A stretch of DNA of 64,000 nucleotides from Gossypium raimondii (taxonomy: Eukaryota; Streptophyta; Magnoliopsida; Malvales; Malvaceae): NCBI RefSeq assembly GCF_025698545.1, contig NC_068569.1, positions 24,490,001 to 24,554,000 on the forward strand, read 5' to 3'. The notes below the pieces were generated by a model. That model ran no database searches, had not been told where the DNA came from, and saw nothing but the letters and a program-made list of their open reading frames with translations. Shown here one piece after another: positions 1 through 64,000 of the stretch (positions are counted from its first letter, which is position 1; each line of letters opens with the position of its first letter). Made by a program: the position numbers and the translations under genes.

Positions 1-405
1 CCAATTGCAACAAGCAAATATATTGACGACATGATTCTCCCTCCATATATCTCTTTCTTTTCTTTAATTTTAGACATAAGACTTACCATTACATAACATA
101 AAATACATCGAATGCGTCCAGCATATACAAAATGACAAGAAAAAGCAAATATATATAAATGTTCCTTTAAAGAAGGCTTTATGTAGTAAGGCAAAGATAT
201 ATATGAAGTCCCACCGCAAGCTAGGCAGTTGTATTCTAATTTATTATTGTAGAAAAGCCTCCATTATTAATTACTTGTCCCTTGTAGGGTTGTTTATAAG
301 GAAGAGGATTTCTCATTACACATATAGGCATTTCTCCTTCAAACCTACCAATATTAGCTCCAAATTCATTCCTTCTTCCTTCTTCTAAGACAAGAAGAGA
401 TCAAT
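1..405. other. 5' flank of the UPF0496 gene
   Basis: AT-rich non-coding DNA. It holds a TATA-like stretch (TTTATAAGG near 293) about 110 bases before the start codon at 406, so it probably contains the promoter and 5' UTR. I see no other gene here. Confidence 0.5.
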
Positions 406-2750
406 ATGTGGGCAAAGTTTAGAGCTTTTAAGATCAAAAGAGGTATGTATGCTTGCTCTTATAAAATATTTCCTTTTTTTTTTCTCTTAAATAAAAGAGG
501 TTTTAGTTTCTTAAGAATATGAATTCAGTTTAATTCTAAGTTAGTTCTTTGGCTTAGTTTTATGTTTTTATTGGAAAAGGAAATTATTAGAATGAATTGG
601 TATTTGATGCATGAACTGATTTAATTAAGTTTTGAATTTATTTTTAGAAAAAAAAATTGAAATTAATAGTGGTAGGATAATTACCATCACTTGTCCAAAG
701 TCCGAATGGATTTGGGTTGGATTGTAATGAGCTCGCATGATCAGCTCGCTCTCCTGCGAAGTTACACGTGCATAAGACCTTATAAACACGTGTCGAGCCT
801 AGAGTAGGATACGTGTCTATATGCATGAAGCCTACTTGACTGGCATGTCATGTCATGTCAATGAACAATACCCATATCATATAAATATACATATACCACT
901 ACTTGAGGAAGATAGAAAGAGAAAAACACTCAACAAATAGAGTCTCTTTTGATAAGACAATCTAATGCTTGAATGAAAGATTTGTATTAACGAAGATGTG
1001 TTTAAATGGAGCTTTTAAGTGACAAGAAAAAAGAAAGGGGAGTTGCAATAAATTAAAAATCATTTAATTTGTGAAGTAATGATAAATTTAAAATTCAAAC
1101 CCTCATCCTTATAATCATTTTTTTTCTTCAAATTATGATATTTTTAAATAAAAAAAAACCACTAGGCTTTTGGCAAAAGAAAGCTCCATAACTAACTTGC
1201 TAGCTTCTTCAATAAAGGGATTAAATAATTTAATATTGATGACACTTAACCTATTTAGCAATATATAATGTTGAAACAAAGTCGCGAGTTAGATGAGAGA
1301 GTAAGGGTCTTTCTCGCTTTAATCTGTGAGGGTTTGATACTCACCTTAAGTATGGAGTAACTTTAAAACTCGTAGATAGTGTCTACCTCTTTAATAGTGT
1401 CTACCTCTTTAATGGACCTACAGATAATGAATACCTTTAAAAAAACCAAGTCACAAATTAGTTAGTAGATTTATTCTTCATTTGAATTCCTATAATATGT
1501 TTTCACCATTTTCTCCTTTAAAATCATATTTATATTTCTTTTTCTTGACAGTGTAAAAATTGCAAAGACGTGCACATAAACGAAAAAAATAATTGATCTA
1601 ATTATGAGTTGAAAGAATAATTATAAAACTATTTCTTCATTTTGTATCTAATTTCCATTTATCTGTAATATAATATTTTGTTTCAGGTGAAAAAGAAGTG
1701 AGAGATGGTCGCAAAAGCTTGAATGTAAATGATGAATACCTTAGTGCATTAAGAACCAAATCATACTTAGAATTTTCCTCTAAAGCTCAAATATTAGCCA
1801 ATGAACCCTCGGCTTCATTCAAATTCTTTCAACTCTTGGAACCCTGTCCCGACACCATATCTTCTTCCATCTTAAACTCTGCAATCCTTTCCGAAATGCC
1901 CGAACTCAAAACCCTAATCCTGGATTACTTCGATATTAGTGCTGAAGCTTCGAAAATTTGCGGTCATCTCCTCACTAAGATCAACCAAATCCAACGTAAT
2001 TATCACTTCATTCAACGAGCACTCGATTTGTTTGATGATTATTATCATTCTCCTGATAACATGAGACAAGTTCTTTCGGATTTCAACTCATTCTTTGCCC
2101 TAAAAAACCCATTTTCTAACCCTATCAAACATGATTTCAAGATAATCAATGAAAAATACTCCTCAATATTGCACCATCTTAAATCAAAGAAAAGAAAGGT
2201 TACTCGGAAGATAAAGCTGATCAAGTTCATCCACAAAACATCCGGGATTTGTTTAACGACAGCTTGTGGATTGCTAGTAATAATAGCTATAGTTATAGCA
2301 GCACATACTCTTGCACCATTGTTAATGGCGCCTGCAATTTTGGGCTTCGTCCCTGAAAAGCTTTTAAAGAAGAAAAAACAGGTATTGAAGAAACTTCCAT
2401 GTTTGAAATGTGGGTTCCTTAGGAAAGTTGGGGAGCAACTTGATGTTGCAGCCAAGGGAACTTATATCTTGAATCGGGATTTCGATACACTGAGTCGGCT
2501 GGTTTCTAGGTTAAATGATGAAGTTGAACACAAGAAGGAAATGATAGGGATTTGTTTGGAGAGGCAAAGGGAAGATCATAGGTTTTGTCTTCAAATCGTG
2601 AAGGAGTTGAAGAAGAGCCATGGTGGATTCTGGAAACAGCTGGAGGAGCTTGAAGAACATGTTTATTTGTGCCTTGTAACAATCAATCGAGTAAGGGCAT
2701 TAGTAATCAAGGAAATGACTGCATCTTTTACACAAGGTTTCAGGGACTAG
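406..2750 (+). CDS. UPF0496 family membrane protein, two exons
   Basis: Coding exons 406-442 and 1687-2750 join at GTATGT...TTTCAG into an uninterrupted frame of about 366 residues. The short first exon gives MWAKFRAFKIKR, and a glycine codon spans the junction. Without that exon the open frame has only a GTG codon to start from, so 406 is the better start. The protein has an amphipathic helical N-terminal half (NVNDEYLSALRTKSY near residues 25-40), a hydrophobic hairpin around residues 200-232, a basic KKKK cluster, and a coiled-coil C-terminal third rich in E, K and L. This layout and length (about 350-390 aa) match the plant UPF0496 (DUF677, At3g49070/At1g20180-like) family. Its molecular role is unknown; members are membrane-associated. 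The 1.24-kb intron is large and contains a promoter-like patch. Confidence 0.85.
760..890 (+). promoter_or_regulatory. G-box cluster and TATA inside intron 1
   Basis: Two perfect CACGTG G-boxes (765-770, 787-792) and a further ACGTG (811-815) lie within about 50 bases. They are followed by an ATATAAATATA stretch at about 878-888 and then a purine-rich stretch like a 5' leader. The patch is more GC-rich than the surrounding intron. It may be an intronic enhancer or alternative promoter for the UPF0496 gene, or a piece of an inserted promoter-bearing repeat. Confidence 0.35.
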
Positions 2751-3093
2751 TTATACAAGCTTTTCTTCTACAAGTTCAATGTGTGTATATGTTTATAATT
2801 GTAAATAACAACCACCATTCGTTTTTTCTTTAATATTATTAAGAGTATAATCTCATGAATTTATAGTGTATAAATGTATAGATAATTGTTTAATCAAAGG
2901 TTAATGAGTCAAAGTTGATATAAAACATAACAACATCGAATGATTCAGTAGATTCCGTAGCGAAATTATAAATATATTTCTATATAGATTATACAAGACA
3001 CCGAGATGTATAGCATATTACATTAATAAATATACCACTTCTCTAAATAGAACAAAGATTAAATCTTTAATCAGATATGCGTGCATATAACAA
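2751..3093. other. Intergenic spacer between convergent genes
   Basis: AT-rich spacer holding the 3' ends of the UPF0496 gene and of the first citrate-binding-protein gene. No coding sequence is visible. Confidence 0.5.
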
Positions 3094-3981
3094 TCATTTT
3101 TTGAAAAGCTTAATATCCCTCCACCTAGATTCCATGAAGTTGCTAGATTTAGCAGGTGCAGCATAAACGCCACATTTGAAATACAAGTCACCGGGTCCTT
3201 GATCGTTCACCACGAACTTCTCTTCTCCATCAATGAAAACAGTGATCTTCCCTTTGCCTACATCATGGATCACATTCACTCGAAACCACTTGTCGTACAG
3301 ATCCGTGGCCACCAGGTTGTACCGATAATACCTCATGTTTCCATTGTAAATCCGCAGTTGCAGCGTCGTTGCTCCTTCAGCAGCGCCATGAATTTGCACT
3401 ATGGTCACCCCGGATGTCCCTGTTGGGACGAAAGCATAGCCTTCAAATTGCCAAATTCCAGACGAATAGTCATGTCCCTATAACACCATGCACCCACAGT
3501 TCAATTAGATTGCACTTGGGTTTCATAGTATGTGTTCCATTTCGAACGGAATTGAATAAAACTATAATGCCCTTCGTAGAAAAAGATAAGATCAATTTAA
3601 AAAATGGCATTTATATTTTTTTTGCAAAGATACTTAAATATCCGTAATCACGTAAAGCCTCCAAATTAATATTTTACTTCTTACCACTTGATTCAATACA
3701 TGCTAGTTTACCTTTATACGCACTTCTGTGCGAGGTCTAGTGTCACTGTCAGGTTTGAAGGACTTATCTCTATTGTAGACCCAAAAACTCCGAATACCAT
3801 CGGAGTAATTATAACGTTGAGAAAGTGGTATATTATACGGTTTCTGTAAATCGAAATTCTCATCTGTTAATGGCACACGAGTGAACCCATCGGTAGGATC
3901 TGCACCACAAATAAACCAATGATCTTTCAAACAAAAAATAACAACAATAATCAAAAGTTTGTAGCAATTGGAAGCCTTCAT
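3094..3981 (-). CDS. Citrate-binding-protein-like secreted protein, copy 1
   Basis: Two exons on the minus strand, 3981-3712 and 3477-3094, joined by a 234-base intron with GT-AG ends in phase 0, give 217 residues. A hydrophobic signal peptide covers about residues 1-26 and ends ...WFICG. The mature part begins ADPTDGFTRVPL and continues through FWVYNRDKSFKPDS, TRPRTEVRIK, GHDYSSGIWQFEGY and the VYAAPAK near the C-terminus. This is the plant citrate-binding-protein group of the alginate-lyase-2 (PF08787) jelly-roll fold, named after the rubber-tree vacuolar citrate-binding protein. Its biochemical role in this plant is not provable from sequence. An almost identical second exon occurs in the tandem copy at 9862-10827. 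A TATA box lies about 80 bases before the start. Confidence 0.9.
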
Positions 3982-4058
3982 TTTGGTGCAATTTCAGAAG
4001 AAGAAGTAAAGGAAAACTTAAGTTGTATGAAGATGGCATAACCAGATCTTTGGGACCA

Positions 4059-4066
4059 TATTTATA
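4059..4066 (-). promoter_or_regulatory. TATA box of citrate-binding-protein copy 1
   Basis: TATAAATA on the minus strand, about 80 bases upstream of the ATG at 3981. The same element and the flanking bases are kept before copy 2 (10900-10907), which supports its being the core promoter. Confidence 0.6.
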
Positions 4067-4914
4067 GTCAGATATTTGACGGAAATATTTGCCACATTGT
4101 TTTTTAGATTAACTTTTGCCGTAAGCCATTGGCAGGACCTTTATGCTGCTGTTTTAATCGATTAGTCTTATATCTCAGCCAATGAAAAGCGCCTTGAAGC
4201 TGAAACTTTGGCTTCATATGTCACAACTCTTTTAAGGTTCAAATTAATTCTCTTAGATACTACAATTATGTCTTCATCTCCAATGAATATTATGCTGTCC
4301 TTGATGAACCCATTTTAAAATTATATTATCCGGATTTAAATGAGTATGGGGTATGGTTTTGTATTTTATGTAAAAAAAAAGTATATTTTATATTTATAAT
4401 TAAATTTTGCAGGCGAATTTTAAAACTGCTTCATACTCAAGTGATGATCGAATCCTCAACCACTAGTTAAGGCAAATATATTTTAATCATGAATATAGAA
4501 TATAATTTGCAATGAGTCATCGATGATATCGGTAAAGGCTGAAGCCATATTTTGATATCTATTATGAATTAAATTCTCTCCTGTACCTATATAGTTTGTA
4601 ATTGCAGTTGTAAGCAGTAAATTTTGGGTGATTTTTAACCGCATATTGCCGAGGAAACTTGGTTGATGCTACCTGACAAGCTGTTTAAAAGAAGTGACCG
4701 GATTCCTTTTGAGGTTTCTGTTGTAAAGAAAAAAAACCCTTAATTAAACCAACTAATTCGAAAAATAGCAATCATTAATTCTAAATACTAAGTAAATATA
4801 ATAAAAACAAAATTAGGTATCCACATAACTTTTTATCATTTTTCAATTATTTAATTACATTTTAACAATATTTTCTATATAATTAATATATAATTTTGAT
4901 AATCTTTTTTACCT
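4067..4914. other. Promoter-distal AT-rich spacer
   Basis: Upstream region of citrate-binding-protein copy 1. Its first 200 bases are still partly alignable with the upstream region of copy 2 (for example the 'ggcaggacctttatgctg' stretch near 4131 and 10979), marking the duplicated segment. Beyond that I see only AT-rich sequence. Confidence 0.4.
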
Positions 4915-5160
4915 GAACCCCAAACCTCAAAGTCAAATCCAAAATCTTGAACCTTGAACTCGAACCCCTAAATACATAATTTTAACAACTTTTTAACTTG
5001 AACCCTGAACCTCAAAATTAAATCTAAAATTTTAAACCCTAAACCCAAACCCAAACCTAGAACTCAAACCTCGAATCATAAACCCTAAACCATAAACTTG
5101 GCCTTTTGTTTAAGTTTAGGTTTAGGGTTCAAGGTTTAAGGTTTCAAGTTCGGAGTTCTG
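4915..5160. repeat. Degenerate telomere-like repeat in inverted halves
   Basis: The left half (about 4915-5097) is many variants of AACCCTAAA/AACCCAAAC. After a short spacer the right half (about 5110-5160) switches to the complementary TTTAGGGTTC/GGTTTAAGG form. The result is an imperfect palindrome of telomere-like heptamers in the middle of a chromosome arm. It resembles the AAACCCT-rich interstitial repeats found in many plant genomes and is not a functional telomere. Confidence 0.55.
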
Positions 5161-5193
5161 GTTAAAAAAATTACAAAAATTATGTATCAATGA

Positions 5194-6254
5194 TGTTGAC
5201 ACCATTTTTTGATGAAAACGGAGTCGACTTGGGTTTTGAAAAATGAAACGGGAGTCGCCACCAATCATTTTTAATGAGGTGTGATTGGATCACCTCGAGA
5301 AGTGGTTATTTTTAATAAACGATTTAATTTTATTAAAACAACGATTTTGGTCCACGAAATTCAGAAAAATGGGTTCGGGAGTCGGTTACGCACGAGGAAG
5401 GATTAGCACCCTCGATACGCCCAAAATTGGTACCTAGTTGATTACTTAATGTCTTAGTGTTGAAAAACTGAAAACTTTAGAGAGATTTAAAATACGATCC
5501 TAAAAAAAACTCGGATGACATGGATTGAAATTCAAGAGGATATTTGGTTGTTCGGTTAAACGAGAAATTGAAACCCAGCACATTAGGGCACGTTCCTCGA
5601 ATTTTCAAAAGTAAAACATTGCCTTATTTGAAATTTTTAAAAGGATACTTAGTTATTTGGTTGAACGAGAAAAATCGAAACCCAGCACATTAGGGCACGT
5701 TTTCTCGAGTTTCCAAATGCTAAATATTGCCTCATTTAGAAAAATTTCTTTTTGAAGTATGGTATTAATATGCATAATGAAATAGCAAATATGATATTGT
5801 GCATAAAATAATATGTGTAAAGAATGAAAAAAATCAAATCAATCACGTATATACAAAAAAAAAAACTAAAACATTTTAAAGAATGAACATATAAATAAAT
5901 AAATAAATAAATAAATAAATGAACATTAAGTAAAACAAATAATAACAAAAAGTAAATAGATCAAAATTATAAAATATATAAAAATATTCATGCGCATATA
6001 AGGAAAATATTTATATATATAATTATAAAATAGGAAAACATATATATATATATATATATGTTTTAAAGTTATTAAATATAAAAGCTCATATAGGTATATA
6101 CATATATGTATGTATGTGCATATAAAAGGATAAAACAAGATATATTAGTATATATATATGTATTCGTAAGAGAAATATATATGGACATATATGTATATAT
6201 AAATTATAAAGTATAAAATATATATAAATAGGTACACGTGTATAAAAATATGTA

Positions 6255-6291
<37 letters not shown>

Positions 6292-7663
6292 CAAAAGCTA
6301 AAAGGTTAAAAGATATGGATGAGTAAACAATAACAAAAATAGTAATAACAAAGATAACAATAATAATAATATTTAGTTTAATAATAATAAAAGTCATAAC
6401 GAAAGAAGGATTAAATTAACAAATAAACAAAACATAGGATGAAATCGAGAGAAAAATGAAATTACAGGGTAAAAACCACAATAAAACAAACAAGAAAGAC
6501 TAAAATGGAAATGCGCGCAACTGTCACGGACCAAACGAGTAATAAAACCCTTATCAGGACACGTGTCCGTTGTCCAGTACGCCGAAGGGTTAGCGACGAA
6601 ATCGAAAAAGAAACAAAAGTTCGGGGCTAAAATTGAAAGAAAATAAAATTGAACAAAAGGGAGTAAATTTAAAAGAAAATAAACATGGAAGGACCGAAAC
6701 CGAAAATAGACCCTCAGGTACGAAAACAAGCGGACCTTCATCGGGTCGGGTCGGGTCGGTCTGATCCATGTCAAAACGACGCCGTTTTGGGACTATTGAG
6801 GCCAGTCCTAAACGACGCCGTTTAAGGTGTCTATTTAAGTTTGTTTTTATTTTTTTTATTTTTCATTCTTCTCTGTTTTAAACAAAAAAAACTTCAAAAC
6901 ACTCTCCCCACCCCTCTCCTTTCCGGCCAAGGGGCCCGATCAGAAGCCACCACACCGATCATGCGGCGGCCGCCAGAGGGCGTGTTAGAAGGCGAAAGGT
7001 CAGCTTTTTAGTCCCGTTTCAAAGGCCATCATAGATCGGCTTTCCTACCCATAAAGCTGAGAGAAAAACCCCAAAAGTCACCATCCCCGTCCATTTTCGG
7101 TAACCCGAAGGATTCCGACGACAACCCCAAACACGGCGTTCAGGTACGTCCCTTTTTTATTTATCCTTTAGGCTTATTAACTGTGAAAGAAAAGAAAGCA
7201 AAAACAGAATGGAATCTAAGAGGAAAAAGACTAAAAATATCACCTTTCAAATTGATTTTTTCTTTTCTATTTCTTCAATATTTTTTCAAAAAATCGGAAC
7301 CCCTTTACAAAGATTCATTCTCGGCTTTATATCCGATTTACATAAGTTTTTTTAGTTTATTTTTTTCTTGCTGATGTTTCCTTTCTGTCATTGCAGACAT
7401 GGGCGCACGTGGATGGAGATGACAGTGGCAGTTGGCGGTGGTTGCTGGCAGAGCAGGTGAGCAGAAGACCAAAGGTCAGAAGACCCTAGGAGCGGCGCCT
7501 AGGGTTCTTCTGTTTTCTGCTAGTGTTTTGGGTTTTGGGCTGAGGGTAGGCTATTGGGCCTATTCGGGTTTGGCATGTGGGCCGGTTCCGCTGGGTTAGG
7601 TCTATTTTAGGTGGGTAGTTGGGTATTGGGTTATTGGGCTAGGGCAAAATGTTGGGTTGTATA
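5194..7663 (+). mobile_element. Solo LTR of a Ty3-type retrotransposon (fossil)
   Basis: A block of about 2,470 bases begins TGTTGACACC and ends ...GGGTTGTATA. It is flanked by AATGA at 5189-5193 and again at 7664-7668, a perfect 5-bp target duplication. Inside are a CTATTTAAG TATA-like motif near 6829 followed by a GC-rich transcribed-looking stretch, as in a plant LTR promoter. No gag or pol sequence lies inside, so it is most simply a solo LTR left by LTR-LTR recombination. The long LTR and its TGTTGACACC start recall large-LTR Ty3 (Tat/Ogre-like) elements; that lineage is inference. The non-canonical TA end is the weakest part of the boundary call. Confidence 0.55.
5535..5748 (+). repeat. 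Tandem duplication of about 105 bp inside the solo LTR
   Basis: Two consecutive, roughly 80-85 percent similar units share the core 'cccagcacattagggcac' (about 5575 and 5684). It is an internal feature of the LTR and not an independent insertion. Confidence 0.6.
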
Positions 7664-9454
7664 AATGACATGAAAAAAATTGTTGAAATGTCATTAAATA
7701 ATTGGAGAATGATACATGATCACGTAGCGTCCCTGTTTTATACAATCATTTCTCAATAAATACAAGCTTGTTGTCTTTTTAATACAACTTTCAATTTTAC
7801 ATGTTTATCATTTATCATTGTATATTTTTTTAATTAGGATTTATGTTGATTAAGAGTTAGCACTTAGAAGGGGAAGTATATACCTCCCCCATAAATGGGG
7901 ACATGTTGTAGCTCGGAAGGTCACCCGAGGGATGTACTTCACCTGCTATAGACCGGGAGGTCGTCAAAAGCTTTACTCCTTGTCTTAGCCAACCAAGCTG
8001 GCAGAAGGTGACCGTTCGAGGAAGCTAACCACTCGTTCCTCTGGACACTTGACCTTTTCTTAAGAACGTGATCATTTTGGTCATGAAACCTCATGTGAGT
8101 TCAACTGCTTCGTACCTCGAATTAGAACGAATGACAGGGTATGTCTCGTCACAAACATCCTCATCCCATCAAAGACATTCGCCCCACGTGTCCCACAATG
8201 ATGACTGATTACGAGTCCAACACATTAATGTCATCTTACACGGGACCTCGCCTATAAATAGCCTCTAGAATGATGAAGAGGGGATAAACTCTCAGAGATA
8301 CTTGCCTACATGTTGTCAAATTACCACTTAGTCTTTATACTTTTCACCTCCACTCTCTATAACATTTGGCTCTCTATCTTGATTAGGTGAATAGATCTTC
8401 GTCAACACCACCATGCCCTCCTCCGTTTCTCCTCCTTGTTGTATCTTTGTATCAACGGTTCGTATCCTTTATAAAAAAACAAATAGATATCTAATGATTG
8501 AGGGACAAATAACACCATTTTCTTATCGAATTTGTTAAGGTAAATTTTTGAAGTGGCTGACTAAGTGCCAATCGGATGTAGCCATTTCTATCAACACTGT
8601 GATAGACAAATACTTGCTATATTTGGAGTTGGCACTTTATTGAAACAAAATCTATGAGCTTTGTATAATGTCGACATTTTGGGTATATGCAAGCTCGACT
8701 TTGAAACCAATCCATTTAAAGCAACTTTCCTTGAAAATTGGATTGGTTCCAATCAAGCAATTGAATTCTTTGGATTGTGGAGACCGGATCAGGATAACAT
8801 TGAAGATACCATTGAAGAATGAATCTCCAACAGTTCACTTTACATCGATCTTTATTAATATATTATATTTTGCTATTTTATAGCTAATGATTGGATTGTA
8901 ATTAATCTTTAGTATGTTAGCAAGTCTAGGAAACTCTTACATACTGTGAGACTTGTATAGATTTATGTATTGAGTATTGAGAGCACTTTATTGTTCATCG
9001 AGAAACATATGTGAGTGCATTTAAGATTAAACAAGTTGTGTTTATAGCCTAAGTTCTCAATGAGAGAACTTATAGAGATGAGTGATCTAGGCCTTTAAGA
9101 TACAAAAGTGAGGTTGCTATACTAGGAGAGTGATACAACTTGAATCACTTGTTGTATTGAGGATTAAAGAGTGGATTTACTCATTGAAGTAGGCTTCGTA
9201 GACGTAGGGAAACCAAATTGCATAAACAATACTTTGTATACTTTGTTTAATCTATTTTACAGTCTTTTTTTCAGTGGCACTCAAAATGACCACTACAGTC
9301 AAACACTTTCATTCAAGCACTAATCATTATAAACAATTAAACAAAGATTTAAGAGAAAATTTACTTACATTTTAATTAGAAGAATATCTTCTTTTATTAT
9401 TATCGAAAGCATCATCAAAGGCTTCAATCCCTTACTCAAAGTAATAAATTCATA
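7664..9454. other. Retroelement-derived scraps, LTR-like pieces
   Basis: No host gene is visible. At 7860-8470 a GC-richer block carries CCTATAAATAG near 8250 followed by a pyrimidine-rich leader, like the promoter and R region of an LTR. At about 8990-9290 another piece ends in a GTAGACGTAGG-like stretch typical of plant LTR 3' parts. Neither has recognisable ends or target duplications, so I call them decayed LTR fragments only tentatively. Confidence 0.35.
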
Positions 9455-9645
9455 AAAGATTATCATAAGGAGACGGGGATGATTATGATCCGTGCAAATA
9501 TTGAAGAGGATGAAAATATCATCATGACTCGGTGTCTTGATAGACTGAATCAAGAGATTACCAACAAAGCAAATCTCTAACACCATGTAGACATGGATAA
9601 GATGTAAAAATCCATTGAAAAGCAATTGAAGATTAGAGGGTTTGG
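9455..9645 (+). mobile_element. Gag fragment of a Ty3-like element (fossil)
   Basis: The plus-strand translation around 9480-9600 resembles the Retrotrans_gag pattern of plant Ty3 elements (...MTRCLDRLNQEI..., compare the family's 'ARFLxGLNREIA' and following acidic 'VELED' segment). It is a short, broken relic with no other part of the element attached, lying between the two citrate-binding-protein genes. Confidence 0.45.
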
Positions 9646-9861
9646 GTTTGAAAACTCCTAGGAAGAATCATAGCTGAAAAAGGGAAGAAATCAAGAAGCA
9701 AAATATAATACTAAGATCAATAGCAGATTACATTGATAAATAATCACTTTTCTAAGCAGAGATTAAATATTAACTATATATATGTATACAAGACCAAGAT
9801 GAATAGCATATTACATTAATCAATAACCACTTCGTTAATTATATATGTGTATATATAACAA

Positions 9862-10827
9862 TCATTTTTTGAAAAGCTTAATGTCCCTCCACCTAGATTC
9901 CATGAAGTTGCTAGATTTAGCAGGTGCAGCATAAACGCCACATTTGAAATACAAGTCACCGGGTCCTTGATCGTTCACCACAAACTTCTCTTCTCCATCA
10001 ATGAAAACAGTGATCTTCCCTTTGCCTACATCATGGATCACATTCACTCGAAACCACTTGTCGTACAAGTCGGTGGCCACCAAGTTGTACCTATAATACC
10101 TCATGTTTCCATCGTAAATCCGCAGTTGCAGCGTCGTTGCTCCTTCAGCAGCGCCATGAATTTGCACTATGGTCACCCCGGATGTCCCTGTTGGGACGAA
10201 AGCATAGCCTTCAAATTGCCAAATTCCAGACGAATAGTCATGTCCCTAAAACCCACGTACGGTTCAGTTAGAATGCACTTTGGCTTCATAGTGTGTGTTA
10301 GACAAACGAGATATTTTTCCAAAGATCCGTCCGATTTTGGACGAAATTGAATAACAATATAATGCCCAAAAATGGTACACTTGCATTTGCATGTCATTTT
10401 TTTATTATTAAAGATGTTTGAATATCTCGTAGCCACCTTACGTCTAATTATTCTAGAATCGAATCAGAACAGACTCAAAGGAGAAAAGTTTTTTCTTTTC
10501 AAAAAATTCGAGACTAAGACTTCTCTTTATCACTCGATTGAAGATACGTTAATTTACCTTTATGCGTACTTCTGTGCGAGGCCTAGTGCCGCTGTCAGGT
10601 TTGAAGGGCTTATCTTTATTGTAGACCCAAAAACTTCGAACACCATCGGAGTAATTATAACGTTGGGAGAGTGGCATATTATATGGTTTTTGTAAATCAA
10701 AATTCTCATCTGTTAATGGCACACGAATAAATCCATCCGTAGGATCTGCACCACAAATAAGTAACTGGTGATTTAAACAAACAACAGCAACAATAATCAA
10801 AACTCTATAGCAATTGGAACCCTTCAT
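9862..10827 (-). CDS. Citrate-binding-protein-like secreted protein, copy 2
   Basis: Exons 10827-10558 and 10245-9862 with a 312-base phase-0 intron give 217 residues, the same structure as the copy at 3094-3981. The signal peptide (MKGSNCYRVLIIVAVVCLN...) and exon 1 differ from copy 1 at about 17 of 90 residues. Exon 2 differs at only 1 of 127 residues (IYDGN against IYNGN). At DNA level I count about 8 differences in 384 bases for exon 2 and close to 40 in 270 for exon 1. The pair is a local tandem duplication in the same orientation; the unequal divergence points to later gene conversion over exon 2. Function as for copy 1. Confidence 0.9.
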
Positions 10828-10899
10828 TTTGGTGCAATTGGAATAGTATAATCAAAACTTGAGTTGTATGAAGATAGCATAACCAGATCTTTGAAACCA

Positions 10900-10907
10900 T
10901 ATTTATA
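10900..10907 (-). promoter_or_regulatory. TATA box of citrate-binding-protein copy 2
   Basis: TATAAATA on the minus strand, 73-80 bases before the ATG at 10827, in the same context as the box of copy 1. Confidence 0.6.
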
Positions 10908-11119
10908 GTAAGATATCTTACTTTGTTTTTTAGTTTATTTTTCAGATTAAGGTTTACCGTAAGGCATTAAATAAGAATGGCAGGACCTTTATGCTGTTTT
11001 CTTTCTCTCTTAAAGTCCAACTATATTGCTCTTTTGGGAACTCTTTTAAGGTTGAAATTATTTGTCTTAGATACTCATATTATGTCTGCTTCTCCAATGA
11101 ATATTATGTTGTCCTTTGT

Positions 11120-11650
11120 TGAACCTTGGATCCGGCTCGAAAAATAAAAAAGTTTGGGTAAAAATATAAACTTGAAAAATAAGTTTAGATAAAAAAAGCT
11201 TGTTTAGAAAATGAGTCGAGCCTCACGTTAAGTTTTTTTTGCCCGAACTCGGCCCAACTTGAATTTGTAATAAAATAAAGCCATGCTGTTTTGCTGCTAT
11301 TTTCCCTCTTTTTATCACTATTTGTTACAATTTCACTATTATATTGTTAATGTTTGGAAATTCTATAACACTTGTTTTACTGTTAATTTTGTTATTATTT
11401 TAGAGGTATTTGCTTGTTAATTAGTGTTATTTAAGTATAAAGATTTTTTAAATTTATTTTCAATGATACTTTAATATTTTTAAATTTTTTTATATAAAAA
11501 ATAAAAAAATTTAAAAAATAAATACAGGTGGGCCAAGCTCAAATTTTAGCATTTTTATCTGGGCCGGACATAGGCAATAATTTAGACCAATTTTCAGACA
11601 TAAACCTAAAGTTTTGTTAAAACCCAACTCGACCCATGAACAACTCTACT
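11120..11650. repeat. GGGCC-ended dispersed repeat, copy A
   Basis: Ends are rich in GGCCC/GGGCC and 'ccgaactcggcccaacttg'-like motifs (left about 11120-11270, right about 11525-11650) in opposite orientation around a very AT-rich core. Related blocks lie at 12405-13015, 15035-15560 and 33975-34555. The shape suggests a non-autonomous inverted-repeat DNA element, but no clean terminal repeat or target duplication can be fixed by eye. Confidence 0.4.
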
Positions 11651-12404
11651 TTAACCCAGAACAGAAAAAATGATATTTACATTATGGCATGAATTAGAAT
11701 TTTATATCAGTATATGCTTTATTTTTTCAATACATTTTGAAAAATATATTTTAACTATAAATATAAAATATAAATAATTAAAACATAAAAAAATCATAAA
11801 TTAATTTAGATGAACTGCTAATTATTGCCGAACAAACTTGATTGATCTTATTAGACAACCTATTTTGAGGTTTCTCTCGTAAAAAAAACTTAGAAAATAG
11901 CATCCATTAATTCTTCACATTTCTTAGGTATTAACCAAGCTTATTGTCTTTGCCATACAACTCATGTTTATCATTTATTATATTCATTTTGCCTCACATT
12001 ATATATTATTAGTCCATTTCAGAATATAAATATGCTTTATTTTTGAACTTTTCTTTTATATATTTGACCCTAAATATATATATATAATTAAGAGTTGGAA
12101 TAGTGTAACTTAAAATTTACGAAAGAAAAATAAAATGAAACAACAAATTTGGCTTCCTACCACGGCTCTCCTTAAGATGACAGCCCTAACCGTTCTCTTG
12201 TTTCTAATATTTTGAACAAATTTAGACTTGTATTAGGCAAGGTTTGAATTGATTAGAAGTTTATATCAATGTTCAAGATAATATTTTGCATGTTTTTATA
12301 CTTAAATTTAATTATTTTTAACTAATAAACAATAATTTAGGATTGAACTAAAAAAAAAGAGTTGACAGTTGAATTTAGGGTTACTTCTGAGAACTAATGC
12401 TAAA
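11651..12404. other. AT-rich spacer
   Basis: Low-complexity AT-rich DNA with no gene or recognisable element. Around 11820-11905 it echoes 4635-4745 (for example 'gccgaacaaacttgattgat'), which is part of the duplicated citrate-binding-protein segment. Confidence 0.4.
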
Positions 12405-13015
12405 CTGGCCCTTTGAAGTGCTCATGAGCTAGGTCTAAACATAATATTAATATATATTATATGCTTGCTCAAGCTCAGTCTCGTCTGAAATATGGGCTTA
12501 AAATTTTACCTAAACCCGTCTACATTATTTTAAATTTTAAAAAATATATATTTATATTATTTTAATTTAATTTTTAATAATTTTTTATTAAAATTTTTTT
12601 ATATTCATCTTAACATTTTTTTTGGTGAATTACAATAACAGGGCAAAACTCGAACAATTAACGCGACTAGTTCGACTCGAACCCAAGCCACACCTGGGAC
12701 GATGAACACCTTTGACCATTAGGCCATCACATGGGGTTTAGTTTAACATTATTTTAATGTTTACATTAGAATAGTATTATATATTTAGTATAGGTTAAAT
12801 TTTTTAATGTGTTATTACATAATATAAAGTATTACAAAGTTAAAAATGGGCTAGGCCAAGCTCTAGTCTTGAATGTTCAAATTCGAGTCCGGCCTATATC
12901 TTAAATGGGTCTAATTTTTTTATCCAAGTTAATTTTCGAGGCAAAATATTTTTACTCAAACCCTCCCAAATTTCAAACTTGAATGAATAGCCTGACCCGT
13001 GAATAGATCTAATAA
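12405..13015. repeat. GGGCC-ended dispersed repeat, copy B
   Basis: Left part (about 12405-12535) and right part (about 12835-13010) carry the complementary 'agctcaagctcagtc' / 'ggccaagctctagtc' type motifs around an AT-rich core. The core is interrupted by the SINE at 12618-12742. Confidence 0.4.
12618..12742 (-). mobile_element. tRNA-derived SINE
   Basis: Read on the minus strand, the 125-base insert starts near CTAAACCCCATGTGATGG. It has an A-box-like TGGCCTAATGG and a good B box (GGTTCGAGTCG) about 40 bases later, a tRNA-unrelated body, and a short A-rich 3' tail (CACCAAAAAAAATG). The sequence TTAACATT occurs directly at both sides (12610-12617 and 12743-12750), a likely 8-bp target duplication. 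It is inserted in the core of dispersed repeat copy B and is therefore younger than that copy. Confidence 0.6.
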
Positions 13016-13545
13016 TCATGGGACTTGATTAGTAGCGCTAACTCTTAGACTAATCTGTTCGATAATGGTTACAAATATATAGTGACTTCTATAATTATTT
13101 TTCCAAATTCTACTATAATATTAGCAATAATTAATTTTAGTTGAAACTTCAAAAATAGTATCCTAAGTATTACAACGAAGAGGATACTAATTTTGTTACG
13201 AGAGTTTTCCGCAAATTAATCTCATTCCGTATGATCGTTACTTTTAACTAATTTGTTTTTATTGTATTCGTTTTAACCATATCTTGTTATAAAAGGACAT
13301 CTAAATTAATACAAAATGGATTTTTACATACATTTTGTTGTATATTAATTTAAAAATCTTAATTTTATTTCCTTGTCTTGCTAGAATATTGGTATTATAT
13401 TTGTCCTGTGGTACTCGTATTTGGTAATGAAAAACTATTTCATTAATACCGTGAAAAGAAGAGAGAACAAAGACACCCTGAAACCATTGCAGAAAAGACA
13501 CATAAAACATGGTAAAATTTATTCACGAATGAGAAAGCCATCCAT
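13016..13545. other. AT-rich spacer and 3' flank of the EC1-like gene
   Basis: No coding sequence or repeat recognised. The last 100 bases probably hold the 3' UTR of the minus-strand gene that ends at 13546. Confidence 0.4.
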
Positions 13546-13932
13546 TCAAGGAAGTATATCATTCGCCGGAGCAACCACGCTAGCCTTCACAGACGGCGGA
13601 GACTTGGAAGTTTCATGATCGCAGTATCCTTCAAGTATGTCACCTTCTTCCGTGGTATACCCTAGTGTTTCAAGCATGTTCGGCCAGCACTGGTGGCTAA
13701 CCGTATGAATAGCGTGGCAGCATGAATCCCCGAGGTAGGTTTCACCGTTGAGGAAAAACAAGATGACTTCTCCAGTGCAGGATTGAATCTGGGTCAATGA
13801 TTCCCAGCAACTCGGGGAGTCCGCATTGAGTCGAGATTGAAGGGTTAGCTCCGAGGTTTCCAATGACGATGCCATTGGCAGGGCTAAAAACAGAAGAGTG
13901 AGTGTTGAAAAGAGCTTGAAAATGTTGGCCAT
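13546..13932 (-). CDS. EC1-like egg-cell-secreted cysteine-rich protein
   Basis: A single-exon gene of 128 residues. I start at the ATG at 13932 (MANIFKLFSTL...). An in-frame upstream ATG would add 20 residues ahead of the signal peptide, which is unlike the family. A signal peptide covers about residues 1-23. The mature part has the prolamin-like (PF05617) six-cysteine pattern at positions 42, 52, 71, 72, 82 and 104, with the EC1 family signatures ILFFLNGETYLG, SCCHAI and EEGDILEGYCD. EC1 proteins of Arabidopsis are stored in egg-cell vesicles and secreted when sperm arrive, activating sperm for fusion. Small size, lack of introns and the cysteine pattern all agree. Expression in the egg cell is inferred from the family. 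Confidence 0.9.
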   Translation of the reverse strand: MANIFKLFSTLTLLFLALPMASSLETSELTLQSRLNADSPSCWESLTQIQSCTGEVILFFLNGETYLGDSCCHAIHTVSHQCWPNMLETLGYTTEEGDILEGYCDHETSKSPPSVKASVVAPANDILP

Positions 13933-14000
13933 TTTTAGAAGCTTGATGATAATGCAGAACAAGATTGGATGAGATGTTGGTGGAGATAGCATATGGTAGG

Positions 14001-14008
14001 TTTATATA
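14001..14008 (-). promoter_or_regulatory. TATA box of the EC1-like gene
   Basis: TATATAAA on the minus strand, about 70 bases before the chosen ATG, which fits the start at 13932. Confidence 0.55.
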
Positions 14009-14019
14009 GGAATTCAACT

Positions 14020-15034
14020 CTATTAACTGTTCATGAAAGAGTTAATATGATTATTAATAGTATAATTACTATGGAAGTTGATGAGATTTTGCGTAAATGG
14101 GGATTAAATATTGGTTTAATTTCAAGCTAGCATAGAATACAATTAAGTGCAGATGAAGAGTTGAGTTGTGAAGCACCATGTTACTGTATTTCAGTGATAA
14201 GGTTCGTCAACAGCCGCTAATTATCTCAGCAATTATTTGCTACAACTGCTTCTACTCTACAAACTTATTTATTTTGATTTAGGTTTAAATATATTATTAT
14301 TATTATAATTATAGTTATTCCATTATATTTTTCATAATTACATTTGTAATTTAACTTAAAAATACATACTGAAAATAAATTATATTTAACCTATGGATTT
14401 TTAAAATATAAAGCGATTTATAATTTAATTTAATAGTTAAAGTATTTTTATAATTAAATAGGTTTTATTATTTTATCTTTATAATTATTTAATACAAATA
14501 TTAAGAATAAAAATAGAATAATAATTAATTAAAGGTAAAATTATTGTTTTTACTTAAAATTTATTTAATAAATAAACCTTAAAGAGTTTGTATTTTTCGT
14601 CAAACCTTATCAATATTTTCAACATTATTTTTATTGTTGCATAATTATCAAGTGAATATATCTATATATATATTTTTATTTCAAAATGTCATTGAAATAA
14701 ATTTATAGAAAATTTTAATAGTGATAACAACTTGATCTGGATTTTAAATTCAAAGTAAATGAATTAAATTCTGAAAATAAAAGTTGGGGCTGGATTCTAA
14801 ATGTATAAAGTGTATAAAAACTTAAAGTATATTTTAACCTTCAAATTTTTACACCACAATTTAATCCAAACAAATAATCAACTTAACGTGAAACGTTGAA
14901 CCATACAAATTATTTAAAATTTAATTACATGTATGCATTAAAAACAAAGCTTAAGAACATATATTACAATTTGTTTTGTATCTCAAATTTTAATATTTTA
15001 AAATTAGATTTTGTATATATATATTATATATAGT
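14020..15034. other. Upstream region of the EC1-like gene, AT-rich
   Basis: About 1 kb of AT-rich DNA with no gene seen. The first few hundred bases probably carry the EC1 regulatory region; the rest is low-complexity. Confidence 0.4.
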
Positions 15035-15560
15035 TAGAACTGGGGCCATTTATTTAAATTAAAAGGCCTATATAATATTTGGAATGATTTGGACAAAAAT
15101 ATTAGGTTTAAAAATAGATTTGAACAAAAAGTTAAACTCGATTAAAATATACGTTGGGCTTAATCTCCAATATTCAAACCATACCGACCCCACTCACATC
15201 CAAGTTTAATAATATATTTTATTATGTTATTTTATGTATTATGTAAATTGTGTCATACGAAAATTAAATACACTATACTATATTATAAATAATACTTAAA
15301 ACTTTTAATAATAAGAAAATATATATAATGATAGTGAAAAAGTATATATAATTAATAAATATTAATAAAATAATTTTAAATAACTAAAAATAATATTGGT
15401 GAATATAAATGGGTTTAAGTTAGTACGTTATAAATATAATCAAGTTTGAATAAAAGTTGAGACTCATATTTCAAGTCGGACTAAACTTAAGTAATTATGT
15501 ATAACATCAATATCATATATGGACCAGATCGAGATCCAACTTGGTCACGCCTATAAACAC
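15035..15560. repeat. GGGCC-ended dispersed repeat, copy C (decayed)
   Basis: The outer parts hold the family motifs in worn form ('gttgggcttaatctccaat', 'agtcggactaaacttaag', 'ccaacttggtcacgcctat') around an AT-rich core. It is more diverged than copies A and B. Confidence 0.3.
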
Positions 15561-15712
15561 TTTTAATTATATTTATTACCCAATAATTTAAAAATACTAA
15601 AATTTTATGTGATATATATATTTTTTAAAAAATAATTATCCTTGCATAAAACAGGCTTAAAAGTTAAAACTAATATTAATATATGCTTAAAGCCAATCCA
15701 ACTTATTTATCA

Positions 15713-15870
15713 ATTCTAGTCCTCACTAACTTTTTGGCAGTAACATGCAAGCCCAATAAAAAAGGGAGAGCCCCCATTTTGTCATAAATCCAAAAGATGG
15801 GGACAAAATTAAATCTAAGGAAGAAAACGAGGGGTTTAATGGATATTCATTTTTTTTCTAAACAATAAGT
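15713..15870 (+). repeat. Distal copy of the L3 promoter segment
   Basis: Shares 'aagcccaataaaaaag', 'cattttgtcataaa' and 'gggacaaaattaaat' in order with the proximal segment at 16640-16800, about 930 bases nearer to the L3 gene. Together they form a direct duplication of part of the promoter, with a TIR element lying between the two copies. Confidence 0.6.
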
Positions 15871-15917
15871 AGTGTCAACTTAAAGAGTATGAAAATACAA
15901 ACAAATTTGTATCATAA

Positions 15918-16374
15918 TTTATTTGACCCTCTAACTTTATAAAAAAAATCATTTTAGTTAGTTATTTAAATTTCACCTCTTTTAGCCTTTGAACTTGCAT
16001 TGTTTGTCAAATCACTCCAAAATAAATGGAAAAGTTAAAAAACGTTAACTCTGCTGACATAGCATCCACGTGTATGCCACGAAAGCAAATAATTATTTAA
16101 AAAATTAAAAGCTTTAAAAACTATTTTTTATATATTTATATATTTATTTTTAAAAATAATTTTTATTTTTTGGGATTTTAGAAATTTAAAAAATTAATCG
16201 TTAACATGACATCCATATGACAATCCACATGTATGATACATCAACAAAATTAACATAAGTTAACTTTTTCATCTATTTTGGGTGATTTAACAAATAACAC
16301 AAGTTTAAAGGCTAAAAGAGACAAACAATTAAATAAAAACTAAATTTTTTTTATAAAGTTAAAAGCCAAATAAC
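15918..16374. mobile_element. Long-TIR MITE (Mutator-like) between promoter copies
   Basis: The two ends are inverted repeats of roughly 150 bases. The left reads TTTGACCCTCTAACTTTATA onward and the right, reverse-complemented, reads TTTGGCTTTTAACTTTATA onward. Both continue through TCTTTTAGCCTTTRAACTTG and a TTGT..AAATCAC stretch. The centre is AT-rich and non-coding. Long TIRs and absence of coding sequence suit a Mutator-type MITE. No clean 9-bp target duplication was found. Confidence 0.55.
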
Positions 16375-16639
16375 TTATTATTACATTTATTAAAACTCAT
16401 ACTTTTAGGTGAAGTCGAATTTAAATTAATAACTTATTTAAACTTATTAAAATATAATTCGACTCGTAATAATGTCTAATCCACACTATTCAAGAATTAG
16501 GGTTATATTTTTTAAAACATAAAACGTGCAAAGTTACAAAATATTTATTTAACCAACATAAACTTGTATTTCTAATCCAATTAAACGTAGGAAAAAATTT
16601 GTATAAATGAGTATAATGGTTGGGGTGATCTCATAATAA

Positions 16640-16858
16640 GTTCTAGTCCACACTAACCAATAACTTTGGGCTCTAATTTGTAAGCCCAATAAAAAAGAGA
16701 GATTCCCCATTTTGTCATAAAACCGAGAGGTGGGGGACAAAATTAAATTTGAGTGAAGAAAACAGGGGGTGTTTATGTAAATTAATATATCTAAACATTT
16801 GTTTATAAATAAAAAAGCATCAGCTAGGGTTTTAGCCATTTAGGAGGTTAGCAGCAGC
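16640..16858 (+). promoter_or_regulatory. Proximal promoter of ribosomal protein L3
   Basis: Contains two site II-like TGGGCT/AGCCCA motifs in opposite orientation (16667-16672, 16683-16688), a TTTATAAATA TATA-like stretch near 16802 and a telo-box TAGGGTTT at 16825-16832 (AAACCCTA on the other strand). The site II plus telo-box pair near the start site is the standard arrangement of plant ribosomal-protein genes. The leader that follows may itself hold an intron before the ATG at 17182. Confidence 0.6.
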
Positions 16859-17169
16859 CAGCCACAGCATTCGCCGCACGGCATCAGTCTCAGCAGGTTG
16901 CCTTTCTCTTTCATCTAATCTCTCCATCTTCGTTTCTTTCAGCTACATATACATAGAAATTGGTCGGAAATGAAGGAAAATATAAACTGTTTTCTCTACT
17001 TTTTTTCCCTTTTTGTTAGAATATGACTTGATGTCGCTGTGAAAATCTTTTTCTTTTGTTTAGTTTTTAGTCTTAGATGCTGAAAATTTCATTTTGGTCT
17101 TTGGTTACGCGTTTTTAATTTGGTGTTATCAATGGGTTTATTTATTTAATTTACTTTTGGTGGTGATGA

Positions 17170-19073
<1,904 letters not shown>

Positions 19074-19846
19074 ATCTGCAAATTGGTCAGGAATTTCCGG
19101 CTATCGTATGTTTAGGTTTTGTTATTCTCTGAGCTTAGTTTATGTTGATTCTCTATTATGTTTTGAAATGCATTGGTTGGATTAATTTTGTTTTATCAAC
19201 TCTTTTTGAATGTGTGGACAACTGGGGTTTTGGTCCAGTTAGAAAACCAATTATACCCAATGTTTTACTTTTTAACAGATTTTTCCTTTCGATTTGATTA
19301 ATTTTGCCTTCTTTCCCTTTGGTAGAATTTAAAAGTTGTTCGATATATTTGGAAGATTAAATTTTATGGTTATATCTAAATGTATTTTAAGAAAAATAAA
19401 TAGTAATAACCTTGTGGGTATCCCTTGGAGTTTAAATGGTTCAGATGGTGCTTCCTGCTTGAGGTGTACGATGGCACGAATGAAGATGTAAATTTTTTTA
19501 AAAAGCTTTTTCAATATATTTATAAATATTTAGAGAATCATCTGGTCAAGTTGAATGCCTTAATTAGACCAGCGGATTAAATCTAAAAATCAATCATCTG
19601 ACCAAGTGGATTCTTTTCCCTCTGAATCTATTTATTGGTACATTTCTTGTGGACAATTGTCCTTTTCGTTGTTTTGATTGCCATCGTGTTCGATGGTAAT
19701 ACATTATTTTTTATGCATGTATTTTTATGCCTGAAAGGGAGTAAATTTCCCTCCCCAATCGAAACTTTCTCATTCGTAAATCAAAGAAATATCCCCTTCA
19801 TACGGTAAAAACTCTAATCAAAAGAATGCAATGGCTACTGTACAAA
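19074..19846. other. Spacer between convergent L3 and DHHC genes
   Basis: Contains the 3' UTRs of both genes and about 400 bases of ordinary AT-rich DNA. No other gene is visible. Confidence 0.5.
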
Positions 19847-22800
19847 TTACTCAAATAAACGGCCAGCTTCTTTTATTGTAACTGTAGAATTGGTATGGGA
19901 ATCAGCTGCGATTTCTGAACTACTGTTACCGTAACTCGAGGGTTCGGGGTCTGATCGAATCATAGTCATAGTCAGAGAAGCTCGATGATTTATATCCATA
20001 ATAGAATCAGCCTCCAAGGTACTACGAAGAGGATCATTACTCTCTCTACTATCATTTTCCTCGTCATTTTGTCGTCGGGAGATCTTCGATAGGTCTATAC
20101 CGTCCTCTATATTATGCTGCTCGGATATCTTCAATAGATTTTGGCGGTTCTCTAGATCTACCTCGATTTTCGGATGTGTATCTCCACCTACATCTTCTGC
20201 TTTCGCTTCCTCAGTAGGCCTGGGTACCTCCTCTTGAACTAAAGCCCGGAAATTATTCTTTGAGGGGTTTAGCTTTGTGCAAAATATTTCATCAAAATTA
20301 CTCGGACAACCTCGATCGAAAATGTTGATTCTGTTGTCAGCCCTATGTCGAAAATTTTCATAGGTAGTCTGGAAGTCAGGAAGTTAGGTTAGTTAAACTC
20401 CGAAATAAACTTATCAAATTAAAACAACATAAAAAGGGCATCTTTGTTCCTTGCAGGCTGCACCACAATAAGCAAATCAAGGCCTAAAACTTGTATTCAT
20501 TGGTTGATTTCTTTCTTTCCATATTTATTTACCCAACTCTCACAAGTTAAGAGGGTGCAAAAACAATATCATACCTGGTTTGTTCCGATGAGGTACAAGT
20601 GAAACCCTGTGAGCCCACCAACAAACCATAGAGCAATGAAACAATACGCCATTAGTACGACAGATGGAGGAGATTCTTTCATTGCTTCCCAAACTGTTCT
20701 GTGGTTATCATCCATCAGAACCTTAATGTACAATGCTGACATGGAGAACACATAGATGCAGAGAAGAGTTGTTGAAGAAACGAACATAAAGAAGAACCGA
20801 TAATTGCGCTGGTCATATACAGAATAGTCAGCCTCTTAACAAAACACTGCTCAAGGGGAGGATGAAACATCCGGACCTGTATGAATAGATAGGTTTATCA
20901 GATAAAACATACCAGTCCGATGCATTGCCCTACCCAAGGGCAATGGTGATCAAATCTCTCAACACAATTGTTGCAAATGGAACAGTGGGAGCAACGAGGA
21001 GGTCGATAAAGCATGCATGTGCTACAATACTTCACCCGCACCTGCATTCCATTAACCATAACTTCTTTAGTTCGAGGGAACTGACGGCCAGGTGTATGCC
21101 GATTCCGAGCCTGAGCTGGAACAGAAGAATCATGGTGAGGCTCCTCCTCTGGGGGACGTGAATTGCGAGGAATGATTCCTGGGTCCCGGGCTGATGTGAG
21201 GAAAAGAATAATCAACACCTATCAAAATAAAGAATGCTATCAAAAAGACAAAGTAGAAAGTTGACAAAAATAAAAGATAAAAAGTTATATATGTACTTTA
21301 AAATCTAAAAGGGGCTATAGCTATCCTAATCTTATCTTAGATTAGAGAAGGCCAAACTTCTATGAGAAATTCATTTTCAGTACAAACTCGGCAAGTAATC
21401 TAGATCAAATGAAAGTGTTGCACTACATATATTCCACCAAACAAATATTTCAAATTTTAGATAAACTGTCCTTGGGAGTTTAAACATAAAAGTTAAACTG
21501 TTAAAAATTGGCACTTAGTATTTATCCGTAACTTGCAGTTCATAAAGTTCTTACAGAATTGTTAACACTGTTGGCAACTAGGGTGATAATTTCAAGAGTA
21601 ATTGTTCTAAAACCTCAAAAAACAATTCAATCAACAAATAAAGGGTAAAGATACTTACATAGATAGTAAAGACAACTGCTACCACCATAATTCCATATCC
21701 TGCATTGTATGGAGAAAATCTATGTCGAAGATGCCTTGCAACAAATATGCAAAAGATTATAGAAGGAACACTGATAAGCAATAAGGTAACAGGCAAAGAT
21801 CTAGCATCTGGACCGAATATTAGCCTTCCACCAAGGAAAAACTTCTGCATAACGTATATAGAAGAGAATTAAATGCTGAATGAAAGTCATGGACGATCCA
21901 TTCAGACTGGAGACATCAAAAGATAAAACAAATAGCATCAGATTTTGCTATAGCATTTTCATATTTTACCAATATTCTAAAGCTATCATCCTCTATATTT
22001 TTCATAACTAGCACACCTTTTATTCTATGTTGGTCCTAATAAATAGTGAATATAGCAAAATATATATATCAACCAATATTTTATGATTTCATGGCACTTC
22101 CAACAAATGTGATCATTCATCTAAATCTTGAGTCTTAACCACAATCTAATACTACATTGTTGATCCACTCAAACAATACTTTTGCACCGATTGCTACACT
22201 AAATCATTCCTTTGATCCAAACATTGTCACACTAGTAAAGTAGCGAGTATATCAACATAATCACCAAACTAGACAAAGAAAAGGCTTCATCATCATCATC
22301 ATCATGGCTTGGAATTGCACCAATTTGTGAAATTATAATTATCGTACTTCAGTAAGGACATTTCTCTAAAAGAATTGGCAGATTTAGAATAAGTTCATAC
22401 TCTTAGGAAAGGCCACAACAGTATCACCAGATGTTCTCGTAATCTATACAAGTTCCATTGAAGAAAGCACACACATAGCACTATAAACACAAAAAATAAA
22501 ATAAAATGAGCTACTTGTGAAGCATGAATTCGGCCTACTTGCATCAAAGCAATTTTAGCACAAAAGTACTCAATTCTACCTAAAAATTGTAAGGTCATAT
22601 GCATCGTAACTTTACAATCCATAACTGATATGAATGTTTCATTGACCTTAACCATAACTCTCTTTTTAACCTCAAGAATGTAAAAACAAATCAATGAACA
22701 GTCCAAAGCACCAAAAAGAAATTCATCATTTAATACATGTTTTCTCCCATTCTCTATCATGGCAAAATAAAAACAATGAAAACCGAAGCCAAAAATCCTA

Positions 22801-22970
22801 CTATACCAATCAAAACCATACTCATTGTCCTTCAAACCAAACAAATCTAACAATACCTAGATGCCAAAACCTAGCATTTATATTGGCCGGGGGGGGGGGG
22901 GGCAATACAAACGAAGAATTGATATCCTTACATTACTTCCTTTCCAAACTTCGTAAACACGCTTTTCCAT
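19847..22970 (-). CDS. DHHC protein S-acyltransferase (PAT08/PAT09-like)
   Basis: Five exons on the minus strand, 22970-22932, 21844-21659, 21218-20913, 20808-20575 and 20368-19847, give 428 residues. The 39-base first exon ([13 protein letters not shown]) sits 1.1 kb upstream; the ATG at the start of the second exon region lies in the intron's acceptor and is not the start. The protein shows two N-terminal membrane segments (about residues 28-47 and 60-83), the [12 protein letters not shown] linker, the cysteine-rich domain [31 protein letters not shown] with catalytic DHHC at 165-168, two more membrane segments, and the TTYE (TTxE) motif at 256-259. The hydrophilic C-terminal tail is acidic and serine-rich. 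Such enzymes attach palmitate to cysteines of Golgi or plasma-membrane proteins. Intron 1 contains a run of about 15 G. Confidence 0.93.
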
Positions 22971-23735
22971 GAAAGAAATCTTCCCCTCTTATAGCTTTAT
23001 TCGACTACGTTGGAACTGAGTCCAAGATTTGAAACTTATGCGAAATTTTCATTCTCTTTAAAGGAAAAAAAAACCGTAACACGTTGCGATGCAAAAACTT
23101 TGCCAACCGACTGAAATTTATACTCAATCGAATGGCGATTAAATGATGAGTGCAGAGTTAGGGCCTGGTTTCCTTTTGCGTATTCAATATTTAAAAAAAA
23201 AATAGGAATTATTGTAGAAGATAAAGTGCGTGTGTTGAGGTGATCTTAGCGACGGCGATTCGCGTTCTGTTACTTCGTGAGCGGAATAGGAATTTTTTTG
23301 TTCTTTTATTTTCTTTTGTTAAAAGGAAAATATCACGTCATTTTGTATGATCGTTTTTTCAACAGAAAAGGGATGAAATTTATGTTTGTTAAATTTTATT
23401 AACTGTTAAGAGAATAAATAAAATATGTTAAAACTTAAAAAGGTTTCGTTTAACCAACAAGTCAATGGTAAGATACATTTTATTTAGAAAAAGCATAGGT
23501 TAAAATATTAGAAACCATATAATTGAGACTCACAGCTATAAATTTTTAACATGGATAGCTAAATAACTTATTTTATAATTAATTTGCATTTATGTGCTAT
23601 GTAAGAATTAATAGTGTGTTATTCAAATTTTAAATTAATTTTAATGTGAAAGTATTTAACATGTTAGTAAAAGGGGTGTTGCTAAGAGCGGAAACAACAT
23701 AATTAAATTGGTGCTTGAATTAGTGGGCACTTTTT
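22971..23735. other. Promoter side of the DHHC gene
   Basis: Probable 5' UTR and promoter of the minus-strand DHHC gene in the first 300 bases, then AT-rich DNA. No further gene is seen. Confidence 0.4.
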
Positions 23736-25339
23736 TGTAGCATCTACGCCCAACCTGATCACCAAGTTTAAATGTGAAACACCGCATTTATTGTCGAAGC
23801 AACATGAACTAGCTTTCCTTTTATAATCAATTCAAAACATCAAACATTTGACATTTTATATAAACTATTCATTCCAACAATAAACAAGTTATTCAAATAC
23901 TTTAAAATTACTTGAAAACAAGTTCAAAGATATTAATTAAAAATAACTAGAACTAGTTCTTATTCAACATCAATACAATATCCAACTTTTATCGCACTTT
24001 ACAAAACATTCATATTGATTAGAATCAACTTCAAGTCATTCAGAACACTTTTAAATTATTTTTAATTGAGTTTTAGGTGTTCGAGGATGATCATGATCTA
24101 ATTCGGGTCTCCGGCGGTCAAAACAAATCAAAACAGGGGAGGAATTCTATTTTGACATACTTGTATCAGTAAAAGTCTAGAATTCTATCGGTAGAAGTCT
24201 TTGCTACTGTTCATTTTTTGCTACTGACTTATTTGTACCGATACATCTGACAACTTGTATCGGTAGAAGTTTGTCAGAACCTAAAAAAGACCCCAAAACA
24301 TACCTAGTTTGACCCAAAACAATACCATATCATATCCAAACATTAAAAGACATGTTGATAAAGTTCTAAATATAATTTTGAGCATGCTTAACACCTTAAA
24401 TCACCTATTCACAAGTATGATCACAATCTTATTAACATCAAGCATCAATTTCACATCTTTGGCACGCAAGCATCGTATCAAATATGATCTAAACATAACA
24501 TATTAGACAAGCATAACCACATATCCCTACATCCAGCACACACAAGCATATATGGACATGTCCATATTAAATACCATTAACACGTCAAGTGACCACAACA
24601 TTCAAAATGAATTCAAAGTAAACTATGAGACTAGATACATGCCGCTTGCTACAAAACATATCAAAATCTATATACACTTTGTTGAGCCGAGAATTGAATC
24701 TTGGATGCTATCGTACTTCTCAAGTCTTTGAAATCTAATGTTACTCAAGCATAGAAATAAACAAAATTGCACGCTAAACAATAAAATTTAGTGTTGCTAA
24801 CATGATTTGAAAACAATAGAACACATATATAACAAGTTTAATATAGTCAATATATATATACAAGATTCAACAATAAATTAAACCATATCCATCTTTCTTA
24901 TCTCATGCTTTTATTTATCATATTTCCATGCTTGTTTAACGTATCATATATCATTATTTTGAATTCAACTATTATATCATTTCAATTTCAAGTATTATGA
25001 TGAATATCAATTACACATATTAATCTATTTAACATTTACCATACCATCATAATCACATGTATTTTATGGCATTTCATAATAACATATTCATTTTCCCATT
25101 TCTCACAATCAAATCCATTAATTCGTATTATATTCATATCGACCCTCAAGGCTCGTAATAACCAAATTACACGGTCTTTCACATGTTATCATCAATGCTA
25201 TGATGTTCATATACAATTTCAAAAATCAACATTCAATATTTAGCATCATTAACCAATTCACAAGTTTTATAATTCCTATTAACCGGATACAGACTTAAGA
25301 TGGATACACAGATCAACCAACCATCACACCAATATAATT

Positions 25340-25407
25340 AGCACTTGGTGCATCATTGGTACGTCCAAAGTATATTGTGCTTCGTGCCTCATTGGTATTA
25401 ACCGAAG

Positions 25408-25453
<46 letters not shown>

Positions 25454-25530
25454 GTGTCTAGCACCTCATCTGTACATCTGAAGTATAATATGTGCTCTAC
25501 GCCTCATCGGTATAAATCGAAGTAAATCCC
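25340..25530. repeat. Degenerate ~40-bp minisatellite
   Basis: About four variants of a unit containing 'gcacttggtgcatcattggtac', 'tgcttcgtgcctcattggta', 'tctagcacctcatctgtac' and 'ctctacgcctcatcggtat', interrupted by a TA run. It lies within the LTR-like block. Confidence 0.5.
25411..25450. repeat. (TA)20 microsatellite
   Basis: Uninterrupted TA run of 40 bases. Confidence 0.95.
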
Positions 25531-25700
25531 ATACACTAATCCTATGACATGCCAACTATACCCAACTCAATCTGAGACTGTCAATAGGGCATTCAATGTT
25601 TCATAACATTCATATTTCACATATTATAAGTCATTACATAGCAAATAAAACATTGTTATAGTTTTACAAAATCGTATTTATTATTTTCATATGAAAATCA

Positions 25701-27060
25701 ACCTGTAATGATTTAGTAACATTTTAAGAATATTATTTTGATATAAAAATAAAAAAAATATTTTTATCATTAATAATATTATGTCATATAAAATTAATTA
25801 TAGAAATTATTCATATTTACTAAAATAATTAAATATTACACTCCATAGAAATTTTAAAAATATGGACAATATTATTCACTGGAAATAAATTAAACAAATG
25901 TGTGTATACATATTTTAGGAAAATATTAATTTTATAATAGTTTAATACATTTTAAGCTCTAAAGTTGTCGAAATTAAAATTCATTGAATGTACAATGAAA
26001 TTTTTATTTTAAATAATTATATTTTAAAATATTAAGATTTAATAAAACTTTTTAATATTAATATTTAATGAATTTTAATATACTCAAATTTCATAATTAT
26101 CTTCATACACTTTTAATTCAAATATTATAACATTTTGTATTGGTTTTAAAATAATTGTAAAAATTAAATGAAATTTAGAAATAGTAATAATTAATAAGAT
26201 TAAACTGTGAGATATGTGAAATACAGAAAATTAATAGTGTAAAATATAATTTAATTTAGACGAAAGCACTTATTATGAAAATATAAATGGTGTAAATGTT
26301 ATATTTATTTATTTTTCTCATTTCTTAAGTCCTTTTCCAAAAAAAAATACTTAGATAAAATAACTACATTGAATTACACACTACCTTATACATGCAAAAA
26401 CATTAGTAATTAGAAGTAATAAAAATATTATCTAAATTCAATAATATTAATAAATTACATTTGGAATAATTAAATACTAACTTGAGTAAAAAAAACTGTG
26501 ATGCCTTAAAGATGATCTCACTCCATATACGAAGTAGAAGAAAAACAGTTAAAATTTTATTATTTCTTGACGTTGTGTCTACATTCAATTTATATTGGTC
26601 TGTAAATTTTTCTATATTAATAAATATAAAATTAAGAATTAAATAATTTTTAAAAAATTAATATTTAATTTTATCAAACAACATGATATTTAATAATTAA
26701 AATTTTAATAAAAATATTTAAATTATAAGTTTATCAAGAAAAACGTCTTAATCTTAAAAGAATCCGAAAGAAAATTCAAATATAACGTTTACAAATTAAA
26801 ATGTTTGATCTTCAACATGAATCATCGAGCCTTTTAATCACAGTGAGGGCCTCATGGGCCAAATTCGAATTATAATTCTTGAAATTAATACATTAATTAA
26901 AAAAAAAAAGAAGAAAGAGAATAAAGTGTGAAATGCCAATTTGATGTTCACATCTCATTTGCTGGCTTGTCTGCCTGGTTTTTATTTTGTTCTACTACCT
27001 CTCCCTTCCACGATCCCTTCATTTTCCAACTAATTTTCACATTTTAAATAATTAAAAAAA
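25701..27060. other. AT-rich spacer
   Basis: Very AT-rich, low-complexity sequence without any coding potential I can defend. The last part should hold the distal promoter of the transporter gene. Confidence 0.4.
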
Positions 27061-28284
27061 CTGAAAATTTTCTTCGCTCTCTCTCTCCAACACTCTAGGG
27101 ATCCAAACAAAATAATTAAGTCCCTCCCCTTGCTGAGCTACACTTGCCGTCCTCATCATTTCCCTCTCTCTCTCGTACCACGACTGCCTTTCCAAAACGG
27201 TACGATGGCCCGTCGTTTTCCATTTTCCCTTTCGATGCGTTAGATCTGTTATTCGCGTTCTCCATTGATTTCAATTCTGAGATCCAACACTGGTTTATTT
27301 ATTTCTTAGATCTAATTTTACAATTTTTGTCAGTGTTTCCTTATTTACTTGATCTGGATCCATCGATTCATTGATAAGGTTTATTTATTATCTTTGTTAT
27401 TTTTATTTTGTTGTGATTTTTAGTGTTTAAACAGTTCAATGTGATTCGCTTTGATTTTTTCTGATTGATCTCTCAAGGGAATCTAAAGTAAAATAGTTAT
27501 AGTTCGATTAAATGTTCGAGTGTTCTATGTTTACTGTGTTTAACTAACTCGGAATTCTACATTTATCTTTGATGAGATTAAATCGAAATGTTTAATTTGA
27601 TGTGAACTATTTTCTGCATGAAATTATGTTGAGAGTTTGATCCAAACAGGGAGAACATTGACTATTGATTAGTTATTGTAGAACTCAAAAATCGTAAGTT
27701 GGAGTTGAGTTGATTTCATATGTAGTGGTGGCTATAGTCACGATGATCTAATGAGCACAATGATTTTTAAGTCTATGGATGTGCTTTGCACTCCATGCTT
27801 AGATATTTAAATGGATTTTGCGGTAGCTTTACTCCGTTAATGGTTGCGTAGATCTGTTGTCAAATTGGATAATTCTTCAGAGGCAGAAGATGTTTTAGTC
27901 GAAGTCTAGGCATTGAGTTGAGTAGATTCATATGGATTTGAGGTTAGTCTGAGTCACTAACTCATATTTTTACTGTAGCAATTAAAGGAATTCGTGTAGT
28001 TCATATCTGTGTTCATGGTTAGTTTGAGTTAGTAACTCATATCTTGATTGTAGTTAATGTATTTGCCTGAGTATCTTTTCAGCATGTCTTTGCAGAATAT
28101 TTTTCAATAAACTTGCAGTTCAAGTATTTTTTTTTTTTTTGTTTCTTATTTGTGACTATTAATTTTGTAGGATTATTGCTGAAGTTGTTGAAAACTCTTG
28201 GATATCATATGCACAAAGATGGATTACTTATAAAAATTTGAGTTATACAAAGATTTGGGGTTATTACTTACAACTACATAGAAA
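27061..28284 (+). other. Leader region of the transporter gene with probable 5' UTR intron
   Basis: A CT-rich start-site-like stretch (CTCTCTCTCTCC near 27080, CCCTCTCTCTCTCG near 27163) is followed by a GC-richer leader. A likely 5' UTR intron runs from about 27380 to the TTTTGTAG acceptor near 28170, about 115 bases before the ATG. Long first introns in 5' UTRs are common in plant transporters. The donor is not fixed. Confidence 0.4.
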
Positions 28285-30800
28285 ATGGCTCCAGCTAACA
28301 AGGCTGAAAGAAAGGCAGTTGTAGATGCGTCTGCCTGGATGTTCAATGTTGTCACTTCTGTTGGAATTATTATTGTCAATAAAGCCTTGATGGCTACTTA
28401 TGGTTTCAGTTTTGGTAACTTCCTTTTAAACTCTTTTCATTGCTCCCTCCGTCCCCCCTCTTCATATGCCACAAACATTTGAAATTTGAGATTGTGAGTA
28501 GTACGATTGGGTAGCAGATAATCAATACTGCAAAAAGGCTATGCAATTGGCCTTATCATGCACAGAAATGAGTTTTGAGGTTCAAACCTTGAATATGCTT
28601 AGTGTAGGTTTAAATGGTGGAGAATGAAATGCATGGCTATGACTCTCTTCCCTTACGTGTTCTAGAAGGAAAAGAAATGGATTGAAGTTGTTGAAAACAT
28701 TTGAAAAATAATAAGAAGAAGAAAATTGCACTGATATTGTAAGAAAAGATGAAAGGAAGCCTTTACTTGGATGTTGGAAGTAGTTCATATTAAGTTCAGG
28801 ACAATTGCGATGCTCTTGTAATACATATCTTCAAGTAAATAAGCTAAAGATTATGTTTTTCCTTTTTCCTTTACGAATAAGTTCTCATTATGCTTTGCTT
28901 CAATAAGGATGTAATAAAATGTCACTAACTTCTTTGTATTTGATTGCTAATTGTTGCAGCCACAACATTAACTGGTTTGCATTTTGCTACCACAACCTTG
29001 ATGACAGCTGTTCTAAGATGGTTAGGATACATTCAATCTTCTCACCTACCCATGGCTGAGCTTTTGAAATTTGTTTTATTTGCAAACTTCTCTATTGTTG
29101 GAATGAACGTTAGTCTGATGTGGAACTCTGTGGGATTTTATCAGGTAAAGTATATTATTTGCTAGATTTTACTAGTTTTGCTTTTTAGATGTTTTCAAAA
29201 TCACAGATTCTCTAATTCAATGACAGATTGCAAAGCTCAGTATGATTCCTGTATCCTGTTTTTTGGAAGTTGTGATGGACAAGATTCGGTACTCCAGAGA
29301 CACAAAGCTGAGCATAGCTGTTGTTCTTCTGGGTGTTGGTGTTTGTACTGTGACTGATGTGAGTGTTAATACCAAGGGTTTCATAGCTGCCTTCATTGCA
29401 GTTTGGAGTACTTCTCTGCAGCAGTATGTAAGTTGTTCTTTCTTGTGCATGTATAAATTGAATCTTCTAATGTTCTAAACTGCTTCATTTGTAGAACTTA
29501 TATGCCATGATTTATTTATTCTTGTTGTTTTTTTCTTTTGTGCAGTATGTACATCACCTTCAGCGAAGGTACAACCTTAGTTCCTTCAACCTACTGGGAC
29601 ACACTGCTCCTGCCCAGGCTGGAACACTGCTGCTATTAGGACCATTTCTGGATTATTGGTTGACAAGCCAGAGAGTTGATGCCTATAATTATAATATAGT
29701 ATCTATTGTAAGTGTTCTATCTATTTGTATTCTTTGCATTATGAGGTTTTTGTGTCATGGTAGTTGTTGCCATCAGTTTAGAATGAGGTTAGATTTACTT
29801 GTTTTAGACTTCAGGGTTGCTGTCAGAATCGTGTTCATGAATGTGCACTGTAATTCATGCAGTTACTTGTATTTCTTTCGACCTACTGTTATATTTAATT
29901 TGCATTGCATATCATGTTGCAATCTGCATTCATTTCTAAGACCACTTACATGACGTATGGTGCCTAACATCTCTTAAAACATCTGTCTACTAAATGATTT
30001 TAGGCTTAGCGGAAGTATTTGTGCTCATTCTATTCTGATTTAAAAAAAGCATTTAATTTTTAGTGATTTAGTTTTGTTACTCGAACTCGGGTATGAGTGT
30101 AGATACAAGTATGTGTCATATATGGGTGTCAAACATGGGTACTTCGTGAAAAATGAAGAGCCAGTGTTAACATTGGTTGCATGCAGCACATAAGAGATGT
30201 ACTTCCTCTCCTTTCTGTCTCTTTAGCTGCTGTATAAAATAGACCTGTACATTAATAGTATACTATTCAAGTCATAAGTTCACTTTGGTACATTTTTATG
30301 TGGTTTAGCTGCTGCTTATTTTTGGTGCCTGCCTTTTCCTGTATGTAGTTATGCATATGCCTGTAGAAGTATTCTTGAGCTGTTCATAATTCCAATTGTA
30401 GTTTATTCCTGTGACTTTCAGTTTTACGGGATTAGTCGCTAACAATTTTCTTGGTTCATGGTCGTTGCAGATGTTTATATTACTTTCATGTACTATAGCA
30501 GTTGGAACCAACCTCAGCCAATTCATCTGCATTGGCAGATTTACTGCAGTCTCTTTCCAAGTACTTGGCCATATGAAGACAATCCTCGTATTGATTATGG
30601 GATTCTTTTTCTTCGGAAAAGAAGGCCTCAATCTACATGTGGTTCTGGGCATGATCATAGCAGTGGCTGGAATGATTTGGTACGGAAATGCTTCATCTAA
30701 GCCTGGTGGGAAAGAGCGTCGCAGCCTATCTCTTCCTACAATCCGACAACAAAAGCCCAGCAATTTATCGGATTCTAATGAACATGATTCGAAAGTTTGA
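28285..30800 (+). CDS. UDP-rhamnose/UDP-galactose transporter-like (URGT/NST-KT group)
   Basis: Exons 28285-28414, 28960-29144, 29227-29427, 29546-29707 and 30471-30800 join in frame to 335 residues. About ten hydrophobic segments fill the length. Conserved pieces are [25 protein letters not shown] at the N-terminus, [53 protein letters not shown], and [19 protein letters not shown] near the C-terminus, then a basic tail ([11 protein letters not shown]). This is the drug/metabolite-transporter superfamily, triose-phosphate-translocator/KT branch, Golgi antiporters that import UDP-sugars for cell-wall polysaccharide synthesis. The exact sugar (UDP-Rha, UDP-Gal or a related one) cannot be read from sequence. 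Intron 4 contains a piece of the dispersed repeat also found in other introns here. Confidence 0.9.
30068..30152 (+). repeat. Dispersed intronic repeat, transporter intron 4
   Basis: 'ttactcgaactcgggtatgag' followed by 'gtgtcatatatgggtgtc' and 'catgggtacttcgtga'. It belongs to the same family as the pieces in the S18 and carboxypeptidase introns. Confidence 0.45.
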
Positions 30801-31250
30801 TTCTCCTCCATGTAGGTAAGTTAAAAGCATACAAGGTTAGCTGATTTCAGAAAGCTATTGGTTTTATCCATATGATTAGAAGGAAAAAAACAGCCTTAGT
30901 TTTAATGATTTTTATAGCTCTTTATTCTTTGGTATTGGGTTCACTTTGAGGGTATGGATTATTTTCTGATAGGATTTAGATGGCTTTTGAAATTTGCTTT
31001 TCATATTTGAGGAATATAATTTATATAAATTTTTGTCCTGCTTCTTTTTGGGGGGTTCAATTTACTATAAGAACCAATCATTTTCTTCACGTTGAATTTA
31101 TCATTTGAAGTACTAGTAAAAATGCCTGGTAAAATCAAAGACCTTAAATACTAGTTTGAAAACATGTGCTATTTTATTCCCAGTTAATTTTTCACACTTT
31201 TGTCCTTTCTAAATATATGGTTCTTAATTGACTTATATGTTTCTTAATTG

Positions 31251-31972
31251 ACTTAATAACAAATTTGGCCACTAACGTTTACATACTTTGTTAAAATGGT
31301 CCTAATTGTATTTTTGAGCCTTTTTAACCATCAAGATAATTACATGTAAAAATAATAAAATAAATAAATTATACATGAAATAAAATGGCCCTAACGTTTC
31401 TTTTTTCAAACTATTTTTCTAATAAATTTGGTGAAAGTATCGTTAAAAAATGATGTGGAATATTTTAATGAGACCTAATTTATTAATTAGGTAATCAATA
31501 AGATAATTACATGTGAAAATAATAAAATAAATAAGTTATACATGAAATTAAAAATAACAATTAATTTAAAGAAAATAAATGTAATTATTGAAAAAAGTTT
31601 TAAAATGAATGCATACGATTGTTTACCAAGAGGTTTCAAAAGATGATTAATAAATCATTTTAATTTTTTTAGATAATTATTTTTATTTTTAAAAATTAAG
31701 AGTAAATTTTTAACTTCATGAATTATTTACTTTTTTATTATTTTTACATGTAATTATTTTATTGTGTTATCTAAGTAATAAATTACATTTTATAAAAATA
31801 TTCTATATATGAAATTTCATATTATCCTGTTAACTTTTTAGCGGTCATCAAATCTGTTTAAAAAAAGCAATTCAAAAAAGAATAAAAGTTGATGGAAAAA
31901 AGTTCAAAAATACAAATAAAGCTATTTTAACAAAACATGTAAATATTAGTGATCAATTTTGTCATTAAGCCT
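31251..31972. mobile_element. TIR element, ~0.7 kb, Mutator-like
   Basis: The left end CTTAATAACAAATTTGGCCA and the reverse complement of the right end CTTAATGACAAAATTGATCA match over about 80 bases, continuing through TTTACATRYTTTGTTAAAAT. Flanks TCTTAATTG (31242-31250) and TCTTAATTT (31973-31981) agree at 8 of 9 positions, consistent with a 9-bp Mutator target duplication. The interior is AT-rich and non-coding. Confidence 0.55.
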
Positions 31973-32615
31973 TCTTAATTTAATTTCATTTTAATTTTTT
32001 TAAAAAGAATATTATATTTCTTAGTTTAATTTATTTTGACATACATACACTATAAATGTAATATTTGATTGAATTTTAGTGTTGAGTCATAAAGGTAATA
32101 CATATAATTATATATGTAATTTACCTTTTAAAAATGAAATGAAAGATCACTGAAACTAACTTGTTGTTTTAATTTTGTTAACACAACCAAAATTTCTACA
32201 ATGAAAGATTAAATATGTTTGTGTCACAACTTGCCACTTGAACTAAAATATAGTTTTAATGATCTAGTTTGATATCTCAAAATAAATATTATTGGGCATC
32301 TAAATTTACACCGTTAGACCAGTTAATTAATGTTGCTATGTGTTAAATCAAGATCACATTAGCATTACAATGTATATATCCGAATGCATTATCCATGTCA
32401 TATCATTGTTCTTTTCAAGTCACTTATAACAATTTTTTACTATGATTTAAGTTTCACGCTGGACTAAGTCAATTGATTTGGAATCTATTTAGAATAATTG
32501 GTTACATTATTACCCGAACAAATAATGTTTTTAATGCATTTATCTTTTTTTGGATCTTAACTTTTTTTTGTTTTATCTCACTTTTTAAAGTTCTTTTGCA
32601 AGTTGCTTGAAAGAA

Positions 32616-33943
32616 TGTGATGCGGTTGTTGAAAGCACAAAAAATATTCTATCCCTAATAAATAATGAAAAAGAATAGTAAAAGGGAAGTAGGGTTAGGG
32701 ACTGGGTTTGTACAATATCTTGTTCCATGAAATCTCAGGTAGAATCTTGCCCAAGAAAACCTGTGTTCTTGAAAAAAAAAAGAAAATAATAGAATTAAAT
32801 GTTTGGATCTGGAAACGAAAAATAAAATAAAAACAAAATTAAGAATATTGAATCGAAAATTTGATAAATTAAAAATAGAGTTGAGAGAAAGGAAATTCTT
32901 ATGGGAGATTACAGCCTCCAGTTGTCTCGTTCCGCCTTGGATTCAATCCTCGGTTTTTAAATGATTCTTCCCAAATCGAATAAGCAGTTATAATGGAAGA
33001 GGATGCCTACGACTACCAGCTCCAAGGATTTAGACTTACGATTTGGTGGAACCTGACTCTAGCCAACAATCGCTTCTGTGTGATCGTCTTATGCTAGATC
33101 AACGCTTCTCAATGGCGAATCCCACGCCATTTTATCTCTTGGGCTCGCCAACCTCTGACGCAGTAAGCTAACGAACCGACTGTGCAACCTTCCCAAAACA
33201 TACAAAGCGGCCGTTTTTGCATACATTGAAAAGCTTACTTCTTAAGGGGCATGGACGAAAGCGTCAGCCCCATAGTGCAAAGAAACAATGAATACTCGTT
33301 GAGAAGGCTAAGTACGGATTCTAAGCCTCATGAACCCTTTTGGGAATTTTCAACAACCTTTGGCTAAATGAGTTTAATGGCTCATAGTTGTGGTATAAAA
33401 GAAAATAAATAAAATAAAAATGGAGATTTTATTGAAAGGAAATATGAGAAGAACAAAAGCCTAAACTTTTGAGGAAAGAGTGTTTATAGAAAAAGATCGA
33501 TCTTTTTTGAGTCACTTCACCCCCTATTTATAGTGCTAGAGGAGATAGTCTAATACTACTTAAATTCCCAAAAGATAAATACATTTAATTGAAGATAAAT
33601 AAAGATAAATAAAATTAAATCCTAAAATTAAATAATCCTTAATAATTATCTTAATATTAATTATCCCAATATAATAAAAATAGAGTCTGATATAATAAAA
33701 TCTCTTCTTTTTGCATTTCAACACTTGTGTTCTCCATGCTTGCACTTTTGGCACCAACTTTTCTTTGTGTAGCATATTGGCCCATTTTATCTCTAAATTC
33801 ACGCTTTTGGCCCTTAATTTTGTTTTTCCCTCAAATTTAGTCCCTATGAGATAAAAGATCATAAATAGTTCAAATTAGCAGGATTATACTCAGAATAAAT
33901 ATATAATTAATACATAAAAATACGTTATTCTAGAGTGTTATCA
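32616..33943 (-). mobile_element. Solo-LTR-like block, Ty3-type (fossil)
   Basis: Read on the minus strand it starts TGATAACACTCTAG and runs through CACTATAAATAGGGGGTG (TATA near 33520-33535). It continues with a leader-like stretch, a GC-richer U5-like part with AAAACGGCCGC, and ends near ...CCGCATCACA. The TG...CA ends and a central TATA are those of an LTR. The size (about 1.3 kb) and composition fit an Athila-like Ty3 LTR. The flanks agree only partly (AAGAA against AAGGG), so the boundary at 32616 is uncertain. No internal coding region is attached. Confidence 0.45.
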
Positions 33944-33974
33944 AAGGGTATTTTTTTTATTTTAATATTTCACA

Positions 33975-34555
33975 TGGGTTAGCCGTAGGGATGGAAAAAA
34001 AGCCCTGAATTTGACGAGTTCCGAGCCGATAGGGTCGATTTATTTTTTGAAGTTGAGGGTCAGGGCAGGTTAGTTTTTAAAAATAATTAGGTCGAGTTTA
34101 GAATGAAACCGCCCACCTCGTCCAAGATATTTACGAAATCACCCTCAATACATATTTAATATTAATTAAATTAAAAATCCTTAAAATTAATCATTACTAG
34201 TCTCATTCTCTCTATATTGTCTCCTTTCACCCCCTCTTAAGTTTATTTCCCCCATTTTCTATTTTCTTAATTTAATAATTTATTAAAGGAATATTTGTTA
34301 TTTCTTTTTTTTTCTTTTGTGTTGTAATCAGAGCATGTGTGTAAATATATATTAGTACACAACTCTAGAGATAAATCATTAAATTAAACTCGATTAGATT
34401 GGATCGAATCGGTTTGGAGTTGAGTATACTATTAATTTTCGAGTTTGGGTTTGGAGCGAGTTATTTTTTAAAGTCGATGTCGGGTCAGGTCAGAGCATGG
34501 TGGTAGAGCATTGGGTCGGGGCAGGCAAAACACCGACCCACCCCATTGCCATCAC
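33975..34555. repeat. GGGCC-ended dispersed repeat, copy D
   Basis: Opposed ends ('agggatggaaaaaaagccctg' at the left, 'gacccaccccattgccatcac' at the right) with repeated 'gggtcagggcaggttag' / 'gggtcaggtcagagc' motifs around an AT-rich core. Same architecture as the blocks at 11-15.5 kb. Confidence 0.4.
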
Positions 34556-34609
34556 AAGTTAGCCAATGGATTATAAATGGCTAAAAATGATTTTTTTTAA
34601 ATATTTTTA

Positions 34610-34770
34610 AAATTTTAGAGTTAGGATTAAATTGACAGATTTTGTAAATATTGATGGCCAAATTTATTGAATTTTTAGAATTAAAATTAAAATGACAAAT
34701 TTTGTAAATATTGAGAGCTAAAATTCTTGAATTTTTATATTTAGGATCAAATTGATAGAATGTGTAAGCA
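34610..34770. repeat. Degenerate tandem repeat, ~60-bp unit
   Basis: Nearly three units share 'ttaggattaaattgacag', 'ttttgtaaatattga' and 'attgaatttttaga' in order. No coding sequence is present. Confidence 0.5.
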
Positions 34771-36291
34771 TCAACTCGAGTGACTAAAATATTTAATTTC
34801 AAAATTTAGTGACTAAATTGAAAAATTAATAGTTGAGTGACCAAAATAGAATGAAAAACATAATTGGGTGACCATTTTATAGCTTACCAATAAAAATTAA
34901 TGTTCAGCATGTTTCACATCATTTTTTTAACAAAAAATATTAATGGAGGGGCTAATTTGCACGTTTCGAAATGTACAAGAGTTAAATTACCCATTTTTCA
35001 ATAGAGGAATCGGAATACAATCCACCCCTAATTTGCACATTTCGAAATGTACAAGAGCTAATTCTTTGCAAGAACTTATGACATATTTTAATATTTATTA
35101 ATCATAACCACATTCAATAAATTGATCAAAAATATTATATTTTTGAATTAGTATTTAATATATTGGCAATGTATTTTTTTACTCCACAAATAATTATAAA
35201 AATTTGACATGTATCTTTTTTTTTACACTTATCAATCCCTTGTTCTTGCTCCACTAACCGTGAACTATTCATACGCTCTTAAACATAAATAAAGAATCCC
35301 AATCTTTGATAATTTTGTTATCATCTAATTGTTTTCGCATGGCCCATTCAACGATGTAAAATATCACATTGTGATAAAACAATCAATTAAAAAGATCCTC
35401 TAATTCCAATTAAGAATTTATTGGGTCCTTTAGGAACAGCGCCAAAATTGTGAATTTTTATTCATCATTATACCCTTTAATAACTCATAATCAGACCTCT
35501 GTAGCGAAATATTTGGAGCTTGACAATTTAAAACAGGCTTTTCAAGTACTTAACTACTATTTAATAGCTGAAAATGGGAGAATTTATATTTCAATCCTGT
35601 AGCATCTTTTTGAATACAGTCAATAATTGGTATTTTCCCATCATCATTATCATCATAATTATTGTGAATACCAAATAATTTATTGTACTTTTTATAAGAA
35701 TATTTAATATCATATATTTAATATTTATTTAAAATTAATATTTAAAAAAACTAAATATTAATTTATTTAACATCAACATTGTTACCAATACTAAAACATT
35801 TTATTTATGAATTAGACAAACATTATGAGTAATTCTAAGAATAAAAAAGTAATATTTAAAAATATTTCTTTAAACCAGTCAACAGTTTTTCTTTTGAAAA
35901 TATTTAAAATATTCTATCACTTAATTACAATAAGAACTTATTAAAATTTATTTAACACTTTCCTTAAATTACAATTCTTTCAAAAACTCTAGTTAGACCA
36001 AACGAACTACTCTGAAAATAACTGAAAACTATATCATTAGATAAAGTTTCACATCCATCGAAAAATAATAATCAACCATTTGAATATGATTAATTAATGA
36101 ATGTTGGGAAATTCATTGACCTGAAATTTGCGTATTCTAATGTCATGTCTAACATTGCCATATTCATAGGAGAAAACTATTAATTAAAACAAAACGTCTG
36201 AAGAAGAAAATCACATCCAAAATTTGTCTTCATGCAAACAGTGCCTAGAAGCAAGGAAATAAACTCTGCCTCAGGAAATATATATATGCAC
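34771..36291. other. AT-rich spacer before S18 3' end
   Basis: Contains worn MITE-like phrases ('gagtgactaaaat', 'gagtgaccaaaataga') and two facing copies of a 30-base phrase around 'tttgcacgtttcgaaatg' (about 34955 and 35031). Otherwise AT-rich with no gene. The final 100 bases hold the S18 3' UTR. Confidence 0.4.
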
Positions 36292-38272
<1,981 letters not shown>

Positions 38273-38374
38273 TTTTGAGAGCGGCGAGGAGACTTGGGGA
38301 AGATGAGAGATGAGGCTCTGGCGATACTGAAGCTGATGAGGTGAGGCGAATAACCGATGGAGACCAATTTTAAC

Positions 38375-38382
38375 TAGGGTTT
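38375..38382 (-). promoter_or_regulatory. Telo-box of the S18 promoter
   Basis: AAACCCTA on the minus strand, about 105 bases upstream of the S18 ATG. The same box lies near the start of the L3 gene in this window, in line with shared control of plant ribosomal-protein genes. Confidence 0.6.
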
Positions 38383-38419
38383 AGTGCACAAATTATAAAA
38401 TAAAATAAAAGGTAAAAGG

Positions 38420-39910
38420 CTTAAATTTAGAATAAATTATACAAATAAACACTTAATTATAAAATATTTTTATTTTAAATATTTAAAATAGAAAAATTTG
38501 TAATTGTTTAATTATTTTAGTCAATTTCATTAAAATATAAAAAATTGTAACTATATAAATAATTATTTTTATTTATCTCAGATTACATATTAGTAATTTA
38601 TGTTTGAAATGTTACATTTTAATCATTTACGTTATCGTTTTGTTACGAAATTGTCACTCTACCATTAAATTCCGTTACCTCCCTAACAGTAATCCTACGT
38701 GGCAGTCCAAATGGGTTTTAAATACCAACTTGAATGTCAACGAAAATAAATTTTTAATTAAATAAATTTAATTTGGACTGAGGATATCCAAGTTGACATT
38801 TAAAACACATTTAGACTGCCACATAAAACCGTTGTTGGGGAGGTAATAGAATTTAACAGTAAACTAATTACTTCGTAATAAAACGATAACTTAAAAATGT
38901 AATATGAGACTAACAAAAATAACTAATTTTGTAGTTTAAAAAAAAATGACATTGACATCTTTTAAAATTTTGATTCTTTTGCTCTCTTTTTTCCTTTTTT
39001 TCTTTCTTTTCTGTTTTCTTTTTTTCTTTTATTTTCTCTAATCCCACCACCGGTGCTTCGACTGACACAAAACCACCACCAAACGACAGGTATCCAGACC
39101 CTCTATACATCATTCGGCTTAAATTTTCTCCAAAAGTGACCAAAACCCCAAGCAGAGGTCTGAAGCTGAAAACTCGATCCGTCAGCGTCCACCGTTGGAC
39201 CGTCATGAGCCCCAGATATGTTGTTCTCCTCGAACTCTTCTCTACCTTCACCGTTCGGATTGTTAAACGGAGCTCTGGTGCCCAAATAACCGAGAAGCCT
39301 TAAAAGATGAGTTCTCCTTTCTATGTTTTTTTTTCCTTTTTAATTCTTTCTCTGATTTTTTGCTTTGCTTCTTGCTCTCTATCTTTTGCTTCTTCTTTTT
39401 TTAATTCTTCATTTGCTGTAGGTTTAGGTTTAAGGCCTTTTTTATTTTTAATTTGCTCATTTCAATTTGTGGTTTGATGGTTGACAGTGTGTATAGGATG
39501 AGGTTATGATTGGTTTAGGTCAATGTTTGGTTTCGGTAGTGGTGGAATAGAGGGCTCAGATGAGATGGTGAAAAATGGTGGAGTGAATTAAGGTAGTAGG
39601 GTAGTGTGCAGGAGATGGTATGCATGAGTGGAGGTGAGAATTGAAAAAGAGTCGAGAGGGGGCTGGTTTAGGGGTTGATGATGATTGGTTGGTTGGCACT
39701 TTGGTTTTAGGCGATGGTGAAGGTGAAAGCAAGTCAGTGACAATGGGTACTGGTAAAGGCAAAGAAAGATGATTGCCAAATGGGACGGTTTATTGATGAA
39801 CAAAACGATGGAATTATTAACTATGCAATATAACTTTATAACGTTTTATTGTGAGTGCTTAAAATAAAAATGATTTTACAGTGATTATTTGTATAATTTA
39901 TCCCTAAATT
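38420..39910. mobile_element. Pack-MULE-like TIR element
   Basis: The outer ends are inverted repeats. The left reads TTTAGAATAAATTATACAAA with TAAACACTTA next; the right, reverse-complemented, reads TTTAGGGATAAATTATACAA with ATAATCACTG next. Both then run into TTTTTATTTTAA. Unlike the other MITEs here, the interior (about 38990-39300) is a GC-richer, coding-like stretch with an 80-codon minus-strand open frame (PFNNPNGEGREEFEEN...), flanked by pyrimidine-rich DNA. I do not recognise the protein. The structure suggests a non-autonomous Mutator element that captured host sequence. A 9-bp target duplication was not evident. Confidence 0.45.
38605..38908. mobile_element. Long-TIR MITE nested in the Pack-MULE-like element
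   Basis: About 130-base inverted ends: GTTACATTTTAATCATTTAC with TTATCGTTTTGTTACGAA at the left match the reverse complement of the right end, and both arms share 'tacctccc', 'tggcagtc' and 'gttttaaat'. The tip of the loop is a short AT-rich spacer. Non-coding. Confidence 0.6.
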
Positions 39911-40604
39911 AGCAATTTGTTACCTATTTATATTTATCTATCTATATATCGAGTTGAACTCCCTAATCAATTGAATTCTAATTTAGTTGTAAATTTACCA
40001 AAAACACTTCATTTTTATAAAGTAATATATATTATTTTGAAGGTAATTTTATCTTTTCACATAAAATTTAGAAAAATACTTGCAATGAGATTTAATATGG
40101 TTCTGATAATATATACTCTTTTGATACAATGTTTAGAACTCCTTATAATCCCTCCCAACCCATAAATAGGAGAATAATAGGTTTCAACGCACTCAAACAC
40201 ATGTTCTCTTATATCAGCAACAATATTCATACTAATCGAGCTAAGATTCAATCGATAACTGTTACCTAATATTAAATATGACAATAATCTAACTTGGTTG
40301 TTGAAAATTGTAATATGATGCTGTTGTTGAAATTTTAGGTAGTTTTTTTCTTTATATTTTTTTCTCCCTTTTTTCCCTCTTCCTCTTTTTCTTTTCTCCC
40401 AATTTTAAAAGATAATATATTTTTTAGTATCTTTCATATTCGTTTTATAGTTTATGTTCGTAGCTCGTGATTATTCCTCTTAATAATGTCATTTCTAATA
40501 TTTAAACATGCACTCTCTTTTGGAGTGTAATATACATTATCATTACATTCAATACTTATTAATAAAACGCGATCATTTTAATGTCTCTACTCATTGTTAA
40601 ATCA
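39911..40604. other. AT-rich spacer with one dispersed-looking block
   Basis: No gene. A block at about 40118-40262 ('aatccctcccaacccataaa', 'catgttctcttatatc', 'aatcgagctaagattcaatc') has a composition unlike its surroundings and looks like a dispersed repeat of unknown class. Confidence 0.35.
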
Positions 40605-40933
40605 AGCAGTTCCCTCTACCATTATCAATGCCATCACTTGCCATGAACCTCTTAAACTTAAACGCCATTGAATCTTCTCACTCCTTTGGATCATAACCTA
40701 TATTTGGCACCATGAAATTAATAACTCCATTATCAGGGAGATCAAATATCTAAGACAATGTCTTCTCTGTCACGCAATCAGGCACCACAAAGAGTGCTAA
40801 TAGGTGCCTTATTACCCCTTACAAAATCATTAGTTTCAAATAAAGCATCTCATCTTGCTTGATTTCTTTAACACAATTTTCTGCAACACCTTTGATTTCA
40901 ATCAATACTCTATCTTTAATATAAGGATATTTA

Positions 40934-41586
40934 GGGCTTATTTAGTAGTGCTTAAAAAATATTTTTGGTTGAAATTTTAACTTTTAAAAGCATTTTTAAA
41001 AATACTTTTCAAAATCACTTCGAAAGAGAAGTTAAAATTTTAACTTTTTTCTCAAAAACACTTTTGATGCTTAATTATTTTTCACCTCTTCAAAAATATA
41101 GTATTTTCCTTTCTTTTTTTTCTTGGTGCTTAATTACAAATGTGTTAAAATCATTAATTAAAAATAAAATTATATTTTTGAAATAATAAAATATGTTAAT
41201 ATCTAATTACAAATATTTAATGGTTATATTTAACTATTTAAAATATAGTTTATATATTCTAATTAAATTTTATAAATAATTAATATTTATTGTTTAAAAT
41301 ATTTAAAATTTATATTTCATATATTAAAATTTTAACAAGAAGTTATAATAATTTTTTATATTCTTACTAAAATATAATAATATTAATTAATTTGAACATT
41401 ATTTAAATGCATATTTGTTATTTGATAATAACATGTCTAAAATGGACATTTTATTTCTCAAATGTATTTTTTGACAAGAATGCTTAACACTCAAATCTTA
41501 AACTAAAATTTTTAAAGTACTTCTCAAAATCACTTTTTTGCAGTATCTTTCAAAAGTACTTTTAAAAAATATTACTAAATTAGCCC
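40934..41586. mobile_element. Tourist-like MITE (PIF/Harbinger), 653 bp
   Basis: Terminal inverted repeats GGGCTTATTTAGTAGT and GGGCTAATTTAGTAAT are directly flanked by TTA on both sides (40931-40933 and 41587-41589). That 3-bp duplication is the PIF/Harbinger signature. The insertion point lies inside the P450 relic, between the codons for the NL and KYP segments. The arms stay similar for some tens of bases ('aagtacttttaaaaa' type) around an AT-rich core. Confidence 0.75.
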
Positions 41587-41704
41587 TTAATCAAATTTCC
41601 CATTATCCACCGTAAATTTGTAGAGGTTGTATAAGCAATAACATCGATAAACTTAGAGGCCAAAGTAACAATCTTTTCTTCATCAAGTTTCCTTTTCTCA
41701 TTTA

Positions 41705-41854
41705 GGGTGAGTTTGGATGGGTGGTGCGTTTACCTGCGGTTAGTGTAAAAACAACGGTGGTGGTGATATTAGATACTGTAGCGATACTGTAGCATGAGAC
41801 AAAAAGTAAGCTAAACACACCGCACCGCACCCAATCGACCATCCAAACCAACCT
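41705..41854. mobile_element. Tourist-like MITE (PIF/Harbinger), 150 bp
   Basis: Ends GGGTGAGTTTGGATGG and AGGTTGGTTTGGATGG (reverse complement of the right end) are flanked by TTA at 41702-41704 and 41855-41857. The body contains 'gatactgtagcgatactgtagc'-type sequence and 'cgcaccgcaccc'. It splits the P450 relic just before the EKRKL segment. Confidence 0.75.
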
Positions 41855-41910
41855 TTAGCAATTCCAAATCCATCAAAATATCAACATATGTCGAACACAT
41901 TAATAAAATG

Positions 41911-42669
41911 TATTGGTAATTGCCCTGTCATATTGTCATCACACCATTAATGACAGATAGCGGCACACTTTCAATAACCAATAATGTAACGAATCGATAA
42001 TGTTAGTGATCATATAATAATTTTAAAAGTTTATTGACCAAAAGATAATTTAAACTATACATAAGTGACCAAACTTGTAATTTACCTTCTAAAAATTTGC
42101 ATAACAAACAAAATAGAATTATAAAAATATTGAATTCCTTTTTAATAAACAAAAAGTTTTGAGGCTTCATTGAAAAAATCCTCAAAATAATTAAAAAATT
42201 AATTAAATTCTTTATCGAAAATAACATCTAATTAAATCATTTAAATCAATAATTTCACTTCATTAAATCTTAAAACATAGTTTTCAATCAAAACTCTTCG
42301 ACAAATAGAAAAGTAATAGTTGACATGATAATTGAAAGTTGACGTGGTCGCTAACATGGGAAAATGATGATGTGATTGTAGACGAAAAACTCACTCAATT
42401 ACAAAACACTATGTGTCAAGTTAAAATTATTGTGGGTCAAGCCAAAATTACCTTGGGGTAAAAAATGACTTCATATATTATGTCATAATTATTTTCTCTA
42501 TTTTTTGTCAAAAAAATATTTTCTCTAATTAATTTAATTTAATTAAAGGGTAAATAATAAAATTTATATTATCACTAATTAATTATAAAATAATTAAGTG
42601 ATAATATTAAATGATTATTTTATATCTAATTAGCTAAAATTAATAAGGGATAAGTAATAAATAAGAGAA
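41911..42669. other. AT-rich spacer
   Basis: No coding sequence is recognised. P450 similarity fades out near 41910. The rest is low-complexity with worn 'agtgaccaaac'-type MITE phrases. Confidence 0.4.
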
Positions 42670-43858
42670 GGGTTAATGTACTATTTGCCTCCCAAAATTG
42701 CATCCAATTATCACTTTAGTACCTAAAGAAAATTTTTATCACTTTGGTACCTGAAGTTTTCAATCCGTTATCAATTTGCTCAGTTTTAATTGACGTTGAA
42801 AAAAGGCCCACGTCACCCAAACTTTAATTTCTAGAAATAAAAGTAAAAAAAGGAAAAAGGGTAAACCATAAAAAAAGCAAAAAAAATCTGAAAAATTCTC
42901 ATTTTCTTAAAAATCATAAAAATATATAGAATTATATAAAATCCCATAATTTTAAAATATTTATTTTATTTTTTAAAAGACATAGAACACAAAAAGATAT
43001 AAAATACAAAAATTATTAAATCAATTCAGAAAATCTAAAAAATAACAAATCAGAAAAAAATTGAAACTAATATAAAGTTTCTAGAAATTTTTTGTTAAAA
43101 TATAATTTTTTTAAAAGTGCGAAAATACAAAAGTGTAAAAATCAGAAAATTATAAAAAATATAAAATAAGAAAAGAATATGGAAAACTTTAAAATATTGA
43201 AAACAATTTTTATCACTTTGCTCATAGCGTAATATATTTTTTAAGATTTTGAATCTAGTAATCGAATTTAAAGATTTCCATATAAAATAAAGAAAAAGAC
43301 AACCAAAATCACACTTTTTTAATTTTATATTTTCATTCACATGTTTTAAAGCTTTTCATATTTTTCTGAATTTTTAAATTTTTGAGATTTTTCTGAATTT
43401 GTTTTGATAATTTTGTAATTTCACTTTTTTTCTCTAATTTATGTATTTTTAAACAGAAAATATATATTTTAGGTTCTGGAAATATATAACTTTCCATATA
43501 TTTTCTTTTCTAATTTGTTAAAATTTTTGAGATTTTTCTGAATATGTTTGACACTTTTTTTGTATTTTTCTCTTCTTTGTGTTTTATGCATTTTAAAAAA
43601 ATAAAATAAAAATATTTTTAATTTATGGATTTTATATAATTCTATTTCTGGTTTTAAAAAAATTGAATTATTTTTCTAATTTTTCTGATTTTTAAATTTA
43701 TTTTTGGAAAACAAAGTTTGGGTCACTCTTTTTAACTCCATTAATGACGGGAGTAAACTGGCAACGGATAGGAAACGTCATGTACTAAATTAATACAAAA
43801 ATTTAAGTACTAAAGTGATAATTAAGTGTAACTTTGGGGGCAAATAGTATATTAACTC
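42670..43858. mobile_element. Mutator-like TIR element, ~1.2 kb
   Basis: The left end GGGTTAATGTACTATTTGCC and the reverse complement of the right end GAGTTAATATACTATTTGCC continue to match for about 150 bases (AATTATCACTTTAGTAC, then 'gacgt', 'gggtgac' arms). Flanking 9-mers ATAAGAGAA and ATAAAAGAG agree at 7 of 9 positions, as expected for an aged Mutator duplication. The interior is AT-rich and repetitive without a transposase, so it is non-autonomous. Confidence 0.65.
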
Positions 43859-44949
43859 ATAAAAGAGTTTAAATTCCTTGTATAACAATCAAATGAAGAA
43901 ATTAAATTTGACATATGCCTTTTATCAATTATGGAAAAAGCTTGCCTTCCAATTCAATTTAACCATTATAAAAGTTGAGGATTGAAATTGTTATTTTACT
44001 AATTAAAAAGTACCACTTAACAGTCAAGTGGTAAAAAATAATTTTGAATAATTTAGTAATCAAATTATAATTTTTTAATTAAATTATCAAAACGATGTGA
44101 CTAATGTTTTCAAAATTAAAATAGTTTAAAATAGTAAAACTACAAAGTTTTTAAAACATAATAAAATGTATATTTCCTATTAAATTTAAATGGTTTAACA
44201 TACAAATAAAAAGATATTTCATATTTTTATACTTTTTTAATGAAATTTTTATTTTTTAAAATCTTAGTTATAAATTATTATTATTTCAAAATTATGAATT
44301 ATTAACAATGTTTCAATTTTATTGATGATTAACTTTACTTGATTTATTCGATAATCAACAACAAAATTTAACCATTATTTTTTATTGAATTCATATTTTA
44401 ATATTAAAAATAAATTTCATAAATGGTTAATATTTGGCATATTGGTAGTATATTTTTATTTCATAATTAACCTTAAAAATGTTATTTGTCTATTTATTTT
44501 TAAAATATTTATTTATTTTACATATTTTATTATACAATTATAAGGCACTTGTCAACTCCTATTTGTGAGTCTAAAATTTATTTATTTTACATATTTTATT
44601 ATACAATTATAAGGCACTTGTCAACTCCTATTTGTGAGTCTAAAATTCACTAACAGTACACCAAATATTATGTTAAAATTTAGTTAAAAGATAAAAGTCA
44701 AATTGATGAAAATGTAAACATCGGGGCTAAATCTGATATTGTGCATTTAAGTTATTACAAAATAAATGGGTTTAGCTCTCAAATCAATGATCCAAATCCA
44801 TTAATAATTAACTTGCGTTCATCGGTCTTTTGTCTCTCTCTGAAGATCGTTAAAGGAAGCGATCGAAAACTAAGCTGAAGCTCAGCTTAATGTCGCATCG
44901 CATTATTTGTTAATATTATTCCGAATAAAGAGAAAAAAGAGAAGTAAAA
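43859..44949. other. AT-rich spacer and carboxypeptidase promoter
   Basis: Mostly low-complexity. The tandem duplication at 44507-44647 and, from about 44800, a more balanced stretch that should hold the promoter and 5' UTR of the carboxypeptidase gene are the only landmarks. Confidence 0.4.
44507..44647. repeat. Perfect 69-bp tandem duplication
   Basis: Two head-to-tail copies with a period of 69 bases and no mismatch over about 141 bases ('aaggcacttgtcaactccta' at 44543 and 44612). The lack of divergence in an otherwise decayed region means that it is recent, or an assembly artefact. Confidence 0.9.
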
Positions 44950-47900
44950 ATGAATCTCAAATTTTGTATCCTTTTCTCATTCTTTGTTCGCAACGTAATC
45001 GCCAGAGGCGGCTATCGCAGCACTTCTTTATCTTCAGCTGCAGGTCCTCTTCTCTCTCTTTGCTTCTCTTTACAGCTTAGTAGTTGAGAATTATGGTTCC
45101 TAATGTTCTTTTCTTTTTTTATCTATGTTGCATATACAAGTAAATAAATTTACGTTGTTAAGGAAACAAAGGAAGCCCCATGATCTTTGAATTTTTACAT
45201 GGTTTGACCGGGATTTTTTTTCTGTGTTTAATTTACAAACGATTGATTTTTTGCTAACCCATTTTTTTATATAGATTTAGGGTTTGAAAATGAGAGTTAT
45301 GCCGGTTCTGGAAGGCATTTGATCGAGGAAAACCAGTCTCACCACCCGAGGTGTTTTTTTTTTCTTTTTCATTAATAATTGAAGTTTGATTAACTTTTTG
45401 TGTTTTGTGAGTAATTTGAGGAGTTGTTATTACAGAACTGATATTGCTCGTGGCTACATGACTAACTCGGAACTAGAAAGGGCGGTGAAGGAATTTGGGC
45501 GAAGATGTAGCCACATTTCTAGAATATACAGGTGATTATTTCTATTTTTTTTGCTTTTCTTGCCTATAATATTTTCCGATTTTTATGATGGATTTAAGTA
45601 GGAATTTTCTCATTAAAGGAATGGATAGTTTTGTGGAATGAATGGAGTTGTTTAGTGTTCCATGGAGGTTATATACTGATTGGTTCTTTATTACTCTCTT
45701 TGAGGGCATTTTTGATTTTGGGATCAGTATTGGAGAAAGTGTGCGTGGTTTTCCACTGGTAATAGTTTTGTTTCAACTTGCTTCCTTTTCTGTACATACA
45801 TGTTCGCAATTATTTCCTAATGATTTTTGTTACACTATTGTGAACCATTTGTGTTTGTAAGTGTTTGGTGATTCTTTTTGTGTAGTGGGTGATAGAGATT
45901 TCTGACAAACCAGGCCGGGAAGAGCCTGAACCTGCATTCAAGGTAAATGATTTAGTGCTCTATTACCTATGCGCCTGCATGGTTATGCACTGTTTTAATT
46001 AGTGATTGCTAATTTGGTTTCCTATTTTGAAGTTGATTGGGTTTTTGTGAATATTTAAATCAAATGGTGATTGTTTTACAAAAGATTCCCTTTTAACATG
46101 GCTAAGAACTTAGGAATTGAATTGAAGAAACTATTAAAATAAAATGGAGGAAAATGAAATTTGAGATGTTGAAATATTAGAAGCTTTTATCAGGGAAACA
46201 AATATATTTATATATCTTGCAGTTATAGGATAAAGGATTTATAGTTAACCTGGTAGTATAGTACCTGAAGTTAGACAACAAAGTACTAGGATCAATAGAG
46301 TGTTATACAATTACAGTAAATCTTCCTAAGGACTATGTTATCTTATATGTGTTCAAGGAGGAAAAGTATTCGGTATAGCAATTCTGGAATCTAATTTGAA
46401 ATTGAATTATGTTTGAAGAAAGTTTCAATAGTAAAGGTTTAAAAAATGTGCACCAAAGTTTAGACCTTTCTTTTCACATTTCACATTCTCTGATAAATTG
46501 TATTTTTCTCTCTTCAACAGCCTTCTATTGTTCATTTTTATTAAAATGTACCCTGTTTTTTATCAAGTATTACACCTATTTTTGTGACAATTATGGAGAA
46601 TGTGAATTTCTATGACAATTCTTTTCCACCCTAGGAGCATGATTACGTTCTTCATATTTTCTCAAATGGTGGTTGGAGACTTCAAGTTTGTTTTCCTTTC
46701 TATTTCATCATCATGACTCATTTTTTGTTCAAAATGTAGTTTATTAACTGCTATTAAAGGAACTATTATTCTGTTTTCTATGGGTCAACTCACCTCATTT
46801 GTTTGAAATTGCAGTTCATTGGTAATGTGCATGGTGATGAACCTGTTGGTCGTGAGCTTCTTTTGCTTCTTGCGAATTGGATATGTGACAACTATAAGAG
46901 GGACCCATTGGTATTTTTCTATTCCTTTTACTGCATGTAAGTGTATTTCTTCTTTTTTCTTGCATGATGTTGTGAATGATATTTATGTGCCTTTTTCAGT
47001 GTTTTCTCCATAATAATTCCTTGGTTTAAGCACTGTGGTTTTTTTACTTATTATCATACTTCATTCGTGGGTTATTTGTTGAGGCTTAATGCTATTTTAA
47101 GATACTTTTTATTATTATTTTATTTTCTAGTTGTTTCTGAGACATTTTAGAGACACCCCCGTCACTCCATGGTCATTGGAAGAAGTGGTTTGCTTGAGAA
47201 CTGAATCATACATCTGAACAACTATAAGATATTTTGTATTTGCATTGGGTAATATATTCTGATGTCTTTGACATATTTAATCAATAGAAAGGTTGCAGGT
47301 ATGTCTATACACACCTTATACATAAAGAAACACATATGCAGTCGTGTGAGTGATCCATAGGGCCCAGCCCACTATTTACATGATTGCTTTTTCTCAGTCA
47401 AAAAGAGAATTGATTCTTCATTCACTCATTCACTAAAATGTTGATCTTCTTTATTATGGCCTTCCCTATTTACAAATATTACTTTGATAATACTATTTGA
47501 TGATTTCTATCAATTAAGTATGCTTTCTGTTTATATTTGTCTGGTTAAGCATGTACATAACATTCATCTTTCACAGCTGCTGTAATTTTATGACCCTTAT
47601 CACATTATTTTATAAAATTGCCTAATCTATAGTATTTGTTGATGGTACAGGTTGACTTGATTGTTACCAAGGTTCACCTTCACATACTTCCATCAATGAA
47701 TCCTGATGGATTTTCTTTTAGGAGACGTGGTAATGCAAATAATGTTGATCTAAATCGAGATTTTGCAGATCAGGTAACTCTACTGCAATATTGATTTTAA
47801 GTTTGAGGCATTTGATTTCAAGTTGAACCTCATAGATCACAAACAAATGGATCTTCTAAGACTGGTATATATCTAATGTTGAAAGGTGTATTTTGGTTTT

Positions 47901-50900
47901 CTTCAACTTCATCAACAAGTTCAAGTTAAAAAAATCCTAATTAAATCTTTGGTGTTAAGGATTATGCTCTTCCCAAATCAGGATTGATAATATAATTTGT
48001 AGGATTTATCATAGTTCCATAACATCTTGCAGGAAGGTGGTGTGCAGACTAAATTAGGAAAGCTATGCAATGGTGAATAAGATGGTTGAAACTTCATTCA
48101 GTACCTCCCATTTTCTAGTCAACTTGACATAATAATAAATGAAATGTAAAAATTCTTTTTAACAATACAATACAAATTTCTATGTTGCTCCTTATGACCT
48201 TAATATATGATATAGTTATATCAGTTTTTTTTAATTATGGAAACCCTTGTGCTTTCATATTTGTAGATGATCTTCTAACATGTAGAATTTAATAAAAAAA
48301 TTTCAGATTGCATTTTCTCGTTAAAGATAGCATTGGCAGCAGTGTTCACATTCCTATGATTATTCGTTTGTTTTTTGTCATGGAAGAATCTAAAATGTGA
48401 AAGCACATTTTGGTATCATTGGATTGATTGGGCAGAGTTAGAAACTTGAAATCCGAGGTTGATTTGAGATCCTAATTCTTAGGGTCAGTGTTTAATTTTT
48501 CTTTTTCATGGTAATAAAGTTGTGAGTGGTGTTATTATTGCTAGCATATATTTTGTTTGGTTTATAACATTAGAAAGGAATATGTTTTGTATTTCTATTC
48601 ATCCAACTCATCGAAAATGATCCCAACTAAGAATTCATTTTTAAGGTCAAAATTTGATTGGATCCCGTTGTTCATATGTGCATTCTTTTAGTTTGATAAG
48701 CATTGTATATTGCCTTCAGTTGCTCTTCATTCCTAGGTTTTATTGGATTTACTCCTATTCTCCATATTAAATGATCATGACTATTAAAATCTGCCAGTTC
48801 TTCCCTTGGAATAATAATGAGGATGCACGACAACCTGAAACAAAAGCAATTATGAGTTGGTTGAGAGAAATGCGTTTTACAGCATCTGCAAGTTTGCATG
48901 GGGTAATATTTTATTCTCACTTCTCTTGTTGTGTATTTATTAAACTCAGAGAGTGCTATTGTTATTGGACATTGACAATAGCTGTTACTTTTTCCCTGTC
49001 AGTTTTTAGATTGCTTCAATTTCTTGGCAAAACGTTGTAAATGACTATATTTGAAGATAAACATGATAGGCATAGAAGATTTAATCACAAATGATAAGAG
49101 AAGCTTCCCTTCATCATTTATCTTTCTTGGCATCACTTTTATTTCCCTTTTTGAAATATGCAAAGATGCTTCTGTCACCCGACTCTTATCTTGTAAACTT
49201 ATACATATATGTATGTGCATGTATGAGTTGCTTTGAAAGATAACTTAAGGGTGTGTTTAGCATTGTTTCTCAAAAGCACTTTTCTAGCCAAACCAGATTT
49301 TCAAGCCATAAGCAATGCTAAGCAGATAGTTTTTCAAGCTAAAAGTGCTTTTAAAACTAGGCTTTTAAGTCAACTCAAAAAGCTAAAATTTCTAGCTTCT
49401 GGCTTTTGGAAAATCATGTTTGAGCTGAATTATCTATTTCCCCTCATTGTCTAGCCTGAATTTCAGAAATTTATTTTAACTTTACAACATCATGTCTAAA
49501 TAGACATTTTATCTTTTCAAAAGCACTTTTTGATAGCATTGCTGACTACTTAAATCATAAAGCAAACTTTTCAAAAGCAATGCTAAACTAGTTGGAAGTA
49601 AATGCTTAAAGAGTCAAGACTCCATTCTGTAGATCACCTTAGTGTTGCATGCAATGTACCTCTATATTGAACCGATTCTTCATTTTCTTGACAGTCTCTT
49701 GTCTAGCACCCAAATATATATATATATATATATGTGAGTTGCTTTGTGAGAGAAATTAAATACTAGTTAGAACTAGAAGTCAATGCATAAAGAGCAAAGA
49801 CTCCGTTCTGCAGGTAATGTTAGTGTTGCATGGAGTGTACCTCTATTTTGATTCAACTCTTCATTTTTCTTGAAGTACCCTTGTCCAACATCCTTGTCCG
49901 ACACATTTCAGACATGGGTATGGGGATATTACCCTCCAAAAACATGAAAAAAATAAGAAAAAATTGAACAGACCTATGTCAGACGCATACCCATATCCAA
50001 CACTCAAACTCGAGTCAGAGTAACATAAATTTACTAGAGTATTTATCCAACGGTAGAATTCTGTGTGAGGTGCCCAAAGTAAGGGCAATAAGAAAATTTT
50101 AGCTAAATTGGTGTAGTAAAATTTTTGAGGGCTGGAGATAATGTTGCAAAACTGAAGAAATGGAAAACTAAAGCCTGATGCCCCTTCATGTACATGCTGT
50201 GGCCCATCTATGTTTTATTGTTTGGTAAATATATGCCTATTCTTATACTTTAATCTTTGATTTAGGCTCTGATTTATTAATGCTTTTTCTATTTGCTGTT
50301 TCCTATTCATTTTTTTTCTTTTTACTGTATTGTCTTCTTGCAAAAATAGAATAGAAAAAGTATCAACCAAACAGAGCCTTAGTGAGAGTGAGAATTTAAT
50401 TCTAAAGTTTTGTTATCAATTTTAGATTGCTGGCATTCAGATCTAGTAAAAGTTTATACCTTCTAATGATGTACATGGTAGTTCTGTCTCATTACTTCAA
50501 AATATCTGATATTGATGGAATGAGGCTATGAATTTGATCTTGTTTGGTATACAAGAAACTTAAGGGGAGGAGCCTATTAACAATTCATTTTTTACAGGGT
50601 GCACTTGTTGCTAACTATCCATGGGACGCCTCTCTGGATAAAAGGTGATTCTTCTTCGTTATCAGCTTTAAAATTGCAAAGCTGCACCTACAAAATTATT
50701 CAAGTTCCTTGTAGCTCCTGCCTGTTATTTAAATATTTTTTCTAGGCATGCTAAACTATCAGGTGTTATATCTCGGCATTTTAGGCTTCAGCTTAATTCA
50801 TGTTTAAGTTATATTTGTCTAATTCCTTTTTAAGCAAGCAATTTAATTTCCTTGATTTGGTTATTAGATGTTCATAAATGGATGTTTCATCAGTTAAACG

Positions 50901-53900
50901 ATCATAGATTGCATATTTCCATGACATGGTTTACGAGCCTTGTTTCACTTCAATTCTTTTTATTTGCCAATGTCAGCATATATGCTATTTAAATTGTAAT
51001 ACGAACTCTAATAACTTCCTGGTTGACTTCACCATGATCATTTCTGCAATAATGAATGGTTGTAGCCTTGTGGATCCCCATACATTTTGTTTAATTCATA
51101 ATGAGTTTCATTTGTCATAATGTTACTGTTAGTAATGCGACTCTTCTACATCTCTGCACCTTAGGAACAACATGAAATCAGTTCCTTTTGTTATATTAAT
51201 GCAAACTGAATCTTTCAAATGCAATGCTGGACATAGTTTCTCATATTTATATGTATTAAATCAGGAAGAACTATTATGCATGTCCTGATGATGGAACATT
51301 CCGGTTCTTGGCAAGCATATATAGCAAATCTCACTATAACATGTCTTTGAGCAAAGAATTTGAAGGAGGCATTACCAATGGAGCAGCCTGGTAAGCAATT
51401 TGTTTGCTGATTATGATCAGAGAAATTGATTACCTTACAAACCATGCAACTTTTGTTCATCTATGTTTTGCTTTCTATAGTCTGTAATATTAGTCCACTT
51501 TTCATAACTTTTCCTGTTATGTAAGCCAGTGATTCAACTTAATGCAGGTACCCTGTATATGGTGGCATGCAAGATTGGAACTACATATATGGTGGTTGTT
51601 TTGAGTTGACCTTGGAGATTAGTGATAACAAATGGCCTAATGCCAAGGAGGTTAGAATTCTGTCTGAGCCATCTTTTAATTGATAACAAATGACCTTGGA
51701 TTAGGGCTTGCATCAAGCTTCACTGTATAATTATATTCTATACCAGTTCTGGTTTTTTTCTTCTTCTTTTGGAGGAAAACATTGTTGATGTGATTGTTGA
51801 AGTAACTCATAAATCTTACTTTCTAACATGTACTTTATAGAACTGATTTTTAAGGAATGATGTTTAGTTTAAATCTAACACCCCCCCCCCCCCAAAAAAA
51901 AAAAGGAGAAAACCCAATTGAACTGGAGTGCAATACTTTAGCATTCATTATGGTTAGCTTGATTTGTATTCTTTAGTGCACTGAGCTTCTGAAAAGGTGG
52001 AGGCCTTTTCTAGTTTTCTTATTTTTTTATTATAAAAGTTTAGTGATAGAAAGATAGGGAGTCATACTTTTCACCTAGCGTTCTTTGCTTCTTAACTCGG
52101 TCAAATCACAGGAGAGTGCCCCTTCTTTATGCTTATCTTGTAATGAATTCTTTTTTTCCCCTCAAGATCCTGCTAAATCCTAAAATTTAGTTATTTTAAA
52201 CTTGCTCTAGCTCAGAAATTTTATGCAGATGTGTTGCTTTAGATAAAAAGGACCTCATCACTTTCTTCAACATTTTTGTTATTTCTTATATCTTGTATGC
52301 CAATGTCTCCTTTGTCCTTTTCTGAATTCCCTTTGCCTTAGTCTTTTCATACAATATCTATGTCTATTTTTTGGTTTTTCTTAAAATTCAAATTTCAGGT
52401 AATAGTGGTGTTTTTCAAAGCTGTTTGGAGTGATTTTTCTTAATTTGAACCCTAGGCATTGAGATGTAGAATCTTTAATGTTTCGTCCCATGGTTTTCTT
52501 AAAACCAAGCAGTTAAATACTTTTGAAGGTGTTTTGATGCTATTTTGTGGAGCATGTATTTTGGATGCGGTAAAGAATGTTTTAAAACTGCTTCATTTTT
52601 CATAAGTTTGTTTTAATTGTAGGAAATTTATTATGGTGGCCTTCTACTTTATTCTCTTCAATTGGCACCTTATTGGTTCTTTTATTTATCACGATGTTGT
52701 CAAATATCAAATCCCTCTTATGCTGATACTGAAGAATATCAGAAATTATATCGCAAATTATCTCTGCCTCTATGGAATTAAATTAGGTGTTTTGGTCTTT
52801 GTAGTGTCTTGTCAATGTCCCTCTTTTCAGCTCTCTCGTAATTGGCAAAAAACTAATTAGCAAGAATAAATGCTAATACAATAACTATGAAATAGAAGTG
52901 GAACACTTATAGTAGTTATTGTTGCCCTGTTCTTTTTTTTTTTTTGGCTTGAAATCGTTGCCTTATTCTGCAGATGCTTTAAGTAACTTTTCTTGCATAT
53001 ACATGATCATTTTTCCATTTCTATTTTCTCTCTCTCAATATATGAACCTTGTTGGTTTTGTATCTTCTCAAGTAGATAGTTCTTGGCTCTTGGCAGCATT
53101 CGGTTAACTTATTTTGATATCAGCCTGTTTGGAAAGTTAATTTAGATAGTGTTCATTCTTGTTTTTACTATTTCTTGTTGCCTTTTTTCATCTTCTTTTC
53201 TAATTGTAATGTGCAGCTTCCTACCATTTGGGAGTACAACAAAATGAGCATGCTAAATCTTGTTGCGAGCCTTGTTAAGGTACTCTGCAGTTTGGCTTTA
53301 AAAATCTCTGGTATTGAAAATTGAAATAGATTTCATTTTCTTTCTGCATCTTTTTTGTATAAAAGAATATTTTTCTAAAATCTATCTTGTCGGAGGTATT
53401 ATGGATAACAATCTTAAATATTCAACAAAGTGGAATACTTATACAGTTTTTTCTGTCTACGAATCATTGATCTATGCCACTTGTATATTTTTAGACAGGA
53501 GTTCATGGAAGGGTCTTTTCTTCAGACAGTGGAAGGCCATTGCCTGGGTTGATCACAATCAAGGGAATAAATTACACGGTTTGTTCATATATATATATGC
53601 TGTCATAATACACAGACATCTCCTTATTAACCATATTATTGTCACAGAAATCATAGTGTAAGGATTCTGATTTGGAATGTATCAGTTTATTCACTGGCAC
53701 TAAAGGAGAGCAATTAACTGTCTTGTTGAAGTCACTTTGACTTTCGTATATACTATGATCACTGAGAATTCATCATTTCTCCCTAGAATGGAAAATTTTA
53801 ATCTGCTTAGATTCGGCCTGTTATATGAGAACATAGAGCATTTTTTGAATTTGTGAAGTTCACTTTTTCCCGGTTTAGGATGTAATTTCTGAAGAATTTT

Positions 53901-55302
53901 GAGCATAAAGAACATGGATTTACCTTGAAGATATTAATCATAGTTCTGTTTTCCTTTATTTGCGGACCTGTTCTGCTTAGTAGACCACCTAATACTTTGC
54001 AGCAATCATGTTAAAAAAAGTGAAAATGTGGTTTGATATTTTCTTACTTCCATATCCATGCTTCACATCTTAAGCTTCTATCACCCTTCTGGTTAGGGAG
54101 CTCCTTTTTACCAAACAGCAATTGCTTTTTCTTTGCTCTTTCTATATGAAACATCAATTGCTTTTGATATGCCTGGATTTTATTCTTTTCTGAGATACTT
54201 GTAATAGCAGTATCCATGCTGCTTGTGCTTATATTTGTTTTTATTTTCTCCTTTGATCATCGTAAACAAAATACTCATTCTCGCTGCTTTTATAAAATCT
54301 TGACATGATTAAATAATCTGGTGGTCTTGAGTTGTAGCGTTCTTTTAATAACTTGTATCTTGGTGTCCCTGATCATGACAGGTTAAAACTAGCGGGACAT
54401 TAGCAGATTATCATCGGTTACTCGTTCCAGGAGAGAGATATGAAGGTATGAAATTTTTTTAGTCTCAGCATGCTGGGTTCTTTTCAGTGATTGTTAGTAA
54501 TGCAAGAAATATCTAATGATCGCATACGAATGATTAGAAAAGAAAAATGAGTAGTTGGTTAAATCATGAGAATAGCAAGGTGCAGCTGAAGAGGTGTTAA
54601 ATAAGGCTTGCATTTGGTATTTGGAGCTGGTTGAATACTATGTTACTTGGACTTGAATGTGTTGGACATGGGTATGTTACTCGAGTATGTTAAATTTTTC
54701 GCACGATTCTCTTGTACTTGGAGGGTCTTCAAAGGATCATATCCCTTTACTCATGTCCTGGTAAGTGTTGGACATGAGTGCCAATCATAGGTACTTAAAA
54801 GAAAAACGAAGAGTCAAAGCAATATAGGTTAAATATATATTGCGAATGTTTTATGCATCTTTTACTGATTATTGAGCAATAAGTTCTTGCCGTTTTTCTG
54901 GGATATTGGTTTGATGGCAGGCCTTTTTGTAAATAGCCCATTCAATTAAGCAAATAATTACCTATATGTTTTAAACTGATGAATATGCTTGCAGTTATGG
55001 CTACTGTGCCTGGGTACAAATCAAAGGCCACACATATTTGGTTGGAAAAAGAAGAAGCCACAAATGTAGACTTTATTCTTGATCCAGAAGTCTCTTCCGA
55101 TGGAACTTTACTTCGTAGTATTTGTGATTGTGGTGGAAAAAGCCGGCTCCTTTCAATAGGCTATTTCTGGGGAACTCACTTTGAAGTTTATTTAGTCTTG
55201 ATTGTTGTCCTAGCATTTCTATGCTTTTTGCTGACACGGCGAATAAAATCCAACCTTTTAAAACAGCGATCGCCACCTAAAAGGTCAGTATTGACAGTAT
55301 GA
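44950..55302 (+). CDS. SOL1: SOL1-like membrane zinc carboxypeptidase (M14, CPD/E type)
   Basis: Fifteen coding exons: 44950-45043, 45275-45350, 45436-45531, 45728-45758, 45886-45942, 46815-46910, 47651-47773, 48798-48902, 50598-50644, 51265-51390, 51548-51650, 53217-53279, 53495-53578, 54382-54445 and 54995-55302. They splice to 490 residues. Order: signal peptide (1-19), peptidase M14 domain (about 65-340) with zinc ligands H124 and E127 (HGDEP) and H225 (SLHGG), N185-R186 (NRDF) for the substrate carboxylate and catalytic E307 (LTLEIS), then a transthyretin-like domain, a membrane helix (about 465-482) and a short basic tail. All catalytic residues are present. Arabidopsis SOL1 (At1g71696) trims a C-terminal arginine from the CLE19 propeptide in endosomes; the same role is inferred. 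Introns are large and repeat-bearing. Confidence 0.94.
49249..49596. mobile_element. MITE in carboxypeptidase intron 8
   Basis: Opposed ends GGGTGTGTTTAGCATTG and, reverse-complemented, CCAACTAGTTTAGCATTGC surround repeats of 'aaaagcactttt'. It resembles the Tourist-like element at 40934-41586 in style. No certain target duplication. Confidence 0.5.
49875..50035 (-). repeat. Dispersed intronic repeat, carboxypeptidase intron 8
   Basis: 'tccgacacatttcagacatg', 'gtatggggatattaccctcc' and 'cactcaaactcgagtcagag' show both orientations of the 'actcgggtatg / tgtccgacac' family. Confidence 0.5.
54640..54800 (+). repeat. Dispersed intronic repeat, carboxypeptidase intron 14
   Basis: 'gtgttggacatgggtatgtt', 'actcgagtatgttaaatt', 'cttggagggtcttcaaagg' and a second 'gtgttggacatgagtgcc'. 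Best-preserved copy of the family in this window. Confidence 0.5.
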
Positions 55303-55930
55303 CCTTACTTAAAACTTGTACTCTTGCATTATGATCGATAAATTAAATAGAATATCTTTTTGCTTGATTGTGCAACTAGTATAATACTTGTTTGAGTTTA
55401 CTATCAACCATTCCTTAGATTACTTATATTGCAATTTTCTACCTACACATAATTTGTATGGATAATGATAATCAATGTGAATCTTCCCTTTTTTTCCGAC
55501 ACAAGGAAATGTATTGTTGAAGATTATTGTAGTTCCATTTTTGTTCTGTATGGTTTTTAGCAGTTACTTTTGTGTTGTGTTGTTAAGCAATGTGATAATG
55601 TGTCTAGCCAAGCTAAATTACTCAAACTAGAGTGTAAGTGCCAACCATGGATATGTCCGGCATGAGTATATTCATTTCTTCCCCCAAAATGTTCATATAT
55701 TTGGAGCGTCTTTGGAGAATCATGAGGTGTCGGACTAACATACTTGCCAAGTATGCCCTATTCATTATTATATCTGTCCATTTACTTTCAATTACTAAAG
55801 TCCACTTCCTTCTATTTGGATATGAAAATTTTAAAAATATACAAAATCACAGTAGGAAGCATTATCCTCGGAATAAGAATGTGGCATAAGTAGTCAATTC
55901 AATATCTACCCTTAGTTCGGGTCAGTAAAC
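55303..55930. other. 3' flank of the carboxypeptidase gene
   Basis: Probable 3' UTR, then another piece of the dispersed repeat at about 55618-55745 ('gtgtaagtgccaaccatgga', 'tatttggagcgtctttggag'), ending at the copia LTR. No gene. Confidence 0.45.
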
Positions 55931-56425
55931 TGTTGGGCCAAAATTGAACCCAGTAAAACATCGCAGAACCACAATTGGTGTTTTTCACTTCTAATAAATC
56001 AATATGATAAATTTAATAACACAATATATTAACAATTAATTCAAGCCATTTATAACATCGCAAACACAAATCCTGAATTGAGACATACAAATTTTTATAT
56101 GGAAAATCCAGGGCAAAAATCATGGGACTTGAAAGTCCACCATAAGCTCAAAAAATCTTGTTACAAAATTACAACACAAGGTTAGTGCAAAAGAATATAA
56201 CTCAACAAAGGGCATGAGACAATTGAGATCCTTGGGTCTACTAATCGATTTAAATGGACATCGGATAACCCTAGTTTAAAGAGTTGATTAAAACTACACT
56301 TGGTAAACAATACTCTCTCTAACTTGTTGCACCCACATATAAAAATAAACTAAAGTGTTATTGTGTTGCCCCTAAAATGTATATACACATACACATAGTG
56401 GGACCTATGTGGTCTACGTCCAACA
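55931..56425 (-). mobile_element. 3' LTR of the copia element (fossil)
   Basis: On the minus strand it begins TGTTGGACGTAG directly after a purine-rich GGGAAGGGGATAT tract and ends ...GGCCCAACA. That is a TGTTGG...CCAACA pair of ends and about 495 bases, a normal copia LTR size. Confidence 0.65.
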
Positions 56426-59171
56426 AATATCCCCTTCCCATTACGTGGGGATGTTTGCTATACAAACGATTGAGTAATATGCTTCAAACTTTCTTTTTAG
56501 TAAGATTTTAGTCAACATATCTGCACCAGTATTATTAGTGTGAATTTTTTCAAGTTCTAACAAATTTGTCTTGAGAATTTATCGCATGCAATAATACCTT
56601 ACATCAATATGTTTAGACGAGAACAAAAAGTTGAATTCTTACCAAATAGCACATTGACTATCTTACCAAATAGCACATTGACTATCACAAAACAAGACAT
56701 ACCTCTCTTGAGCAAAGTCGAGTTCTTACACAAATTTCTTTATCCAAAGGGGCTTTTTGCACATCTCGGTAGTTGCAGTAAACTTAGACTCAATAGTGGA
56801 TAAAGCAACACATTTTTGCAATTTAGAGTGCCAAGCCTTTGCTTCTTCTGCAAAAGTGATCAAGTAACCTAAAGTAGATTTTCTCAAGTCAATATCTCTG
56901 ATCATATATAAATCTGTGTTGCCAACTAGAATGAGTTTCTTATTGTAAAAACAAAGTTTAAAATTGAAGGTGCCTTGGAAATATCTTATAGTTCACTTCA
57001 CTGCATTTCAATACTCTCTCCCTGAATTAGAAATAAACCGACTAATTGTAACAACTGCATAGGCCAAGTCTGGTCTCGTGCATACATCAAACTACCCACG
57101 GCTAAAGAGTAAGGAACTTTTCACATGTTTTCCTTCTCTTTCTATGTGGAAGGACTTTGCTTTACACTCAACTTGAACTGCATAGTAAAGAAAGTACTCA
57201 CCATTTTAGTTCTATCTATCCATATTAAACCTTTAAAGTACTTTCTCAATGTACATCTCTTGTGATAACCATAACTTCTTGGCCTTTCTATCATGTGTTA
57301 ATCTAATGCTAAAAATTTACTTTGCTGGCCCTAAATCCTTCATCTCAAAGGATTTACTCAATTTTTGTTTCAACATGACAATTCTAGAAGCATTATGACC
57401 AACAATAAGCATATCATCAATATAGAATAATAAAATAATGAAATCATCACTGAAGAATTTCTGAACAAAAACACAATAGTCAAAAGTCGTCGTCTTTTTG
57501 TAGCTATGCTCCCCTATAACAAACTCAAACATTTTGTACCATTACCTCGGAGCATGCTTCAAACCATACAAGCTCTTCCTCAATTTGCATACATATTCCT
57601 CTTTGCCTTGTACAACAAAACCCTTTAGTTCCTACATGTAAAGCTCTTCCTCCACATCACCATGAAAGAAAGTAGTTTTCATATACATCTGTTCAACCTC
57701 TAAGTTATAATAAGTTGCCAAACTCAATATAGTTTTGATAGAGAACATCTTTACAACTAGAGAAAATATTTTCTTAAAGTCAATCCCCCTTTTTTACTAT
57801 AACCCTTAATGACCAATCTAGCTTTGTATCGTGGAATTCAATTCTCTTCTTGCTTCAACCTGTAAACTCACTGATTCAAAACTCTCTTACCCTTTGGCAA
57901 TTTCACCAACTCAAAGATATAATTGTCATGCAAGGATTGGAGTTCATCCTTCATCGCTTCAACCAACTGATCTTTGCATTCACTCTCCGTAGCCTTTTAT
58001 AACACTCTAGATCTTCCTCGTTAGTTAAAAAACATACCCATTAGAAGAATACCTTACAAAAATCATCGATCTCTAATTAAATCCGAGGTGGAACTGACGG
58101 TGGAGCTATAGGTGTTTGGTGTTAATCATTTTCAACCTCATCTATAGGAACATTAAAATCAATTATACCTTGCTAGTCATAAATGTTAACTTCTTGTATA
58201 TCATCCTGAATAGGACTTCATGAAGAAGCTATAGAAATCAGATTCATTTCAAACAAATCATCACTATTTTGTGGATTCATATTCTCCATCTTATTAATGT
58301 CTTTAATGGTTTAATCCTCAAAGAGAACCACATCTTTGCTTCTCACAAGTATTTTCAATCAAATCATACAATACCTAAACTCATCATGATCGTAACTAAT
58401 GAAGATACATTGTCGAGTCTTGGCATCTAACTTAGATTGCTCATCTTTTAGAGCATAGACAGATTCTTTGCAACCGAACACACGCAGGTGATATGACATG
58501 TCTTTACCAAATCAAACCCTATCTAGTACATCATCCTGCAAAGAAACACTAGGAGATAGATTAATCACATGTACAACTGTATGCAAAGCTTTAACCCAAA
58601 ATATCTAGGCAACTTTGCATATGAAAGTAAACATTTGACTTTCTCAACTAATGTCAAGTTCATTCTCTCAGCCAATCCATTCAACTTTGGAGTCTTCGAC
58701 AGTAAACATTAAATGGTCTTCTATACTTTCCACCATTATCAATACGAATACACTTCAACTTCTTCCCAATCTCTCTCAGATGAAGCTTGAAAGTGCTTGG
58801 ATACATCAAGTACATGGCCCTTTTTTTTCAAAGTATAAACCCAAAATTTTCTTGAACAGTCATCAATGAAAGTCATGAAGTAAAGTGCGCCACCATGTGA
58901 CCTAACCTTCAAGGGACCACAAACATTTGAATGAACCAACTCAAGCAAATTTGACTTTCTTGAAGGTGGGTGATGGTTAAATGAAACTCTTATCTACTTT
59001 TCAACTAGACAATGAACACAATTCTTCACCGTAGTTTTCTTCAAACCTGAAAGTTGATTCTTCTTGACCAAAAAATTAAGCCCTTCTCACTCATGTGACT
59101 AAGTTGTCTATGCTACAATTTTGTTGGGTCATCATCTTCTGTCACATTCACTATGCCTCGGGAAGTTGAAG

Positions 59172-60824
59172 TGTAACAACCCGATTTCAACCCTAATCGG
59201 ACATAATGGTTTCGGGACCACAAATTCGAGTTGAAAAAAAAAATTTAATATTACTTTGTGAGTTACTATGTGTGAATTTGATTGTGTGAAATTTTCGTGT
59301 TTAAATTTTGTTGTTTGAGTAACTGATTAAATAAAAAGGACTTAATCGCGTAAAAATAAAAATTTAGGGGTTAAAGCTAAAAGTATCTATTTGTTGTTGT
59401 CTTTTTATTTGGAAGGTTTAAACATGAAATTAGACCACTAAATAGTTAGTGGATGGCTAAGGACAAAACTAACCTTATTATATATAAGTTATATTTATTT
59501 AAATAAGGTTAAATGACTAATTAACAAATATTATAATATAAGATAGTTAAAAGCATAAAAACATTAGATTATTATCATCTTTCTTAGCCGAAACCAAGAA
59601 GGAAGAAAGCCATTAAAGCTTAGTCAAGTTTCGGTCATATTCAAGCTTAAATTCAAGGTTCGTTTTTGTTCAGTTTTCGATAATTTTTACGTTTTTGAGA
59701 TCGTTGCTTCGAATACTTCAAAACCCGTGCCTTAATTTTATGAATTGTTGATGATTTTGAAAAGCACCATTGATGAATGCTTGAGCTTTGTGATAGTTGA
59801 TGATGAAATATGAAAGATATGTGAAAGGTTAATATGTTTTGTCTTTGAATTTTTTATGAATTTGAGTAATTAGGGTTAAATTGTAAAAACAAATTTTTGA
59901 GGGGCTAAAATGTGAAATAAATAAAATGTGTGGGCTTGTAAAGACACTAGGAATATTTGGCCCTAAAGGAGTGTAGCCAAATTTTGTGTATTTTGTGTTT
60001 TGAGCAAAAAAAACTAAATTGTAAAAAAGTGTGAAATGTTAGGGACAAAATTGTAATTTGCCCATTTATGTGTTTTTAGGCTAAATTGAATAGAATGGTG
60101 TTTAAATAAGCTTAAATTGAATATGTTTAGATCAAGAATTAAAGAAATCAGATTTGGATCTGGGAAAGACAAAGGTGGTAGAGTAGCTGATTTAACGGTC
60201 GACGACATCCGGGGTAAGTCGATAAGCATTTAAATTTTGTTACATTCATGTTATATAGTAGATAGATAATATATGGAACCATTAGATGTAGTAAGAGGTT
60301 TTGACCAAATATACATATATATATTTGTTATAAGAAATAAGTTAATTGAGTTCGAATTAACTGATATTTAATGTCTGGAAGCATATTTGAACCTTAAAAA
60401 TTGTATGGAAATTTTCTGATAAGTGTTTTCGTGTAAGACCACGTCTGGGACGATGGCATCTATTTGTATTTTCGTGTAAGACCACGTCTAGGACGATGGC
60501 ATCGATTTGTATTTTCGTGTAGACCACGTCTGGGACGATGGCATCGATTTGTATTTTCGAGTAAGACCTTGTCTAGGACAGTGGCATCAATGTGCGATTA
60601 CATGTAAGACCACGTCTGGGACGATGGCGTTGTATGAATCTCTCGACTATTTGATTATTCTATTTATTTTCGATTGGTTCGACAAGTAATGTAAATGAAG
60701 ATTGTTATGTATTTGAAATGTATGTGCAGGTATAAGTTAGTTGAATAAATATATGGAATTAAGGTAAGTTATTTATTTGGAAGTATATATGGTATGAATA
60801 TATATGAGTTTTGAATTGTTATGG

Positions 60825-60861
<37 letters not shown>

Positions 60862-62474
60862 TACTTTAAATTTCGGTTGATACCTATTTTACTTAAAGTA
60901 AAAGTTTATGAACATTTATACAAGAACAAAATTGGTTATTAGCTTACATGTATATGTGATAAAAGTGTGATTATAATTATATATATAATATCTTTGTATG
61001 TTATTTATGTGCCTTTAATTCTTAATAGTTAAATATTAATTATGCTTACGATTTACTAAGCTTTATAAAGCTTACTGTGTATTTGTATTTGTGTATTTCT
61101 GTTTTATAGATCTTGAAGTAGTTACGAGCTCGGGGATCGTCAGTAAAGCTTATCACACTATCGACTAACTACGGTATTTTATAAATTGAAATATCTTTTG
61201 AAATTATGGCATGTATAGGTTGGGTGGGAAATAACTTATTTTAGAAAGTGTATGTATTAAAGCCATGCGAAAATGGCTTAAGCATTTTGTATGTTTGTTA
61301 GGTTTTGGTGGAGATATGGCTTGATTATGTTTTGATTATTATATAATCTTTTATGGATAGTATTTATAAGGTAAGGTATATACATGCTCATGGTAGTGTT
61401 TGAATTATAAATTCTTGGCACGTAAGTATGTGGTGTGAGTATATTTGATATAGGTATTAAGCTAAGTAATGTTTGATTACGTAGAATTAGTTAGATAATG
61501 TATACAATGTGTTTGTTTTAGTAAGTAAGTCATTTTAGTTCATGAATTATAAATTGAAATATGAAGAATTGGTTGGAAGCTACTTTATGATCGGCTATCA
61601 TAGGGTAACCGACTAAATGTAAGTTTGAGTTATGTATTGAATTATGATATATGTTTTATTATTTATATGGATGGATCGAATATATATGTTAAAACAAATA
61701 ATGGATATGCCGTATATGTATTAGTATTGTGAGACCAATTTGGTTAATTTGATTTTTAATATATATATTAGGTATTTAATGCAATAAACAAATTTAGTTA
61801 TATTTTGGCTATGTTAAATTGATTTTTAATAGAGAATATTTTGCTATGCTCATGTTTGTGTAATTGGTTTTAATAGGGCAATTTGGTTTAACCATATGAT
61901 AATATTATAAGTTATGCAAGTTTGGTTATGGTATGAATTTATGTATATAATTAAATATAGTGTAAATGAATTTGGTTTGTGCTTGGTTAAAAGATTTTAT
62001 TTAAATATATATATATATATATATATATATTTGAGAAATATTTTATAGGTACAAAAGTACTATGGTTCTTGAGTTTTATAATGTTCGATTGTGTAATAGT
62101 TAAATTTTGTAATGACCTTGAGATATGGATTTATAAAAGGTTAATGGTTTATAAAACTTATATGCATAAGCATACATGTGTGTAAAATAGTAGTAAATTA
62201 TTAGTTTATGTTTGGATAGGGATGATGTTCTTATTTTAAATGGTGGTTGTGAAATGAGCATGCAAATTTAGTATAATTGTTTCGTCTTAATTTAGTATAA
62301 TTGTTTCGTCTTAATTTAAGCATGCAAATTTAGTATAATTGTTTCGTCTTAATTTGTATATGTTGCAAAGTTTGCAAAAAAAAAGTAATAAATAAATAAA
62401 TAAATAAAAATGTGTCATGTCCGGTAACAGCTCGTAACTCAATCCGGCGACGGTCACGGGTTATGGGTGTTACA
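59172..62474. mobile_element. Solo LTR of a Ty3-type element nested in the copia element (fossil)
   Basis: Starts TGTAACAACCCGATTTC and ends GGGTTATGGGTGTTACA, the TGTAACA...TGTTACA ends common in plant Ty3 (Tekay/Del-like) LTRs. TGAAG is present immediately before (59167-59171) and after (62475-62479), a perfect 5-bp target duplication. No gag or pol lies inside its 3.3 kb. It is younger than the copia element it interrupts. It contains a minisatellite and several TA runs. Confidence 0.75.
60426..60638 (+). repeat. Five-unit 43-bp minisatellite inside the solo LTR
   Basis: Units start TTTTCGTGTAAGACCACGTC and carry GGGACGATGGCATC. Three are almost identical, the fourth and fifth are more diverged. 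Period about 43 bases. Confidence 0.85.
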
Positions 62475-63066
62475 TGAAGCCTGCATCAAATATAAGTCCA
62501 ACTCTTCTTCCCTTAATCCACAACCAATGAGCCTTTAATCAATTTCCATGGACCTTACTGAAAGTGTTACAAAAACTATCATCATTAAACTTTCCTGCAG
62601 AAATCAAATCTAAATGAATATTCGTTGTATACCTAATATTTCAAGTGTCATCTTGGTTCCATTATTAGTGACCAAACTAACATCTCCCACACCAACAACT
62701 TGCACCAAGCTATCACTACCCATCTTTAATACCCCAAAATTGACAAAATTATAATATGTGAAGAACTTCTGTGACGTGACATGAAGCGTAACACCAGTAT
62801 CTATCACCCAACTAGTCTCATCGCATGATAGATTGATCAAATTCTTATGACAAAGGACTAACAAATCATCAGTAATAACAGTAGTAACATGTTCGAATTT
62901 CTCATTATCTCTTCTTTCTTATTTATTACCACCACCTCTATTCTCTCTATTCCACTTGCAGCAAAACTTTTTGATATGGCCTTTCTTGCCACAATTGTCA
63001 TGGGGTTGACCTTTAGTCTTACAATCTATGTGGCCTTAGGTGATCTCTTCGCTGTAAATGCACTTA

Positions 63067-63640
63067 TGTAAGCCTAACTCTAGCAATGTGAGAATTCTCG
63101 ATAAAAAATCTCTAAGGCTAGCAGAAGCAACTCAAAGACAAAATAAAGCTCAAAAGAACAAAATAGTCATAAAAAAGCGAAGCACGCCAAGTTTTTGATT
63201 AAATTCTCTCGATTAGTATTTATTACTAAAGAATGGAATACAATGGATGATTACAAATGAGAGGGAGACCTCTATTTATAGTTGAGCTCCCCCAAAACCA
63301 ACGATATAGATTGAATTTCATTGACGGACGAGATCAAAGCCTGTCTACAATTAAGGGATTTATATAATCCCCAAGATTACAAAACCAAATATTATCAAAT
63401 TAAAAATCTTCTAAGATTACTTCCCCTATTTACCAAGGTAGCTCTAATTTTTTATGAGTGCTTCACTGGGCCACCAAAGCTTCAAGTAGATGGGCTTCGT
63501 CACTTATTCTTCATATCGGGCCAATTCACGTGGGTCAAATGAGCTCCATTTAATAGATTGACCTCTATGAGATGCTCTTTGTGCTTTGGTCACGAGTTTT
63601 GAACCACAACCTATGACACAATGATGACGTTCAAGTTTTT
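63067..63640 (-). mobile_element. LTR-like insert in the copia gag region (fossil, tentative)
   Basis: Sequence unlike gag separates the gag part at the right edge from the CCHC-knuckle part. On the minus strand it contains AACTATAAATAGAGGTC (near 63270-63285), a strong LTR-type TATA with a following leader. Ends and target duplication could not be fixed, so coordinates are approximate. Confidence 0.35.
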
Positions 63641-64000
63641 TGTATCTTGACCTTGACTTTCTTTAACTTTTTTCTCTAACCTTTTCACCTTTATCTTTGT
63701 TTCTCCCCCTATTTTCGGTAACTAGAGATTGTGATGGAGAACCTTGAGACATTCTTCTCACTTCTTCATTCAACACATCACTCTTAGCAATTTCCAAGGT
63801 TAGAACACCCTTTGAAGCAACATTAATGAGAGAAACTTGATATGTTTCCCAAGAGTTCAGTAGAGTAGCAAGCAACCAAAGTCCCGTAATCTCATTATCA
63901 AATTTAAGTCCCATACCAAATAGTCGAATCAACAAACCTTGAAACTCATTCAAGTGGCCGACTATAGAAGTCTCTTCCTTGTAACTTAATGACATCATTC

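What the first reader, a model, noticed from the sequence alone, without database searches (positions are those of the whole stretch)
40605..41910. Hidden P450 relic split by two TTA-flanked Tourist MITEs
The sequence between two MITEs and on either side reads as one continuous CYP89-like minus-strand frame once the MITEs are set aside: YVDILMDLEL, EKRKLDEEKIV, TTSTNLRWIMGNL, KYPYIKDR, NGVINFMV. Three in-frame stops, loss of the K-helix glutamate and loss of the heme loop show a dead gene. Both MITEs duplicated TTA, so two PIF/Harbinger insertions hit the same 1-kb relic. No open frame of normal length reveals it, so standard annotation would probably miss it.
Basis: partly seen in the sequence, partly recalled or inferred. 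Interest (0 to 1): 0.7.

Follow-up and report, generated by a model that had tools for sequence, protein, structure and literature searches.

The report
Dead plant P450 gene with transposons
A short, broken remnant of a plant cytochrome P450 gene has been cut into three pieces by two small jumping elements; it is a real but ordinary fossil gene.

Summary
On the minus strand, 41891-40605 reads as one cytochrome P450 frame once two small elements are set aside. They lie at 40934-41586 (653 bp) and 41705-41854 (150 bp), each between TTA duplications. Joining the flanks with one TTA kept at each site gives a single frame that matches Pfam p450 at 37.0 bits (cut-off 22.8), model positions 242-393 of 462. 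None of the other five frames, and neither of two shuffles scanned, matches p450. The frame has three stops; the ExxR, I-helix and PERF motifs are damaged. After a frameshift a probable remnant runs on to about 40565, just short of the missing heme loop. No N-terminal half was found. No orthologous locus could be examined, because the genome search failed six times. Rice alone has 27 P450 pseudogenes of 326 genes, CYP89 ones included. I read this as an ordinary, non-functional gene relic.

The parts
41856..41891 (-). Relic piece 1 (TYVDILMDLELL), start of the recognisable P450 remnant
   Evidence: translation; the Pfam match of the joined peptide begins at its residue 15, in YVD; no match when scanned alone
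41705..41854 (.). 150-bp MITE-like element; 16-bp terminal inverted repeats with 3 mismatches; TTA duplication at 41702-41704 and 41855-41857
41587..41701 (-). Relic piece 2 (NEKRKLDEEKIVTLASKFIDVIAYTTSTNLRWIMGNLIK), I-helix region with damaged AGxD/ETT motif
   Evidence: with the start of piece 3 it gives p450 27.2 bits for 75 residues (protein 10); alone no p450 match
40934..41586 (.). 653-bp MITE-like element; 14-bp terminal inverted repeats with 1 mismatch; TTA duplication at 40931-40933 and 41587-41589
40605..40932 (-). Relic piece 3: J/K-helix to the PERF region (aligned to 40633), with stops TAA 40821-40819 (K-helix Glu position), TAG 40752-40750, TGA 40680-40678
   Evidence: alone 11.3 bits, below the Pfam cut-off
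40565..40612 (-). Probable continuation in another frame (ELLDLTMSRDIKMIAF), the stretch just before the heme loop
   Evidence: tblastn with a recalled reference: 10 of 16 identical (62.5%), 23.1 bits, in order; below the best chance score on its own (26.6 bits) and adds no Pfam score (protein 9)

Best explanation
This is a fragment of a dead plant A-type P450 gene, most likely CYP89-like. What remains covers about 150-170 codons from before the I-helix to the PERF region and probably to just before the heme-binding loop. It has three in-frame stops and a likely frameshift, and the three signature motifs examined are damaged. Two non-autonomous DNA elements inserted into it, each duplicating TTA; leaving each out with one TTA kept gives one continuous frame (shown). 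It most likely does nothing. The order of events (truncation, stops, insertions) is not resolved; that a PIF/Harbinger transposase moved the elements is inferred from the TTA duplications and terminal repeats.
For: Joined frame: PF00067 37.0 bits against a cut-off of 22.8, E 2.3e-9, profile 242-393. Only 1 of 6 frames matches p450; 0 of 2 shuffles scanned do. Piece 3 alone gives 11.3 bits and pieces 1 and 2 alone no p450 match, so joining carries the signal. PDB phmmer lists 46 distinct sequences at E up to 1, all of them P450 enzymes by their names; best CYP1A2 1.4e-5, isoflavone synthase 1 1.4e-4. No gap falls at the KYP junction in the 3 alignments displayed, nor at either junction in the alignment to the recalled reference. 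A scan of the window for GG-starting terminal repeats within TTA/TAA, with settings chosen after the two elements were known, finds 3 structures, two of them these (4 hits in 20 Markov windows). Stops. Recalled CYP89A2-like reference: 47.1% identity over 155 columns, E 1.2e-40 on the joined DNA; 84.3 and 43.1 bits on the unjoined window against a best of 26.6 bits in 100 Markov windows.
Against: No orthologous, element-free or intact locus was seen: the genome search failed six times. The 653-bp element lacks the G(N)5GTT end motif. The window holds no other full copy of either element, only weak partial AT-rich matches to the 653-bp one, so their repeat nature is not shown by copy number. The 75-residue middle alone finds no PDB chain at E up to 0.1. 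The tail to 40565 is not significant on its own.
Confidence: 0.93

Rival explanations
1. The relic comes from another A-type (CYP71-clan) family than CYP89.
For: No CYP89 sequence was available from any held collection. Isoflavone synthase 1 (8e83) also aligns over query residues 27-163 at E 1.4e-4.
Against: 47% identity to a recalled CYP89A2-like protein is above the usual 40% family line (recalled; a 40% boundary is also mentioned in PMC5764023). The plant A-type chains in the PDB list score 25.1, 16.4, 16.3 and 14.2 bits by phmmer, against 139 bits by tblastn for the recalled reference; the two methods' scores are only roughly comparable.
Confidence: 0.1
2. The P450 piece was carried here inside a larger transposon (gene capture) rather than being a decayed resident gene or a local duplicate.
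For: It is a fragment for which no N-terminal half was found, and the recalled reference finds no other credible P450 piece in the window.
Against: The two elements found lie inside the relic, not around it. No enclosing element was looked for beyond the TTA/TAA scan of 80-900 bp, so this is weak.
Confidence: 0.1
3. Chance similarity in AT-rich DNA.
For: The pieces alone are insignificant in Pfam.
Against: The joined frame passes the Pfam cut-off by 14 bits; no other frame and neither shuffle scanned does; both junctions keep one frame.
Confidence: 0.01

Closest known systems
CYP89 family (A-type plant P450), with pseudogenes such as rice CYP89B7P, B8P, B12P (PMC5764023, passages seen)
   Same: Same stretch of the P450 fold with 47% identity to a recalled CYP89A2-like sequence; rice has a cluster of ten CYP89 genes and CYP89 pseudogenes.
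   Different: No N-terminal half or heme loop found, stops, a likely frameshift, damaged signature motifs; no second P450 piece seen in the window.
PIF/Harbinger-derived (Tourist-like) MITEs
   Same: TTA duplications and 14-16-bp terminal inverted repeats, three of the four ends beginning GGG. PMC2213677 (passages seen) gives 14-25-bp repeats and TTA/TAA duplications for autonomous PIF/Harbinger-like elements and used G(N)5GTT as a search motif in Medicago.
   Different: The 653-bp element reads GGGCTTATT / GGGCTAATT, not G(N)5GTT; the right end of the 150-bp element begins AGG. No transposase partner was sought and no further full copies were seen.

Membership tests
Cytochrome P450 (PF00067) | Match to the family profile above the curated cut-off | tested here: met
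   37.0 bits against 22.8 on the joined frame, profile 242-393 of 462
Cytochrome P450 (PF00067) | Heme-binding loop with the Cys ligand | tested here: not met
   Pfam match stops at profile position 393; none seen by eye in the three minus frames down to 40000
Cytochrome P450 (PF00067) | K-helix ExxR | tested here: not met
   Glu position is TAA, Arg position Ile in the alignment to a recalled reference
CYP89 | More than 40% identity to CYP89 members and closer to them than to other families | tested here: inconclusive
PIF/Harbinger (Tourist-like) MITE | 3-bp TTA/TAA duplication | tested here: met
   Both elements
[quoted passage not shown]
   150-bp element: motif at its left end only, 13 of 16 repeat positions match; 653-bp element: 13 of 14 match but ATT in place of GTT at both ends
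PIF/Harbinger (Tourist-like) MITE | Mobilised by a PIF/Harbinger transposase; many related copies in the genome | not testable with these tools
   Genome search did not complete; no further full copy in the window

The most novel reading that the evidence does not exclude
The relic, transcribed together with its inserted inverted-repeat elements, could yield small RNAs that act on intact CYP89 relatives elsewhere in the genome. Nothing here tests this.
Probability: 0.02. Interest if true: 0.45.

Novelty: new member of a known kind. Interest (0 to 1): 0.15.

Why it matters
It is one more degraded P450 copy that ORF-based annotation would probably miss, with two clean insertion sites. It could serve as a small dating marker if related genomes are compared. 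It changes no view of P450s or MITEs.

Tried and rejected
Related sequences: a scan of IMG/VR contigs with the first 99 residues found no relative (12 stretches matched a pattern, 0 confirmed). An inner 22-mer of the 150-bp element had 0 matches in viral contigs and 0 in genome contigs, and a blastn of that element against phages found nothing. These are virus, phage and prokaryote collections, so the misses say little. A paper search for six CYP89-like peptide strings found 0 papers. Paper searches were seen as listings only; passages were seen of PMC5764023 and PMC2213677. I make no claim that this locus is absent from print.

N-terminal half: three minus frames from 43000 to 41855 gave 0 Pfam families. 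The recalled full-length reference found no credible second P450 place in the window at E up to 10 (the one other hit, 52517-52470, has E 2.6). DNA beyond 43000 was not scanned with Pfam for P450.

Heme-side tail: adding the other-frame stretch did not raise the Pfam score (36.4 bits), so it rests on position and on the recalled reference only.

Insertion hot spot: two of the three TTA/TAA structures in the window start 771 bp apart. By hand, three random positions in 64 kb would put some pair that close about 7% of the time, so no special targeting is claimed.

Full report
What was claimed and what is there. I read the DNA, the stop-to-stop frames and the joined flanks. The quoted peptides are all present and in order. 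The open pieces that carry them are 49, 40 and 38 residues long, and the one with NGVINFMV is below the 30-residue listing limit, so an ORF-based annotation would probably not show it.

The two elements. Element 1 is 40934-41586 (653 bp), with ends GGGCTTATTTAGTA and GGGCTAATTTAGTA (13 of 14 positions) and TTA on both sides. Element 2 is 41705-41854 (150 bp), with ends GGGTGAGTTTGGATGG and AGGTTGGTTTGGATGG (13 of 16) and TTA on both sides. A scan of the window for TTA/TAA-flanked structures of 80-900 bp whose left repeat begins GG found 3 structures, two of them these; 20 Markov-random windows gave 4 in all. The scan's settings were chosen after the two elements were known. PMC2213677 (passages) gives 14-25-bp repeats and TTA/TAA duplications for autonomous PIF/Harbinger-like elements and used G(N)5GTT as a search motif in Medicago; element 2 fits at its left end, element 1 at neither end. 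Neither has another full copy in the window; element 1 has weak partial AT-rich matches only.

The P450 match. With both elements left out and one TTA kept at each site, one frame runs through both junctions. Pfam p450 then scores 37.0 bits (E 2.3e-9, cut-off 22.8) over profile positions 242-393. Alone, piece 3 scores 11.3 bits and pieces 1 and 2 give no p450 match; pieces 2 and 3 joined, cut to 75 residues, give 27.2 bits. All six frames of the joined core were scanned: 1 of 6 matches p450 (36.2 bits). Two others have single unrelated hits below cut-off (E 0.14 and 0.25), and 0 of 2 shuffled peptides match anything. In the PDB, phmmer lists 46 distinct sequences at E up to 1, all P450 enzymes by name, best CYP1A2 at 1.4e-5 and isoflavone synthase 1 at 1.4e-4. 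The three alignments displayed have no gap at the KYP junction; they begin after the other junction. The 75-residue middle alone finds no chain at E up to 0.1.

Why it is dead. Stops lie at 40821-40819 (TAA), 40752-40750 (TAG) and 40680-40678 (TGA). Against a recalled CYP89A2-like protein, the I-helix motif reads VIAYTT, the ExxR Glu is a stop and its Arg an Ile, and PERF reads FKRF (motif names recalled). The CYP1A2 alignment shows the same change at PERF. A stretch in another frame, 40612-40565, has 10 of 16 residues identical to the recalled reference just before the heme loop. Its 23.1 bits are below the best chance score of 26.6 in 100 Markov windows, and it adds nothing in Pfam, so it is probable from its position only. 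No heme loop is seen by eye in the minus frames down to 40000. The N-terminal half was not found in three frames up to 43000 or, with the recalled reference, anywhere in the window.

Which family. The CYP89 label rests on my recalled reference: 47.1% identity over 155 columns, 139 bits by tblastn on the joined DNA. Plant A-type chains in the PDB list score 25.1 bits or less by phmmer, a rough comparison across methods. No plant protein set was held, so membership is left inconclusive. In rice, a cluster of ten CYP89 genes lies on chromosome 10q, 27 of 326 P450 genes are predicted pseudogenes, and CYP89B7P, B8P and B12P are among those named (PMC5764023, passages). A relic of this kind is therefore expected.

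Verdict. It is a dead P450 fragment, most likely of CYP89, hit by two TTA-duplicating elements. The order of stops and insertions, and any orthologous site, could not be examined because the genome search did not complete. The host is a plant by gene content (for example the DUF677 and prolamin-like matches; that these are plant families is recalled). I suspect cotton or a near relative from memory of repeats like element 2, which no call tested.

Noticed in passing
window 50262-50381: A third TTA-flanked structure of 114 bp with ends GGCTCTGATTTATT / GGCTCTGTTTGGTT, possibly another PIF/Harbinger-type MITE.
   Followed up: partly
window 3064-4075 and 9832-10916: Two copies of one region, 94% and 86% identical in two blocks, same orientation; the first copy matches alginate lyase 2 (PF08787) at 3094-3477 on the minus strand (the second copy was not scanned).
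   Followed up: partly
window 62613-62918: Match to the Pol polyprotein beta-barrel domain (Pol_BBD, 39.4 bits), a retrotransposon part or remnant.
   Followed up: no
window 60423-60622: Overlapping direct repeat of about 158 bp at 43-bp offset, 85% identical, in a stretch of strong G over C skew.
   Followed up: no
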